Origin: Methylocystis parvus OBBP
GTDB lineage: Bacteria; Pseudomonadota; Alphaproteobacteria; Rhizobiales; Beijerinckiaceae
Reading direction: 5' to 3'
DNA: 64,000 nucleotides
Assembly (NCBI RefSeq): GCF_027571405.1
Contig: NZ_CP092968.1
Coordinates: 930,001-994,000 of the forward strand
Shown: one piece after another, positions 1 to 64,000 of the stretch
Layout: each line of letters starts with the position of its first letter
Position numbering within the stretch: position 1 is the first letter of the stretch
Program-made: the position numbers and the translations under genes
Notes under the pieces: generated by a model
Told to the model about the DNA's origin: nothing
Database searches by the model: none
The model's input: only the letters and a program-made list of their open reading frames with translations

Positions 1-598
1 CTGCGCGCCATTCCGCCCAGGCGGGAAGCGTCTTTACCGTTTCCATGTATCTGCGCGACGGCTCGGAAACGGGGATCATATAATTGTCCAGTCGCTGGAC
101 GACCGGCGCAAACATCGCGTCTGCGGCGCTGAACGCCCCGAAAAGAAACGGCCCTCCATAGGAGGACAGCGCGTCTCGCCACGCCGCGTCGATGCGTTCC
201 GCGTCCGCGAGCGCCCCGTCGGATATCGGAACGGGCCGCGCCGCGCGGCCGAAATTCATGCTGCATTCGTTACGAAGCGCCGAAAAACCGGCGTGCATCT
301 CGCAAGCGAGCGCCCGCGCATGGGCGCGCGCGGCAGGATCGCGCGGCCAGATCGCCCGGTCGGGAAAAAGGTCGGCGACGTGTTCGATGATTGCGAGCGA
401 TTCCCAAACCGTCAGCGCGCCGTCTTTCAGAATGGGAGCCTTGCCCGCGGGCGAATGCGCCAAAAGGGCCGGTTTCGACTCCGCGCGATAAAGCGGAACG
501 AGGATCTCCTCGAACGGAACCTCGAAAACCTTCATCAATATCCAGGGCCGCATCGACCAGGATGAATAGCGCTTATTGCCGATGACGAGCTTCAGCAC
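1..598 (-). CDS. Glutathione S-transferase family protein (C-terminus beyond the window edge)
   Basis: About 199 codons are present and the frame is still open at base 1. The N-terminus (LKLVIGNKRYSSWSMRPW) and the ESLAIIEHVADLFP segment fit the thioredoxin-like GST domain that binds glutathione; the all-alpha domain follows. The chosen start is GTG at 598, because GAGGA lies six bases upstream; an in-frame ATG at 613 has no visible ribosome site. GSTs conjugate or reduce electrophiles in the cytosol; the substrate cannot be told. It lies downstream of hppA on the same strand but beyond a strong terminator. Confidence 0.85.
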   Translation of the reverse strand, partial: MLKLVIGNKRYSSWSMRPWILMKVFEVPFEEILVPLYRAESKPALLAHSPAGKAPILKDGALTVWESLAIIEHVADLFPDRAIWPRDPAARAHARALACEMHAGFSALRNECSMNFGRAARPVPISDGALADAERIDAAWRDALSSYGGPFLFGAFSAADAMFAPVVQRLDNYMIPVSEPSRRYMETVKTLPAWAEWRA

Positions 599-615
599 GT
601 TTGATCCTCGCATGC

Positions 616-643
616 AAAAAAGGGCGGGGTTTCCCCCGCCCTT
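616..643 (-). terminator. Rho-independent terminator of hppA
   Basis: On the minus strand a perfect 10-bp stem (620-629 with 634-643, arm AAGGGCGGGG) with a four-base loop runs straight into a T tract. It lies about 25 bases beyond the hppA stop codon and separates hppA from the GST gene. Confidence 0.85.
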
Positions 644-666
644 CTATCTCATCCCCGCCGGAGAGA

Positions 667-2859
<2,193 letters not shown>

Positions 2860-2932
2860 GGGGTTCGCCTTTTCGTTCTGCGACCGGTGGACGGCCGAAC
2901 GGGTCGCGCCACAAGGGGCTGTCGCGCAACGG

Positions 2933-2971
2933 AAAAAAGGAAGCGCGCCCCGGTCTCGAATCGGGCCGGGG
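2933..2971 (-). terminator. Possible terminator or leader hairpin between thiL and hppA
   Basis: On the minus strand CCCCGG (2966-2971) can pair with CCGGGG (2948-2953) across a 12-base loop; a T run follows at 2938-2933 after a nine-base spacer. It could end the thiL transcript or sit in the hppA leader. The long spacer makes it a weak terminator. Confidence 0.3.
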
Positions 2972-3126
2972 GCACAAGAATTTTCCTCTGACTTTCTGCC
3001 AGAAACAGGGCCCTCGGGCAATCCGCGCTCGGGCGTGGCCACAGCGCAAACCTGGCGCCAGCCAAGCGGGGGAAGGGCTTTGGCGATGGCGCCAGACTGG
3101 AAAGCGGACCCCAGGGGCGGCGACGG

Positions 3127-4077
3127 TCAGAAATGGCTGAAGGACGGCTTCGCGAAAGCGATAGGCTCGCCGTCGGGGCCAAGGAATATTGGCGGACCTG
3201 CGACTGACGCAATCTCGCCGATGCGGACGACGTCCAGGGGGCGCGCGGCCCAGGCCGACGCCGTGCAGAGAATTTCATAATCGTCGCCGCCCGTCAGCGC
3301 GCTTTCGAAAAGCTCCGGCGAGAGCGCGATCAACTCGCTGGCGGCGTCGGAGAGCGGAATGCTGGTCGCCTCCACGACAGCGCCGACCCCCGAGGCGCGG
3401 CAGAGCTTGGCGAGATCGCCGGCGAGTCCGTCCGAAACATCCATGGCGGCGTTGGCGTGGGCGCGCAACATCGGCGCGAGGTCGAGACGCGGGCGCGGCA
3501 GCAGATAGCGGTCGAGAAGATGCGCGCGGGAAGCCGGCGAGAGCCGCGCCGCCAAGGACGGGTCGCGGCGCAAGGCGAGGCCAAGCGCCGCGTCGCCAAT
3601 GGTTCCCGAGACGTAGATCGCGTCCCCCGGCCGGGCGCCCGTGCGCGGCACGAAGCGCGGCGTCCGCCCCAGCGCGGCGATTGAAATGGTCAGCGGCCCC
3701 GGCGTGGCCGTCGTATCGCCGCCGATGAGCGGCGCGGCATAGACCTGTGCGTCCTCGGAGAGGCCTGAGGCGAAAGCCCTCAGCCAGTCATTGGTCCAAT
3801 CCGCCGGCAATGCGAGCGAGAGGAGGAAGCCGATGGGCGTCGCGCCTTTGGCGGCGAGGTCGGAGAGATTGACCCGCAACGCCTTCTTCGCGATGAGCGC
3901 CGGAGAATCATCAGCGAAAAAATGCACGCCCGCGACAAGCATGTCGACCGTCGCGACGGTGGGCTCTTTCGACGCCTCGATCAGCGCCGCGTCGTCCTTC
4001 AGCCCCAAAGCCGCCGGTCCGGCGATGGGCGCGAAGATGCGGGCGATGAGTTCCTCTTCGGTGTAGCGCTTGGGCAT
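3127..4077 (-). CDS. thiL: Thiamine-monophosphate kinase
   Basis: 316 aa, normal for ThiL, which phosphorylates thiamine phosphate to the active cofactor thiamine diphosphate using ATP. Family marks are present: LKDDAALI near residue 27, TVDMLVAGVHF, the LRVNLSDLAAKGATP helix, MDVSDGLAGDLAKL for Mg-nucleotide binding and GGDDYEILCTA near the C-terminus. The ATG start is followed at once by a typical PKRYTEEELI N-terminus. It follows nusB by 60 bases, the usual alphaproteobacterial ribH-nusB-thiL order, so it is probably cotranscribed. Confidence 0.96.
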   Translation of the reverse strand: MPKRYTEEELIARIFAPIAGPAALGLKDDAALIEASKEPTVATVDMLVAGVHFFADDSPALIAKKALRVNLSDLAAKGATPIGFLLSLALPADWTNDWLRAFASGLSEDAQVYAAPLIGGDTTATPGPLTISIAALGRTPRFVPRTGARPGDAIYVSGTIGDAALGLALRRDPSLAARLSPASRAHLLDRYLLPRPRLDLAPMLRAHANAAMDVSDGLAGDLAKLCRASGVGAVVEATSIPLSDAASELIALSPELFESALTGGDDYEILCTASAWAARPLDVVRIGEIASVAGPPIFLGPDGEPIAFAKPSFSHF

Positions 4078-4137
4078 CGCCGCCTCCCCGGCCCGCCTTC
4101 ATCAACGGAACGGCTTACGAGCAAGTGAAAGGCGGGG

Positions 4138-4593
4138 CTATCCCCCCATCTCGCCCGCACGCTCCTCGCGCGCGATCTTGTCGAGCACGGCGTTCACCAT
4201 GCCCGACTCCGTCGGCCCGAAAAAGGCGCCGGCGACGTCGACATATTCCTTGATCACGGCGCGGGCAGGCACGTCCTTGCGGGCGCGAAGCTCGTAGGTC
4301 CCCGCGCGCAGCGACGCGCGCATGACCGCCTCGACGCGCGCGAGCGGCCAGCCGCCCGAGAGCACGCGGTCGATCTGCCGGTCGATCGCCACCTGATCGG
4401 TGAGCACGCCTTGCAGCACGTCGCGGAAAAAGGTCAGTTCCGCGGGCTTGTATTGCACGCCCTCGATCTCGCGGCCGATCCAATGGGACTCGAATTCGGC
4501 GAAGATCTCGTTGAGGCCTTTGCCCGCGACCTCCATCTGGTAAAGCGCCTGCACGACGGCGAGGCGCGCGGCGGAGCGCTGATCGAGGCTCAT
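4138..4593 (-). CDS. nusB: Transcription antitermination factor NusB
   Basis: 151 aa all-helical protein. NusB binds boxA RNA with NusE (S10) in antitermination of rRNA operons. SAARLAVVQALYQMEVAGKG at the N-terminus and LRAGTYELRARKDVPARAVIKEYVDVA in the C-terminal half are typical. Its ATG overlaps the ribH stop (ATGA, 4590-4593), suggesting translational coupling. Confidence 0.97.
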   Translation of the reverse strand: MSLDQRSAARLAVVQALYQMEVAGKGLNEIFAEFESHWIGREIEGVQYKPAELTFFRDVLQGVLTDQVAIDRQIDRVLSGGWPLARVEAVMRASLRAGTYELRARKDVPARAVIKEYVDVAGAFFGPTESGMVNAVLDKIAREERAGEMGG

Positions 4594-5072
4594 GTGAGGC
4601 TCCGCTTCAGGCGAATAAGGGCGAGCGCGGCGAGCGCGGCGTCGGCGCCCTTGTCGCCCTGTTTGGGATCGGCGCGCGCAATCGCCTGTTCATCATTCTC
4701 CACAGTCAGGATTCCGTTGCCGAGGGGTAGCCGCTGCGAGACCGACAGATCGGTCAGCGCGCGCGAGCTTTCATTGGCGACGATCTCGAAATGATAGGTC
4801 TCGCCGCGAATGACGCAGCCGAGCGCGACGAGGCCGTCATAAGGCGCGCCCGCTTTTTCGGCCGCGTCGAGCGCGATGGCGGCGGCGGCCGCGATCTCCA
4901 GCGCGCCGGGAACCTCGATCACGGTCGCATTCGCGCCGAGCCGCTCGATCGCCGCCAGCGCGCCTTCCTTCAGTTTGCCGACAATGTCGGCGTTGAACCT
5001 GGCCGCGACGACGAGTATCCGCGCGCCGGGAACCGGCGTCGCATCAATGTCGTCCGGTGCAAAACCTGCCAT
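4590..5072 (-). CDS. ribH: 6,7-dimethyl-8-ribityllumazine synthase
   Basis: 160 aa. It condenses 5-amino-6-ribitylaminouracil with 3,4-dihydroxybutanone phosphate, the penultimate step of riboflavin synthesis, usually as a 60-mer or pentamer. AARFNADIV, VIEVPGALEI, GCVIRGETYHFEIV (with the catalytic His) and GNGILTVEND are present. The start is the ATG before AGFAPDD, with GGAG a suitable distance upstream; the longer frame reads into repeat DNA. The 306-base gap to ribE carries three palindromic repeats. It is coupled to nusB by a four-base overlap. Confidence 0.96.
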   Translation of the reverse strand: MAGFAPDDIDATPVPGARILVVAARFNADIVGKLKEGALAAIERLGANATVIEVPGALEIAAAAAIALDAAEKAGAPYDGLVALGCVIRGETYHFEIVANESSRALTDLSVSQRLPLGNGILTVENDEQAIARADPKQGDKGADAALAALALIRLKRSLT

Positions 5073-5090
5073 AAGCCGTAACTCCGAAAG

Positions 5091-5206
5091 CCCCCTCCCC
5101 GACCCTCCCCCAGCTACGCGGGAGAGGAAGCGGATCGCGGCCTTCATCGACAACGCCGATCATGAGCGTCCCCTCTCCCGCTTGCGGGGGAGGGACAGGG
5201 AGGGGC
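5091..5206. repeat. Inverted pair of CCCTCTCCCGC-type repeats (family 2) upstream of ribH
   Basis: Two GC-rich arms, 5091-5128 and 5170-5206, carry the CCCTCTCCC ... GGGAGAGG core seen elsewhere in the window (6039, 22084, 34407, 34518, 53213, 53725). They are in opposite orientation around a short spacer, as in BIME-type elements. They lie in the 5' leader of ribH, just before its ribosome-binding site. Confidence 0.7.
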
Positions 5207-5293
5207 CGCTCCGAGGGGATTTTGAATTCGACGCGACTTATGTCACAGCGACGGCGGCTTGTCAGCCCGCGGGCGGCTACTTCTCAGGGCGAG

Positions 5294-5366
5294 CGGGTGA
5301 AGGACTTCCTCATCCTGAGGAGCCGCCACAGGCGGCGTCTCGAAGGACGAGGAAGTCCTTCACCCG
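5294..5366. repeat. 73-bp palindrome, extended family 1 repeat, between ribE and ribH
   Basis: The outer 18-base arms (CGGGTGAAGGACTTCCTC and its reverse complement) match perfectly. Inside is the family 1 core (CATCCTGAGGAGC ... GCGTCTCGAAGGAC) with a CCGCC/GGCGG hairpin at the tip. It ends 12 bases from the ribE stop. It could act as a processing or attenuation hairpin within the riboflavin transcript. Confidence 0.85.
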
Positions 5367-5378
5367 ATTTACCCTGAG

Positions 5379-6014
5379 CTATTTCTCGCTCAGCCTCGCC
5401 GCATAACGCGCCATCATATCCACCTCGATATTGAGCGCATCCCCTACCCCGCAAGCGCCGAAGGTCGTCACCGCCAGCGTATGTGGAATCAGCAGGATCG
5501 AGAAGCGGTCGCCCTCGACCTCATTCACCGTCAGCGACGCGCCGTCCAGAGCGACGGAGCCTTTCTGCGCGATGAAGCGCGAGAGCTCGCGCGGCGCCTC
5601 GATCCAGAAGCGCGCCATGCTTGTTTCTTTTGACGGGCGCCCGTCGGGCGCCCTTTCGCAGATGTCTTCCCGCGACACAATCCGCGCCACGCCGTCGACA
5701 TGGCCGGTGACGATATGGCCGCCGAGTTCGTCGCCGATCTTCAGCGCGCGTTCGAGATTGACGCGCGTTCCCGGCTTCCATGTTTCAACAGTCGTCTTCG
5801 CCAGCGTCTCGGCGGCGGCGTCGACGTCGAAGACCGTGCGCCCGCCTTCGCGCGCGACGGCGACCACGGTAAGGCAGACGCCGGCATGGGCGATGGAGGC
5901 GCCAAGAGCGACGCCGTCGGCGTCATAGGCGCAGACGATGCGCAGACGCTTCAGATCGCCGCGCGGCTCGACGGAGAGAACCTCGCCAATGTCGGTGACG
6001 ATGCCGGTGAACAT
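5379..6014 (-). CDS. ribE: Riboflavin synthase, alpha chain
   Basis: 211 aa. It dismutates two 6,7-dimethyl-8-ribityllumazine molecules to riboflavin. Two lumazine-binding repeats are visible: MFTGIVTDIGEV with GVCLTV in the first half, and GHIVTGHVDGVARI with GASLTVNEVE in the second. A short insertion (about residues 110-130) separates GVARI from ARFWIEAP. The start is the canonical MFTGIV with GGAGAGGGG upstream; a longer frame reads into repeat DNA and is rejected. It lies between ribD and ribH in pathway order. Confidence 0.96.
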   Translation of the reverse strand: MFTGIVTDIGEVLSVEPRGDLKRLRIVCAYDADGVALGASIAHAGVCLTVVAVAREGGRTVFDVDAAAETLAKTTVETWKPGTRVNLERALKIGDELGGHIVTGHVDGVARIVSREDICERAPDGRPSKETSMARFWIEAPRELSRFIAQKGSVALDGASLTVNEVEGDRFSILLIPHTLAVTTFGACGVGDALNIEVDMMARYAARLSEK

Positions 6015-6038
6015 GATCCCCTCTCCGCGTCGCGTGTC

Positions 6039-6064
6039 CCCTCTCCCCGCGCGCGGGGAGAGGG
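6039..6064. repeat. Family 2 hairpin in the ribD-ribE gap
   Basis: A perfect 12-bp stem (arm CCCTCTCCCCGC) with a two-base loop fills half of the 55-base gap. A partial CCCTCTCC arm sits at 6018-6025. It is just upstream of the ribE ribosome-binding site. Confidence 0.75.
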
Positions 6065-6069
6065 AGCTA

Positions 6070-7200
6070 TTAATCCATCCGCGCATAGCGCGTCATCTGA
6101 TCGACGCCGAGCATGCGGCTTTCGATCATGCGATAGCGCGAGAGATTTTCCAGCGCCTTGCGTGCGACCGGAGTCAGCGCCGGACGGCCGGGGCGACCGA
6201 GCGGCTTCACGCCCTTGTGAATGATGACGTCGTCGGCGAGGCCCGCCGCAAGCAGGCTCTCCGCCACGCGCGGTCCACCCTCGCTGAAGACGCGCGTCAC
6301 GCCGCGATCCGCCAGCAGCCGCAGCGCCGCCAGCAAATCGAGACGGCCGTCGATCGTCGGAACGCGAACGACTTCGGCGCCCGTCAGCTCCGCAAAAGAA
6401 TGCGCGCTTACGTCCGGAACGTCCGGACCGATCAAGACGAGCAGCGGCGTCTCGCGCGCGGTGAAGGCGAGACGCGAACGCGGCGAGAGCGTGAGGTTCC
6501 GGTCGAGCACGACGCGAAGCCGTTTGGCGCCGTCCAGCCCAGGCAGGCGCACGGTCATCAGCGGATCGTCCTCGCGCGCCGTGCCGGAGCCGACCATGAT
6601 CGCGTCGTGCAGCGAACGCTGCACATGGGTATAGGCGTCGGCGATGGGGCCGGTGATGCGCAGACGCGGATCGTGCGCGTCGCCCGCCGCGTAACCGTCC
6701 GCGGTCTGCGCGAGTTTCAGCGTCACCATCGGCCGGTGCTTGGTGACGCGCAGGATATGGCCGAGATGATCGCAGCGCGCCGCCGCCGCTTCGGGGCCGA
6801 CGACCACCTCGACCCCCGCATCGCGCAAAAGCGCATGTCCCCTGCCCGCGACGCGCGGGTCGGGATCTTCCATCGCAGTGACGACTCGCGTCACGCCGGC
6901 GGCGATAATGGCGTCGACGCAAGGCGGAGTGGCGCCGTGATGCGAACAGGGCTCGAGCGTGACGTAGAGCGTCGCGCCGCGCGCCGCTTCTCCCGCCGCC
7001 GCAAGCGCGATGGCCTCCGCATGCGGGCGCCCGCCCTCGGCCGTATATCCGCGCGCGACGATGACGCCGTCCTTCACCACGAGCGCGCCGACGGCCGGAT
7101 TGGGAGCCGTGCGGCCCATATTGCGCCGGCCGAGCGCCAGCGCCGCCGCCATATAGGCGCCGTCGGTCGCGGCGAGGGACATGGTTTCGTGGCGGCTCAT
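6070..7200 (-). CDS. ribD: Bifunctional riboflavin-specific deaminase / 5-amino-6-(5-phosphoribosylamino)uracil reductase
   Basis: 376 aa, two domains. The N-terminal deaminase (about 1-150) has the zinc site PHAEAIAL and LEPCSHHGATPPC; the C-terminal NADPH-dependent reductase (about 155-370) has MVTLKLAQTADGY, VGSGTAREDDP and FSEGGPRVAESLL. Together they perform two middle steps of riboflavin synthesis. The ATG at 7200 is 17 bases beyond the nrdR stop, so the two are probably cotranscribed. Confidence 0.96.
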   Translation of the reverse strand: MSRHETMSLAATDGAYMAAALALGRRNMGRTAPNPAVGALVVKDGVIVARGYTAEGGRPHAEAIALAAAGEAARGATLYVTLEPCSHHGATPPCVDAIIAAGVTRVVTAMEDPDPRVAGRGHALLRDAGVEVVVGPEAAAARCDHLGHILRVTKHRPMVTLKLAQTADGYAAGDAHDPRLRITGPIADAYTHVQRSLHDAIMVGSGTAREDDPLMTVRLPGLDGAKRLRVVLDRNLTLSPRSRLAFTARETPLLVLIGPDVPDVSAHSFAELTGAEVVRVPTIDGRLDLLAALRLLADRGVTRVFSEGGPRVAESLLAAGLADDVIIHKGVKPLGRPGRPALTPVARKALENLSRYRMIESRMLGVDQMTRYARMD

Positions 7201-7201
7201 T

Positions 7202-7235
7202 TAATCGTCGGCGTCTTCTAATCGTCGGCGTCTTC
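7202..7235. repeat. 17-bp tandem duplication over the nrdR stop codon
   Basis: The unit TAATCGTCGGCGTCTTC occurs twice back to back. The copy at 7219-7235 encodes the end of NrdR with its TAG; the other fills the nrdR-ribD gap. Because 17 is not a multiple of three, the extra copy is out of frame. Confidence 0.9.
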
Positions 7236-7697
7236 GGCGAATTCGCCGCCGCTTTCCAGTTCGTCGATGATGGCGTTGAAATCGCGCGCTTCACGGAAGT
7301 CGCGATAGACGGAAGCGAAACGGACATAGGCCACCGCGTCCAGCGAACGCAAGCCCTCAATGACGAGTTCGCCGATGCGTTGGCTTTCGACCTCCAGCTC
7401 GCCCAGGCTTTCGAGCTGGCGAACGATGCCCGAAATCATGCGCTCGACCCTTTCAGGCTCGACCGGGCGCTTGCGCAGCGCGATCTCCACGGAGCGCGTG
7501 AGCTTGTCGCGATCGAAAGGCGCGCGCTTGCCGGATTTCTTGACGACGATGACCTCGCGCAGTTGCACGCGCTCGAAGGTCGTGAAGCGGCCGCCGCAGG
7601 TCGGGCAGACGCGCCGGCGCCGGATGCAGGCCGAATCCTCGGCGGGACGCGAATCCTTCACCTGCGTGTCGAAGGAGCCACAATAGGGACAGCGCAT
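7218..7697 (-). CDS. nrdR: Transcriptional repressor NrdR
   Basis: 159 aa. NrdR represses ribonucleotide reductase genes in response to (d)ATP. The N-terminal zinc ribbon ([17 protein letters not shown] ... [16 protein letters not shown]) is followed by an ATP-cone ([16 protein letters not shown] to about residue 140) and an Asp/Glu-rich tail. It lies between glyA and ribD, its usual place in Hyphomicrobiales. No NrdR boxes were seen here, as expected since its targets are elsewhere. Confidence 0.97.
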
Positions 7698-7699
7698 TT

Positions 7700-7775
7700 A
7701 TTCGCCCTTTGGGCGAATGGCGAATAGCGAGCGGCGAACAGTTTTCACCATTCGCTACTCGCTAATCTCTATTCG
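7700..7775. repeat. GCGAATAGCGAG repeat hairpins between glyA and nrdR
   Basis: A perfect 8-bp palindrome (ATTCGCCC/GGGCGAAT, 7700-7718) is followed by several direct and inverted copies of GCGAATAGCGAG-like units up to 7775. They fill the whole gap between the glyA stop and the nrdR start, where they could form a terminator or processing structure. Confidence 0.7.
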
Positions 7776-7778
7776 CTT

Positions 7779-9056
7779 TTATGAATAGATCGGGAACTTC
7801 GCGGTCAGCGCGTGGACCTTCTCCTTCACCGCCGCTTCCGTGCCCGCATTGGCCTCTTCGCCCTTCGACGACAGGCCGTCCAGCACTTCGACGATCAGGC
7901 CGCCGACTTCCTTGAACTCGCCCACGCCGAAGCCGCGCGAGGTCGCCGCCGGCGTGCCGAGACGGACGCCGGAGGTGACGAAGGGCTTCTCCGGGTCGAA
8001 GGGGATGCCGTTCTTGTTGCAGGTGATGTGGGCGCGGCCGAGCGCGGCTTCCGCCGCCTTGCCGGTGATCTTCTTGGGACGCAGATCGACCAGCATCAGA
8101 TGGTTCTCGGTGCCGCCGGAGACGATGGCGAGGCCGGCGTCGACCAGCGTCTGCGCCAGCGTCTGCGCATTGTCCTTCACGCGCTGCTGATAGGCCTTGA
8201 ACTCGGGCGTCAGCGCCTCGCCGAAGGCGACGGCCTTGGCGGCGATGACATGCATCAGCGGGCCGCCCTGCAGGCCCGGGAACACCGCCGAATTGATCTT
8301 CTTGGCGATGTCTTCGTCATTGGTCAGCACCATGCCGCCGCGCGGGCCGCGAAGCGTCTTGTGCGTCGTGGTGGTGACGATATGGGCGTGCGGGAACGGC
8401 GAGGGATGCAGGCCCGCGGCGACGAGGCCGGCGAAGTGAGCCATGTCCACCATGAAATAGGCGCCGACTTCATCGGCGATCTTGCGGAAGGCCTCGAAGT
8501 CCCAGATGCGCGAATAGCCCGAGCCGCCGGCGATGATGATCTTCGGCTTGTGCTCGCGGGCGAGCGCGGCGACCTGATCCATGTCGATGCGCTGATCGTC
8601 CTTGCGGACGGTGTAGGGAACCGGCTTGAACCACTTGCCCGAGAGGTTGACGGGCGAGCCGTGGGTCAGATGGCCGCCGGCCGCGAGGTCGAGGCCCATG
8701 AAGACGTCGCCCGGCTGCGCGAGCGCCAGGAAGACGGACTGGTTGGCCTGCGAGCCGGAATTCGGCTGCACATTGGCGAAGCCGCAGCCGAAAAGCTTCT
8801 TGGCGCGGTCGATCGCGAGATTCTCGGCGATGTCGACATACTGGCAGCCGCCATAATAGCGCTTGCCCGGATAGCCCTCGGCATATTTGTTGGTGAGAAC
8901 CGAGCCCTGAGCCTCCATCACCGCCTTGGAAACAATGTTCTCCGACGCGATCAGCTCGATCTCGTGCTTCTGGCGGCCGAGCTCGAGTTCGATCGCCTTG
9001 GCGAGCTCCGGATCGGACTGCGCAAGGGAGGTGGTGAAGAAACCGGACTGGCTCAT
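7779..9056 (-). CDS. glyA: Serine hydroxymethyltransferase
   Basis: 425 aa PLP enzyme that interconverts serine and glycine with transfer of a one-carbon unit to tetrahydrofolate; in methylotrophs it also feeds the serine cycle. [10 protein letters not shown] and [15 protein letters not shown] lie in the N-terminal part, and [13 protein letters not shown] precedes [14 protein letters not shown] with the PLP lysine. [14 protein letters not shown] is in the C-terminal domain. The ATG has a plausible ribosome site (GAGGAAATTCC). It heads the glyA-nrdR-rib block. Confidence 0.98.
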
Positions 9057-9239
9057 GGAATTTCCTCTAGCCTAAGGGCGCGAAAGATAAGCGAAAAAGA
9101 CGGCTTCCCCGGTGCAAGCGGCGAACCCGGCTCTCCATGTCGCGCATTGTTGAGGGGTTCGCCTTATCACGGCGCGGTCGGAACGGAAAGAGTGGCCGAT
9201 TGAAGCGGGAATTTTGCGGCTGGCTGGCCACAGGACGCA

Positions 9240-10103
9240 TCACCCGAACTCCAGCGACGTCACGCCGAAAATCCGGTCGACCGGCAGATCCGGCGCGGGC
9301 CCGCCATACATTCGCACGCAGCCGAAAACCTGCTTGAAGCCGAAGCGCTCCGCCAGAGCCATGGCGGCGACGTTGACGTCGGGCATGTCGATCTGAATCC
9401 GCTCGCTGGCGACGCGCGCCATCAAATCCGAAAGCAGGCGATGCGCGGTCAATGGATCATTGGCGGCGAGCGGGCCGATCTTGTAGCCCGTGAGACAGGG
9501 GCGCGCGACGCCATAGCCCGCGAGTTTCCCCTTCTCGTAAAGCCCGGCGACATGCGCGCCGGGCTGGGCGACCCAGCGCGCCAAAAATTTTTCGCGCGGC
9601 GCGGGGAAGAGCGGGCGGTCATAGACGAGGATGTCGGCAAGGAAGTCGCCGACGTCGCGCATGACGCCCGCATCCGGCGCGCCCGCCGCGACGCCCTGGA
9701 AGCGGATGTGGCGATAGGCCTGCCGGAAGCCGCTTTTCTCGTAATAGGGAATCATGGCGAAGACGCCGTCGAGGCCCACGGCCCCTTCCCTGACGCGCTC
9801 TTTCGAGCGCGCGATGAGATGGCGCCACAGCGCGCCGCCCAATCCGCGATTGCGATATTCCCGGCGCATGATGAACAGCCCCAGAAAGCCGAAGCGCCCG
9901 CCATAGCTGAAGACCGATCCGCCGCCGACGAGCGTCTCGCCCTCGCGCAGCGCGATGAAAGCGTCGGGATCGACGCCATGCGCGATGGAGAGATCGTTGC
10001 GCCCCGGATTCCACCCTTCGCCCGCCGCCCAGGCGCCAAGCTCCGCGATTTCCTCCAAAGTCATGGCGGCGAACGAAACGCCCGGCGGCAATTCCATGAT
10101 CAT
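9240..10103 (-). CDS. GNAT family N-acetyltransferase with C-terminal YitH-like domain
   Basis: 287 aa. The N-terminal GNAT fold holds the acetyl-CoA loop RREYRNRGLGGALW (about residues 80-93). The second half (residues about 150-285: ARPCLTGYKIGPL, MPDVNVAAMALAERFGF) matches the C-terminal domain that accompanies the GNAT fold in YitH-like proteins. The acceptor is unknown. It stands alone, 183 bases downstream of the glyA promoter side and 228 bases from the DJ-1/PfpI gene. Confidence 0.85.
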   Translation of the reverse strand: MIMELPPGVSFAAMTLEEIAELGAWAAGEGWNPGRNDLSIAHGVDPDAFIALREGETLVGGGSVFSYGGRFGFLGLFIMRREYRNRGLGGALWRHLIARSKERVREGAVGLDGVFAMIPYYEKSGFRQAYRHIRFQGVAAGAPDAGVMRDVGDFLADILVYDRPLFPAPREKFLARWVAQPGAHVAGLYEKGKLAGYGVARPCLTGYKIGPLAANDPLTAHRLLSDLMARVASERIQIDMPDVNVAAMALAERFGFKQVFGCVRMYGGPAPDLPVDRIFGVTSLEFG

Positions 10104-10331
10104 GGTCTATCCATCCTTGAAAAGGCGAAAGGGAAGACTGGCGGCGGCAATGTCAATGCAAGATCGAAATGCTTTTTTACGACGGGAACGTAACCCTGAA
10201 AAGGCCGCCATTCCGCATTTCATGCAAGCATCATTCGCTTTGTCGTCGCGCCGCTCCGCAAGTCGCTTGCTGTGCTCCTCGCCGCCCAACGCAGATACCC
10301 GTCCAATTGTCCGAATAAGGCGCGCCTGCCC

Positions 10332-11021
10332 TTAGTCCCTGCCGAACCGCTCGGCGGCGGCCAAAGCGGCTTCCCGCGCCGCCGTCAGTTCGCCCGCCCG
10401 CATGTCGCGCAAATGCTCGACGATCGCCGCGGGCGCCCGCTCCGGCGCGCCCGCGTCGAAGGCCGGATGCGGGTCGTATTCAATCGCGAGCTGCAGCATT
10501 TTCGCGTGTTCCTCGCCCCGCAGCTCGGCGGCGAGCGTCAGGCCGAAATCGAGCCCCGCCGTGGCGCCGCCGCCGGTGATGCGGTTGCGGTCGATGACGA
10601 CGCGCTCCGTTACCGGCTCCGCGCCGAAAAGCGGCAGCAGATCGCGCACCATCCAGTAGCTCGCAGCCTTGTAGCCTTTGAGCAGCCCCGCCGCGCCGAG
10701 GAGGAGCGAACCGGTGCAGACGCTGGTGACATATTTCGCGCGAGCGCCCCGATCGGCGAGGAAATCGAGGATAGTCCCGTCCTGCATGGCCGGGATCGCG
10801 CCCTTGAGGCCGCCCGGAACGAAAAGAATGTCGAGCTCTTTCGGGCAGGCCTCGAAACTGTGGCCGGCCGCATAAGAGACGCCGAGGTCGCTGACGACCG
10901 GCGCGCGGTCTTTCCAGACCAGGAAGACATCGGCGTCGCCGAGGCGGCGCATATAGGTCAGCGGCCCGACAAGATCGATGTCGAACATCATCGGATAGAT
11001 GAGCATGCCGATTCGCAGCAT
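10332..11021 (-). CDS. DJ-1/PfpI family protein (class I glutamine amidotransferase-like)
   Basis: 229 aa. The flavodoxin-like fold has the nucleophile elbow in VTSVCTGSLLLGAAGLL (Cys near residue 104) and an acidic residue early (DIDLVGPL). Relatives include isonitrile hydratases and the amidase part of AraC-like regulators; here there is no DNA-binding domain. The start is the ATG before LRIGM, since the longer frame runs antisense to the YetF gene. The reaction cannot be assigned. Confidence 0.85.
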   Translation of the reverse strand: MLRIGMLIYPMMFDIDLVGPLTYMRRLGDADVFLVWKDRAPVVSDLGVSYAAGHSFEACPKELDILFVPGGLKGAIPAMQDGTILDFLADRGARAKYVTSVCTGSLLLGAAGLLKGYKAASYWMVRDLLPLFGAEPVTERVVIDRNRITGGGATAGLDFGLTLAAELRGEEHAKMLQLAIEYDPHPAFDAGAPERAPAAIVEHLRDMRAGELTAAREAALAAAERFGRD

Positions 11022-11044
11022 GGCGAAGCGCCCCCGGAGATTCT

Positions 11045-11527
11045 TCAGCCTTTCCTTATAGCCGAGAATTTTCCGTTGGGTTCGAGAACGAACAAGCGCA
11101 CGTCGTCGATCCCCTCCAATCCTTTCTGACGCAGGGCGACGCGAAGGTCCTGCTCGCTGACGCCATGCCACAGAAGCAGGTCGCGATTGATATGGGCGTC
11201 CTCTCCCAGGATGATCGGCCGCCCTTCCAGGAGCCTGGATAATAATGGCGCGTAGGCGGCGAGGCGCGAAAGGCTCCAATGGAGCGCCATCAGCAAGGCT
11301 GTGGCGGCGAGCGTTCCCCATAAAGGCGCGCCGCCCGTAAGGGCTCGGCTGAAATTCGAGCCGGCGATCACGGAAACGAAGACGTCCAGAGCCGACCATT
11401 TGGCGTAAGCGCGCCGCCCGGAGACGCGGAGAAGCGCGAGCCCGAAAAAGAAGATCAGCGCCGCACGGGCGCATTCTTGAGCGAGAGAGATATGGTTCGT
11501 CGTTCCAAAAATGTCGTCGGAATTCAT
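11045..11527 (-). CDS. YetF/DUF421 family membrane protein
   Basis: 160 aa. Two or three N-terminal membrane helices (about 20-90) are followed by the small cytoplasmic YetF domain (RPIILGEDAHINRDLLLWHGVSEQDLRVALRQKG, then VRLFVLEPNGKFSAI, the standard ending). A GGGAGG site lies five bases before the ATG. It is 23 bases upstream of the DJ-1/PfpI gene, so the two may be cotranscribed. The family's function is not established. Confidence 0.88.
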   Translation of the reverse strand: MNSDDIFGTTNHISLAQECARAALIFFFGLALLRVSGRRAYAKWSALDVFVSVIAGSNFSRALTGGAPLWGTLAATALLMALHWSLSRLAAYAPLLSRLLEGRPIILGEDAHINRDLLLWHGVSEQDLRVALRQKGLEGIDDVRLFVLEPNGKFSAIRKG

Positions 11528-11641
11528 CTATCCCTCCCGGCGCGCGAAGCTGAATTCGGGGAGATATAGCGCGTCGCAGGCAGGCGGCGGCCTATGGCGT
11601 CGCTCCCGACGCTGCGGCCGCAATCGCACGCGGAGCGTGAT

Positions 11642-13225
11642 TTAAGCGGCGCTCTTTTGATAGTCTTTCACGTCCGAGAATTTGATCGCCGGATTGCGCT
11701 CGGCGTCATAGTTGAGCTGGAAGGCGGAAGAGCTCATGAAAACCGGCGCCCCGTCGAGATCGTCGGCGACGCTGGAGCCGTTGGAATCGATGAAGCTCTT
11801 CAGTTTCAGAAGTTCGCTCGAGGTTATCCAGCGGCAGATGGTGAAACGCGAGGTTTCGTAACGCGTCTGCAAGCCATATTCGGCCTCGAGCCGCTGCGCC
11901 AGCACGTCGAGCTGCAGCGCGCCGACGACGCCGACGATGGAGCCGGAGCCGTCATGCGGCGTGAAGACCTGCACGACGCCCTCTTCCGCGAGCTGTTGCA
12001 AGGCCTCGCGCAGCTTCTTGGCCTTCATCGCGTCGCTGATGAGGATGCGGCGCAGAATTTCCGGCGCGAAGCTCGGGACGCCGCGAAACACGATGTCTTC
12101 GCCCTCGGTGAGCGTGTCGCCGATGCGGAGTTGCCCATGGTTCGGGAGCCCCACCACATCGCCCGCGAAAGCCTCGTCCGCGATCGAGCGATCGCGCGCG
12201 AAGAAGAATTGCGGGGCGTTGATCGGGATGTTCTTGCCCGTCCGGATGAGCTTCGCCTTCATGCCCCGCGTGAGCTTGCCCGAGCAGACGCGCATGAAAG
12301 CGATGCGGTCGCGGTGGTTCGGGTCCATATTCGCCTGGATCTTGAAGACGAAGCCGGTCATTTTCGGCTCTTTCGCCTCCACCACGCGCTTGTCCGCCTC
12401 CTGTCCGCGCGGGCTCGGCGCATATTCGGCCATCGCGTCGATGAGATCACGCACGCCGAAATTGCGCAGCGCCGAACCGAAAAAGACGGGCGTGAGATGG
12501 CCCTCGCGGAAGGCGGCCAGATCGAAGGGCTTCGACCCCTCCTCCGCCAGCATCGCCTCCTCGCGCCAATTGTCGGCGCCGTTCGGGAGCAGTCTGTCGA
12601 AAAGCGGATCGAAAATCCCTTCCGTCTTCAGCTCGTCGCCGTCCTTGTCGATCTGGCGGACCGTCTTCGTCGCGAAGCGATAAGTGCCCGCGAAATTCTT
12701 GCCGCCGCCGATGGGCCACGTGATCGGCGTCGTGTCGAGCGCCAGGGTCTTTTCGATTTCGTCGAGCAGTTCGAACGGGTCGCGGCCCTCGCGGTCGAGC
12801 TTGTTGACGAAGGTGACGATCGGAATGTCGCGCAGACGGCAGACCTCGAAGAGCTTGCGCGTGCGCGCCTCGATGCCCTTGGCCGCGTCGATCACCATCA
12901 CCGCCGCGTCGACGGCGGAGAGCGTGCGATAAGTGTCTTCCGAGAAGTCCTCATGGCCCGGCGTATCGAGCAGATTGAAGACGCAATCGGCATATTCGAA
13001 GGTCATCACCGAGGTCACGACGGAAATGCCGCGCTCCCGCTCGATGCTCATCCAGTCCGAACGCGTCTGCTGCGCATTTCGCTTGGCCTTCACCGCGCCG
13101 GCGAGTTGGATCGCGCCGCCGAAGAGGAGAAGCTTTTCGGTGAGCGTGGTCTTGCCGGCGTCAGGGTGCGAGATGATCGCGAAGGTGCGCCGCCGGGAGA
13201 CGGGGTCGTTGGCAGGGGCGGTCAA
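11642..13225 (-). CDS. prfC: Peptide chain release factor 3
   Basis: 527 aa translational GTPase that recycles RF1/RF2. It has SHPDAGKTTLTEKLLLFGG (P-loop), the switch segment ERERGISVVTSVM, DTPGHEDFSEDTYR and NKLD, then the RF3-specific C-terminal domains. The start appears to be a TTG at 13225 that overlaps the TGA of the upstream acetyltransferase (TTGA); no ATG precedes the P-loop, and the TTG gives the expected MTAPAN...VSRRRTFA N-terminus. Expression is probably coupled to the gene before it. Confidence 0.95.
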   Translation of the reverse strand: MTAPANDPVSRRRTFAIISHPDAGKTTLTEKLLLFGGAIQLAGAVKAKRNAQQTRSDWMSIERERGISVVTSVMTFEYADCVFNLLDTPGHEDFSEDTYRTLSAVDAAVMVIDAAKGIEARTRKLFEVCRLRDIPIVTFVNKLDREGRDPFELLDEIEKTLALDTTPITWPIGGGKNFAGTYRFATKTVRQIDKDGDELKTEGIFDPLFDRLLPNGADNWREEAMLAEEGSKPFDLAAFREGHLTPVFFGSALRNFGVRDLIDAMAEYAPSPRGQEADKRVVEAKEPKMTGFVFKIQANMDPNHRDRIAFMRVCSGKLTRGMKAKLIRTGKNIPINAPQFFFARDRSIADEAFAGDVVGLPNHGQLRIGDTLTEGEDIVFRGVPSFAPEILRRILISDAMKAKKLREALQQLAEEGVVQVFTPHDGSGSIVGVVGALQLDVLAQRLEAEYGLQTRYETSRFTICRWITSSELLKLKSFIDSNGSSVADDLDGAPVFMSSSAFQLNYDAERNPAIKFSDVKDYQKSAA

Positions 13226-14415
13226 GAGCTTTCGGTTCCGGACGAGTTATTCTCGACGGGATTAGCGTCTTGCGGGCGCGACTGCAATCCTTCGCAGGGC
13301 GCTGGAGCGGCGTCGTCATCCGGCGCGCGATAACGCAGGCGACGGTAGATGGCGGCGCCGGCGAGCAGAAGGCGGCCGGACGCCGTGCGGCCATGGCAAA
13401 GCGAACGGAGCGTGATCGAATGAGTCGCGACGCGGCGCTTGAACGCCTCATCGCCTCTCAAAAGATCGATCGATTTCAGGCCGTGGTCGATGGCCCATTT
13501 GATATAATTGATCATGAGCGCCATGCCGGGAGAGCCGCGCGCGAAGGCCGGATCGAACGCCGTCAGATAGGCGAACAATTCCCCGCGATATTCGAAATTG
13601 ACCGAAATCGCGATGATCTCGTTATCCCGCTCAATGACGAAAACGCGCAACGCGCCTTCCCGCGCCATCGCGCCGACGAGCGCATTGAGCGTCGCGGACC
13701 CCTTTTGAGCGAAGAGCGACGAATGCGCGGCGGCTTCGCCCAGTCGCAGACGCTTGAGTTCGCAAAGGCGCGCGAGCGCCGGCGCCAGAGGCTCATCCGG
13801 CGCGAGCAGGCGAAACGTCACGCGGGCGTTTTCTTCGAGAACGGCCAGGCCGCGCCGATAGTTCTGACGGAATTTCTTTGGATGAGCGTCGAACCACGCG
13901 GCCCCCGTCGGCGCGTCGCTGAGGACCCGGCTGCAAGTGGCCTCGCGATGATAGGCCTGAAGAAAGCCGCCAGCCCGCTCGCTCAGAACGCCAATGCACG
14001 CGCCGGGGCGGACATCCGTCAGGACGGCGAAGTCGAATGCGCAGGATTTTTCCAGCGCGCGCCACATCTGCGCGAGCAGGGAAGGCGCGGCGCCGGGCCG
14101 AAGCACGGCGTCGCAATAATCGGAATAACCCTGCGCCGCCCATTGGAGAATGCGCAGGCCGCATGTCCTGCGGATGGCGAAGGGCGCGACGGCGTCGATC
14201 CGGTCGCCGCGCCAAGCGACGACGACCCGCAGATCGCGGGCGTCCCCATCGGTCGCGGCGCCGGCCCATGCGCCGATCCAGGCATGGCTTTGAAAAAGCG
14301 AAGCGCCCGCGTCTTCACAAATATCGCGCCATTGCGGGCCGATCTCCACGAACCGCTCATATGTCCGGACGACTTCGATCCTGTAATTCGCGTCTGTGAG
14401 ACAAGCAGAAGTCAT
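13222..14415 (-). CDS. CelD/BcsL-type GNAT acetyltransferase-like protein
   Basis: 397 aa. The order of an N-terminal domain (FQSHAWIGAWAGAA), a middle KFRQNYRRGLAVLEE segment and a C-terminal GNAT domain (VFVIERDNEIIAISVNFEYRGELFAYLTAFDPAF, then GMALMINYIKWAIDHGLKSIDLLRG) is that of the proteins annotated as CelD-like, involved in polysaccharide or envelope acylation. Its ATG overlaps the stop of the sterol-desaturase gene (ATGA, 14412-14415) and its stop overlaps the prfC TTG, so three unrelated-looking genes are coupled. The substrate is unknown. Confidence 0.82.
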   Translation of the reverse strand: MTSACLTDANYRIEVVRTYERFVEIGPQWRDICEDAGASLFQSHAWIGAWAGAATDGDARDLRVVVAWRGDRIDAVAPFAIRRTCGLRILQWAAQGYSDYCDAVLRPGAAPSLLAQMWRALEKSCAFDFAVLTDVRPGACIGVLSERAGGFLQAYHREATCSRVLSDAPTGAAWFDAHPKKFRQNYRRGLAVLEENARVTFRLLAPDEPLAPALARLCELKRLRLGEAAAHSSLFAQKGSATLNALVGAMAREGALRVFVIERDNEIIAISVNFEYRGELFAYLTAFDPAFARGSPGMALMINYIKWAIDHGLKSIDLLRGDEAFKRRVATHSITLRSLCHGRTASGRLLLAGAAIYRRLRYRAPDDDAAPAPCEGLQSRPQDANPVENNSSGTESS

Positions 14416-15386
14416 TGGTCCGCCCCGTCCGACAGAATAGGGTTGGCCCATCTGTCGAGACGTCGTTTCGCAACCGCCCACATCCGTTCCAGCGGCATGA
14501 CATAAAGCCCCCAGAGCGACTGGTTCTCACGCGCGCCGTCACAGCCGAACATGAATGTTTCGCCCGGCTCGGGGATGCATTGCGTACCGAACAGACGGTC
14601 CCAGAAGGAGAACATCAGACCGAAATTCTTGTCCGCGTGCTTTTCGGCGACGCTGTGATGGAGCTGATGCCAATGCGGGCACAGGAGCAGCGCGTTGAGA
14701 GGGCCAAAAGAGATGGGCAGATGTGTGTGACGGACAAAATCCATCATCAAAATGTCCCGCATCAAATAAACATTGATCCCGAGCACCATGACCTCGACCG
14801 GGTCGAGCACGAAAACCGACCAGAGACCGTAGCAAACGCCCGGAATGACGCCGTCCCAGACACGGTTCATCAATTCGTCGAGCGGATGCACCCGGTCCTT
14901 GGTGACGCCGACCATCACCTCGGCGGAATGATGCACCTTGTGCAGCTCCCACAGAATGGGAATGCGATGCTGGGCGCGGTGATAGAGATAGTAAGAGAAA
15001 TCGTAGGCGATCAGCATCGACGCCGTAAACAGGATCATGACGAAAGGTCCGGCTGCGCCTGACGCCGACGGGTCGACATGAAAAATCCGGCCCACCACTT
15101 CGCGCGTTGCGTAAGCCATGCCGAAAACAAAAGTCGAACCCGCGATCATCAGCGGCATGATCGCGCGGCGCACGAGCCAGAACGCAAAATCCGCGCGCGC
15201 CGATGGGTGGGTCAGAATCTCGACCGGCGCGGCGAAGGAAATGAAGTCGCGCGCCGACTTCGTCTCGCGCCCGCGCCAATACACGAACAGCGCCGAGCCA
15301 AGCGCGGTCGCGAGCAACAACGCCAGCCCCGCCAGATTTTCACCGGTCAATTTCGCTGACAGCCGGTCAACAAACCACTCGAACAT
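14412..15386 (-). CDS. Sterol desaturase / fatty acid hydroxylase family membrane protein
   Basis: 324 aa. Several membrane helices frame the di-iron histidine clusters: YHRAQH, HKVHHSAEV and HWHQLHHSVAEKHADKNFG. Enzymes of this family use O2 to hydroxylate or desaturate lipids in the membrane. Followed by a CelD-like acyltransferase in overlapping frame, it may help modify an envelope lipid. The 181 bases upstream (15387-15567) are clearly more A+T-rich than the surroundings and probably hold the promoter. Confidence 0.88.
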   Translation of the reverse strand: MFEWFVDRLSAKLTGENLAGLALLLATALGSALFVYWRGRETKSARDFISFAAPVEILTHPSARADFAFWLVRRAIMPLMIAGSTFVFGMAYATREVVGRIFHVDPSASGAAGPFVMILFTASMLIAYDFSYYLYHRAQHRIPILWELHKVHHSAEVMVGVTKDRVHPLDELMNRVWDGVIPGVCYGLWSVFVLDPVEVMVLGINVYLMRDILMMDFVRHTHLPISFGPLNALLLCPHWHQLHHSVAEKHADKNFGLMFSFWDRLFGTQCIPEPGETFMFGCDGARENQSLWGLYVMPLERMWAVAKRRLDRWANPILSDGADQ

Positions 15387-15567
15387 CTCAGCCCCGCCAG
15401 TAACAATTAAGAAACATTTATATCGAATGTACCGACTGCGCTACAATTTGACCTACATATGGTTGATCTTGAACTATGCAGTATAAGCCCGGCGTTCGCG
15501 GGGCGCGTTAACGCAGATTGTTAACCACTGGCCTGCACGGCGACGCAATCGAGACCGCCACAGGCTC

Positions 15568-16158
15568 TTACGCGAAATCCCCCGCCAGCGCCTCCCGCGT
15601 CGCTTCGGCCATCACCGCCATATGGCTGTAATTCGGGTGCGAAAAGCCGAGGATCGCGCGCGCATTCGGCGCTTTGAACGCCGCGACCTGCGCCGGCGCG
15701 AAGGGGAAATGCACGAACTGCACGCTGCTCGCTTTGCCCTCGGCGGTGGTGCGGTCCTGGTCGGTCTCCGCCCTGCCGGCGATACGCTCGCCGCCGACCT
15801 CGATGAAGGCGGCCTCCTCGATGCCGCCCATCCCAGCGAGCACGCGGGCGCGCCGCAGCGGGTCGTCGATTTCGATCATGAAGGTCGCGACGAGCTCGCT
15901 TCCCTTGGGGATGAGCGGATTATAGGCCGCGAGCTCCTCCGGAACCTGCGCGTCGCCGCCGCGCTCGATATGGAGCATCTCCTGCACCTGCAGCCACATC
16001 GTATCGAAGCTCTCGAAGTAGAAGGTCACGAAGGGACCCACCTCGACGCGGCGGTTGCGTTTGATGGCGGTGATGCGCTTGCGATGCTCGGCGCGCCCCT
16101 TGGCGTATTCGGCCCAGGGGAGAATGTCGGCTCGGGTAAGTTCGTGACGGCTCGTCAT
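15568..16158 (-). CDS. DUF3501 family protein
   Basis: 196 aa. The sequence (RADILPWAEYAKGRAEHRKRI, then RRVEVGPFVTFYFESFDTMW, and later LGFSHPNYSHMA) matches DUF3501, a family without known function that is regularly encoded beside a heterodisulfide-reductase-like Fe-S protein and a rubrerythrin, as here. The start is the ATG before TSRHELTR; the longer frame reads into a repeat. It is the third gene of the operon, after a 158-base gap holding two family 1 hairpins. Confidence 0.88.
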   Translation of the reverse strand: MTSRHELTRADILPWAEYAKGRAEHRKRITAIKRNRRVEVGPFVTFYFESFDTMWLQVQEMLHIERGGDAQVPEELAAYNPLIPKGSELVATFMIEIDDPLRRARVLAGMGGIEEAAFIEVGGERIAGRAETDQDRTTAEGKASSVQFVHFPFAPAQVAAFKAPNARAILGFSHPNYSHMAVMAEATREALAGDFA

Positions 16159-16180
16159 CTTGTTGGCGCTCCTAACTTGA

Positions 16181-16232
16181 GCCCTCGTGCTGAGGAGCGG
16201 CGATTTATCGCCGCGTCTCGAAGCACCAGGGC
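16181..16232. repeat. Family 1 palindromic repeat, copy 1 of an adjacent pair
   Basis: A 52-base imperfect palindrome containing CTGAGGAGC, an inner GGCGATTTATCGCC hairpin, and GCGTCTCGAAG. It lies 22 bases upstream of the DUF3501 start. Confidence 0.85.
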
Positions 16233-16251
16233 GAGGCCTCATTGGCAGTCA

Positions 16252-16305
16252 TTTTTCCTCGTCCTTCGAGACGGCCGCAAGCGGCCTCCTCAGGATGAGG
16301 AAAAA
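16252..16305. repeat. Family 1 palindromic repeat, inverted second copy
   Basis: A near-perfect 54-base palindrome (TTTTTCCTCGTCC ... GGATGAGGAAAAA) with the inner GGCCGCAAGCGGCC hairpin, in opposite orientation to the copy at 16181. Flanking A and T runs would let it work as a terminator on either strand, which may reduce DUF3501 expression relative to the Fe-S gene. Confidence 0.85.
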
Positions 16306-16316
16306 CTCCGCCGCCC

Positions 16317-17663
16317 TTATCGCTCGCTCGCGAGGCCGTAAGCCCGCGCCATCAGCACGATCGGATGGCCGACGCGCTCCGGCTTGGGCGCATCGCCCGC
16401 AAGGCTTTCGATCCCCTGCTCGATGTGGATGCCTGCCAGCGGGCATTCCGACACGATATGCTTCTTGCCGACCGCGTCGAGCTGGCGCATGGCGGGCTTG
16501 CCCACTTTCATCGCCGTTTCGAAATTGCCCTTCTTGTAGCCCCACGCGCCGCCATGTCCCGAGCAGCGCTCGACCACCGCGACGTCGGCGTCGGGGATGA
16601 GCCTTAAGAGCTCCGCGCCCTTCTGGCCGAAATTCTGCGCGCGCGAATGGCAGGACATATGGAAGGCGACGCCGCCGTCAATGGACTGCATGCCCTCCGC
16701 GAGCCCCTCTTTCTTGGCGATGTCGACGACATATTCCGAGAGATCGAAGGTCGCGGCGGCGAGCTTTTTCACGCTCTCGTCATTCGGCAGAATGAGCGGC
16801 CACTCGAATTTCAGCATGAGCGCGCAGGACGGCACGGGCGCCACGATGTCGTAGCCCTGATCGATATAGGACGCGAAAGCGGCCGCGACCTTGCGCGCGG
16901 CGTCGGCGACTTCGCCGATGAGCCCCTGCTCCAGCTTCGGCATGCCGCAGCAATGCGGGTTGAGGACTTTCGTCTCGACGCCGTTCCTGGCGAGCACGCC
17001 CAGCGCCGCCATGCCGATCGACGTGTCGTTGTAATCGCCGTAGCATGTGGCGTAGAGCACGATCTTGCGCGCCTTGCCCGGGCCGGCCGCGTTGCGCGGG
17101 AGCGGATTGGCCTTGGCCCTCGCTTCCAGCGTCTGCGCGGCGTATTTCGGCAGCTCGGCGTTTTTGTCGACGCCCGCGATTTTCTCTTCGAGGCCGCGCA
17201 TCGGGCCGCCCCGGCGGGTCGCCCAATTGACGGCGCCTGAGATGAGCGTCGCCCATTTGCCGTTGCGGTCGGTCTCGGCGAGGGCGCGGTCGGCGGCTCC
17301 GATTCCCTTCTTCTTCGCTTCGACGGCGCGGTAGCGCAACATCAGATGCGGGAAGTCGAGATTGAATTCGTGCGGCGGCACGTAAGGGCACTTCGTCAGG
17401 AAGCACATGTCGCAGAGCGTGCAGGCGTCCACGACCTTCTTGAAATCCGCGCTCGCGACCGTGTCGAGCTCGCCATTCGCCGATTCGTCGACGAGATCGA
17501 AGAGCCTCGGGAAACTGTCGCAGAGATTGAAGCAGCGGCGGCAGCCGTGACAAATGTCGAGCACGCGGCGCATCTCCGCGTCGAGCTTCGCTTCGTCATA
17601 AAAATCCGGGTTTTCCCAATCCAGCGGATGTCGGGTCGGCGCCTCGAGACTGCCTTCTCTCAT
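16317..17663 (-). CDS. Heterodisulfide reductase/GlpC-like iron-sulfur oxidoreductase
   Basis: 448 aa. Two [4Fe-4S] motifs, CHGCRRCFNLCDSFP (about residue 38) and CTLCDMCFLTKCPYVPP (about 81), precede two cysteine-rich CCG-type segments, NPHCCGMPKLEQG and MSCHSRAQNFG with VERCSGHGGAWG (the second degenerate). This is the layout of GlcF/GlpC/HdrD-type electron-transfer subunits. The protein has no membrane helices. It lies between rubrerythrin and DUF3501, so it likely carries electrons for peroxide or iron-linked redox work. The partner oxidoreductase is not in the window. Confidence 0.9.
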   Translation of the reverse strand: MREGSLEAPTRHPLDWENPDFYDEAKLDAEMRRVLDICHGCRRCFNLCDSFPRLFDLVDESANGELDTVASADFKKVVDACTLCDMCFLTKCPYVPPHEFNLDFPHLMLRYRAVEAKKKGIGAADRALAETDRNGKWATLISGAVNWATRRGGPMRGLEEKIAGVDKNAELPKYAAQTLEARAKANPLPRNAAGPGKARKIVLYATCYGDYNDTSIGMAALGVLARNGVETKVLNPHCCGMPKLEQGLIGEVADAARKVAAAFASYIDQGYDIVAPVPSCALMLKFEWPLILPNDESVKKLAAATFDLSEYVVDIAKKEGLAEGMQSIDGGVAFHMSCHSRAQNFGQKGAELLRLIPDADVAVVERCSGHGGAWGYKKGNFETAMKVGKPAMRQLDAVGKKHIVSECPLAGIHIEQGIESLAGDAPKPERVGHPIVLMARAYGLASER

Positions 17664-17873
17664 GATGAACTTTCTACGGGCGCCCGCAAGCCAGTTTCGG
17701 CTCCAGGCCCTCGCCCGAACCGGAACGTCGCGCCGGGGCGACCATTATCGTTGAGGGAGATCGCCGCCAATCCCCCGACGGCGGCGATGCTGTTCGCCGG
17801 GCGAACCCGGCCGGATCGCGGAAACGGGAACGGCGCGCCATGCCGGAGACGCCGCTCCCCCCCTCCGCAATTC

Positions 17874-18293
17874 TTATTTCAGCTCGTCGAGCGCCTTCTG
17901 GAAGCGGCCGGCGTGCGAACGCTCGGCCTTGGCGAGGGTCTCGAACCAGTCGGCGATCTCGTCGAAGCCCTCTTCGCGGGCCGAGCGCGCCATGCCCGGA
18001 TACATATCCGTGTATTCGTGGGTCTCGCCGGCGACCGCGGCCTTGAGATTGTCCGAGGTCTTGCCGATCGGCAGGCCGGTGGCCGGATCGCCGGAAACCT
18101 CGAGAAATTCCAGATGGCCGTGGGCGTGGCCGGTCTCGCCTTCCGCGGTGGAGCGGAACACGGCGGCGACGTCGTTATAGCCTTCGACGTCCGCCTTCTG
18201 AGCGAAATAGAGATAGCGGCGGTTCGCCTGCGATTCGCCGGCGAAAGCGGCCTTCAGGTTCTCTTCGGTTTTGCTGCCCTTGAGCGATGCCAT
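17874..18293 (-). CDS. Rubrerythrin (ferritin-like diiron protein without rubredoxin domain)
   Basis: 139 aa. The four-helix bundle has paired metal-binding motifs: [49 protein letters not shown] and [14 protein letters not shown]. There is no C-terminal rubredoxin domain, so electrons must come from another protein, plausibly the Fe-S protein encoded next. Rubrerythrins reduce hydrogen peroxide in the cytosol. The ATG is preceded by GGAGG at ideal spacing. Transcription probably starts at the promoter at 18359-18387. Confidence 0.93.
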
Positions 18294-18311
18294 TATTGCC
18301 TCCAAGGAGAA

Positions 18312-18337
18312 ATTGACGGAGCGCGGACCCCGTCAAT
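18312..18337. promoter_or_regulatory. 8-bp inverted repeat in the rubrerythrin leader
   Basis: ATTGACGG (18312-18319) and CCGTCAAT (18330-18337) pair perfectly across a ten-base loop, about 19 bases upstream of the start codon. It could be an RNA hairpin in the leader or a second protein-binding site. Confidence 0.5.
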
Positions 18338-18355
18338 GGGCTCCGGCTTCGCTTG

Positions 18356-18387
18356 ATTAGAATAATTCAAAACTGGGCCGCGTCCAA
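18356..18387 (-). promoter_or_regulatory. Rubrerythrin promoter overlapped by an Irr-box (ICE)-like palindrome
   Basis: On the minus strand TTGGAC (18382-18387) and TATTCT (18359-18364) are 17 bases apart, a good sigma-70-type promoter. Over the -10 element lies ATTAGAATAATTCAAAA (18356-18372, plus strand), differing at one base in each half from the iron control element TTTAGAA-N3-TTCTAAA recognised by Irr in Hyphomicrobiales. A repressor bound there would block RNA polymerase. Confidence 0.5.
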
Positions 18388-18479
18388 CTGAAATCGGACA
18401 AAAAGCGGCGCCATCTGGTCGCACACTGGGATTTCCGCCTTCCGGCTTGACTTAAGCCAAACCGGCTGGACCTCTGTTC

Positions 18480-19490
18480 TTACTTGAATCCGATCACCAT
18501 GGAATCGGGGCCGACGAGATGCGCGACGCGCGTCTCGCGAAAGCCCGCCGCCCTCATCCATCCCTGACAATCCGCGCCCGTATAATCGAATCCGCCGGCG
18601 GTCTCGATGAGCATGTTGAGGCTCATCAACAGGCCGAAGGCGTTTTCGCGCCGCTCATCGTCGATCAGCGCCTCATAGACGATGAGCGCGCCGCCGGGCG
18701 GGAGCGCGTCATAGGCTTTCGAGAGCAGCAGGCGCTTCTGGTCCAAATCCCAGTCGTGCAGGATATGGCCCATGATGATCACGTCCGCCTGCGGCAGCGG
18801 GTCGGCGAAGAAATCCCCCGCACGAAAACTGATGCGCGCCGCAAGTCCGTTCGCGGCGACGAATTCGTCGAATATCGGCTGCACCTGCGGCAGGTCGAAA
18901 CCGACCCCGACAAGATGCGGATGCGCGCGCGCCAGCGTGACGGGAACCATGCCCTGCGCCGCGCCGACATCGACAAAGCTGTTGTAGTCCTTCCACGGAA
19001 ACTTGTCGGCGATGGCGTTGGCGGCGCCGGCGCTGACGCCGCTCATCGCGGAGAGAAAGCCGCGCAGCCGTTCGGGGTCGGCGTAGAGCGCGGCGAAGAG
19101 ATCGCCCTCCTCCTTGTTCTCGCTCTGCCGCCTGCCCGTTTTCAGCGCCTCCGTCAGGCGGCCCCAGCTCTCGTATAGGCGGGCGTTGGCCATCTCCAAC
19201 AGGCCGCCAACATAGGAGGGCTTTGACCGCACGAGGAAGAAGTCGGTCTCCGGCGTGTTGCGGTAAACGCCACCCTCGCGCTCCAGCAGCTTCAGCGCGA
19301 CGAGCGCGTCAAAGAAGTCGCGCGCCGAGCGCTCATGCAGACCGAGCTTTGCGCGCAGCGTTCTAAGATCGGCGGGCGTCTCGGCCAGCGCGTCGAAGAC
19401 GCCGAACTCCACCGCGGAAAGCAGCGCCTTGGCGTTCCAAAAGGACATGCCGATGCGCAACAGATGTTCGGGCGAGGGTTTCATGGTCAT
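18480..19490 (-). CDS. SAM-dependent O-methyltransferase (acetylserotonin O-methyltransferase-like)
   Basis: 336 aa. The N-terminal winged-helix dimerisation domain (about 10-100: [34 protein letters not shown]) precedes a Rossmann SAM-binding domain with [16 protein letters not shown] (about 165), [11 protein letters not shown] and [17 protein letters not shown], the standard catalytic His-Asp region. The methyl acceptor is unknown; relatives act on phenolic, carotenoid or bacteriochlorophyll-type compounds. It is divergent from the next gene with a 67-base spacer. A second in-frame ATG lies six bases downstream. Confidence 0.9.
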
Positions 19491-19557
19491 GCGAACGCAT
19501 CCTTTTCACGCGGCGGCGCCTCTTTCCGCCAAAGAACGCCTACGCTACCTTCGCCAC

Positions 19558-20151
19558 ATGGCGGATCAATATCAAAGCTTCGCCGCGCTCGCCGCGCGCG
19601 AGATCGAGGGCGTGCATTACCGCGTTCATGTCGCCGAGCGCCCGTCGCCCATCGCGGTCGTCGCCCCTCATGGCGGCTGGATCGAGCCGGGGACCTCGCA
19701 TGTGGCGACCGCCATCGCCGGCGCCGATTATTCGCTTTACCGTTTCGACAGCCTCGCGCGCCGCGCGCGAGAGAACACCATGCACATCACATCGACTCGC
19801 TTCGACGAGCCGCGCGCGCTGGCTTTGATCGCGGCGAGCGAAATTGTGCTCGCCATCCACGGCCGCAGGAATGGCGACGACAATGCGGCTATCTGGGTTG
19901 GCGGACGGCATGAGGCCCTGCGCGACGAGATTTGCGCCGCGCTGTCTGAGGGCGGCTTTACGGCGAAGGCCGTTGGCGAAGGCCATCCGCTTTCGGGCTG
20001 CGATCCAGCGAATATCTGCAATCGGGGGCGTAGCGGCGCCGGCGTGCAGATCGAGATGCCGAAAGCGCTGAGACTGGAGTTGCTCTTCGCCCGCCCGCGG
20101 CTGGCGCTTCTTGCAAAGGCGGTGCGCGCCGGACTTGCGGCGCGCTCATAA
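19558..20151 (+). CDS. Poly-gamma-glutamate hydrolase family protein (DUF867-like)
   Basis: 197 aa. APHGGWIEPGTSHVATAIAG, LAIHGRRNGDDNAAIWVGG and ANICNRGRSGAGVQIEMPKALR are the conserved blocks of this zinc-dependent family, first known from phage enzymes that cut capsule poly-gamma-glutamate. His residues in APHGG and AIHG and the Glu in WIEPGT are likely zinc ligands. No signal peptide is seen with the chosen start, though a longer frame exists. The ribosome site is weak. What it cuts in this bacterium is unknown. Confidence 0.82.
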   Translation: MADQYQSFAALAAREIEGVHYRVHVAERPSPIAVVAPHGGWIEPGTSHVATAIAGADYSLYRFDSLARRARENTMHITSTRFDEPRALALIAASEIVLAIHGRRNGDDNAAIWVGGRHEALRDEICAALSEGGFTAKAVGEGHPLSGCDPANICNRGRSGAGVQIEMPKALRLELLFARPRLALLAKAVRAGLAARS

Positions 20152-20153
20152 AC

Positions 20154-20597
20154 CTATTCCTTGATGTCCGGCTCGACGAGCTTCGCCAACTTCTGCAAAG
20201 ATTCCTGCCAGCCGAGATAGCACGCCTCGGGAGGGATGACGTCGGGCACGCCCGCCTGCGTGATGTTGAGCTCCGTGCCGGTCGAGACCGCCTTCAGCGT
20301 GACCGTCACCTCCATCTCTCCCGGCAAATTCGGATCGTCGAAACCGTCCGTGTAGCGGATACGCTCATTGGGAACCAATTCGACATATTTGCCGCCGAAG
20401 GAATGGCTGTTCCCTGTCGTGAAATTGCGGAACGACATGCGGTGTTCGCCGCCGATCTGAGGGTCAAGCTTATGAACGGTGCAGGTAAAACCGTAGGGCG
20501 GCAACCATTGCGCCATCGCATCGGGCTCGATGAAGGCGCGATAAACCTTTTCCGGCTTCGTGGCGAGCACGCGATGAAAAGTGATCGTGTTTGGCAT
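20154..20597 (-). CDS. SRPBCC/AHSA1 family protein
   Basis: 147 aa. HRVLATKPEKVYRAFIEPDAMAQWLPP at the N-terminus and the CYLGWQESLQKLAKLVEP C-terminal helix are typical of Aha1-like START-fold proteins, which bind small hydrophobic ligands or, rarely, Hsp90. No function can be assigned. It is convergent with the preceding gene, with stops two bases apart, and lies upstream of der on the minus strand without a visible link. Confidence 0.88.
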   Translation of the reverse strand: MPNTITFHRVLATKPEKVYRAFIEPDAMAQWLPPYGFTCTVHKLDPQIGGEHRMSFRNFTTGNSHSFGGKYVELVPNERIRYTDGFDDPNLPGEMEVTVTLKAVSTGTELNITQAGVPDVIPPEACYLGWQESLQKLAKLVEPDIKE

Positions 20598-20642
20598 GAA
20601 AGTCCCTCCCGGACCAAGGAAACGCCAATCGCCGTTCGATCG

Positions 20643-22040
20643 CTAGCGCTTCTTCCCCGCAAACGGATTATCCCCCGCTCGCTTCGAAATTCGGATCGGC
20701 ACGCCCGGCAGATCGAACGTCTTGCGCATTCCATTGATCAAAAAGCGCTCATAGCTTGCCGGCAGCTCCTCGAGCTGATTGCCGAAGAGCACGAAATGCG
20801 GCGGGCGGGATTTCGCCTGCGTCATGTAGCGGATCTTGATGCGGCGGCCGGAGATCGCGGGCGGCGGCGATTGTTCGACGGCGGAGAGCAGCCAGCGATT
20901 GAGCCGCGATGTGGCGATGCGCTTGTTCCACACGACATGCGTGGCGACGATCGCCTCCATGAGCCTGTCGAGCCCCTGCCCCGTCGCGCCCGAGACCGGC
21001 ACGACCGGACAGCCGCGCACCTGCGGCAGCAGGCGCTCGGCGTCTTCGCGCAGTTTCGTGAGCGTCGCGCCCTTGTCCTCGATCAGGTCCCATTTGCCGA
21101 GCCCGATGACGAAGGCGCGGCCCTCGCGCGCGGCGAGATCGGCGATGGTGAGGTCCTGCTTCTCGAACGGAATGGTCGAGTCGACGAGCAGCACGACGAC
21201 TTCCGAGAAGCGCACGGCGCGCAGCGCGTCGGCGGCGGAGAGCTTTTCCAGCTTGTCCACGACCTTGGCGCGCTTGCGCAGGCCCGCCGTGTCGAAGAGC
21301 TTCATCTTGCGGTCGCGCCAGACGAAGTCGACGCCGATCGAGTCGCGCGTGATCCCCGCCTCGGGGCCGGTCAGCAGCCGGTCCTCGCCGAGAATGCGGT
21401 TGATCAGCGTCGATTTGCCGGCGTTGGGGCGTCCGACGACCGTGATGCGCAGCGGCTTGGTGACGTCGAGATCGCTGCCGTCCTCCTCGTCGTCATAGAG
21501 GTTTTCCTCCTCAGCCTCTTCTTCCTCGGCAGGCTCGGCCGTCTGCTCCGGCAGCGCCTCGCGCAGCGCTTCGTAAAGCGCGCCGATTCCCTCGCCATGC
21601 TCGGCGGAGAAAGGCACGGGATCGCCCAGACCCAGCGAAAAAGCCTCGTAAGCGCCGGCCTCTCCCACCTTCCCTTCCGCCTTGTTGGCGATGAGGATCA
21701 CGGGCTTGCCGGCCCGGCGCACGAGATCGGCGAAATATTTGTCCTCCGGCGTCACCCCCACGCGCGCGTCGATGACGAAGAGAATGCCGTCGGCCGAGAG
21801 AATGGCGCTCTCGGTCTGGGCGCGCATGCGCCCCTCGAGCGTCGCGCTCGCGCCCTCCTCCAGTCCCGCCGTGTCGATGATGGTGAAGCGCAGATCGGCG
21901 AGCTTCGCCGCGCCCTCGCGCCGGTCGCGCGTCACGCCCGGCCGGTCGTCGACCAGCGCCAGCTTCTTGCCGGTGAGCCGGTTGAAGAGCGTGGACTTGC
22001 CGACATTGGGACGGCCGATGATGGCGAGGGAGAAGGACAT
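20643..22040 (-). CDS. der: Ribosome biogenesis GTPase Der (EngA)
   Basis: 465 aa with two tandem GTPase domains and a KH-like C-terminus; needed for 50S assembly. Domain 1 has [22 protein letters not shown] and NKAEG; domain 2 (about 190-360) has [19 protein letters not shown] and [11 protein letters not shown]. An acidic linker ([21 protein letters not shown]) joins them. The G4 motif of domain 2 reads GKWD instead of the usual NKWD, a change at the guanine-recognising Asn; the DNA is unambiguous there. The C-terminus ends PFAGKKR. Confidence 0.97.
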
Positions 22041-22083
22041 TTCGTAAGACCTCGGGGGCTCGATGGCCCTTCAATAACGCGAA

Positions 22084-22106
22084 ACCCTCTCCCGCCGGGA
22101 GAGGGT
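22084..22106. repeat. Family 2 core hairpin upstream of der
   Basis: A perfect 11-bp stem (arm ACCCTCTCCCG) around a single base, in the der leader 44 bases before the start. Confidence 0.7.
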
Positions 22107-22130
22107 CCAACTGTAGCAAGTCCTGTCGAC

Positions 22131-22180
22131 GCCCTTCGTGCTTCGAGACGCTTGCTCCGCAAGCTTCTCAGCATGAGGGC
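22131..22180. repeat. Family 1 palindromic repeat upstream of der, copy 1
   Basis: A 50-base palindrome GCCCT...AGGGC with CTTCGAGACG, an inner CTTGCTCCGCAAG hairpin and CTTCTCAGCATG. It forms an inverted pair with the copy at 22206. Confidence 0.85.
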
Positions 22181-22205
22181 TACTTCTTTGCTCAAGACAG
22201 TTAGG

Positions 22206-22250
22206 CCTCATCCTGAGGAGCGAGTGGAGCTCGCGTCTCGAAGGACGAGG
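22206..22250. repeat. Family 1 palindromic repeat upstream of der, copy 2
   Basis: A 45-base element CCTCATCCTGAGGAGC - GAGTGGAGCTC - GCGTCTCGAAGGACGAGG, the clearest copy of family 1. It begins 16 bases after the stop of the TPR gene. Confidence 0.88.
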
Positions 22251-22265
22251 CCGCCGCCGTCGGGC

Positions 22266-23045
22266 TCACTTCCCCGGCGTCGCCTCGAACGGCGCGGCGC
22301 CGGTCGGCATGGCGCCGCCGGATTCCGGCTCGATCACCGGCGTCACGTCGATCTTGCCGCCGTCGGCTCCGCCGCCCGCAGCCGCCGCCGGCGCGGGCTT
22401 CGGTCCGCGCTTGGCGTGCAGTAGCCCCTTATAGGCGGAAGCGCGCTGGCGCATGGATTGCGGCGCGTCGCCATTATTGAGCACCTGCTCGAAGACGCGC
22501 TCGGCCTCGTCGAAATCGTCGTTGAACAGCGCGTCGAGGCCATTCCATTCCTGCGCGGAAAAGCGGAAGGGACCGTCCGAGATCATGAGCGGCCCGAGCG
22601 CGCGTTCGAGCTTCTGGCGGTCGTCGCTCTCCAGCATGATCAGCGCGGCCCGCAGCATGGCGATGTGCTGGGTGAGCTTGTCGACATTCGCGTCCTCGCC
22701 GATGGCGGTGAGCTCCGCCATCGCCTTCTCGCGGTCCGGATTGACCTCGGCCGCGCGGATGCGGGCGAGCGCGGCGTAGCCCTTCGGGCCGTCCTTGGCG
22801 AGCGAGTCGAAGGCGGCGGCGGCTTCGGCCTTTTTGCCGTCCTCGGCCAGTTTCTCGGCCGCGACATAGCGGTCATTCGCGGCTTCCGCCGCCTTGAGCC
22901 GCTTTTCCTGATAGTAGCTCCAGGCGCCGGTCGCGGCCACGATCAGGAAGGCGACGACGAAGATCGGCGTCTGATAACGACGCCAGAACGCCTCGGCCTT
23001 GTCCCGGCGGACGTCTTCGTCGACCTCGTTGAAAATATCCGACAT
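22266..23045 (-). CDS. YfgM-like TPR protein (SecYEG-associated chaperone type)
   Basis: 259 aa. MSDIFNEVDEDVRRDKAEAFWRRYQ is the usual cytoplasmic N-terminus of alphaproteobacterial DUF2133/YfgM proteins; one membrane helix (about 28-46) follows, then a periplasmic TPR-like helical domain and a low-complexity Pro/Gly/Ala tail. YfgM-type proteins assist periplasmic folding at the translocon. In many Hyphomicrobiales a bamB gene lies between this gene and der; here there are only 225 bases of repeats. Confidence 0.85.
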   Translation of the reverse strand: MSDIFNEVDEDVRRDKAEAFWRRYQTPIFVVAFLIVAATGAWSYYQEKRLKAAEAANDRYVAAEKLAEDGKKAEAAAAFDSLAKDGPKGYAALARIRAAEVNPDREKAMAELTAIGEDANVDKLTQHIAMLRAALIMLESDDRQKLERALGPLMISDGPFRFSAQEWNGLDALFNDDFDEAERVFEQVLNNGDAPQSMRQRASAYKGLLHAKRGPKPAPAAAAGGGADGGKIDVTPVIEPESGGAMPTGAAPFEATPGK

Positions 23046-23139
23046 CTCGCGCGACCCTCGCGTTTCCAGCCCTGTTTTTCTTGTCCCCTCAGGGGAGGCG
23101 ACGGGGTTAGCACAGGCGGGCGCGAAAGGCGAGCGAAGC

Positions 23140-24021
23140 CTAGCTCCGCGGCGCGACATGCAATGTGTCGAGCGCCGCCCGAAGACCCCGGGCGAGTTTA
23201 ACCGCGTCGTCATTCGCCCAGAAGTGAACGAAGAAGGCGCGCGGCTCCTCATCGAGCATATGATTATGCACCGCGGTCACTTCGATCCCGTTGGCGCGCA
23301 AGGCCTTCAGCAGCGGCCCGACCTCGCTCGCCAGCGCCACGAAGTCGCCGGAGATCGCCGCCCTGCCGTCGCCCGTCGGCTCGAAATTCAAGGGGATCGC
23401 TGTTCCCATGGCGGGCGGGATGGGCATGGCGCCCATGCTGATCGCATCGGCGCGCGGGACGCCGATCTGGAATACCCCGCCATTGTTCTGGCCCTTGAAG
23501 CCGATGATCTGCTCGATCTGAGCCGTGTCCAGGGAGAGCTTCGGCGGCGTCCCAGCCGGCGCGGCCTGAAGCGGCGTCTTCGACTGGAGGAGCGCGCGGC
23601 GCACGGCCCCTGCGAGTTGGACCGGATCGCCCTGCCCCGCGACATGCATGTAAAAGGTCGCCGGGCTCGCGCGCAGCAGGTGATTATGGACGGCGGTGGC
23701 CTGTACGCCGCTGCCGAGAAGCGCGCTCATCACGGGATTGATCTCGCTTTCGGTCAGCACAAGATCGCCCATCATCACAGCCTCTTCCCCTTTCGGTTCG
23801 AAGGCGACCCAGCCGCCCAGCGCCAGGGGCGGCAGAATGTCGACGCCGTCGAGCGTCACATGCAGGTCGCTTCGCGGCAGGCCGTATTTGCGCACGGTCC
23901 CGATCGCGGCCCCCTTTCGGCCCAGGGCGGCGTCGACCTGGGACCAGTCCGTTTCCGCCTGGACGGCAAAGGACGCCAGCGAAAAGAGGACTCCGACGAC
24001 GGAAACAGCTGTCGAGCGCAT
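23140..24021 (-). CDS. DUF1259 family exported protein (LppY/LpqO-like)
   Basis: 293 aa. An N-terminal signal peptide (MRSTAVSVVGVLFSLASFAVQA) ends near Ala-22. Two homologous halves follow: each has a V(H/T)AVHNH block (VQATAVHNHLL; VTAVHNHMLDEEPRAFFVHFWA), typical of the DUF1259 tandem repeat, whose clustered His suggest metal binding. AGGGG seven bases before the ATG supports the start. Function unknown; probably periplasmic. A monocistronic gene. Confidence 0.85.
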   Translation of the reverse strand: MRSTAVSVVGVLFSLASFAVQAETDWSQVDAALGRKGAAIGTVRKYGLPRSDLHVTLDGVDILPPLALGGWVAFEPKGEEAVMMGDLVLTESEINPVMSALLGSGVQATAVHNHLLRASPATFYMHVAGQGDPVQLAGAVRRALLQSKTPLQAAPAGTPPKLSLDTAQIEQIIGFKGQNNGGVFQIGVPRADAISMGAMPIPPAMGTAIPLNFEPTGDGRAAISGDFVALASEVGPLLKALRANGIEVTAVHNHMLDEEPRAFFVHFWANDDAVKLARGLRAALDTLHVAPRS

Positions 24022-24170
24022 GACGATCCCCTGAAAACGCAACGGAAGTCAGATAGAGCCCCTCTCTATCCAAGACAGGCCGAGGATAAATGTAATTTAG
24101 CGGCTGTGACGCGCTGACGATGGCGCGGCCGTTGCCCCCGCCGCCCTGCCCCGGCTACAGTCCCGCCGCC

Positions 24171-24521
24171 ATGCTCTATTACGCCGTCAAGGTCATCGTC
24201 TCCGCCCTCGTCATCGTCGCCGTCTCGGAGATCGCCAAGCGATCGACGGGCTTCGCGGCCTTTGTCGCGTCCCTGCCGCTCACCTCGCTTCTCGCCTTCG
24301 TCTGGCTGCGGCTCGAGGGAACGGAGCCCGAGAAGATCGGCGAACTTTCAGGCCAGATCTTCTGGCTCATCATCCCCTCTCTGCTGCTCTTCCCGCTGCT
24401 GCCTCTGCTGCTCCGATATGGCCTCGGCTTCTGGACAGCGCTCGCCGCCGCAGTTGGAGGCACGGCGGGCGCCTATCTTCTGATGCTGCCGCTGCTGCGC
24501 AGGCTGGGCGTCAACCTTTGA
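24171..24521 (+). CDS. DUF3147 family small membrane protein
   Basis: 116 aa with four predicted membrane helices (about 3-20, 25-45, 60-78, 85-108). The motif SEIAKRSTGFAAFVASLPLTS is characteristic of DUF3147. Function unknown. The frame upstream of the ATG at 24171 reads Pro-rich DNA and is not used. Its end overlaps the convergent gene on the other strand by 11 bases. Confidence 0.82.
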   Translation: MLYYAVKVIVSALVIVAVSEIAKRSTGFAAFVASLPLTSLLAFVWLRLEGTEPEKIGELSGQIFWLIIPSLLLFPLLPLLLRYGLGFWTALAAAVGGTAGAYLLMLPLLRRLGVNL

Positions 24522-25572
24522 GGGTCTGATAGGCGTCGTCCACCGCCTCGCGCAGTCCGCGCCAGACGGGATTGATCCTTACGTCCGGCCCCCAATTGTA
24601 GAGGGCCTTGGCGACCTCGGCGATGGTTTCGTTGACGGGCTCGCTGCCGCCTTCCGCGAGTTCATCCGAGAACAGACGCGGCGGCGCGGCGCCCGTCCAG
24701 GCGTCCCAATGTTCGTTCGAATAATTTGATACGCCACGCTGCGCGGCGAGAAGGTCGGGCGTGAACTTTTCGAAGCGTCGATGCAGCGGGCCGCCCGACG
24801 GCTCTGCATTGTAAGCGTCGCGCACGGCGAAATAGCGCAGATGCTGAAGCTCATGCGCGAGACAGCAGCCAAGACGCGCGTCGCTCATATGCGGGTCGTA
24901 ATAGATCGTCACGCGCCCGTCCGGCGTCGCCTCGCCTTCCGACGCGAAGCTCTGACCGAGAAATTCGAAACTCTTACGCTCCGGGCTGAGCGTCACGCAG
25001 CGCGGGTCATGGCCGAATTCGCGGGCCAGCGCGGCCAGCCTATCGCGCTGGCGCATGAAGCCGGGCGTCCGCGTTACGTCCGACGTAACGCCGCCCCCGG
25101 CCGGCCAGTGTGTTTCGTCGGGATCATGCGTGATGCGCCAATCGAAATCCATATGGCGCTCGGCGATATGCTCCCACCACCGCCGCCCGTCCTTCTGAAA
25201 TGGCGACAGATCGTTGACCCGCACATGAGTCAGCGCGCCGGGCCGCTGGCGAAGTCCGTCCATCGCCGCCGCGACCATGCGCCCGCCGAGACCCGGTTCG
25301 ATCGAGTTGATCTGCTCGAAGACGAGCGCGGGAGGATCAAACCTCCCGGCGAGAAGCAGCGCTACGCCGGAAGCCGTCGCATCGCCGGGCGTCGTCATCA
25401 ATTTGGGAGACGTCGACGCTTTGATCTCGACGAAAGAAGCTCCAAACGGCTCCACGCTCACATGGAGACCGAGCGCGCGCAGATTGCGGCTGATCGCGCC
25501 AGCGATTTGCGCGATCGCCGGATCCGTCTTCGCTCCTCCATTTCCAAAGCTCAAGAAACGCCAGAAACCCAT
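24511..25572 (-). CDS. Putative zinc metallopeptidase with HELQH motif
   Basis: 353 aa, not recognised as a named family. There is no signal peptide or membrane helix apart from a hydrophobic start (MGFWRFLSF). LGCCLAHELQHLRYFAVRDAY near residue 240 holds HELQH, a fit to the HExxH gluzincin/metzincin signature with a Glu-rich helix after it; NETIAEVAKALYNWG near 325 could supply the third ligand. The first 110 residues look like a separate alpha/beta domain (ALGLHVSVEPFGASFVEIKAST). It is followed on the other strand by DUF3147 in convergent overlap. Confidence 0.55.
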   Translation of the reverse strand: MGFWRFLSFGNGGAKTDPAIAQIAGAISRNLRALGLHVSVEPFGASFVEIKASTSPKLMTTPGDATASGVALLLAGRFDPPALVFEQINSIEPGLGGRMVAAAMDGLRQRPGALTHVRVNDLSPFQKDGRRWWEHIAERHMDFDWRITHDPDETHWPAGGGVTSDVTRTPGFMRQRDRLAALAREFGHDPRCVTLSPERKSFEFLGQSFASEGEATPDGRVTIYYDPHMSDARLGCCLAHELQHLRYFAVRDAYNAEPSGGPLHRRFEKFTPDLLAAQRGVSNYSNEHWDAWTGAAPPRLFSDELAEGGSEPVNETIAEVAKALYNWGPDVRINPVWRGLREAVDDAYQTLKG

Positions 25573-25619
25573 CACACCCGCCTGCCTTCGCCATATTTAC
25601 CGCAGGCGACGTTGCCGAA

Positions 25620-26078
25620 CTACCGTTGGTAGAGGCCAATGAGGCGCGCCTCGGACAGAAGATGCTTTCGGGCTTCCTCCTCCACCTCCGCGCAAGTCGG
25701 ATGGGCGCGGATGGCCAATTCGGCGCAGCTCAAGGCGAGGAGCCGGAACCGATAGCGGTGCCGCCCATGGCCATGCGGCGGACAGGGACCGTTATAGCCA
25801 AGCTGGCGGAAGTCGTTGACGCCATGCCGGAAATCCTCGAATCCCACCGGCCGCCCCGCGCCTTCGATCAGTTCAGCGTGATAGGCGGGGATGTCATAGC
25901 AGGCCCAGTGATGAAAGAGGCCGCCCGGCGCGTCGGGATCGTCGACGAGCAGAACAAAGCTTTTCGTCCCCTCCGGGGCGCCGGTCCATCGCAAGGGCGG
26001 CGAACGGTCGTCTCCGTCGCAGGCATGCGCGCGAGGTATCGGGCCGCCATCGAAGAACGCCTCTGACGCCAGTCGCAT
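25620..26078 (-). CDS. YbhB/YbcL family Raf kinase inhibitor-like (PEBP) protein
   Basis: 152 aa. The blocks DGDDRSPPLRWTGAPEGTKSFVLLVDDPDAP, HHWACYDIP, and NDFRQLGYNGPCPPHGHGRHRYRFRL are those of bacterial phosphatidylethanolamine-binding-like proteins. The ligand and role are unknown. GGAG lies seven bases before the ATG. The gene starts 162 bases downstream of the ATP-grasp gene on the same strand, so it may belong to the same transcript, but nothing else links them. Confidence 0.92.
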   Translation of the reverse strand: MRLASEAFFDGGPIPRAHACDGDDRSPPLRWTGAPEGTKSFVLLVDDPDAPGGLFHHWACYDIPAYHAELIEGAGRPVGFEDFRHGVNDFRQLGYNGPCPPHGHGRHRYRFRLLALSCAELAIRAHPTCAEVEEEARKHLLSEARLIGLYQR

Positions 26079-26240
26079 ATGTCGTCTCCTTCGCTGCTCC
26101 TCCTGCTAACCCCGCTAGATAGCGCCGGACTGGAGCGGCGAAGCGCGGCCCGTCGCCGGAACCGCGATCTCGACTACGCTATGGAAGCATGGGCCGCACG
26201 GGGCGGGGCCGAAAACGCAGCCTGCGGCGCGCTCCGCGAA

Positions 26241-27398
26241 CTATCCGACGATCGCGTGGGGGATAAAGCGCGATCGGTTCGACGTCACCGGCGAGGAATC
26301 TTCCCGTATGCCCATCCCGGCGGGCTCGCCGCCCACGACCCAGGAGCCGATGACCGGATAGCGCCCGTCGAAACAGGGAAGCATATGCAGCGCCTGCCGG
26401 ACGTGCCCCTCCGATCCGTAGCTCCCCGGCGCGCTCGCGACCGCGCGGCCGCTCTCGATCAACACGACATTGGCGCCTTCGCGCGAATAGATCGGCTTCT
26501 TGGCGTAGCTCTCGCCGAGCGACGCCGCGCGCGGATCATCGGCGAAATGGCATTCGAGCAGATTTGGGTGGCCCGGCGCGAGCTCCCACAGAAGCGCCAA
26601 CATGCCCTTGTTCGACAAAAGCGCCTTCCATGGCGGCTCGACGAAGCGCGTGTAGCGCATCGCAGGCGCATGGGAAAATTCGTCGGCGAACATCCACTCC
26701 CAGGGATAGAGCTTGAAGAGCGTCTCGATCCTCCGGCCGTCGCGATCGCAAAATTGGGAACCCTTGAGCCCGATATCCTGCAAATCGAGCAACGCGGCGG
26801 CGCAGCCCGCCTGCGTCGCGCAATCGGCGAGATAGGCGGCGGTGCCGAAATCCTCGACGCTCGCGCTCATCGCGGCGAAATGGACGAAGCTCTTTGGCGC
26901 GAGCGTCTCCCACCGCGCGATGAGCTTGTCGTGCAGCGCGTTGAATTGATCCGCGTCCTTGGGCAGCGCGCCGCTCTCCATGAGCTGCTCCAGCCAATGC
27001 CATTGCACCACGGCGGATTCGAAGAGGCTTGTCGGCGTGTCGGCGTTGAATTCGAGCAGCTTGGGCGCGCTCGCGCCGTCATAGGCGAAGTCGAAGCGGC
27101 CATAGAGCGACGGCTCGCATTTACGGAAGCTCTCCGCGACGAGATCGCGCGCATGTTTGGGAATATGCAGGCGATCCATCATTTTCTCGCTGGCGACGAT
27201 GCGCCAGACAAGCTCGTGACAAAGCGCGTCGATCTCGCTCGTCGCCTTTTCGATGTCGTCCTCGATCTGGCGGAGCGTGAAGACGTAGCGGACGCTCTCG
27301 TCCCAATAAGGCTCGCCGTCCATATGCGCATAGGCGAAGCCGATCTCGTCGAAATGCTTCTTCACGTCCGCGCGAGGTTGTGAATTTTCTCGTTTCAT
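26241..27398 (-). CDS. Glutathionylspermidine synthetase-like ATP-grasp ligase (YjfC/YgiC type)
   Basis: 385 aa, synthetase (ATP-grasp) part only; the amidase domain of E. coli Gss is absent. FNADTPTSLFESAVVQWHWLE, LQDIGL, FKLYPWEWMFADEF, RFVEPPWKALLSNKGMLALLWEL and SYAKKPIYSREG are the conserved blocks of this clade. Known members join an amine to a C-terminal glycine carboxylate (glutathione plus spermidine), but the YjfC/YgiC clade has no proven substrate. Its ATG overlaps the stop of the Gly-tailed gene before it (TGATG), so the two are translationally coupled. Confidence 0.9.
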   Translation of the reverse strand: MKRENSQPRADVKKHFDEIGFAYAHMDGEPYWDESVRYVFTLRQIEDDIEKATSEIDALCHELVWRIVASEKMMDRLHIPKHARDLVAESFRKCEPSLYGRFDFAYDGASAPKLLEFNADTPTSLFESAVVQWHWLEQLMESGALPKDADQFNALHDKLIARWETLAPKSFVHFAAMSASVEDFGTAAYLADCATQAGCAAALLDLQDIGLKGSQFCDRDGRRIETLFKLYPWEWMFADEFSHAPAMRYTRFVEPPWKALLSNKGMLALLWELAPGHPNLLECHFADDPRAASLGESYAKKPIYSREGANVVLIESGRAVASAPGSYGSEGHVRQALHMLPCFDGRYPVIGSWVVGGEPAGMGIREDSSPVTSNRSRFIPHAIVG

Positions 27399-27766
27399 CA
27401 GCCGCCGCCGAAAAAGCCGCCCGAGTGGCCGAAACCCCCGAAGGAGACGCCATGCGTCGAGCCGGAACCGCCGCCCCAATGCCAGGCGCTGCCGGAGCGC
27501 CGATAGCTGGAGGAGGATCCGCCATGGCTGCCGCTATGTTTGCAGATGAGTTCGTCCGGCTTGGCGGGGTCGGGCTCGCAATTGAGCTTGCGGTCGATCC
27601 AGTCGAAAGTCTCATAGGCGCCGAGCGTGACCGCGCCCATCAATGCGAGCGATACGGCGAGAGAGCGCTTCTGGCCGGAGATGATTTCGCCCGGCGGCTT
27701 GGGCTTGTGGACGACGACCGGCGGAGGTCCGCGCTTGCCGAAACTGTTGGGCTTTTCATCCGCCAT
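27398..27766 (-). CDS. Small Gly-tailed membrane protein, YgiB/YjfM (DUF1190)-like
   Basis: 122 aa. A Lys/Pro-rich cytoplasmic start (to about residue 33) precedes one membrane helix (about 34-52, LAVSLALMGAVTLGAYETF). Two cysteines follow in a short spaced pair (LNCEPDP...LICKHSG), then a Ser/Gly-rich tail with SFGGFGHSGGF and a C-terminal Gly-Gly-Gly. The Cys pair, the GGFG-x-S motif and the DUF350 and ATP-grasp neighbours resemble YgiB/YjfM proteins. A second protein of the same plan is encoded at 28256. It starts three bases after the DUF350 gene. Confidence 0.7.
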   Translation of the reverse strand: MADEKPNSFGKRGPPPVVVHKPKPPGEIISGQKRSLAVSLALMGAVTLGAYETFDWIDRKLNCEPDPAKPDELICKHSGSHGGSSSSYRRSGSAWHWGGGSGSTHGVSFGGFGHSGGFFGGG

Positions 27767-27769
27767 GGC

Positions 27770-28174
27770 TTAGGGGCTCATGCAAGCGGCGCTGAGAAGG
27801 CCGGCCGAGACGGACACGGCCGCGACCCATATCGCCGCGGCCAGAACATTTTCTTCGATCGCGCGCGAGAGGCCGGAATAGGCGAGCCGTGCGAGCGCGT
27901 AAGCGATGAGTTGCGTCATGAGCGCGACGAACCCCCACATCGCGAATTCCGGAATCGACCCCGTATGGTGGATCGCCCCGGCGAGCGCGATCGCGAAGCC
28001 GAGAAGGCTGCCGCCGAAGGCGATCGCCGCGGAAGCGCTCTGCTCCTCCACGATCAGCGCGAACTCGTCGTGACGCGTCACGCGCGTATAGACGAGGCAG
28101 TAGACCGCGCAGAAACCGACCGCCCCGGCGAAATAGACGGCGAAGGCCAGCAGGCCGGAAAGGAAGTCGGGCAC
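27770..28174 (-). CDS. DUF350 (YjfL-like) membrane protein
   Basis: 134 aa with four membrane helices in two repeated pairs (FLSGLLAFAVYFAGAVGFCAVYCLVY; SAAIAFGGSLLGFAIALAGAI; then two more), the standard DUF350 layout. The conserved ...SIPEFAMWGFVALMTQLIAY block is clear. The chosen start is GTG at 28174, because AGAGAGG lies seven bases upstream and DUF350 proteins begin directly with this segment; an ATG at 28210 would add 12 residues. It is the second gene of the ATP-grasp cluster. Confidence 0.85.
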   Translation of the reverse strand: MPDFLSGLLAFAVYFAGAVGFCAVYCLVYTRVTRHDEFALIVEEQSASAAIAFGGSLLGFAIALAGAIHHTGSIPEFAMWGFVALMTQLIAYALARLAYSGLSRAIEENVLAAAIWVAAVSVSAGLLSAACMSP

Positions 28175-28255
28175 GGCGGGGCCTCTCTTTGCTGAGTCGG
28201 GGCGAAGCATAGCACAAACGCGGCGTTACGCTGTGCGGGAGCGCACGGGGCTGGA

Positions 28256-28792
28256 TCAGCCGCCGCCGCTGAAACGCCACGCGCCAGAGTCGCCGAAACC
28301 GCCATAGCGCGCGCCGGCGCCGCTCCCGCCATGCTGCTTGAGAAACGCGTCGCGCGATCGGTCGCTCTCCGACATGAGCTGCGTAACGCCGTTGTCGATC
28401 AGGCGCGCGCCTGCGCGCTCCTCCCGCCAATATTCCTGGCAAAGGCGCTCTGCTTCAGAGCCCGAATAATAGCCGTCGCGGCAATTGTGCTGACGCCGCT
28501 CGCTGCTCCCCACGCCCGCGATCACGACGCCCGCGCCGATAACGGCGATCGAGACGATGACGGTCGCTGAACGCTTGCGTCTTTCCTCCAGCGCGACGGC
28601 GAATTCGGTTTTCGGCTTTTCGAGCACTGATTGGGAGAGAGACTTCGCGCCGGCCGCGCGGCGGATCGAAGAAGCTTCGAGGACGTTCGCCGACTCCCCC
28701 GTTTCGCGGGGCTCTGGCGTCGGCATGGGATCACGATGTTCGGACACATGCGCAGTCACGCCAGAAGCGGACTGGCGACTTAGAGGGTTCAC
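28256..28792 (-). CDS. Second Gly-tailed single-span membrane protein of the ATP-grasp cluster
   Basis: 178 aa with a GTG start chosen for an AAGGA site seven bases upstream; a shorter ATG start exists at 28726. A long polar N-terminus is followed by one membrane helix (VIVSIAVIGAGVVIAGVG), a cysteine pair (HNCRDGYYSG...RLCQEYW), and a tail RYGGFGDSGAWRFSGGG ending in Gly-Gly-Gly. The order of helix, Cys pair, GGFG-x-SG motif and GGG terminus matches the smaller protein at 27398, so the two look like diverged paralogs. It is the first gene of the cluster, 81 bases before DUF350. Confidence 0.65.
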   Translation of the reverse strand: MNPLSRQSASGVTAHVSEHRDPMPTPEPRETGESANVLEASSIRRAAGAKSLSQSVLEKPKTEFAVALEERRKRSATVIVSIAVIGAGVVIAGVGSSERRQHNCRDGYYSGSEAERLCQEYWREERAGARLIDNGVTQLMSESDRSRDAFLKQHGGSGAGARYGGFGDSGAWRFSGGG

Positions 28793-28924
28793 TCCATTTT
28801 CCTTGGTTTTCAAAAAGTCTTCATGCAAAGCGCGCGCATTTATCGCAGTCTTGGAGAAATAAAATTACGTGCTCGGCAATCCGACATGCGCGCGATTATA
28901 AAACGGGTCGGCCCCGCCACAAGC

Positions 28925-28952
28925 AAAATGCGACAGGGCCCTGTCGCATTTT
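28925..28952 (-). terminator. 28-bp perfect palindrome, probable terminator of the sugar dehydrogenase gene
   Basis: The 14-base arm AAAATGCGACAGGG is followed directly by its exact reverse complement, ending in four T on either strand. It lies 22 bases after the stop at 28975 and upstream of the Gly-tailed gene. A loop-free palindrome this exact could also be a dimeric protein's binding site. Confidence 0.65.
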
Positions 28953-28974
28953 ACGACTGCATCGAACGCAATGC

Positions 28975-30315
28975 TTAATCATTGCTCGCGCTCACGCGCC
29001 AAACGGCGCCGCCGGCGTCGTCGGCCACGAGCAGGCCGCCTTGTCTGTCGACGATGACGCCGACCGGCCGCCCGCGCGCTTCGCCCTTCTCGTTGAGAAA
29101 GCCGGTCAGCACCTCCTGCGGCATGCCGACCGGCGCGCCATCCTCGAATTTAACGAAGATGACGCGATAGCCGGCGCGCGGAGTGCGGTTCCAGGAGCCA
29201 TGCTGCGAGACGATGGCGCCGTTCTGAAACGGCCCGAGCTTGGCGGCGCCGACAAATGTGAATCCGAGGCAGGCCGTATGCGAGCCGAGCCCATAATCCG
29301 GCTTGATCGCCTTCGCGACGAGATCCGGTCTTTGCGGGCTTACGCGCGCATCGACATTCTGTCCCCAATAGCTGTAGGGCCAGCCATAAAAGCCGCCCTC
29401 CTTCACCGACGTCATATAGTCCGGCACGAGATTGTCGCCGATCTCATCGCGCTCATTCACCGAAACCCACAAAGCGCCGGTCGTCCGGTTCCAATCCAGG
29501 CCGACAGGATTGCGCAATCCCGACGCCAGAACCCGCTTCGAACCCGCGACGGGATCGATTTCAAGAATCGCGGCGCGATCCTGCTCTTCTTCGAGACCGT
29601 TTTCGCCGACATTGCTGTTCGATCCGACGCCGACATAGAGACGCGCGCCGTCCTTCGACGCAAGGAGGCTTTTCGTCCAATGATGATTACGGCCTGCGGG
29701 AAGATCGACGACCTTCTCGGGCGCGGCGTCGATGCGCGTTTCGCCGTCCTTGTACGGGACGCGCATAAGCGCATCGGCGTTTGCGACATAAAGCTTGTCG
29801 CCGATGAGCGCCATGCCGAAAGGCGAGGTCAACTTCTCGATGAGAACGGCCCGGGTCTCCGCGACGCCGTCGCCGTCAGCGTCGCGCAAGATCGAAATGC
29901 GATCGGCGCTGCCCTTATGAGACCCCGCTTCGCGCATGACGAATCCCTCGAACCATTGGCGCAGACTTACGCCCGCGCTCGCAGGCTGTGGCGGCGCGTC
30001 GGTCTCCGCGACGAGAACGTCGCCATTCGGCAATTGATACAGCCAGCGCGGATGCGCGAGATTTGTGGCGAAGGCCGCGACCGTCAGGCCCGGCGCCGCC
30101 TTGGGCGTCTCGCCAGGTCCCCAGCCGACGGCCGGGGCGACATCGACATGGGGGGTGACGCTCGGCCGCGGTTCGGGCAAGGTCGGATTCGGGCCATATC
30201 CTACGCTTTCGGGAAGCGCCGGACCACGATCGCAGCCTGCAAGCGCAAATGCGAATGACGCCAGCGCCGGGGCTAAAGCCCAGGAATAATTCCACGAATA
30301 ACTCTTGGCGGCCAT
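28975..30315 (-). CDS. PQQ-dependent sugar dehydrogenase family lipoprotein (sorbosone dehydrogenase-like)
   Basis: 446 aa. A signal peptide ends in a lipobox (FALAGC), so the mature protein is probably a lipoprotein in the periplasm. The beta-propeller domain has ATNLAHPRWLYQLPNGDVLVAETD, RNHHWTKSLLASKDG, GLRNPVGLDWNRTTGALWVSVNERDEIGDNLVPDY and SQHGSWNRTPRAGYRV, the usual blocks of soluble aldose/sorbosone dehydrogenases. The start is the ATG at 30315 with AGGAAG upstream. The sugar oxidised is unknown. Confidence 0.9.
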   Translation of the reverse strand: MAAKSYSWNYSWALAPALASFAFALAGCDRGPALPESVGYGPNPTLPEPRPSVTPHVDVAPAVGWGPGETPKAAPGLTVAAFATNLAHPRWLYQLPNGDVLVAETDAPPQPASAGVSLRQWFEGFVMREAGSHKGSADRISILRDADGDGVAETRAVLIEKLTSPFGMALIGDKLYVANADALMRVPYKDGETRIDAAPEKVVDLPAGRNHHWTKSLLASKDGARLYVGVGSNSNVGENGLEEEQDRAAILEIDPVAGSKRVLASGLRNPVGLDWNRTTGALWVSVNERDEIGDNLVPDYMTSVKEGGFYGWPYSYWGQNVDARVSPQRPDLVAKAIKPDYGLGSHTACLGFTFVGAAKLGPFQNGAIVSQHGSWNRTPRAGYRVIFVKFEDGAPVGMPQEVLTGFLNEKGEARGRPVGVIVDRQGGLLVADDAGGAVWRVSASND

Positions 30316-30457
30316 AATGCTTCCTTTCTTGCGCATGACATTTCCCGTCAGCCACTCACCTATTCCGCACATGGCGCGAGGGCGCGGGAGCGCAAGCTTT
30401 CGCTCGCCCGCATCGACGGGCGCACTAGCTCCGGAACTTGTCGAAAGGAGTGCGTCC

Positions 30458-31258
30458 ATGGCGGCGGGCCGCATCTATGTCGGCGTCGGCGGCTGGAGCT
30501 TCGCGCCCTGGCGCGGCGTGTTTTATCCGGGCGAGGTTTCGCGAGCGCATGAACTCGACTATGCGAGCCGTCATCTCACATCGATCGAAATCAACGCCAC
30601 CTTCTATCGCACACAGACGCGCGAGACCTTTCTGAAGTGGCGCGACGAAACGCCGGAGAACTTCGTCTTCAGCGTCAAGGCGCCCCGCTTCGCGGTGACG
30701 CGCCGCAATGCGGATGAGGCGCAGGCGTCGATCGCGCGCTTCTTCGACAGCGGCGTCGCGGCGCTCGGCCACAAGCTCGGCCCGGTGCTGTGGCAATTCC
30801 CGCCGACGAGAAAATACGCGCCGGAATTTTTCGACGCCTTTCTGTCCGCGCTGCCCAAAGAGTGCGAAGGCCGCCCCATGCGCCACGCGATCGAAGTCCG
30901 CCACGAGACGTTCGAGACGACGGACTTCGTCGCGCTGGCGCGCGCGCATCACGTCGCCATCGTCGTCGAGGGCGACTCGGATTTTCCGATGATCGCCGAT
31001 CTGACGGCGCCTTTCGTCTACGCCCGCATCATGGGAACCGACGCCTCGCGCAAGCAGGGCTATGATAAAATGGACCTCGACCGCTGGGCCGCGCGGGCGA
31101 AGCTCTGGGCCGAGGGCGGCGCGCCGGACGATCTGCCGAGGCTCTGCGCAAATACGCCGAAGCGGAACGTCCGCGACGTTTTCCTGTACGTCATACGCGG
31201 CGCGAAAATCCGCAATCCCGCGGCTGCAATGGCGTTGATCGAACGCCTTCAAAAATGA
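30458..31258 (+). CDS. DUF72 family protein
   Basis: 266 aa TIM-barrel-like protein. YVGVGGWSFAPWRGVFYPG, FTSIEINATFYRTQ-like (LTSIEINATFYRTQTRETFLKW), FVFSVKAPRFAVT and LGPVLWQFPP are the DUF72 hallmarks. AAAGGAG lies seven bases before the ATG. Biochemical function not established. The last ten bases overlap the end of the DnaJ-like gene on the other strand. Confidence 0.92.
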   Translation: MAAGRIYVGVGGWSFAPWRGVFYPGEVSRAHELDYASRHLTSIEINATFYRTQTRETFLKWRDETPENFVFSVKAPRFAVTRRNADEAQASIARFFDSGVAALGHKLGPVLWQFPPTRKYAPEFFDAFLSALPKECEGRPMRHAIEVRHETFETTDFVALARAHHVAIVVEGDSDFPMIADLTAPFVYARIMGTDASRKQGYDKMDLDRWAARAKLWAEGGAPDDLPRLCANTPKRNVRDVFLYVIRGAKIRNPAAAMALIERLQK

Positions 31259-31848
31259 TGGGGCAGCAGATGCAGATAATTTTTCTTGATCCAATTTAAT
31301 AAAGCGAGCAACGCGACGGCGGAAAAGGCGACGACGAGGATCAGATAGACGCGCATCGCCACGTCGAAGAGAAAGAGCAGGATCGAAAACACCGCGCGCA
31401 GCAGCGCATCGAAAAGCCCCTCATAAAGCCTTCGACGATTGGCGTAAAAGCCCATGCTCAACAGGATCGACCCGCAACCCGCGCCGAGCAGAACCGGGTT
31501 GAAGTCCTCATTGATCCCGTCGCCCCAATCGAGCAGAAGAATCCCCGAAAAGAACGCGAAAACCGATAAAATTGCGAAGGCGCGGCGGCGCAGAAAATCG
31601 CCGATCCGCTGACGCAGCGTGCGCCGGTTCGATTTGTGGAGAAAGCTCTCGAATTTGTGCTCGAAGTCGTAAGCCTCCCGCACGGGCCGGTTTTTGAGAA
31701 CGTTATAGGCTTCGGTAACGCGCTGAAAACTCGCGGGATCGCCGCCCTTGTCGGGGTGATGTTTTTTTGCGAGCCGGCGATAGGCGGCGTTGATCTCCCG
31801 CGCGCCCGCATCCTCCTTGACGCCCAAAACCTCGTAATGCGACCGCAT
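31249..31848 (-). CDS. Membrane-anchored J-domain protein
   Basis: 199 aa. The N-terminal J domain (residues 1-65) has the HPD motif in KKHHPDKGGDPASF, which stimulates Hsp70 ATPase. Instead of the Gly/Phe and zinc regions of DnaJ there are about four membrane helices (about 85-105, 115-130, 145-165, 168-185). This would recruit DnaK to the inner membrane. Partner unknown. It is divergent from the next gene across 237 A+T-rich bases. Confidence 0.88.
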   Translation of the reverse strand: MRSHYEVLGVKEDAGAREINAAYRRLAKKHHPDKGGDPASFQRVTEAYNVLKNRPVREAYDFEHKFESFLHKSNRRTLRQRIGDFLRRRAFAILSVFAFFSGILLLDWGDGINEDFNPVLLGAGCGSILLSMGFYANRRRLYEGLFDALLRAVFSILLFLFDVAMRVYLILVVAFSAVALLALLNWIKKNYLHLLPHHF

Positions 31849-32085
31849 TGCCCCGCCCGGCTGGGATGAATGTGGCCCATCTTTGGCCGAGAGCGTGGCA
31901 GGATCAAGGAAATGAAAAAATGAACGGCAGGCATCTGTTAGGTGCGGAAAATAAAGCTGTGAATTCCATTATTTAGCTTGTTTTATAACTTAAACTCGGC
32001 AATTGTCGACGAAAAATCGCGCAGCGGTTACATGTGAAAAAACGGCGAGCGGAAAAGCCGGCGGCGAGCGGAGCGAACGGAAATC
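31849..32085. other. A+T-rich intergenic region between divergent genes
   Basis: No gene was found. The stretch around 31960-32040 (with TTGTTTTATAACTTAAAC) is much richer in A+T than the window and likely holds promoters for the J-domain gene and the 32086 gene. No defined operator was recognised. Confidence 0.4.
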
Positions 32086-32607
32086 ATGCCGGAATCAGAT
32101 ACGTTGGGAAAAACGCTCGTCGAGCAGATCCGGCTTTTCGATTCCCTTGCGCACAAGGCGCTGACGAGAACGTTGGAAAGCCTCCCTGGGTCAAACAAGC
32201 ATTTGTCTGGTTTTGGACTTCTTTGCGGCCTCGCAATTGCGCTCGCCTGCGCCGGCATATTCGCCGGCTCTGGAATTTCAGCCGAGGCGCTTTTGATTTT
32301 GCCCGTTATTCTATCGTCGATATATTTGTCGCGAGGTTACGCCTACTGCCTCGCCGCCATCTCGTCCGTTCTCGCCGTCATAAGCTTCAAGGTCTCCAAC
32401 GTCGCCGATGGAGGGCCTTTCTCAATTTCCCTAAATCTCCCGCTCGCGCTCCTTGGTTTCATCGCCCTCGCCGAATTCGGCTCGCTCGCGACGGAGACCA
32501 TCCGGGAATTGCTGAGCTACATCGACGCATTGCACGAGGAATTGGCGCTCGAGCGGCTGAAGAATGGGGAAGCCTCCGGAAATGCGGAGCTGGACGAGGA
32601 CGAATAG
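32086..32607 (+). CDS. Membrane protein resembling a DUF4118/KdpD-type sensor transmembrane domain
   Basis: 173 aa. After a soluble N-terminus (about 1-40) come three or four helices (FGLLCGLAIALACAGIFAG, AEALLILPVILSSIYLSRGYAYCLAAISSVLAVISF, LNLPLALLGFIALAEFGSLA), then a helical, possibly coiled-coil tail ending in Glu/Asp. The helix pattern is like the DUF4118 input domains of histidine kinases, but no kinase domain follows. It may be a truncated sensor or a stand-alone protein. Confidence 0.6.
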   Translation: MPESDTLGKTLVEQIRLFDSLAHKALTRTLESLPGSNKHLSGFGLLCGLAIALACAGIFAGSGISAEALLILPVILSSIYLSRGYAYCLAAISSVLAVISFKVSNVADGGPFSISLNLPLALLGFIALAEFGSLATETIRELLSYIDALHEELALERLKNGEASGNAELDEDE

Positions 32608-32784
32608 CCGATAGGCGCATCTAAGCTTTTAGATCTGGTAGACCAGCGAGCGAACCGCCGACGACGCAGCGATACGCGCTGAGACAAGAAACGATTTCCC
32701 GCATCGTAGGGCGCAATCACAAGCGATCGATCGCACGACTTCTGGCGGATTTGCCCAGGCATGCATGGCGGCGCCAGCAGCGCC

Positions 32785-34389
32785 TCACTCCCACTCGATC
32801 GTCCCCGGCGGCTTCGACGTCACGTCATACACCACCCTGTTCACCCCCTTCACCTCATTGATGATCCGTGTCGCCGCGCGACCCAGAAACGCCATGTCGA
32901 AGGGGAAGAAATCCGCCGTCATGCCGTCGCTCGACGTCACGGCGCGGAGCGCCAGCACGTAGTCATAGGTGCGGCCGTCGCCCATCACGCCGACGCTGCG
33001 CACCGGCAGCAGCGCGGCGAAAGCCTGCCAGATGTCGTCGTAAAGTCCCGCCTTGCGGATTTCGTCGAGATAGACCGCGTCGGCCTTGCGCAGAATGTCG
33101 AGCTTCTCGCGCGTGATGAGGCCGGGGCAGCGAATGGCGAGGCCGGGGCCGGGGAACGGATGTCGCCCGACAAAGGCTTCCGGCAATCCGAGTTCGCGGC
33201 CGAGCGCGCGCACTTCGTCCTTGAAGAGCTCGCGCAGCGGCTCCACCAGCGCCATGTTCATGCGCTCCGGCAGGCCGCCCACATTGTGATGCGATTTGAT
33301 CGTCACCGAAGGGCCGCCGGTGAAGGAGACGCTCTCGATCACGTCGGGATAAAGCGTGCCCTGCGCGAGGAACCGGGGCGCGCCGCGGCCGTCTTCGGCG
33401 ATCTTCTTCGCCTCGGCCTCGAAGGTCTCGATGAAGAGGCGGCCGATCGTCTTGCGTTTCACTTCGGGATCGTCGACGCCGTCGAGCGCGCCCAAAAACA
33501 ATTCCTCCGCCTGCACATGATGCAGCGGAATGTTGTAGTGGTCCCGGAAGAGGCGCACGACCTCCTCCGCTTCGCCGAGCCGCAGCAGACCGTGATCGAC
33601 GAAGACGCAAGTCAGACGGTCGCCGATCGCCTCGTGGATCAGCACCGCCGCCACGGCGCTGTCGACGCCGCCCGAAAGACCGCACAGCACGCGCCCGTCG
33701 CCGACCTGTCTGCGGATCGCCGCGATGGCCTCGCCGCGAAAGGCGGCCATGGTCCAGTCGGGCTTCAGTCCCGCGACCTTGTGCACGAAATTGGAGAGCA
33801 GCTTGGCGCCGTCCGGCGTATGCACGACCTCGGGATGGAATTGCAGGCCGTAATAGCGGCGCGCTTCATCGGCGATCGCCGCCATTGGCGCGTTCTCCGA
33901 GGCGGCGATGACGCGGAAGCCCTCGGGCAGCTTCGTGACGCGATCGCCATGACTCATCCAGACGGTCGCACTCGCGCCCTTCGCCCACACGCCGTCGAAG
34001 AGCGCGCTCTGCTCCAGCGCTGTGATTTCGGCGCGGCCGAATTCGCGATGATGCCCGGCCTCGACCAGACCGCCAAGTTGCGTCGCCATGGTCTGCTCGC
34101 CATAGCAGACGCCGAGCACGGGGACGCCGCTATCGAAGATGGCCCGCGGCGCGCGAGGCGAGCCGTCATCGGTCACGGAGCACGGGCCGCCGGAGAGGAT
34201 CACCGCCTTCGGGCGGATCTCGGCGAAGGCGCGGTCGGCGCTCTGGAAAGGCGCGATCTCGCAATAAGCCCCCGCCTCGCGCACGCGCCGCGCGATGAGC
34301 TGCGTGACCTGCGAACCGAAGTCGACAATGAGCACCTTGTCGTGGCGGTCGGCGATGTCGTGGTGAAAAGTTTCGGCGGCGGCGGTCAT
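32785..34389 (-). CDS. guaA: GMP synthase (glutamine-hydrolysing)
   Basis: 534 aa. It converts XMP to GMP using glutamine and ATP. The N-terminal glutamine amidotransferase domain has GVCYGEQTM (nucleophile Cys) and [11 protein letters not shown]; the ATP-pyrophosphatase domain has [14 protein letters not shown]; the C-terminal dimerisation domain ends [18 protein letters not shown], the canonical end. The start is the ATG before [27 protein letters not shown] family 2 repeat lies in its leader at 34407. guaA and rsmB side by side is common in alphaproteobacteria. Confidence 0.98.
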
Positions 34390-34406
34390 GTCGTTCCCTA
34401 TCGGCG

Positions 34407-34439
34407 CCCTCCCCCGCTCTCCGCAGGCGGGGTGAGAGG
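34407..34439. repeat. Family 2 repeat in the guaA leader
   Basis: GCCCTCCCCCGCTCTCCGC then GGCGGGGTGAGAGG, an imperfect hairpin just upstream of the guaA start. It is opposite in orientation to the copy at 34518. Confidence 0.6.
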
Positions 34440-34517
34440 CCAAGCAAAATCGAGAAGGCTGATTTCGGTCATCTGGGCGCGGAGCGCAACAAGACGTTGC
34501 GCGGAACCCTTTCGCTC

Positions 34518-34555
34518 CTCACCCTAACCCTCTCCGCGCCTTGCGGGGAGAGGGA
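34518..34555. repeat. Family 2 repeat overlapping the end of rsmB
   Basis: CCTCACCCTAACCCTCTCC...GCGGGGAGAGGGA. The last ten codons and stop of rsmB (34524-34556) lie inside it. Confidence 0.8.
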
Positions 34556-35858
34556 AACGCTCAGCGTTACCCCCGCGCCGCATCACGCACACATAAAACC
34601 CATCGGCGCCGCTCGAAGCCGGCGACAGTCTCACCCCCGCCCCATGTGGCGAAGCGAAGCGGGCGAGGTCGGGGAGTCCCGCCCGTTCGGCGGTTTCAGC
34701 GCCGGGAAGCGCCGCGAAGTCGGCGTGAACGGCCAGAAAGCCCGCCATCTGATCCTCGTTCTCCTCGCGCAGCAGCGAGCAGGTGACATAAGCCAGCCGC
34801 CCGCCCGGCCTCACGAAGCGCACGGCCTGTTCCAGCAGGACCGCCTGCTCCTTCAGGCGCAGCTCCAGCGCGCCGGGGGCGAGGCGCCATTTGGCGTCGG
34901 GGTGGCGCCGCCAGGTGCCGGTTCCGGTGCAGGGCGCGTCGATCAGCACGAGGTCGCATCGGCCCTCGAGGTCCGCGAGCACGTCGGCCTTGCCCTTGGG
35001 CTGGCGCACCTGAATGTTGCGGGCGCCGGCGCGCTCCAGCCGCTCGTGGATCGGCATGAGGCGGCGGCCGTCGGCGTCATAGGCGTAGAGCTGCCCCTTA
35101 TTGTGCATCTGCCCGGCGAGGGCCAGCGCCTTGCCGCCGCCGCCCGCGCAGAGGTCGAGAACCTGTTCGCCCGGCGCCGCCGCGCAGAGGAGCGCGGCGA
35201 GCTGCGAGGCCTCGTCCTGCGGCTCGACGAGACCCTTCACATAGGCGGTCTCCGCGGGGAGCGCGGGGCCCCTGCCCTGCCCGGCCTCGATCCGAAGGCC
35301 AATCGGCGAAAGCGGCGTCGGAATTGGAGCCAGATGGGCGAGCTTGGCCAGCGCCTGCTCGCGGGAGGCTTTGAGAATATTCGCCCGCAGATCGACGGGC
35401 GCGCGCGCCGCGAGGGCCGCGCCCTCCGCCGCCGCGCGATCGCCGAAAGCTGCCGCGAAGCGCTCGGCGAGCCATTCGGGATAGTCGCCCTTTACATGGT
35501 CCGGCGCGTCGTCGAGCGTCGCCGTCTCCAATCGCGCGCGCTCTTCCTCGCTGAGCGGCGGCGGCGCGTGGCGCTCGCCCGTGCAGAGCGCGGCGATCGC
35601 GGCCGCGTCTTGTCCCCGCGCCTCGCGCAAGGCGCCGAGCATGGTCGCGCGAGCCGTGTCGGAACCCATGATCCAGGCGGCGGAGGCCCTCTTTCGCAAG
35701 GCGTCGAAGACGAGGCTGGCGATGGCCGCGCGGTCCTTTGAGCCCGCGAAGCGGTGCGATGCGCCCCAATCCTTCAGCGCATCGGCGACGGGACGGCGGC
35801 GCGCGGCGAGGTCGTCGAGAATTTCGATCGCAGCGGAGACTTGGGCGGCGGGGATCAT
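34524..35858 (-). CDS. rsmB: RsmB-family 16S rRNA (cytosine-C5) methyltransferase
   Basis: 444 aa. The N-terminal NusB-like RNA-binding domain (about 1-130) precedes the Rossmann methyltransferase with VLDLCAGGGGKALAL (SAM site), LIDAPCTGTGTWRRHPDAKW (motif IV) and LAYVTCSLLREENEDQ (motif VI with the catalytic Cys). It methylates C967-type positions of 16S rRNA. Its final residues (FPLPARRGEG) are translated from a family 2 repeat, so the original stop was probably lost or displaced by repeat insertion. Confidence 0.93.
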   Translation of the reverse strand: MIPAAQVSAAIEILDDLAARRRPVADALKDWGASHRFAGSKDRAAIASLVFDALRKRASAAWIMGSDTARATMLGALREARGQDAAAIAALCTGERHAPPPLSEEERARLETATLDDAPDHVKGDYPEWLAERFAAAFGDRAAAEGAALAARAPVDLRANILKASREQALAKLAHLAPIPTPLSPIGLRIEAGQGRGPALPAETAYVKGLVEPQDEASQLAALLCAAAPGEQVLDLCAGGGGKALALAGQMHNKGQLYAYDADGRRLMPIHERLERAGARNIQVRQPKGKADVLADLEGRCDLVLIDAPCTGTGTWRRHPDAKWRLAPGALELRLKEQAVLLEQAVRFVRPGGRLAYVTCSLLREENEDQMAGFLAVHADFAALPGAETAERAGLPDLARFASPHGAGVRLSPASSGADGFYVCVMRRGGNAERFPLPARRGEG

Positions 35859-35997
35859 CGGGTAAGATCAGCTTTCCGGGAGGCGAATCGGGCGGCTGCG
35901 CCGCATGCGGTTCGCAGCGCCATTCATATGGGGTTCACCCTGCGAGGGCGACTGTCTCCCATGCAAAGCTGTCGATTGCAACGGAGCGACGCGGACG

Positions 35998-36462
35998 ATG
36001 AGACATTTACGCTGGACAATCCTGTTGGCCGCTGTGGGCCTTGCCGGCTGCGGCCCGACGCCCGGTTACTATTACAGCGGCTATGGACCGGGCTACGGTC
36101 CCGGCTACGGCTATGGGGGCTACGGCTATCGCCATGGCGGCTATCGTCCGGCCGGCTATTGGGGCCGTCCGCAAGGCGGTCCCCCGCCTTACGGCCCGCA
36201 ACCGGGCTATCGGCCCGGCGGTCCGGTTGGCGGCCCCGGGCCCGGCCGTCCGCCGGGACCGCCTATGGGCGGCTATCCGGGAACCGTTGGCGGCCCGGCG
36301 CCCGGCGGGCGTCCGCCCGTGCCCTATGTCGGGCCGACAGCAGCCGGTCCCGGCCCGGTCGCCGGCCCCGGATACGCGCCCTCGGGCGGGCAAGGGCCGA
36401 GATCCGCGCCCGTTCCGCGCTCTCTCTATCCGAGCGATCCTTACCCCGCCACGGCGCGATGA
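35998..36462 (+). CDS. Pro/Gly/Tyr-rich lipoprotein
   Basis: 154 aa. MRHLRWTILLAAVGLAGC is a clear lipoprotein signal with lipobox LAGC. The mature part is low-complexity: GY/GP repeats (YYYSGYGPGYGPGYG), then Pro-Gly-rich sequence to the end. No domain is recognised; such proteins often sit at the cell surface or bind peptidoglycan. GGAG lies 11 bases before the ATG. An in-frame upstream ATG at 35905 would bury the signal and is rejected. Confidence 0.7.
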   Translation: MRHLRWTILLAAVGLAGCGPTPGYYYSGYGPGYGPGYGYGGYGYRHGGYRPAGYWGRPQGGPPPYGPQPGYRPGGPVGGPGPGRPPGPPMGGYPGTVGGPAPGGRPPVPYVGPTAAGPGPVAGPGYAPSGGQGPRSAPVPRSLYPSDPYPATAR

Positions 36463-36565
36463 TTTACCGGCGCTTCCGCGTCCTCGCGGGAGCGCCTCAA
36501 TTCGGTCTTTATGGTCAAGCCTGCTTTGCTGCGGCGCAATAGGCGCCGTTCAACCCAGCAGCTCC

Positions 36566-36727
36566 ATGACAAAACAGTCCAACCGCGCCGCTTTGGCGCT
36601 CGCCTTGCTGATCGCCCTCTCGCTGGCCGCCTGCGCCACGCAGCCGCCGCCCCCGGATTTTCCGCCCCCGCCCAAGCGCAAGCTCGACGCCAAGACGCAG
36701 CTCGAAACGGGGCGAACCTACCAATAG
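36566..36727 (+). CDS. Small Pro-rich lipoprotein
   Basis: 53 aa. A short basic start (MTKQSNR) is followed by a hydrophobic stretch and lipobox (LSLAAC), then ATQPPPPDFPPPPKRKLD and a short polar tail. It would be a tiny mature lipoprotein of about 30 residues. Function unknown; it lies 103 bases after another lipoprotein gene on the same strand. Confidence 0.65.
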   Translation: MTKQSNRAALALALLIALSLAACATQPPPPDFPPPPKRKLDAKTQLETGRTYQ

Positions 36728-36746
36728 CGCGCGACGCCCTGCGCAT

Positions 36747-37163
36747 TCAGCTCGCAAGGACGCGCAGGGCGAAATAGGCCCACATCGCCGTCAAGACGAT
36801 GCTGGCGGCGGCGAAGGCCTGGAAGCGTCTGGGCAAGCGGTTGTCCGTGACATGGACATAGGCGTGCACGGCGCGGACGGCGACGAAGGCCCAGGCGCCG
36901 GCGACCAAAAGGAGGTCGACCTTGTTCATCGAAAGCGCCAGGGCGACGAGCGCATAGAACAGGACCGGCGTCTCGAGCTGATTTTGATAGGCGCGGCCGA
37001 TCTTTGTGATTTGCTCCGGCCACGCGTTCTGACCGAGCGCGATGTCCTTTATCGCAACCTCGCCGCTCCGCACGGCGCGGACCCGCGCGCCCCCCAGCGT
37101 GAACAGAAGCAAGAAAGTCAGGGCGATCTGAAGAAAAACCGGAAGAAGAATAGCTTTCGTCAT
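36747..37163 (-). CDS. MAPEG family membrane protein
   Basis: 138 aa with four helices. QNQLETPVLFYALVALALS and the RAVHAYVHVTDNRLPRRFQAF segment are typical of bacterial MAPEG proteins, relatives of microsomal glutathione transferases. The substrate is unknown. It is 38 bases downstream of glpX on the same strand. Confidence 0.9.
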   Translation of the reverse strand: MTKAILLPVFLQIALTFLLLFTLGGARVRAVRSGEVAIKDIALGQNAWPEQITKIGRAYQNQLETPVLFYALVALALSMNKVDLLLVAGAWAFVAVRAVHAYVHVTDNRLPRRFQAFAAASIVLTAMWAYFALRVLAS

Positions 37164-37201
37164 GCTGTCTCCATTCAGCCTGGCGGTTAGAGCGCCGCCG
37201 C

Positions 37202-38179
37202 CTACGTCGCCGCGCGGCGCGCGCCGATCCGGCGCACCGTTCCCGTCGCGGAACGATAGACGAGCGTCTCCGTCTCGAGCGCGCTTCTGCCGAAAACGAC
37301 GCCTTTGACCAGCGGCCCGTCCGTGACTCCGGTCACGCAGACGACGACGTCGCCCGTCACCATGTCCGTCACGCCGTATTTCTTACGCGGATCGACGGGG
37401 CCGTGCTTTGCGGCGCGGGCGCGCTGTTCGGCGTTCTCCAGAACGAGGCGCCCCTGCATCTGGCCGCCCGCGCAGCGCAAAACCGCGGCGGCGAGGACGC
37501 CCTCCGGCGCGCCGCCGCGGCCAAGATACATGTCGACGCCGGTCTCGGCCGGGTGGGTGACGAAGACGACGCCGGCGACGTCGCCGTCGGAGATCAGCCT
37601 GACGCAGGCGCCGGCCTTGCGGCATTTCGAAATGATCTCGGCATGGCGCGGCCGGTCGAGCACGCAGACGGTGACGCCGCTCGTCGAAACCCCTTTCGCC
37701 TCCGCCAGCGCGCGCACATTGTCGGCCGGGTCGCGGTCGAGATCGACGACGCCGTGGGGATAGCCGGGGCCGACGGCGATCTTGTCCATATAGCTTTCCG
37801 GCGCATGCAAAAGCGCGCCGGACGACGCGGCGGCGGCGATGGCGATGGCGCCCGGCTGATCCTTGGCGCAAAGCGTCGCCCCCTCGAGCGGCGCCACGGC
37901 CAGCTCGACGTCGAGCCCGACGGCGCGGCCGATTTCGCAGCCGACATGAAGCCTGGCGGATTCGCTCTCTTCGCCCTCGCCGATGACGATGCGGCCGCGA
38001 ACGGGAAGCCGCGCCAGCTCCTCATGCATCGCCTCCACGGCGGCGCGATCCGCCGCCATTTCATCGCCCCGCCCGCGCAGCCGCGCCGCCGCGATGGCGG
38101 CGCGCTCCGTGGCGCGCGCGAGTTCGATGGTGAGCAGTCGTTCGATCGACGCGGCGTCGAGCGGCTTCTGTTGAGACAT
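37202..38179 (-). CDS. glpX: Class II fructose-1,6-bisphosphatase
   Basis: 325 aa, the usual GlpX size. It hydrolyses fructose 1,6-bisphosphate in gluconeogenesis or the Calvin cycle. VIGEGEE (metal site), AVAPLEGATLCA, KIAVGPGYPHGVVDL, and TGVDMYLGRGGAPEGVLAAAVLRCAGGQMQGRL are conserved blocks. It follows hom by 16 bases on the minus strand, a pairing common in Hyphomicrobiales, so the two are probably one operon. Confidence 0.96.
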   Translation of the reverse strand: MSQQKPLDAASIERLLTIELARATERAAIAAARLRGRGDEMAADRAAVEAMHEELARLPVRGRIVIGEGEESESARLHVGCEIGRAVGLDVELAVAPLEGATLCAKDQPGAIAIAAAASSGALLHAPESYMDKIAVGPGYPHGVVDLDRDPADNVRALAEAKGVSTSGVTVCVLDRPRHAEIISKCRKAGACVRLISDGDVAGVVFVTHPAETGVDMYLGRGGAPEGVLAAAVLRCAGGQMQGRLVLENAEQRARAAKHGPVDPRKKYGVTDMVTGDVVVCVTGVTDGPLVKGVVFGRSALETETLVYRSATGTVRRIGARRAAT

Positions 38180-38195
38180 GGCGACCTTCCGCGCG

Positions 38196-39494
38196 CTATT
38201 CGCGCTCGATGCGGATAACTTGCGCGCGTGACACGATCGTGCCGTCCTCGAAGATCAGCTCCAGCGCCTCGCGCACGAGATGTTCGCTCGTCGCATGCGT
38301 GATGAGGATCACGTCGACGCAGGCGCCGGGCGCGCCGCGCTTGCCGCGCTGCATGATGCTTTCGAGCGAGATTTTGCGCTCCGCCATGCGCGTCGCGATC
38401 TTGGCGAAGGCGCCCGCGACGTCTTTCACCGACATGCGGATATAGTAACCGCCTTCGTGCCGGCGCATCGGCGTGCGCTTGAGTTCGGTGAGCTGGCCCG
38501 ACGGCAGGCCGAAGGGCGCGGAACGTACGCCTTTGGCGATGTCGGCGATGTCGGCGACGACGGCCGAAGCCGTCGCGTCGCCGCCCGCGCCGGGGCCGAC
38601 CAGCGTGAGTTCATGGATCGCGTCGGCGTCGATCGTCACGGCGTTGAGAACGCCCATCACTTGCGCGATGGCGGAATTCTTGCTGACCATGGTCGGATGC
38701 ACGCGCTGCTCGATGCCGTCCGCCGTGCGCTGCGCGACGCCGAGCAGCTTGATGCGGAAGCCAAGTTCGTCCGCCGCCTCGATGTCGGCGAGCGACACCC
38801 GCTCTATGCCTTCGATGTCGATCGACTCCGGGGAGATGCGCGCGCCGAAGGCGAGCGAAGTAAGGATGGCGAGCTTGTGCGCCGTGTCGAAGCCGCCAAT
38901 GTCGAAGGTCGGGTCGGCCTCGGCATAGCCCAGGCGCTGCGCCTCCGTCAGACATTCCTCGAAAGAGAGCTGCTCGCGCTCCATGCGCGAGAGGATATAA
39001 TTGCAGGTGCCGTTGAGAATGCCGTAAACGCGCTCGATCGAATTGCCGGCGAGCCCTTCGCGCAAGGTCTTCACGATCGGAATGCCGCCGGCGACCGACG
39101 CCTCGAAGGAGAGCGCGACGCGCTTTTCTTCCGCAAGCTGCGTCAGATGCAGACCATGGGCGGCGAGCAGCGCCTTATTGGCGGTGACGACGGATTTGCC
39201 GTGGGCGAGCGCCGTCTCGACGCTCGCACGCGCCGGCCCCTCGGAGCCGCCGATCAGCTCGACGAAGAGGTCGATGCTTTCGCTCGCCGCGAGCTTCACC
39301 GGATCGGCGAAGAACTCCGCGCCCGAGAAGTCCGCGTCGCGCTTCTTGGCCTGATAGCGCGCCGACACGCCCGTGACGACGATGCGCCGGCCGGTGCGCG
39401 CCGTCAGCGCCTCCGCCTGCCGGTGAAGCAGCCTCGCCACCGCCGCGCCGACGGTGCCGAGCCCCGCAATGCCGACGCGCAAAATCTCCGACAT
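38196..39494 (-). CDS. hom: Homoserine dehydrogenase
   Basis: 432 aa. It reduces aspartate semialdehyde to homoserine for threonine and methionine synthesis. GIAGLGTVGAAVARLL is the NAD(P) fold; VVTANKALLAAHG, GGIPIVKTLREGLAGN and GILNGTCNYILSRME with EADPTFDIGGFDTAHKLAIL form the catalytic domain. A C-terminal ACT domain (about 350-432) suggests feedback control by threonine, as in related enzymes. Confidence 0.97.
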   Translation of the reverse strand: MSEILRVGIAGLGTVGAAVARLLHRQAEALTARTGRRIVVTGVSARYQAKKRDADFSGAEFFADPVKLAASESIDLFVELIGGSEGPARASVETALAHGKSVVTANKALLAAHGLHLTQLAEEKRVALSFEASVAGGIPIVKTLREGLAGNSIERVYGILNGTCNYILSRMEREQLSFEECLTEAQRLGYAEADPTFDIGGFDTAHKLAILTSLAFGARISPESIDIEGIERVSLADIEAADELGFRIKLLGVAQRTADGIEQRVHPTMVSKNSAIAQVMGVLNAVTIDADAIHELTLVGPGAGGDATASAVVADIADIAKGVRSAPFGLPSGQLTELKRTPMRRHEGGYYIRMSVKDVAGAFAKIATRMAERKISLESIMQRGKRGAPGACVDVILITHATSEHLVREALELIFEDGTIVSRAQVIRIERE

Positions 39495-39699
39495 TTCAGC
39501 CCTTCCGGGATAGACGAGACGCCCCGCGAAACAGGGCCTGGAAGGGGAGCCTTGTGCACGATTCCGACGGGGGGATCAAGAAAAGGGGCCGAAGGGCGCC
39601 GCGGCCTTCACGGCCCCGCCGCCGCGCCGCCGCTCTTGCCCGCTTCGCCTGCCCTCCCCATTCTCTAGCCAGAGCCGCGACCGTCTCCGGAGGATTGCC

Positions 39700-40053
39700 A
39701 TGAAAAAGAACGCCGCCGCACTTGTCGGTCTCGTCCTCGCATTCGCGCCCATCGCCGCCTATGCCGGCATCGGCGCGCATCTCGCCGCCGCGATCGAGCA
39801 TACGGAAGAAGCTATTTCCGCCGACGTGAAGGCGGATACGAAGGAAATCGCCGTGCATCTGCGCAGCGCGCTGGGCCATGCCCGCGAGGCGCTGCACGAA
39901 AAAGCGATCGAGGCCGACCGCGCCGCCAACAGGCTCATCCACGCCGCGATCCGCCTCCTGAAGAAGGCCGAAGCGCGCGCCCGGTTCGGCGACTCGGCGG
40001 GCGCCGTGAAACATTCGACCGACGCCCTAGCTGAGATGAAGAAGGTCAAATAG
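39700..40053 (+). CDS. Exported small helical protein, SmbP-like metal-binding candidate
   Basis: 117 aa. A signal peptide (MKKNAAALVGLVLAFAPIAAYA) is followed by helical repeats with regularly spaced His and acidic residues (HLAAAIEHTEEAI, VHLRSALGHAREALHEKA, RLIHAAIRLLKKAEA, AVKHSTDAL). This pattern recalls the periplasmic metal-binding protein SmbP of Nitrosomonas, though with fewer histidines. GGAGG precedes the ATG by six bases. Confidence 0.6.
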   Translation: MKKNAAALVGLVLAFAPIAAYAGIGAHLAAAIEHTEEAISADVKADTKEIAVHLRSALGHAREALHEKAIEADRAANRLIHAAIRLLKKAEARARFGDSAGAVKHSTDALAEMKKVK

Positions 40054-40119
40054 CGGCGGAGCTGAGCGCCGGATTTCCGGCCCTTCGATTTTGTGGGAAG
40101 AACCGTTGCGCGAGGGCGG

Positions 40120-40749
40120 ATGGCGGTTTTGAGCGAGCTGTCGGCGGCTTTCATCACCCTGCTCGTCGTGGTTGAGCCTCTGGGTCTCGCTCCGATCTTT
40201 CTCGCGTCGACGGCCGGCTACAGTCCCGACGCGCGCGCGGCGGTGGCCGCGCGCGCCTGCGTCTACGCCCTCTGCATCCTGACCGGCGCGGCGCTCGGCG
40301 GCGAAGCCCTGCTGAGAGCGGTCGGCGTCACCTTGTCGGCCTTCCACATCGCCGGCGGCCTGCTGCTCTTTTCCATTGCGTCGGAAATGGTGCTCGGCGT
40401 CCGCATCGGCCGCGACGCGGCGACCGCCGCTCGGGCCGTCGGAGAAAATAGCGGACACATCGCCGCCTTTCCGCTCGCCATTCCGCTCATGGCGGGTCCC
40501 GGCGCGATCGCCGCGACGCTGCTCATCGCCGGTGAAGCGCATGGCGACCCGGCGCGGCTGGCGGCGCTTGTCGGCGCGATTTTCGTGGTGATCGCAATCT
40601 GCTGGGCGGTCTGCCGCCTTGCGACGCGCGTCGAGCGGCTCATCGGCGCCGCCGCCAGCATCGTGATGGAAAAACTGATCGGCGTGCTGCTGGCGTCGCT
40701 CGCCGTCCAATATGTCGTGGACGGCGTGCGCGGTTCATTGCTCAGTTAA
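40120..40749 (+). CDS. MarC family membrane protein
   Basis: 209 aa with six predicted helices. LSAAFITLLVVVEPLGLAPIFL at the start and AAFPLAIPLMAGPGAIAATLL in the middle are the MarC signature blocks. Function is not established in spite of the multiple-antibiotic-resistance name. An upstream GTG at 40093 would add nine residues. It is 66 bases after the SmbP-like gene, possibly one transcript. Confidence 0.92.
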   Translation: MAVLSELSAAFITLLVVVEPLGLAPIFLASTAGYSPDARAAVAARACVYALCILTGAALGGEALLRAVGVTLSAFHIAGGLLLFSIASEMVLGVRIGRDAATAARAVGENSGHIAAFPLAIPLMAGPGAIAATLLIAGEAHGDPARLAALVGAIFVVIAICWAVCRLATRVERLIGAAASIVMEKLIGVLLASLAVQYVVDGVRGSLLS

Positions 40750-40759
40750 GCTCCGAAGA

Positions 40760-41578
40760 TTACTTTGTTCGGCTGAAAATGTCTCTGAAGTCGTACTGCT
40801 TTTTGTGGACGAAGCCTTTGCGTGCGGCAAGCGCGCCCTTGCGGTTCAGCGTATCGATTTGCCACTGAGGTTTCGATTTCTGGCATCGCAGAAAGGCGAA
40901 GACGAAGAGTTCGAGGTCGTCGTCCGCAACAATCGTCGGCCACAGAGCTGCATTGTTCTTGGCGTCGCCGATGCCCGCCACGTTCGGCGGCTGGTCAAAT
41001 ATCCAGTCGCTAACGATCTGCACCGACTTGGCTGCGGTGTTCACGTTAATGAAATGCTGGACGTCCGCGTAGACGACCCCTTTCGTTCCGCCATTTTGCG
41101 TCACAAGGTCGAAGAAGAAGGCCATCTCCTGCAGCGTACGGGCGCGCGCGGCGCCGCGATCGCTCACCCATGTGTTCGCCAGTAATTCCGCCGAAGCCGC
41201 AGTCACGGCGATGCGGGCGTCCTGAATGGCGCGCATTTCGGGCGATCCCATAAAGGCTTTCAGCTCCGAAAGCGGCTCGGGATTCAACTTAGCGCCGACT
41301 TGCCAGCCTCGAACGATTGTCAGCCCATCCTGGATAGGGCTGTTGCAGGCGAGCCACATTTCAGGGCCGAAATTCGGCATCCGGGCCAATACGCGCGCTT
41401 CGCCCGCCTTTATGACCAACGGCTGAAGGCTACTCTGGCCAATATTCCACTGCAGCACCCCGCAGGAAATCCCCTGTCCGTCGAAATCTCCGGACACGCC
41501 TTCGTAAGGGCGGCTTGAGTTTTCGAAACGGCCGGTGACAGCGACGATTGCGGCAAGTTCTTCCTTAGTAAGCGGCAT
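40760..41578 (-). CDS. Putative lysozyme/chitosanase-like muralytic protein (low GC)
   Basis: 272 aa. The N-terminal part has GRFENSSRPYEGVSGDFDGQG then ISCGVLQWNIGQSSLQPLV, which resembles the active-site region of lysozyme-superfamily or GH46-like hydrolases with an early Glu; the rest matches nothing I recognise. There is no signal peptide, as in phage-type lysins. GAAGGAG lies eight bases before the ATG. Base composition is visibly lower in GC than in neighbouring genes, with a less biased third codon position, which suggests transfer. Confidence 0.5.
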   Translation of the reverse strand: MPLTKEELAAIVAVTGRFENSSRPYEGVSGDFDGQGISCGVLQWNIGQSSLQPLVIKAGEARVLARMPNFGPEMWLACNSPIQDGLTIVRGWQVGAKLNPEPLSELKAFMGSPEMRAIQDARIAVTAASAELLANTWVSDRGAARARTLQEMAFFFDLVTQNGGTKGVVYADVQHFINVNTAAKSVQIVSDWIFDQPPNVAGIGDAKNNAALWPTIVADDDLELFVFAFLRCQKSKPQWQIDTLNRKGALAARKGFVHKKQYDFRDIFSRTK

Positions 41579-41692
41579 GAGAATGACTCCTTCAAAAATA
41601 CATCCGTCAGAAATAGACGGCAGCATGCGCCGGCTCGAATTTGAGCCGGCGAACCTAGTTTGCAGGCGCCCGGAGACTGGACTGAACGATGC

Positions 41693-42544
41693 TTAATGCG
41701 CGACGTTCGACCAGATCTTGCGCTTCGTGAAATACAGCAGCAGCGCGAAGACGATCAGGAAGGCGAGGACGCCCTGCCCGATATGCTTGCGCGCTTCGAG
41801 ATGCGGCTCGGCGACCCACATCAGGAAGGCGGTCACGTCCTTCGAATACTGGTCGACCGTCTGCGGCGCGCCGTCGTCATAGGTCACGGCGCCGTCCGAG
41901 AGCGGCGGCGGCATGCCGATCCGGTTGCCGGACATATAGGCGTTGTAAAACTGGCCGTCCGGCACGGTCACGCCATGCGGCGGCTCAGTATAGCCCTTAA
42001 GCAGCGAGGCGACGTAATCCGCGCCGTGCTCCTGATAGGAGAGGCCCGGAAGCGCGTCGAGCAGGAAGGTCGGAAAGCCGCGGCCATAGCCCCGCGCCTT
42101 CACCAGCACGGACATGTCCGGCGGATAGGCGCCCGACATCGCCGCGCGCGCCGCCTGCTCATTGGCGAAAGGCGGCGGGAAGCGGTCGCTCGGCCGCGCG
42201 GGACGGTCGTAATATTCGCCGGATTCGTTCGGGCCGTCCTTGACCTTGTAGCTCGCGGCGAGATCCGCGACTTCCTTTTCGGAAAATTGCGGGCCGCCGG
42301 GCTGAGCGAGATTGCGGAAAGCCAGCATCTTGATCGAGTGGCAGGTCGAGCAGACTTCCTTATAGACCTTGAAGCCCCGGCGCAGTTGCGATTTGTCGTA
42401 GCTGCCGAAGAAGCCTGCAAAGCTCCAGGCGTGGACCTCGGGCTTCTTCTCGTGATGTCCCTCCGCCGCCGCCGGCCCGACGGCGAGCGCCGCGACGATC
42501 AGCGCCGCGCCGGAGAGAAAAGACAAAATCGATCTGCGCATCAT
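41693..42544 (-). CDS. petC: Cytochrome c1 of the bc1 complex
   Basis: 283 aa. A signal peptide (to about residue 27, AAAEG) is followed by the haem site CSTCHSIKMLAFRNL and the Met ligand region YMSGNRIGMPPPLSD; a C-terminal helix (LAFLIVFALLLYFTKRKIW) anchors it to the membrane. It passes electrons from the Rieske protein to soluble cytochrome c. ATG codons lie at 42544 and 42541. Encoded separately from cytochrome b, unlike the fused fbcH of Bradyrhizobium. Confidence 0.97.
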   Translation of the reverse strand: MMRRSILSFLSGAALIVAALAVGPAAAEGHHEKKPEVHAWSFAGFFGSYDKSQLRRGFKVYKEVCSTCHSIKMLAFRNLAQPGGPQFSEKEVADLAASYKVKDGPNESGEYYDRPARPSDRFPPPFANEQAARAAMSGAYPPDMSVLVKARGYGRGFPTFLLDALPGLSYQEHGADYVASLLKGYTEPPHGVTVPDGQFYNAYMSGNRIGMPPPLSDGAVTYDDGAPQTVDQYSKDVTAFLMWVAEPHLEARKHIGQGVLAFLIVFALLLYFTKRKIWSNVAH

Positions 42545-42578
42545 CGAAAGGTCCCGGTGAGCCGAAAAGCATCGCGCC

Positions 42579-43817
42579 CTAAGCATGAGAGACTTCCTTC
42601 GCCGCGACGGCCGAGTCGATTGACTCCGGCAAGGGCTCCGGCTTCTCGTATTTCGCGAGGAAGGGCAGGATGATGACGTAGTGCAGGAAGTAGTAGAAAG
42701 AGAAGAGGCGGGCGAGCCACAGATAGACGCCTTCCGCCGGCTGCGCGCCGAGATAGCCGAGACCGATGCAGACCGCGACGAACACCCAGTAGAATCTACG
42801 GAACAGCGGGCGATAGCTGCCCGACTTGATCGGGGACTTGTCGAGCCAGGGAAGCGCCGCCGCGATCAGGATCGACAGGAACAGCGCGATGACGCCGAGC
42901 AGCTTGTTCGGGATGGCGCGCAGGATCGCGTAGAAGGGCAGGAAATACCATTCCGGCACGATATGCGGCGGCGTCACGAGCGGATTGGCCTCGATGTAAT
43001 TGTCCGGGTGCCCGAGATAGTTCGGCACGAAGAAGGTCATCCAGGCGTAGAGCACCAGGAAGGCGCCGATCGCGAAGCCGTCCTTGAGCGTCGCATAGGG
43101 CGTGAAGGGCACGGTGTCCTTCTTGACGTCCTTCACCTCGACGCCGGTCGGATTGTTCTGCCCCGTCACATGCAGCGCCCAGACATGCAGCGCGACGATG
43201 GCGACGATGATGAAGGGCAGCAGATAATGCAGGGCGAAAAAGCGGTTCAGGGTCGGATTGTCGACCGAATAGCCGCCGAGCAGCCAGGTGGTGATGGACG
43301 TCCCGACAATGGGGATCGCCGAGAAGAGATTTGTGATGACCGTCGCGGCCCAGAAGGACATCTGGCCCCAGGGCAGAACGTAGCCAAGGAAGCCCGTCGC
43401 CATCATCACCATGAAGATCACGACGCCCAGGATCCAGAGCACTTCGCGCGGCTCCTTGTAGGAGCCGTAATACATGCCGCGGAAGATGTGGAGGTAGACG
43501 GCGAGGAAGAACATCGACGCGCCGTTGGCGTGCGCGTAGCGCAGCGCCCAGCCCCAGTTCACGTCGCGCATGATCTTTTCGACCGAGTCGAAGGCGAGCG
43601 TCGTCTCCGGCGTGTAATGCATGGCGAGGACGACGCCGGTCACGATCTGCGCCACCAGCATGAAGGACAGGATGGCGCCGAAGGTCCACATGTAATTCAG
43701 ATTTTTCGGCGTCGGATAGGCGACGAAGGAATCATACATGAAGCTGATGAGCGGCAGGCGGCGCTCCAGCCATCGGGCGAAACCGCTCTTGGGCGTATAT
43801 TTGGAATGTCCGTCCAT
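42579..43817 (-). CDS. petB: Cytochrome b of the bc1 complex
   Basis: 412 aa with eight predicted helices. Haem-binding histidines lie in [22 protein letters not shown] and in [23 protein letters not shown]; the quinol-site motif PEWY is in [14 protein letters not shown]. It is the membrane core of ubiquinol:cytochrome c oxidoreductase. The gene lies between petA (62 bases before) and petC (34 bases after) in the standard order. Confidence 0.98.
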
Positions 43818-43879
43818 GGAACTTTCTCGAAGGCGTCGATTGCGACGGGAAATGCGGTGAAGCGGACCGGCGCCGGGGC

Positions 43880-44413
43880 CTATCCGATCTTGATTTTCGT
43901 GTCGCTGACGAAAGCGTATTTCGGCACTTCCAGATTGGACGGAGCCGGACCGCTGCGGATGCGCCCAGAGACGTCGTAGGTCGAGCCGTGGCAGGGGCAG
44001 AACCAGCCGTCATATTCGCCCGACTTGCCGGTCGGGATGCAGCCCAGATGCGTGCAGACGCCGATGATCACGAGCCATTCCGGCTTCTGGACGCGCTTGG
44101 AGTCCGGCTCCGGGTCTGGCAGTTCGGCCAGCGGCGCGTCTTCCGCCGCTTTGATCTCCTGCGGCGTGCGGTGGCGGACGAAGACGGGCTTGCCGCGCCA
44201 TTTGACCGTGACGATCTGGCCCAGGGGAATAGTCGACAAGTCCACTTCCGTGGAGGCGAGCGCCAGGGTGGAGGCGTCCGGGTTCATTTGCGAAATCAGC
44301 GGCCAGACCATTCCGCCCGCGGCGACCGTGGCGGCCGCGCCCGTCGCGATGTAGAGGATGTCTCGACGGCTCGCCTCCGTCGGCGCATGTTCAGTGACGT
44401 TTCTGGTGTTCAC
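43880..44413 (-). CDS. petA: Rieske iron-sulfur subunit of the bc1 complex
   Basis: 177 aa. The twin-arginine-like [21 protein letters not shown] anchor helix is followed by the [2Fe-2S] cluster loops CTHLGC and CPCHGS. The start is GTG at 44413, with GGGGAGAGG about six bases upstream; a longer frame from 44467 would displace the signal. First gene of the petABC operon; the promoter should lie in the 288-base gap shared with the divergent trmL. Confidence 0.97.
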
Positions 44414-44701
44414 GCCCGACCTCTCCCCAACCGCTGCGAATAAAGAGCGCTCAAAGGACAAGCGCAAGCTCCACTCGGAGCAATCGTTCCACTTTTTACG
44501 ACCGCGCGCCAGTCTCGGACGTTGCGGCGGCCGCGCGAGCGATGGCTATGCCCGCCCGCGCGCGGCCTATGTGGCGCCATTCCGCCACCATGTCCACAAG
44601 GCGGGAACGGGATTCTTTGTCGTTCGGCGCGACATTTCCGCCGCGTCGCACAATCGCGGCGTTTTGCCGCAAAACCCGAGACTCCAACTGGTTTCAAACC
44701 C

Positions 44702-45178
44702 ATGACGCCGCTCACGCTCGCCCTGTATCAACCAGACATTCCCCAGAACGCCGGAACGATGCTGCGCATGTGCGCCTGCCTCGGCATGGAGGCCGCGATC
44801 ATCGGCCCGGCCGGCTTTCCCGCGACCGACGCCGCCTTCCGGCGGGCGGGCATGGACTATCTCGATCACGTCGTCATTCGCCGCCACGCTTCCTTCGACG
44901 CATTTCAATCCTGGCGGGGCGCCGCCGCCTTGGAAGGCGAACGCCGCCGGCTCGTCCTTCTCTCCACCCGGGCCGAAACCTCCTATCTTCGCTGCAATTT
45001 CGAGTCCGGCGACATACTCCTCGTCGGGCGCGAATCGGCGGGGGTTCCGGACGAGGTCTTCGCCGCTGCCGATCTTTCCGTGAAAATCCCCATGCAACCG
45101 CATGCGCGCTCGCTCAATGTGGCGGCTTCCGCGGCGATGGTCGCCGGCGAGGCCCTCCGCCAGCTCGCAAGGTTCTAG
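44702..45178 (+). CDS. trmL: tRNA (cytidine(34)-2'-O)-methyltransferase
   Basis: 158 aa SPOUT enzyme. LYQPDIPQNAGTMLRMCACLG at the N-terminus, DILLVGRESAGVPDEV, and the C-terminal knot VKIPMQPHARSLNVAASAAMVAGEALRQL are the TrmL blocks. It methylates the wobble ribose of tRNA-Leu isoacceptors. It is divergent from petA and followed by an unrelated gene after 108 bases. Confidence 0.94.
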   Translation: MTPLTLALYQPDIPQNAGTMLRMCACLGMEAAIIGPAGFPATDAAFRRAGMDYLDHVVIRRHASFDAFQSWRGAAALEGERRRLVLLSTRAETSYLRCNFESGDILLVGRESAGVPDEVFAAADLSVKIPMQPHARSLNVAASAAMVAGEALRQLARF

Positions 45179-45286
45179 GGCGGCGCTGCGCGTGCGCCGC
45201 CGCACAGCGCATGCGCATTCAGCCTCCTAGCGTGCCAGGGAGCGCCGGATTTTAAGGCGACGTTCATAATTCATTCGGAGGCGGTC

Positions 45287-45961
45287 ATGACCTATCAAGG
45301 AACGCGCGTCTCGCTTGTCTTGCTCGAGCGGTTTCTGAATTCGCTGCGCGGCGCCATTTTCACGCTGGCCCTCGGCTTCGGCCTCTATGCGGGGGTGAGC
45401 CATTTCGACGGGCTATGCGACGCAGCCGGACATCTCATCGGGCGTCTGTCGCAGTTTGAGGTCAGCGCGACCTCCGTCAAATTCGGGCTGAACGCGGAAA
45501 GCATTCACGAGAACGCCCAGCAGAGCGCTGAAATTCCGGAAAGCATGAAAGGGCTTCAGCTTTCCAACGATCTTTCTTCCCTGAAGAAGAGCTGGGCCAT
45601 CCGCCTTCTCTATGTCGACGACGGCGGGATCAAATGCGACTACGCCAATCCGACCGAGGAAATGGCGGCCAATCTGAACATCGACCGCCACCTCGCGGTC
45701 GACGGACTGATCGTAATGAACGACGACGCGCAACTGAAGGCCGAGGCCGTCAAACTGATGCAGACCGCGAAAGCGGCCGGGCGGGCGTGGACGATCGGCG
45801 AACCGCGCTCCTGCTACCATGCGAAGCTCACCTGGCGCGGCGCGAATGTGAAGACCGCCCTCGCCGAGTTTCTTGGCGCCGCCTTCACCGCCGCGACGGC
45901 GACCACGACGCCCGAGGCCCGTCAGGCGCAGGTCAAGATCGCCTCCGCCTTGCCGAAGTAA
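45287..45961 (+). CDS. Unrecognised single-span membrane protein
   Basis: 224 aa; no family recognised. One hydrophobic helix (about 20-38, LRGAIFTLALGFGLYAGV) near the N-terminus is followed by a probably periplasmic region with two separated cysteines (LCDAAG, GIKCDY, RSCYHAKL gives three in all). An alpha/beta domain may occupy residues 90-185 (AIRLLYVDDGGIKCDY, GLIVMNDDAQLKAEAVKLM). GGAGG precedes the ATG at good spacing and codon bias matches the neighbours, so it is a real gene. Confidence 0.65.
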   Translation: MTYQGTRVSLVLLERFLNSLRGAIFTLALGFGLYAGVSHFDGLCDAAGHLIGRLSQFEVSATSVKFGLNAESIHENAQQSAEIPESMKGLQLSNDLSSLKKSWAIRLLYVDDGGIKCDYANPTEEMAANLNIDRHLAVDGLIVMNDDAQLKAEAVKLMQTAKAAGRAWTIGEPRSCYHAKLTWRGANVKTALAEFLGAAFTAATATTTPEARQAQVKIASALPK

Positions 45962-46023
45962 CGCGCCGCGAATTGACAAGGCGCGGCCCGCGGCGTTGAT
46001 GAGCGCCCAAAAAGGAGACGCTC

Positions 46024-46935
46024 ATGAACGCCGCGCAGGATCGACTCGAAGCTCGCAAACAGGCCGCGCGGAACTGGTTCGAGTCGCTGCAATTGCGCAT
46101 CTGCGCCGCTTTCGAGACGCTGGAGGACGAAGCGGCGGGTCCTTTCGCGGAAGCTAGCGAGCCCGGGCGCTTTCAACTGACGCAATGGGAGCGCCAGAAC
46201 CATGACGGCGCGCCGGGCGGCGGCGGGCGCATGGGCATGATCCATGGCCGCGTCTTCGAAAAGGCCGGCGTGCATTGCTCGACGGTGTTCGGGACCTTCC
46301 CGCCGGAATTCGCCAAGCAGATCCCCGGCGCGGCGGAAGACCCCCGCTTTTTCGCGACCGGCATCTCGCTTATCGCGCATCCCTGGAACCCCAACGTTCC
46401 CGCCGTGCATATGAACACGCGCTTCGTCGCGACGAGCAAAGCCTGGTTCGGCGGCGGCGCCGATCTGACGCCCGTGCTCGACGCGCGCCGCACGCAGGAG
46501 GACCGGGACACGGTCGACTTCCACGCCGCCATGCGGGCGGCGTGCGAGCGCCATCCCGTGGCGGACTACAAGCGCTTCAAGGAATGGTGCGACGAATATT
46601 TCTATCTCGCCCACCGCAAGGAGCCGCGCGGGATCGGCGGCGTTTTCTACGACTATTTCAATAGTGCGGGCGACGCTGAAAACAGCGCCTGGGATAAGGA
46701 TTTCGCCTTCACGCGCGATGTCGGCGAGAGCTTCCTCGCCATCTATCCGGAGCTGGTGCGCCGCAATTTTCAGACAGCGTGGACGCCATCGCAGCGCGAG
46801 GAGCAACTTGTGCGGCGCGGACGCTATGTGGAATATAATCTGCTCTACGATCGGGGCACGATTTTCGGGCTGAAAACCGGCGGCAATGTGGAGTCGATCC
46901 TCTCGTCGATGCCACCGTCGGTGAAGTGGCCATAA
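46024..46935 (+). CDS. hemF: Oxygen-dependent coproporphyrinogen III oxidase
   Basis: 303 aa. It decarboxylates coproporphyrinogen III to protoporphyrinogen IX using O2, in haem and (bacterio)chlorophyll synthesis. [50 protein letters not shown] and [32 protein letters not shown] are diagnostic. AAAAGGAG precedes the ATG. The gene is followed by an inverted repeat pair that may terminate it. Confidence 0.98.
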
Positions 46936-46951
46936 GGCTGGCCACCCTACC

Positions 46952-47061
46952 CGTCATGGCCGGGCTCGCTCGTCCCGGCCATCCACACGGAAAATGCGGC
47001 GGACTTCAATCATTGTCATGACGTCCTGGCGTGGATGCCCGCGACAAGCGCGGGCATGACG
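46952..47061. repeat. Inverted pair of family 3 repeats (CGTCATG-CCGGG type) between hemF and gtrA
   Basis: Copy 1 (46952-46989) is CGTCATGGCCGGG - loop - CCCGGCCATCCACA. Copy 2 (47030-47061), in reverse orientation, is GTGGATGCCCGCG - ACAAG - CGCGGGCATGACG. Each folds as a 9-bp hairpin. This repeat type is widespread between genes in Hyphomicrobiales. It sits between convergent genes and could terminate both. Confidence 0.85.
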
Positions 47062-47073
47062 CAGAGAGGGCCG

Positions 47074-47448
47074 CTATTCGCCGCCGAACGTCCATATCCT
47101 GTTCAGCGCGAAGGTCACGAACATCGCCGACACGGTCGTCGCGACTTGCGCCGGCAGATAAGGCGCGCCGAACCGGTTCACGAAAAGGCTCATCAGCAGA
47201 TAGGTGACGCAAAAGCCTGCAAAGGCCACGAGGCCGAAGCGCCAGCCCGCTTCGGCGTGCGGGCGGTCGCTCGCAAAAGTATGGCGCCGGTTGAGGAGAT
47301 AGGCGACGATCCCGCCGACCACATAGCCGCAAAGCGTCGCCGGAACTGGCGCCCAGCCGCCCGCCTCCACCAGCGCAATCAATATTGCGTAGTGCGCCGC
47401 CGTCGCCCCGACGCCGACCGAGGCGTAGGTCGCGAGTTGCCTCAGCAT
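47074..47448 (-). CDS. GtrA family membrane protein
   Basis: 124 aa with four helices. LRQLATYASVGVGATAAHYAILIAL and GGIVAYLLNRRHTFAS fit GtrA-type flippases for lipid-linked sugars; ALNRIWTFGG closes the domain. No glycosyltransferase partner is adjacent. Its ATG overlaps the stop of the cytochrome c gene (TGATG at 47446-47450), so the two are coupled. Confidence 0.9.
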   Translation of the reverse strand: MLRQLATYASVGVGATAAHYAILIALVEAGGWAPVPATLCGYVVGGIVAYLLNRRHTFASDRPHAEAGWRFGLVAFAGFCVTYLLMSLFVNRFGAPYLPAQVATTVSAMFVTFALNRIWTFGGE

Positions 47449-47765
47449 CAGCGCGCCGGCAACTGCGAATAATAGCGCGCGAGGTCGCGCATCTCTTCGT
47501 CGGTGAGATGGCGGCTCTCATAGGCCATTTCCTTGTGCGGACGCCTGCCCGATTTGAAATGCTGGAGCTGCGTATAAAGATACTGGTCGTGCTGGCCCGC
47601 GAGATTGGGGATTTCGACGTCATTGCCGACGCCGTCCGGCCCGTGGCAGGCGGCGCATTCGGCGACGACCTTGGCGAGATCGTATTTCTGTTCGGCGCAG
47701 GCGGGAGGAACGAGAATGAGCGCGGCGCAGAGCGCCGCCGCGACGATTGCGAAAAGGCTTTTCAT
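47448..47765 (-). CDS. Periplasmic class I cytochrome c
   Basis: 105 aa. A signal peptide (MKSLFAIVAAALCAALILVPPACA) precedes one haem site CAACHGPDG and a C-terminal Met region (HKEMAYESRHLTDEEMRDLARYYSQL). It is like half of a cytochrome c4 or a c553. It could accept electrons from the bc1 complex encoded nearby; this is inference from proximity. It is coupled to gtrA. Confidence 0.92.
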   Translation of the reverse strand: MKSLFAIVAAALCAALILVPPACAEQKYDLAKVVAECAACHGPDGVGNDVEIPNLAGQHDQYLYTQLQHFKSGRRPHKEMAYESRHLTDEEMRDLARYYSQLPAR

Positions 47766-47859
47766 AGGATCAGCATATCGCGCGCGCCCGCCTCTGTCCC
47801 CGGCCGATACGCGGCGGTTCGTCGCTATAGGGAATGGATGACAGCGGGGCGCTCGGCCG

Positions 47860-47894
47860 TCACAGGTCTTTTTCGCGTCACAGGTCTTTTTCGG
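47860..47894. repeat. Tandem 17-base duplication at the stop of the 47878 gene
   Basis: GTCACAGGTCTTTTTCG occurs at 47860-47876 and 47878-47894, an 18-base period. On the minus strand the protein end EKDL-stop is therefore repeated in frame after the real stop (EKDL-stop-R-EKDL-stop). Confidence 0.9.
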
Positions 47895-48240
47895 ACGAGC
47901 CGAGCCGCGCCGCGACGATCGCAGCGAGCAAGAGCGTCAGGTTCAGAATCAGCGCCAGAGCCGTGGCCCGATTCGGGATCATTTGCGTCGCCGCCAGGAT
48001 CTCCGCCGTGATCGCGAGCCAGATCGCCGTCCGCGACTGTTTGAACAGCGTTACCGCCAGCCAGAGCAGCAGCAGATTGAGTCCGAGGATGATGACGGTC
48101 ACTTCGCTCGACCGCATGGCGAGGCTCGTCAATAGCGTCGACGCGACGACAAGCCAGAAGACCACATGATAGCGCCGTAAAAAGGAGGTGGCGGCTGGTT
48201 TGGATTCTTTGAGGAACGCCGCGAAATTCGACGATTCCAT
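47878..48240 (-). CDS. Unrecognised small membrane protein
   Basis: 120 aa with three or four hydrophobic helices (VVFWLVVASTLLTSLAM, VIILGLNLLLLWLAVTLF, AIWLAITAEILAATQM, ATALALILNLTLLLAAIVAARL). No family recognised. The start is the ATG before ESSNFAAFLKESK; a longer frame reads A+T-rich DNA. The end is duplicated (see 47860-47894). Confidence 0.65.
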   Translation of the reverse strand: MESSNFAAFLKESKPAATSFLRRYHVVFWLVVASTLLTSLAMRSSEVTVIILGLNLLLLWLAVTLFKQSRTAIWLAITAEILAATQMIPNRATALALILNLTLLLAAIVAARLGSSEKDL

Positions 48241-48543
48241 AATGACGAGACACTCCCAATGCGGGAACCGCCCGCGCGGTCTGTCGGCGCCATTCTCATG
48301 CCGCCGCAGCAGCGAGGAAGACTCTATCGCATTTCTATTTTTTCGCAAGCGCGAGATAAGAATAATCGGAAAGGCTCCGCTAAACAGGCGACTCACACTA
48401 TTGTCAAAGTCTTCAACCTGAATCTTATAGAATGCTTGATATGTTCTTGCGCATATCTGTGAATTTTGGCGACAGCCGCTCTGATTTTGCTTTGAGCTGC
48501 GCCACGACCCCTCTCATGGATGCAACATGAAGACCAGACGGCG
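48241..48543. other. Gene-free A+T-rich gap
   Basis: No open frame with a ribosome site was found. The stretch about 48320-48480 is unusually A+T-rich for this window (for example CTATTTTTTCGC and CTTATAGAATGC) and may hold the promoter of the 47878 membrane-protein gene. No repeat family member was seen. Confidence 0.4.
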
Positions 48544-48879
48544 TCACCCGCAATCGTCGATCAACTTGTCCTTCGCCCAGCCGCGCTTCACCTTGTCGAA
48601 GTCAGGATCGCCCGGATTGGGCGTCGCCTCGCCGGGAAAATGGGAAACGCGCAGCCAGCCGGCGGATCGAATGTAAGCGTTGTTTTTCACGTCGACGACG
48701 ACGATCTCGCCCGGATGCATTTTCGCGAGGAGTTTAGCTGTGGGCGATGGGCCGTCCCGCAGCGCGACGAAGCCGTCCGGCGTGGATTGGACGGAACAGG
48801 CGCTGAAAATCTCGGTCCTCGCCCCAGTTGCGGCGAAGAGCGGCAGAATGACGGCCGTGATGGCCAGGAAAATTCTCAT
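48544..48879 (-). CDS. Exported SH3-like domain protein
   Basis: 111 aa. A signal peptide (MRIFLAITAVILPLFAATGA) precedes a bacterial SH3 domain: GFVALRDGPSPTAKLLAKMHPGEIVVVD then GWLRVSHF, with two cysteines (FSACSVQ and the C-terminal DDCG) that could pair. Such domains often bind cell-wall peptides. It is divergent from carB. Confidence 0.82.
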   Translation of the reverse strand: MRIFLAITAVILPLFAATGARTEIFSACSVQSTPDGFVALRDGPSPTAKLLAKMHPGEIVVVDVKNNAYIRSAGWLRVSHFPGEATPNPGDPDFDKVKRGWAKDKLIDDCG

Positions 48880-49009
48880 TATTCACTCCCGATCGGGCGC
48901 CGGACTCTTTTCTCCCGCGGGTTCCGATGGCGGCGCCATGCGCTGGCGCATGGGAATAGCCCTGTTGACGCCTTCGCTTCAGCCCCTTCACACTCGCGTC
49001 ATTCTCGTC

Positions 49010-49198
49010 TAGACAGACCTCGACTTTCGAGCCGGGCGCGCCCCGCTCGCCGCCCGCAAGACGGGCAATTGGGGACGCGTGCCGGTCCAAGGGCCGGGGA
49101 CGCGGCCTTTTTTTGTGCGCGCGCCCCTGCCTCGCCGGGCGGAAAACGACAAACCGACATAGCCCGTCCCTCGCGGGGCGGGCGTTCGAAGGACGCTG
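49010..49198 (+). promoter_or_regulatory. Structured carB leader with terminator and competing hairpin
   Basis: The gap 48880-49198 carries no gene. Within it, GCCCG/CGGGC (49052-49066) forms a small hairpin; GGCCG/CGGCC (49092-49107) followed by seven T (49108-49114) is a textbook intrinsic terminator; CCGGTCC (49082-49088) can instead pair with GGGCCGG (49091-49097), which would break the terminator stem. A further stem GCCCGTCCC/GGGGCGGGC (49162-49183) precedes the carB ribosome site. The arrangement suggests premature termination control. Confidence 0.5.
49089..49114 (+). terminator. Intrinsic terminator about 85 bases upstream of carB
   Basis: Stem GGCCG (49092-49096) and CGGCC (49103-49107), loop of six, extended by A-U pairs, then TTTTTTT. 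It lies on the carB strand with no gene ahead of it on that strand, so it must end either a small RNA or the carB leader itself. Confidence 0.65.
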
Positions 49199-52534
<3,336 letters not shown>

Positions 52535-52572
52535 GATCGAAGGAAGTAACGGCGAGCGCCCTGTCTAGCCGC

Positions 52573-52593
52573 GCGGAATGCGTTTCATTCCGC
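52573..52593. other. Perfect 8-bp hairpin between carB and greA
   Basis: GCGGAATG (52573-52580) and CATTCCGC (52586-52593) pair exactly around CGTTT. GCGCCC (52556-52561) and GGGCGC (52604-52609) flank it and could extend the structure; TTTT follows at 52613. It may be a weak terminator for carB or part of the greA leader. Confidence 0.5.
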
Positions 52594-52725
52594 CACGCCG
52601 AACGGGCGCCGCTTTTGCGACGAAACTAACGACAGATGATTCGGGACTCCCCGCGCCGGCGCTTCATGGCCCGCGGGCGAGGAGGCTATTCCCGGCATTT
52701 ATGGGAAAGGCGAAGAGCGAGACCA

Positions 52726-53205
52726 ATGGCAATCGACAAGGTGCCGATGACAGCCCCCGGCTACGCCGCGCTTGCAGAGGAACTGCGCCGCCGGCAGCAG
52801 GAAGACCGCCCGCGCATCATCCAGCAGATCGCCGAAGCGCGCGCTCATGGCGATCTCTCGGAAAACGCCGAATATCACGCCGCGAAAGAGGCGCAGTCGC
52901 TCAATGAGGGCCGCATCGCCGAGCTCGAGGACAAACTCTCGCGCGCGGAAGTCATCGACGTCTCCAAGCTCTCCGGCGCGACAGTGAAATTCGGCGCGAC
53001 CGTGACCGTCGTCGACGAGGACACGGAGGAGGAGAAGGCCTATCAGATCGTCGGCGAGAGCGAAGCCGACGTGAAGAGCGGCCGCGTCTCGCTCACGAGC
53101 CCCATCGCCCGCGCGCTGATCGGCAAGAAGGTCGGCGACACGGTCGAGGTGAAGACCCCCGGCGGCGGCAAGAGCTATGAGATTTTGAAAGTCGCGTTTG
53201 TGTGA
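52726..53205 (+). CDS. greA: Transcription elongation factor GreA
   Basis: 159 aa. It rescues backtracked RNA polymerase by stimulating transcript cleavage. [16 protein letters not shown], the coiled-coil tip [26 protein letters not shown] with the catalytic acidic residues (D, E), and the C-terminal [23 protein letters not shown] are typical. The start is the ATG before AIDKVPM; the longer frame is not used. It follows carB by 191 bases. Confidence 0.97.
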
Positions 53206-53212
53206 GGGGATT

Positions 53213-53356
53213 CCCCCTCCCCGTGAAACGGGGAGAGGGTTAGGGTGAGGGGCAGGGCCGCATGAGCGGCGCCCCGTAAGTCACCGTCTGTCTGCACTAT
53301 TCTAAATGTGGCCCGCCCCTCACCCCAGCCCTCTCCCCGCTTGCGGGGAGAGGGGG
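53213..53356. repeat. Composite family 2 repeat unit, left flank of the DUF559 gene
   Basis: About 144 bases: arm CCCTCCCCGTGAAACGGGG then AGAGGGTTAGGGTGAGGGGC; a conserved GGGCCGCATGAGCGGCGCC hairpin; a variable centre; then the inverted arm GCCCCTCACCCCAGCCCTC with TCCCCGCTTGCGGGGAGAGG. The whole unit is an inverted pair. Its match at 53725 has the same order and length. Confidence 0.9.
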
Positions 53357-53369
53357 TTTTTGGACGCCC

Positions 53370-53738
53370 ATGCGCGGCCCTGATCATTTCGAACGAACCC
53401 GCAGCCGGGACCTGCGCGCGGCGCAAACTTCCGCGGAAGCGAATCTGTGGGGAAAGCTGCGGGGACGGCGGCTCGGCGGATATAAGTTCGTGCGCCAGGA
53501 GCCTATCGAAGGCTTTTTCGCCGACTTCGTTTGCCGAGAACAAAAGCTGGTCATCGAAGTCGACGGAGCAACCCACTCCACCGACGAAGAGGTCGCTTAC
53601 GACGCTCGCCGCGAGCGCATCTTGAAGGCGGCGGGCTTCCGCATTCTCCGTGTCCAGAACGACGATATCCGCACCAATATTGACGGCGTTTGCGAAACGA
53701 TCCTGCGAACGCTGGCCCCAGATTCCCTCTCCCCGTGA
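53370..53738 (+). CDS. DUF559 endonuclease-like protein between two repeat units
   Basis: 122 aa with the PD-(D/E)xK-like core of DUF559/Vsr-type nucleases: AEANLWGKLRGRRLGGYKFVRQEPIEGFFADFVC, then KLVIEVDGATHSTDEE with the acidic residues, and ERILKAAGFRILRVQNDDI. No substrate is known. The ATG is 13 bases after the left repeat unit, and the last residues (PDSLSP) and stop are inside the right unit. It probably arrived as a cassette with the repeats. No methylase is adjacent. Confidence 0.82.
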   Translation: MRGPDHFERTRSRDLRAAQTSAEANLWGKLRGRRLGGYKFVRQEPIEGFFADFVCREQKLVIEVDGATHSTDEEVAYDARRERILKAAGFRILRVQNDDIRTNIDGVCETILRTLAPDSLSP

Positions 53739-53867
53739 AACGGGGAGAGGGTTAGGGTGAGGGGCAGGGCCGCATTCGCGGCGCCGTGGACTTCATCAAC
53801 CGCCCCCACGATCGCCGATGTGGCTCGCCCCTCACCCCAGCCCTCTCCCCGCAGGCGGGGAGAGGGA
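53725..53867. repeat. Composite family 2 repeat unit, right flank of the DUF559 gene
   Basis: Same design and length as 53213-53356: CCCTCTCCCCGTGAAACGGG arm, GGGCCGCATTCGCGGCGCC hairpin, a different centre, then GCCCCTCACCCCAGCCCTC. The outer arms are almost identical between the two units while the centres differ, so the folded arms appear to be under selection or recently copied. It overlaps the ends of two genes. Confidence 0.9.
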
Positions 53868-54837
53868 GTCGAAACGTCTCCCCGCCGGGACCGCCCTCCG
53901 CATCCTCGCCGACGGCCGCGCGGGGCACGAGGCGCAGACTCTCGGCCTCGCCGAAGCGCTTGGCCTCCCTCCGGACATCCGCCGCGTCTCCCCGCGCCAC
54001 CCATACGACTGGCTCGCCCCCTTCGGCCCGCCCGATCCGCGCGACGCCGGCGCCTTCGCCCCGCCCTATCCCGACATCGTCCTCGCCGCCGGGCGGCGGA
54101 CCATCCCCGCGCTGAAGCGACTCAAGCGCCAATCGGGCGGCCGCACATTCGCCGTGTACGTCAACAAGCCCGCCACGGGCCTTGGAACCGCCGATCTCAT
54201 CGTCGCTCCGCGCCATGACGGTCTCTCGGGGGCGAACGTCGTCTCCTCCCTTACGCCCCCGAACCGGGTCACCCCCGAACGCCTCGCTGCGGCCCGCGCC
54301 GCGCCGGACCCGCGCATCGCCGCCCTGCCCCGGCCCCGCGTCGCGATGCTGCTTGGGGACGCCAGCGGGATCGTCTACGACCTCGACTACATCGCCTCCG
54401 TTCTCATCCTCGCCGGGGCGAGCGTCATGGCGACGCCCTCGCGGCGCACCTCCGCCAAGATTCGGGCCACGATCCGCGCCGCTCTCGACCAGCCGGGCGG
54501 CTGGTTCTGGGACGGCGAAGGCGAAAACCCCTATTTTTCGATGCTCGCCAACGCCGACCGCATCATTGTCACCGGCGACAGCGTCAATATGGTCGGCGAG
54601 GCCGTCGCGACCGGCGCGCCGGTGCATGTGGTCGAACCCTATGCGACGCGGCACAAACTCTCAGTCTATTTGAAGAATCTCGAAGAAGCCGGCGCCGTCC
54701 GCATCTGGACGGGCCGTTTCGACGACTGGGCCTACGCGCCGGTCAATTCGACGCCGATCGTCGCAAGAAGGATTGAGAGGGCTTTCGGGGCCTTTCAAAC
54801 GTCGTTGCGCGCCGAGCGACGCGACCCGAAGACATAA
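53818..54837 (+). CDS. ELM1 (mitochondrial fission)-like protein
   Basis: 339 aa. ILADGRAGHEAQTLGLAEALGL, DIVLAAGRRTIPALKRLKRQSGG, VAMLLGDASGI, GENPYFSMLANADRIIVTGDSVNMVGEA and PVHVVEPYATRHKLS match the ELM1 family, which has glycosyltransferase-like folds; its bacterial role is unknown. The only in-frame start, ATG 53818, lies in the right repeat unit, so about residues 2-17 (WLAPHPSPLPAGGERE) are repeat-encoded and probably replaced the original N-terminus. Confidence 0.85.
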   Translation: MWLAPHPSPLPAGGERESKRLPAGTALRILADGRAGHEAQTLGLAEALGLPPDIRRVSPRHPYDWLAPFGPPDPRDAGAFAPPYPDIVLAAGRRTIPALKRLKRQSGGRTFAVYVNKPATGLGTADLIVAPRHDGLSGANVVSSLTPPNRVTPERLAAARAAPDPRIAALPRPRVAMLLGDASGIVYDLDYIASVLILAGASVMATPSRRTSAKIRATIRAALDQPGGWFWDGEGENPYFSMLANADRIIVTGDSVNMVGEAVATGAPVHVVEPYATRHKLSVYLKNLEEAGAVRIWTGRFDDWAYAPVNSTPIVARRIERAFGAFQTSLRAERRDPKT

Positions 54838-54965
54838 TGACGCTTCTGAATCGCGCTTCTTCGCAAGGACGGCTTCTTCTTGCGGCGCAGCGCATAATGA
54901 CTAGATTGCGGCTCTCTCCGCTCCGCTCTTAGGGGAGACGGAAACACTCAACAGGCGAGTTCCCC

Positions 54966-55925
54966 ATGTCCGCCCCCACACATGCGCGCGTCATCATCAT
55001 CGGCTCCGGGCCGGCCGGCTATACGGCGGCGATCTACGCCGCGCGCGCGATGCTGGAGCCAATGCTCATCGCCGGCTTCGATTCGGGCGGTCAGCTCATG
55101 ATCACCACCGAGGTGGAGAATTATCCCGGCTTCGCCGAGCCCGTGCAGGGCCCGTGGCTCATGGAGCAGATGCGGCTACAGGCCGAGCATGTCGGCGCGA
55201 GGCTCGTCTCCGACCACATCGTCGAAGCCCGGCTCGAGAAGCGCCCCTTCATGCTCATCGGCGACAGCGGAGCGGCCTATAGCTGCGACGCGCTGATCAT
55301 AGCGACGGGCGCCAAGGCGAAATGGCTCGGCGTTCCGAGCGAGGAGAAGTTCAAGGGTTTCGGCGTCTCGGCTTGCGCGACCTGCGACGGCTTCTTTTTT
55401 CGCGGCAAGAAAGTCATTGTCGTCGGCGGCGGCAATACGGCGGTCGAAGAAGCGCTCTACCTCTCCAATCTCGCCTCCCATGTCACGCTGGTGCATCGCC
55501 GCGATACGCTCCGTTCGGAGCGCGTGCTGCAGGATCGCCTGCGCAAGCAGCCAAATGTCTCGGTGCTTTTCGATACTGTCATCGACGAGATCGTCGGCAC
55601 GGAAGGTCCCCTCTCCGTCACCGGCGCGCGCGTTAAGAACGTGAAGACCGGCGAGACGCAGACGCTCGACGCGGACGGCGTTTTCATCGCCATCGGCCAC
55701 GCGCCCGCCTCCGAACTCTTCAAAGGCCAGTTGAACGTCAAGCCCAGCGGCTATATCGCCGTTGAGCCCGGCACGACGCGCACCAATATTCCCGGCGTCT
55801 ATGCGGCGGGCGACGTCGCCGACGAAGTCTATCGCCAGGCGGTGACCGCCGCCGGGCTGGGCTGCATGGCGGCGCTGGACGTCGAAAAATTCCTGCTCGA
55901 CGCGCCCGCGCACGAAATCGCCTGA
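54966..55925 (+). CDS. trxB: Thioredoxin-disulfide reductase
   Basis: 319 aa flavoprotein. IIGSGPAGYTAAIYAARA binds FAD, the redox-active pair is CATCDGFFF (about residues 138-141), VVGGGNTAVEEALYLSNLA binds NADPH, and GVYAAGDVADEVYRQAVTAAGLGCMAA is the second FAD block. It reduces thioredoxin with NADPH. It is followed after eight bases by a CDGSH gene, probably cotranscribed. Confidence 0.97.
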   Translation: MSAPTHARVIIIGSGPAGYTAAIYAARAMLEPMLIAGFDSGGQLMITTEVENYPGFAEPVQGPWLMEQMRLQAEHVGARLVSDHIVEARLEKRPFMLIGDSGAAYSCDALIIATGAKAKWLGVPSEEKFKGFGVSACATCDGFFFRGKKVIVVGGGNTAVEEALYLSNLASHVTLVHRRDTLRSERVLQDRLRKQPNVSVLFDTVIDEIVGTEGPLSVTGARVKNVKTGETQTLDADGVFIAIGHAPASELFKGQLNVKPSGYIAVEPGTTRTNIPGVYAAGDVADEVYRQAVTAAGLGCMAALDVEKFLLDAPAHEIA

Positions 55926-55933
55926 GAGGGAAA

Positions 55934-56173
55934 ATGAGCGAACGCGTCATCTTCCAGAAGAAAGCCATGCCTGTCGAGGTCGAGGCGGGAAAGACCTATT
56001 ATTGGTGCGCCTGCGGCCGCAGCGCCAGACAACCCTTTTGCGACGGCGCCCATAAGGGGACAGGTATCGACCCCGTGGCCTACAAGGCCGAGGCCGCCGG
56101 CAAGGCCTTTTTCTGCGGCTGCAAGGCGACGAAGAAGGAGCCGCTTTGCGACGGCGCGCATAAGGAGTTGTGA
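55934..56173 (+). CDS. Twin CDGSH-type iron-sulfur protein
   Basis: 79 aa. Two CDGSH-type motifs are present: YYWCACGRSARQPFCDGAHKG and FFCGCKATKKEPLCDGAHKEL. Each has the C-x-C-x(n)-CDGAH pattern that ligates one [2Fe-2S] cluster with three Cys and one His. Such soluble tandem proteins likely carry electrons or clusters. The position directly after trxB suggests a redox-linked role, which is inference. Confidence 0.93.
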   Translation: MSERVIFQKKAMPVEVEAGKTYYWCACGRSARQPFCDGAHKGTGIDPVAYKAEAAGKAFFCGCKATKKEPLCDGAHKEL

Positions 56174-56182
56174 GAGAGCCGC

Positions 56183-56248
56183 CATTCAGGACTCTGAATG
56201 AGGCCCCCTCTCGCTTCGAGACGGCCGTTCCGGAGCGGCCGTCTCGAA
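56183..56248. terminator. Two perfect hairpins between convergent genes
   Basis: CATTCAG-GACT-CTGAATG (56183-56200) and a 13-bp stem with an 8-base loop (56215-56248; arm TTCGAGACGGCCG). The second resembles the core of the family 1 repeat. They lie between the CDGSH gene and the convergent gene and probably terminate both. Confidence 0.65.
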
Positions 56249-56263
56249 GGCTTTCAGCCGCCT

Positions 56264-56698
56264 TTACTCGACATGCGCATTGACCCGTTTCGTACGGACT
56301 TCTCCGTCGGGAAATCTGATCGTAAAGACGAAAGTGTCGTCGCCCACAAAGCCCCGGTAAGGCCGGTAGCGGATCGTCGTTCCGGTCAGCGGCCGGTCGT
56401 TGCAATGGGCGTAAGGCTCGCCCTCCCCGAAGGCGATCTCGCCCTTGCGCTTGACGATCGAGACCTGACCGTAGCGCGGGCGCTCCAACACCCAGGCGCG
56501 CGAGTCGCCCGTCTTGCGGCAATGGGCGGAGGTGGTCGAAAACGGCCCGAGCGTCACGCCGCCGTCGCGCTCGACCTGCGCATCGACCGTCTCATACGCC
56601 TCGCCGCTCAGAAGTTCGCCGGACGCCGCCAAAGCGGGCGCCGCCGCCAGCATCGTCAGCCCGGCCGCCAAAATGCCGCCAATCATCTTCTCACGCAT
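56264..56698 (-). CDS. Exported protein with cadherin/Ig-like fold candidate
   Basis: 144 aa. A signal peptide (MREKMIGGILAAGLTMLAAAPALA) is followed by a small domain with two cysteines (SAHCRKTG, AHCNDRPL) and an ending TTIRYRPYRGFVGDDTFVFTIRFPDG, typical of bacterial cadherin-like or Ig-like repeats. Probably secreted or periplasmic. No function can be assigned. Confidence 0.72.
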   Translation of the reverse strand: MREKMIGGILAAGLTMLAAAPALAASGELLSGEAYETVDAQVERDGGVTLGPFSTTSAHCRKTGDSRAWVLERPRYGQVSIVKRKGEIAFGEGEPYAHCNDRPLTGTTIRYRPYRGFVGDDTFVFTIRFPDGEVRTKRVNAHVE

Positions 56699-56799
56699 AT
56701 TCGCCCCCGTTCAGCCTGAGTGACATCCCCAATGGGAGGACCTTAGCCGGAAGGGCTCGGCGGGCGCGTTCGCCAGCGCACAGAGAACGCAAAAGACTT

Positions 56800-57384
56800 T
56801 CAGGGCGCGAGGACGTCGCGATAGATTTCCCTCATCGGGACGCTGGCCTGCACCGCCGGCAAATCCATGACGCCGTCCAACCCGTCGAGAATTCGCACCC
56901 CGGACCAGATATCGCCATTCCGGTCGAAAATCTCGATATGGGCTCTATCCCGCTCCACGAGCACATAGTGCCGAAGGCACGGCAGCCTCCGATAAACTGC
57001 CCATTTCTCAAACCGGTCGCGCGCTTTGCTGCCCTCGGACATGACTTCGACAAGCACGGACGGGTCATCCAGCGCGGAAGCGCCAGGTTCAAGCGGTCGG
57101 CAGTGAACGATGACGTCAGGGAGAGTGGACGATTCGGTTGGCTTGTCTCTCAGCCTGAAGGACTCGGTCAGGGTCCGGCAGGGAGAGCCTTGCGTGCGGA
57201 AGCGCTCCCGCAGCGCCATCGCCAAATTCTGGATAATGTAATTATGCTCCCATCGCGCGCCGACCATCATCCGCACGACCCTGCCGCCGATCAGCTCCCA
57301 TTTCTCGTCGGCGGGCTTGTCGGGCAGAAGTTCCTCGAAATCGTCGAGGGACATATACTCATATTGCGAGGGCGGGCGATTCAC
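56800..57384 (-). CDS. Uma2 family endonuclease-like protein (DUF820)
   Basis: 194 aa. The restriction-nuclease-like core has TLPDVIVHCRPL, DPSVLVEVMSEGSKARDRFEKWAVYRRLPCLRHYVLV and AHIEIFDRN, the D...E-x(n)-K arrangement of Uma2. The start is GTG at 57384 with GGAG seven bases upstream, giving NRPPSQYEYMSLDDFEELLP. Function unknown. It is divergent from ruvB with 57 bases between. A much longer frame on this strand is an antisense shadow of ruvB. Confidence 0.87.
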   Translation of the reverse strand: MNRPPSQYEYMSLDDFEELLPDKPADEKWELIGGRVVRMMVGARWEHNYIIQNLAMALRERFRTQGSPCRTLTESFRLRDKPTESSTLPDVIVHCRPLEPGASALDDPSVLVEVMSEGSKARDRFEKWAVYRRLPCLRHYVLVERDRAHIEIFDRNGDIWSGVRILDGLDGVMDLPAVQASVPMREIYRDVLAP

Positions 57385-57441
57385 GGCGCGGCTCCGTTTG
57401 GCGAAGAATAGCACGCGCGCGCTGGCGCATTGGAGCGATCC

Positions 57442-58479
57442 TTGACCACCCCTCCCCGTCTCGTTTCTCCAGAACAGCGCGAAGACGACACGGATTCGAG
57501 CCTGCGGCCGCTGACGCTGGCCGACTTCACCGGCCAGGAGGCGGCGCGGGCCAATCTCAAGGTCTTCATCGAGGCGGCCAGAACGCGCGGCGACGCGCTG
57601 GACCATGTGCTGCTGGTCGGCCCGCCAGGGCTCGGCAAGACGACCCTCGCCCAGATCGTGGCGCGCGAGCTCGGCGTCAATTTTCGCTCCACCTCCGGCC
57701 CGGTCATCGCCAAGGCCGGCGATCTCGCGGCGCAACTCACCAATCTCGAGCCGCGGGACGTGCTCTTCATCGACGAAATCCACCGGCTCAATCCGGCGGT
57801 GGAGGAAATCCTTTATCCCGCCATGGAGGATTTTCAGCTCGACCTCATCATCGGCGAGGGCCCGGCCGCGCGCTCGGTGAAGATCGACCTCGCGAAATTC
57901 ACGCTTGTCGGCGCGACGACGCGCGCGGGCCTGCTGACGACGCCGCTGCGCGACCGTTTCGGCATCCCGGTGCGGCTGAATTTCTACACGCCGCAGGAGC
58001 TGGAGCTGATCGTCAAGCGCGGCGCGCGCGTGCTCGGCGTCGGCATGAATGACGAAGGCGCCCGCGAGATCGCGCGGCGCGCGCGCGGCACGCCCCGCAT
58101 CGCCGGTCGCCTCCTGCGCCGGGTGCGCGATTTCGCGGTGGTCGACGGCGTCGCGACGATCACGCGCGAGCTGGCCGACCGCTCGCTCTCGCTGCTCGAC
58201 GTCGACTCCATCGGCCTCGACATCATGGACCGGCGCTATCTCGATATGGTCGCAATCAATTTCGGCGGGGGGCCGGTGGGCATCGAAACCATCGCCGCCG
58301 CGCTTTCCGAGCCGCGCGACGCGATCGAGGACATTATCGAGCCTTACCTGCTGCAGCAGGGATTCCTCCAGCGCACGCCGCGCGGACGTCTGCTGACGCC
58401 GAACGCCTTCCGGCATCTCGGATTGGCCGAGCCCGCGCAATCGGCGGGACAGTTCGGCTTGTTCGGGGAAGAGGACTGA
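57442..58479 (+). CDS. ruvB: Holliday junction branch migration helicase RuvB
   Basis: 345 aa. [18 protein letters not shown] (Walker A), [11 protein letters not shown] (Walker B), [21 protein letters not shown] (sensor 1 and arginine finger region) and the C-terminal winged helix ([41 protein letters not shown]) are complete. The start is TTG at 57442 with GGAG six bases upstream. ruvA and ruvC, usually just upstream in this order, are absent; a Uma2 gene lies there instead. Confidence 0.97.
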
Positions 58480-58585
58480 CCCGCGACAAATAAGCCGCTT
58501 GACGACCTCGATTTGCTGGCTAGTTTCGCCGTGCTGCTCTATTCGAAAGCAGATTCTCAACTGAATAAAAAATAGGCAGGGCGGA

Positions 58586-58891
58586 ATGATCCAGGAATTC
58601 AAATATAAGGGCGAAACCTTCCGCGTGAACGCGCATGGCGTCGCGGGCCACGAGGAAGTCTTCATCATCCATCTCGTGGACGGCGAGGAGATGGGAGAAA
58701 TCTCCATCGACCGCATGACCGAGGAAAACGATCAGAGCGCGCCGATCGAAGCGATCTGCCAGATGCTGTGCGACAAGCTCATCGCCAGCGACGAGATCAA
58801 TTGCGCCGCGCCCGACGCCGGTTTCGAATGGGTCGAAGGCAATCGCATCCGCAAGGTGCTGCCCAGCAATATGGGCGCGGAGGCCCATTGA
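58586..58891 (+). CDS. Unrecognised small soluble protein
   Basis: 101 aa, acidic, no signal or membrane helix. FKYKGETFRVNAHGVAGHEEVFIIHLVDGEEMGEISIDRM looks like a beta-rich start; two cysteines occur in AICQMLCDKL and one in EINCAAPD. The ATG has a GGGCGG site. Codon use matches the neighbours. It lies between ruvB and ybgC, but is not part of the usual ruv-tol set. Confidence 0.6.
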   Translation: MIQEFKYKGETFRVNAHGVAGHEEVFIIHLVDGEEMGEISIDRMTEENDQSAPIEAICQMLCDKLIASDEINCAAPDAGFEWVEGNRIRKVLPSNMGAEAH

Positions 58892-58950
58892 GCGGCGACG
58901 TTCGGGATAGCTGGAAGCGCGGCGACGCGACGTCGCGCTTTCCTTTCGCG

Positions 58951-59055
58951 TCAGCTCGCCGTTACGACGAAATACATCAGGCCGACAAAGAGCATCGCGG
59001 CCGCGACCTCGACGGCGCGGCTGGCGAGACCCGTAAGTTTCTCGATTTGCGTCAT
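58951..59055 (-). CDS. 34-residue single-span membrane protein
   Basis: The peptide begins MTQIEKLTGLASRAVEVA and ends with one helix (AAAMLFVGLMYFVVTAS). AGAGGT lies five bases before the ATG. The size and topology recall small regulatory subunits of membrane complexes, such as CydX, but there is no sequence match I can name. It is antisense to the gap between 58586 and ybgC. Confidence 0.5.
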   Translation of the reverse strand: MTQIEKLTGLASRAVEVAAAMLFVGLMYFVVTAS

Positions 59056-59218
59056 TTCATACCTCTGACATTCGATATGTGTCGCAGAAGCGGAAATTCC
59101 AGAAGCCGAGAACGAGGCTAGGCTCGATTCCCTTAGCGAGTTATTGCTTTTCGGATGATCGCGCGGGCATATGGCTAGGGATGCGCTAATGCGCATGCCG
59201 CAAATCGAGCGAGAGCTT

Positions 59219-59647
59219 ATGACCGCCGCCAACGCACTGCCCGTCCGCGTCTATTGGGAGGACACCGACGCCTCCGGCCTCGTCTATCACACCTCTTACA
59301 TCCGCTTCATGGAGCGCGGACGCACGGAGCTGTTGCGCTCGATCGGTCTCGACCAGCGTCCGCTGCTCGAGGACCCGGACGGCGCGCCGACCTTCTTCGT
59401 CGTGCGCGCCATGCAGCTCGACTTCTTGCGCCCGGCGGTGATGGACGATCTCCTGAACGTCGAGACCCGCGTGACGGCGCTTGGCGGCGCATCGCTGACG
59501 CTCGATCAACGCGTCTTACGCGACGCGGAAACGCTCGTGACGGCGACCGTCAAAGTCGTTTGCGTCGAAGCGGGCCGCGCCAAGCGCCTGCCGCCCGACA
59601 TTCGCGAAAAATTCCTGCGCGCGCATGCGGAGCCCGCGACGGACTGA
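59219..59647 (+). CDS. ybgC: Tol-Pal system acyl-CoA thioesterase YbgC
   Basis: 142 aa hot-dog fold. PVRVYWEDTDASGLVYHTSYIRFMERGRTELLR holds the catalytic Asp; LDFLRPAVMDDLLNVET continues the family pattern. It hydrolyses acyl-CoA or acyl-ACP esters and is normally the first gene of the tol-pal cluster. Start codons at 59171 and 59192 are possible; 59219 gives the usual length and has GCGAGAG upstream. Here it is cut off from tolQ by two reversed genes. Confidence 0.92.
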   Translation: MTAANALPVRVYWEDTDASGLVYHTSYIRFMERGRTELLRSIGLDQRPLLEDPDGAPTFFVVRAMQLDFLRPAVMDDLLNVETRVTALGGASLTLDQRVLRDAETLVTATVKVVCVEAGRAKRLPPDIREKFLRAHAEPATD

Positions 59648-59652
59648 GCGTC

Positions 59653-60534
59653 CTACATCCGGGAACGCCGCGCAAGAAAGGCGTGATAGGGGAAATTCAG
59701 GAAAGACCAGCTGAATTCCTTCACATGACCGGCTGGAACGCGCGACGCGATTTCAGCGTGGCGCAAAGGCAAATCCGCCCAATGTCCGCTTGGGTCGTGA
59801 TGATGCGCTGTGTGATAGCCGAGATTGCCGCTCACCGCATTATAGCCCGCATGTAGCGTATTATTTGCGAGCGCCATCGGATCGACGCCGCTCTCGTCGC
59901 AACCGTAGTGATTCATGTAATCGACGTAGCGCGTGCAGAAAACCATGGCGAGATGCCATGGGACGAGGACGAAAAGCGTCAGCCCGGGGCGCCAGAATCC
60001 GAGCGCCGCGACGAAAGCCAGGAACAGGCACTGCTCCGCGAACGCCCAGCGATAATTGATCGGCCCCGCAACATCGCCGCGAACGCCTTTTTTGAAGGCT
60101 TCGGCAAGCGGCGCCGCCATGCTTGGCCAAAGCGATCCAAAGCAAAAAGCGATTGCATAGCGCGCCGAATAGGGCGCGCTCATATTCGCGCCCGGCGCGC
60201 GATAGGCTTCGTCCTTACCGGCGTGATGCCCGTGGACATGCTGGATGCGCCAGTTGGAGGCGGTGACGCCCGTCGCGGCGCCGAGCAGGAAATCAATCAG
60301 CAGATTGACGGGCGGCGACGTCGTGAAGGGGCGATGGACGTGCCAATGCAGAAGGTAATTCAGCCGCCCGTCGACGGCCGTGAAAAGCGCGACATAGGCC
60401 GCCGCCTGCAAGACGGTGAAATCGAAAATGAAGGGGACGAAGAAGAGCGCGGGGAGAATAAAAGAGAGAGCGATGCAGGAAACGTCCTCGCGGCGGCAAA
60501 ATCCGTTTTTCGTCAGATAATCGGCTACACTCAT
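59653..60534 (-). CDS. Membrane fatty acid desaturase family protein
   Basis: 293 aa, four or more helices. The three His boxes are LHWHVHRP, HVHGHHAGKDE and GYHTAHHHDPSGHW, the di-iron ligands of acyl-lipid desaturases or hydroxylases. The start is the ATG at 60534 with GGAG nine bases upstream. Lipid substrate unknown. It sits in reverse orientation between ybgC and tolQ. Confidence 0.88.
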   Translation of the reverse strand: MSVADYLTKNGFCRREDVSCIALSFILPALFFVPFIFDFTVLQAAAYVALFTAVDGRLNYLLHWHVHRPFTTSPPVNLLIDFLLGAATGVTASNWRIQHVHGHHAGKDEAYRAPGANMSAPYSARYAIAFCFGSLWPSMAAPLAEAFKKGVRGDVAGPINYRWAFAEQCLFLAFVAALGFWRPGLTLFVLVPWHLAMVFCTRYVDYMNHYGCDESGVDPMALANNTLHAGYNAVSGNLGYHTAHHHDPSGHWADLPLRHAEIASRVPAGHVKEFSWSFLNFPYHAFLARRSRM

Positions 60535-60622
60535 ATCGCGCCGCTCCAATAGACCGGCGCGAAGGATTTTCGATCAGGCGGAATTTGTCAAAGCGGCCAG
60601 GCGGCGCCTCGCCGCCCTCGCG

Positions 60623-61600
60623 TCACTGGGCCGACGCCATCAATCCCAGCCGGGCAAGCTCATGCTCGCGAATATTGCGGGTGATGGGATAGTAGCCGCC
60701 CTTCTTGGCTTGGCTTTGGCCATCCTTCGAGAGCACATATTTCACGAATTCGCCGGACAGCGTGTCGATCGGCGTCTTCGGATCCTTGAGGATGTTGATG
60801 TAGAGCCCGCGGGCCAGCGGATATTTGCGCGTATAGGTATTTTCGAAGGAAGCGTCGAAGCATTTCTTGCCGAAGCTTGCCGCGACCGGAACGGCGCGAA
60901 CTTCTTCCGTCTTATAGCCGATGCCGGAATAGCCGATCGCGGAGGCGTCGCTCGCCACCGCCTTGACCACCTGCTCCGAACCCGCCTCCTGATGGACGGC
61001 GTCCTTGAAGTCGCCGCCGGCCAGCACATTCTGCTTGAAGAACTTGTTCGTGCCGGAGAGCGAATTGCGGCCGAACATGACGATCGGCTTCGTCGCCCAT
61101 TCGCCCGTCACCCCGACCTCGCCCCAGCTATGAGCGCTTTTGCCGTCGCCGCTCTTCGGATTTTCGGCGAAGATGCGGTCGAGCTGCTCCATGGTCAGGC
61201 ACTGGATCGGATTGCTCTTGTGGACATAGATCGCGAGCGCGTCGACCGCGACGAGGACCGCCGTCGGCTTGTAACCGTATTTCGCTTCGAAGGCCGAGAT
61301 TTCGTCGGGCGTCATCGGCCGCGACATCGGGCCGAGCTGCGCCTCGCCGGAAAGCAGCGCGGGCGGCGCGGTGTTCGAGCCCTTGCCCTCGATCTCGATT
61401 TTGACGTCCGGATAAAAGGCTTTGAAGCCTTCCGCCCACAGCTCCATTTCATGGAGCATCGTGTCCGAGCCGACCGATTTCAGCTTGCCCGACAAAGCCA
61501 TGACCGGCTTGTAAGGAGAGAGCTCGAGGTCGAGCGAGAAAGCGGCGCCCGCCGAGAGGGCGAAAGCGGCGAAAGCGGCGGTGAAAGTGCGGCGGTTCAT
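60623..61600 (-). CDS. pstS: Phosphate-binding protein PstS family, without transporter genes
   Basis: 325 aa. A signal peptide (MNRRTFTAAFAAFALSAGAAFS) precedes the periplasmic binding domain with LKSVGSDTMLHEMELW, EIEGKGSNTAPPALLSG, GPMSRPMTPDE, FGRNSLSGTNKFFKQ and SDASAIGYSGIGY, the phosphate-binding loops of PstS-like proteins. No pstCAB-phoU genes accompany it. It is divergent from tolQ with about 258 bases between. It could serve a transporter elsewhere or act as a sensor. Confidence 0.9.
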   Translation of the reverse strand: MNRRTFTAAFAAFALSAGAAFSLDLELSPYKPVMALSGKLKSVGSDTMLHEMELWAEGFKAFYPDVKIEIEGKGSNTAPPALLSGEAQLGPMSRPMTPDEISAFEAKYGYKPTAVLVAVDALAIYVHKSNPIQCLTMEQLDRIFAENPKSGDGKSAHSWGEVGVTGEWATKPIVMFGRNSLSGTNKFFKQNVLAGGDFKDAVHQEAGSEQVVKAVASDASAIGYSGIGYKTEEVRAVPVAASFGKKCFDASFENTYTRKYPLARGLYINILKDPKTPIDTLSGEFVKYVLSKDGQSQAKKGGYYPITRNIREHELARLGLMASAQ

Positions 61601-61858
61601 GGCGTGTCTTTTGATCGAGCGGAAATTGGGCGCAACAATCGAGAAATGATATGACAGCGGCGTGACGGGCGGCCTCGCGCGCTTGCGGCGAAATCCCCGC
61701 GCTCCTCACCAATTCTTAACCCTTACCGCTTGTTAACGCTTCTGCGATAAGTATCATTGTGCGGCGCACCCGCAGCCCCAGAAAGGGCGAAATTGCGGGG
61801 AATAAGGGGCGTCGCTTTATTGCGAAGTGCGCGCCAAACTCCGCTTCAAGGACAAATC

Positions 61859-62599
<741 letters not shown>

Positions 62600-62602
62600 C
62601 CC

Positions 62603-63052
62603 ATGGGCGCCTCCGTTTCCGCTCCGGGCCGCAAGGGCGGCCGTCGCCGCCGCGGCGTGCCGCGCTACGGCGCCATGGCCGAGATCAACATGACGCCCTT
62701 CATCGACGTCATGCTGGTGCTGCTCATCATCTTCATGGTCGCGGCGCCCCTGCTCGCAACCGGCGTCGCGGTCGATCTCCCGCAGACCAAAGCCGGCGCG
62801 CTCAATATCGACCAGAAGCCAATCTCCATCGCCATCGACGACAAGGGCCAGATCTTCCTGATGGATCAACCCGTCGAGATCGCGCAGCTTCTCGATAAGC
62901 TGAAGGAGACGACGAAGCAGGGCTTCGACGAGCGCATTTACGTTCGCGGCTCCAAGGCGGTGAATTACGGCCGCGTGGCCGAAGTCATGTCGCTCGTCAC
63001 CACGGCGGGATACAAGAAAGTCGCTCTGGTGACGGAGCAGGAGAAGAAGTGA
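62603..63052 (+). CDS. tolR: Tol-Pal system subunit TolR
   Basis: 149 aa. A short basic cytoplasmic start ([10 protein letters not shown]) leads to [27 protein letters not shown], with the conserved membrane Asp that conducts protons, then a periplasmic domain (about 50-149). Operon with tolQ and tolA. Confidence 0.97.
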
Positions 63053-63059
63053 GGCTCGA

Positions 63060-64000
63060 ATGAGAGTTTCGCGCTCCGAGCCCGGCGTCGTCATCTCCTC
63101 CGCGGCCCATGCGGGCCTGCTGGTGGCGGCGCTCGTGCTGTTCTCGGACGCGCCGAAATTCGACGATGTCGAGGAGCCGATCCCTGTCGAGGTCGTCACC
63201 GAAGACGCGCCGACTCAGGTGACCAAGGGCGAGAAAACGGCGCCTCACGCCAAGCCCGCGCATCGCGCCGACAAGGTCGCCAAGGAGGCCGAAGCCAAGC
63301 CGCATCCGCCGCTCGCGGAAGCCAGGAAGGACGTCCCCGTCCCGCCCCCGCCTCTCAAGCGCCTGCCGGACCCCGGAGCCGACGACAAGCCGGAGCCGCT
63401 CCCGCCCAAGCGCGTCGCCGCCCTGCCCCCGGCGCCCGAGCCGCCGACGCGGCCCGTCGAGAAAAAGCCCGAGCCGCAAAAGCCTGTCGAAAGGCCGGCC
63501 GAGGCGAAGCCCGCGCCGGCGCCGCCCGCCAAGCCCAAAGCCGCCGCGCCTGAAAAGGAGCCGGACGAGCCGAAGGACGCGGAGATCGTGAAGCCGAAGC
63601 CGCCTCAGCGTCCAAAGCCGGAGAAGGAAGCGAAGGAGACGCCGAAGCCGGAAAAGAAGCCGGAGCCGGAGAAGGCCGACGTGAAAGTGGAGGTGAAGCC
63701 CGCGCCCGAGAAGCCGCGCCTGAAGGCCGATGACGTCGCCAGGCTTCTCGAGAGCAAGAAGGCGGAAGAGAAGCCTGCGAAGACGCAGAACGGCGCGGAG
63801 GGCGAGGCGGCGGAAAGGAATATGAGGGGCGCGAAGCCGAAATCCGGCGACGAGAATGCGCCCAAGTCGAAATTCGACGCGGCGAGCATCGCCAATATGC
63901 TCAGCAAGGAAGCGCCGCAGCGCCGCGCCGCGACCGACAAGGAGATCCGGACCGCCTCTATCGGGACGCCGGCGGGCGCCGCGCCGAAACTGTCCGCCTC
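63060..64000 (+). CDS. tolA: Tol-Pal system protein TolA (C-terminus beyond the window edge)
   Basis: At least 313 codons, still open at base 64000. One N-terminal helix (SSAAHAGLLVAALVLFSD) anchors it in the inner membrane, followed by a long Pro/Lys/Glu/Ala-rich stalk (repeats of KPEP, PPKP and EKK) that crosses the periplasm; the C-terminal Pal/TolB-binding domain is outside. It starts seven bases after the tolR stop. Confidence 0.93.
   Translation, partial: MRVSRSEPGVVISSAAHAGLLVAALVLFSDAPKFDDVEEPIPVEVVTEDAPTQVTKGEKTAPHAKPAHRADKVAKEAEAKPHPPLAEARKDVPVPPPPLKRLPDPGADDKPEPLPPKRVAALPPAPEPPTRPVEKKPEPQKPVERPAEAKPAPAPPAKPKAAAPEKEPDEPKDAEIVKPKPPQRPKPEKEAKETPKPEKKPEPEKADVKVEVKPAPEKPRLKADDVARLLESKKAEEKPAKTQNGAEGEAAERNMRGAKPKSGDENAPKSKFDAASIANMLSKEAPQRRAATDKEIRTASIGTPAGAAPKLSA

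Follow-up and report, generated by a model that had tools for sequence, protein, structure and literature searches.

Results

A ligase gene and two tailed membrane proteins lie together

The DNA analyzed here, which we call the window, is a stretch of 64,000 nucleotides from Methylocystis parvus OBBP (contig NZ_CP092968.1, positions 930,001 to 994,000). On its minus strand, we found four consecutive genes that encode a putative ligase, a DUF350 membrane protein and two small single-span proteins, which we refer to as proteins A and B:

28256-28792, minus strand: protein A, 178 aa with a GTG start; a basic stretch followed by one hydrophobic helix, a Cys pair and a C-terminal tail
28259-28306, minus strand: tail of protein A, YGGFGDSGAWRFSGGG, which reaches the stop
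27770-28174, minus strand: DUF350 membrane protein, 134 aa with a GTG start; PF03994
27398-27766, minus strand: protein B, 122 aa; laid out as protein A, and shorter
27401-27442, minus strand: tail of protein B, FGGFGHSGGFFGGG, which reaches the stop
27396-27400, minus strand: TGATG, formed by the stop of protein B and the start of the ligase
26241-27398, minus strand: ATP-grasp ligase of the YgiC/YjfC kind, 385 aa; PF03738, with matches to 7uk6 and 7uk8

All four genes were found as described in the original prediction, and its account of the two small proteins, each with a helix, a Cys pair, the motif GGFG(D/H)SG and a terminal GGG, is exact for both A and B. The TGATG coupling that it had pointed out is likewise present, in that the frames of protein B and the ligase share a single base. 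The start chosen for protein A is supported by two homologues, which begin at the matching codon. Neither protein A nor protein B matched any Pfam or NCBIfam family above cut-off, and neither matched PF06693 (DUF1190) at E ≤ 1; both have the traits of DUF1190-type tail proteins, in which an N-terminal anchor and a Cys pair are followed by a GGFG tail that ends in a small residue. Protein B shares 79% identity with a protein of Methylocystis parvus, and the ligase 78% with that of Methylocystis sp. Sn-Cys. The DUF350 protein matched PF03994 with an E value of 1.7e-30 (106.2 bits; cut-off 26), and its predicted structure, which is of low confidence (pLDDT 59.7; 5 sequences), consists of four long helices.

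We also looked at the surroundings of the locus and at a known Gly-Gly sorting signal. A family scan of five flanking genes yielded PBP downstream, GSDH/DUF7133 upstream, DUF72 and DnaJ, as well as one gene (24511-25575) with no family; neither a PspA family nor a peptidase family was matched among these five, and no yjfI, yjfJ or yjfK neighbors were seen at the window locus. In the GlyGly-CTERM signal of the rhombosortase system, a C-terminal membrane helix and a basic end come after Gly-Gly; proteins A and B gave no NCBIfam match at E ≤ 1, and nothing follows their final Gly. The presence of two tail proteins at one locus was observed at three loci in all, this window, L034 and L065.

The ligase resembles YgiC and YjfC and has no amidase domain

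PF03738, the only family found in the window ligase, spans residues 14-383 of 385 (E = 2.9e-141), and the closest solved full-length relatives by phmmer are E. coli YjfC (7uk6, E = 2.8e-109) and YgiC (7uk8, E = 3.2e-109), with far weaker matches to trypanothione synthetase and GspSA. The end-to-end matches to 7uk6 and 7uk8, together with PF03738 as sole family in a protein of 385 aa and a score against NF007801 of 134.6 of 882 bits, far below the cut-off, bear out the prediction of a YgiC/YjfC homologue that lacks the amidase domain. RefSeq names the products of E. coli ygiC and yjfC peptide--spermidine ligase, a name that presumably goes back to Pederick et al. 2023. By its sequence, the window ligase is a putative peptide-polyamine joining enzyme of the YgiC/YjfC kind.

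To compare residues, we aligned 125 members of the ligase family with seven GspSA proteins. R101, D103, E116, N118, K264, K301, R306, Q335 and R365 (window numbering), catalytic residues of the GspS fold, are, together with E127, conserved in both the ligase family and GspSA, whereas T121-P122-T123 of the ligase family stands against S-A-S at the matching GspSA positions. In GspSA, Ser337 is reported to assist the attack of the amine and Glu391 to bind spermidine (PMC6272389). Since T123 of the window ligase aligns with Ser337, and E182 (Glu in 121 of 126) is conserved next to the Glu391 position, itself occupied by the variable V181 (GspSA positions numbered by counting from Ser337), the amine site looks largely kept.

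A tail gene accompanies the ligase in many genomes

We collected ligase loci from 289 class genomes (46 with the ligase) and 398 phylum genomes (90 with PF03738), as well as from Methylocystis relatives and E. coli K-12. After removal of duplicates, 148 loci remained, 136 of the YgiC/YjfC kind and 12 GspSA controls (open frames of 621-656 aa, at most 260 bits); the census leaves out L035, L083 and a fragment at G383:C2, which hold no whole ligase frame. We found a tail gene near the ligase at 131 of the 136 YgiC/YjfC-type loci, in the first flank at 125 and a few kb off at six, compared to none of the 12 GspSA loci. The first pass had given 127 of 136, from which L076 and L086 were removed by eye as chance frames and to which the six farther-out loci were added. 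Nearly all of the first-flank tail genes (116 of 125) immediately precede the ligase in the same orientation, with 20 bases or fewer to the ligase start in 103 cases, and a TGATG-type one-base overlap is the commonest spacing (18 of 116). As a control, the strict motif was found in the last 50 residues of 11 of 2665 opposite-strand frames, three of which are real divergent tail genes (L096, L103, L153).

The five loci with no tail gene are L076, L085, L086, L087 and L133, and the genomes of three of these (G182, G051, G556) have another ligase locus with a tail gene. When loci were binned by the percent identity between their ligase and the closest of three query ligases, the tail was present at 105 of 106 loci with at least 45% identity, at 25 of 26 with 35-45%, and at 1 of 4 below 35%.

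We also examined eight plasmid loci, five of them from outside Pseudomonadota, out of 60 listed matches (158 records matched). A protein with a Gly/Ser-rich tail is encoded directly upstream of the ligase at seven of the eight, five of which belong to other phyla:

Pseudarthrobacter plasmid: AVSRGGFGGTAKGGSGS
Deinococcus plasmid: VSRGGLTSTARGALSSGG; a DUF350 gene is present
Bacillus subtilis plasmid: SSGIGKSSSSKSSGFGG
Brevibacillus plasmid: KGIGSIKGGGAGS
Trichormus plasmid: VSGFGSFRSGGSSS
Acinetobacter plasmid: VSRGGFGGAVSSGG
Sphingomonas plasmid: VSRGGFGSSARRFGSIHA

The Azospirillum plasmid locus (ligase 28% identical) has no tail gene. Among the plasmid loci examined, exact RGGFG occurs outside Pseudomonadota in Pseudarthrobacter only. 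The Pseudarthrobacter tail lipoprotein (L203:4501-4998) is annotated 'tRNA-dihydrouridine synthase', apparently a wrong name.

A fixed motif, a variable spacer and a small last residue

We filtered 128 tail proteins to 92 that share less than 70% identity in their last 60 residues, and found that the conserved element is R-G-G-F-G-x-[S/T], which a spacer of 7-26 residues separates from a small residue at the very end. The commonest residues around the motif are V-S-R-G-G-F-G-S-[S/T]-[G/A]; within RGGFG itself, R is found in 72, G in 80, G in 92, F in 87 and G in 90 of the 92. The last residue is G in 56 tails, S in 28, T in 5, A in 2 and E in 1, and the next-to-last is G in 76. When every spacer was shuffled 5000 times, a small last residue (G, S, T or A) was expected in 66.4 tails (91 seen), a Gly in 25.3 (56 seen) and a GG end in 7.2 (55 seen); no shuffle attained the observed number of small, Gly or GG ends.

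Within the family of protein B, GGFG lies in the last 30 residues of all 46 members, which end in GGG (33), GGS (9), FGG (2) or SGG (2). We rejected a terminal GGG as the defining feature, since 9 of the 46 end in GGS and relatives also end in GS, AT, AS or SS. The original prediction, which had named unconserved terminal glycines as grounds for refutation, is contradicted in part: a small end is conserved in 91 of 92 tails and GG is present in 55, but a terminal Gly is missing from 36. The comparison across genomes that it had proposed as a check speaks for the most part in its favor (tail gene at 131 of 136 loci, against none of 12 for GspSA), but the element that co-occurs with the ligase is RGGFG with a small end, not GGG.

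We asked how ligase columns relate to the terminal tail residue. With kinship ignored, the top columns were F102 and G100, flanking R101 and D103; the nearest ligase neighbor has the same terminal class in only 67 of 97 cases, and the correspondence between column and tail end is not a clear one.

Counts of GGFG by themselves were rejected as proof, because the coding pattern is merely common in the Methylocystis genome (222 occurrences, compared to 186 for the reversed control). As judged from the sequences, GGFG is above chance through its C-terminal place beside this ligase family in many genomes. Of the 1272 DUF1190 relatives found by a profile search, the 120 listed, which are mostly enterobacterial, all have the motif in the last 45 residues, and they end in G (113), T (5) or S (2). 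A weak tail profile of 20 positions, based on 60 of the 92 tails, had four matches in the Methylocystis genome at E ≤ 10, with the window tails ranked first and fourth (E = 0.18 and 4.6). This profile revealed no other tail protein in the genome: the motif in L170 lies 144 residues before the stop, and L171 has no C-terminal tail. Elsewhere, one gene (L160:3136-3996, plus strand; the same gene occurs in L012) encodes an N-terminal motif-like TRAGFGETG in addition to a C-terminal RGGFGSTS.

Nine DUF1190 proteins without a linked ligase have no RGGFG tail

In the class set, the ligase is present in 42 of 45 genomes with DUF1190, and a DUF1190 match in 42 of 46 genomes with the ligase. In the phylum set, PF03738 is present in 61 of 63 genomes with DUF1190, and DUF1190 went unmatched in 29 of the 90 that have PF03738; among the 29 are genomes with GspSA only and many whose tail proteins are short and escape the Pfam model. 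The DUF1190 matches of the Methylocystis genome (G000) and of G455 are different from their tail genes.

We found no RGGFG tail in any of nine DUF1190-domain proteins that lack a linked ligase. No ligase was matched in three genomes (G145, G264, G627), whose DUF1190 proteins end without such a tail, although G039, of the same genus as G264, has both ligase and tail. Six DUF1190-domain proteins distant from a ligase, two in the Methylocystis genome, three in G455 and one in G639, are likewise without the tail. We did not count G194 among the ligase-less genomes, since its contig ends 172 bases past an intact tail gene. Of the nine tail-less proteins, several are only remotely related to DUF1190 (E values up to 1.8e-4), and their missing tail may be mere divergence. 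The two Methylocystis proteins are encoded at G000:C1:4016401-4016643 (L211) and G000:C1:1457461-1457604 (L212), beyond the limits of the window and away from the ligase. The C-terminal part of the tail-less DUF1190 protein of G264 (L232:5371-6135) reads like decayed sequence.

Tail carriers are predicted to be exported

By simple sequence rules, 59 of the 92 tail proteins have a lipobox, 30 have an N-terminal hydrophobic helix and three are borderline. We scanned 95 tail proteins (88 of the 92 plus seven from plasmids), of which 64 matched DUF1190; almost no variation was seen among the 95 in two Cys columns and in the G-F-G columns of the tail. The tails are predicted to lie outside the cytoplasm and the window ligase has no evident export signal; therefore, modification would have to precede export. 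The E. coli carrier YgiB is reported among the proteins increased in vesicles of a tolA mutant (PMC7973035) and is listed as a lipoprotein (PMC3210124), and a table of BaeR-regulated genes groups tolC-ygiA-ygiB-ygiC as an operon, of which only tolC changed (PMC2731931). A triplet of basic residues and Ser/Thr (e.g., KRS) occurs within the first 80 residues of 71 of the 92 tail proteins, usually immediately ahead of the hydrophobic segment, both in lipoproteins and in single-span proteins.

Discussion

The sets ygiB-ygiC and yjfL-yjfM-yjfC of E. coli K-12 are like the window locus in that their ligases are full-length homologues in the 47-48% class, the yjf set includes a DUF350 gene, and the partner proteins carry a tail with RGGFG (YgiB) or RGGYG (YjfM) that ends in GG. 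The window differs from E. coli in having two short tail proteins that fall outside Pfam DUF1190 and have a membrane helix in place of the lipobox. The operon pairing of this ligase (a GspS-related ATP-grasp enzyme) with DUF350 and DUF1190, often with PspA, is already published (Ravi et al. 2024; PMC11237479). The window has the ligase and DUF350 in common with those operons, whereas no PspA/CesT dyad was found among its scanned flanking genes; variants without the dyad are also described there, and the available part of that paper makes no mention of the tail or of a substrate. Attachment of spermidine to a C-terminal GG has been documented for the protein SUMO and, in vitro, for ubiquitin (PMC12270671). 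That modification is a polyamine amide on a C-terminal GG, as proposed here, but it is eukaryotic and uses E1 and E2 (PMC12270671), whereas a single ATP-grasp enzyme is proposed for the bacterial case. The open-licence literature, sampled in part and with few subscription papers covered, yielded no account of the tail, nor any of YgiB or YjfM as substrates of the ligase.

From these comparisons, we think it probable that the locus encodes a peptide-polyamine ligase of the ATP-grasp type together with proteins dedicated to it as substrates, since an enzyme of a polyamine-joining kind is encoded in tandem with the tail proteins, the last residue of the tail is small, and where the ligase is absent, so is the tail. 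RGGFG would dock the flexible tail onto the ligase, ATP would activate the C-terminal carboxylate of the tail, and a polyamine would be joined to it as an amide, in the cytoplasm and prior to export; the tail protein would then display a covalently held polycation outside the cytoplasm, where it plausibly binds anionic components of the envelope. Docking of a flexible acceptor is suggested by the fixed motif at variable distance from a constrained end. The chief objection concerns location, since the tails are predicted outside and the ligase inside the cytoplasm; action of the ligase ahead of export would remove it. That DUF350 is a membrane partner is a guess. The inference of the original prediction, that the ligase joins an amine to the C terminus of both membrane proteins, gains from the co-occurrence of a constrained tail with the ligase and loses in that a Gly end is not general.

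Might the tail instead be a docking or regulatory partner that recruits or controls the ligase, while other peptides are amidated? The better conservation of RGGFG than of the end, the range of the spacer from 7 to 26 residues and the occurrence of the motif also near the N-terminus of one tail protein would all suit such a role, but it does not explain why 91 of 92 tails end in a small residue, and the predicted location of the mature tail is outside the cytoplasm; we consider such a role unlikely. We give still less credence to the tail as an envelope targeting or assembly signal, with the ligase merely in the same stress pathway. Although the tail carriers are exported, N-anchored proteins, and YgiB is listed in E. 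coli vesicles (PMC7973035) and as a lipoprotein (PMC3210124), the nine exported DUF1190 proteins found to have no linked ligase all lack the tail, and the tail is common to lipoproteins and single-span proteins.

Two other explanations seem far less probable. If the tail were cut after RGG, such that the exposed RGG end was the substrate, the part discarded would include the constrained last residue, and no peptidase family was found among the five scanned flanking genes; this makes such a cut very improbable, even with R-G-G conserved before F (72, 80 and 92 of 92). Slimmer yet are the chances that the enzyme is a plain glutathionylspermidine synthetase with unrelated neighbors. The window ligase and GspSA do have in common the Pfam family, the catalytic residues and the amine-site positions, but the amidase domain is found in GspSA alone, GspSA proteins share just 26-28% identity with whichever of the three query ligases fits best, no tail gene is present at any of the 12 GspSA loci, and YgiC is described in one report as being without Gsp activity (PMC12506659).

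With the tail read as the substrate of the ligase, we lean, somewhat more cautiously, toward a broader proposal: that several phyla have a dedicated C-terminal polyamination of envelope proteins, in which a YgiC/YjfC ligase would read RGGFG before export and cap the protein with spermidine or homospermidine, such that a covalently bound polyamine would be carried into the envelope, with YgiB and YjfM as model substrates. YgiB/YgiC and YjfM/YjfC are present in E. coli K-12 and many other bacteria, and the comparison points to one candidate substrate, the C-terminus of the neighboring envelope protein, for which the expected gain in mass would be 127.147 Da with spermidine (value from PMC12270671) and 141.163 Da with homospermidine. 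If this is true, bacteria gain a pathway of protein C-terminal polyamination and polyamines are tied to the envelope by a covalent bond.

The Methylocystis genome also bears on which polyamine would be used. It encodes a homospermidine synthase (L235:541-1968, minus strand; E = 8.7e-244 to PDB 4plp), compared to one weak spermine-synthase match (E = 1.5e-5). Because of this difference, the amine used in this organism is probably homospermidine.
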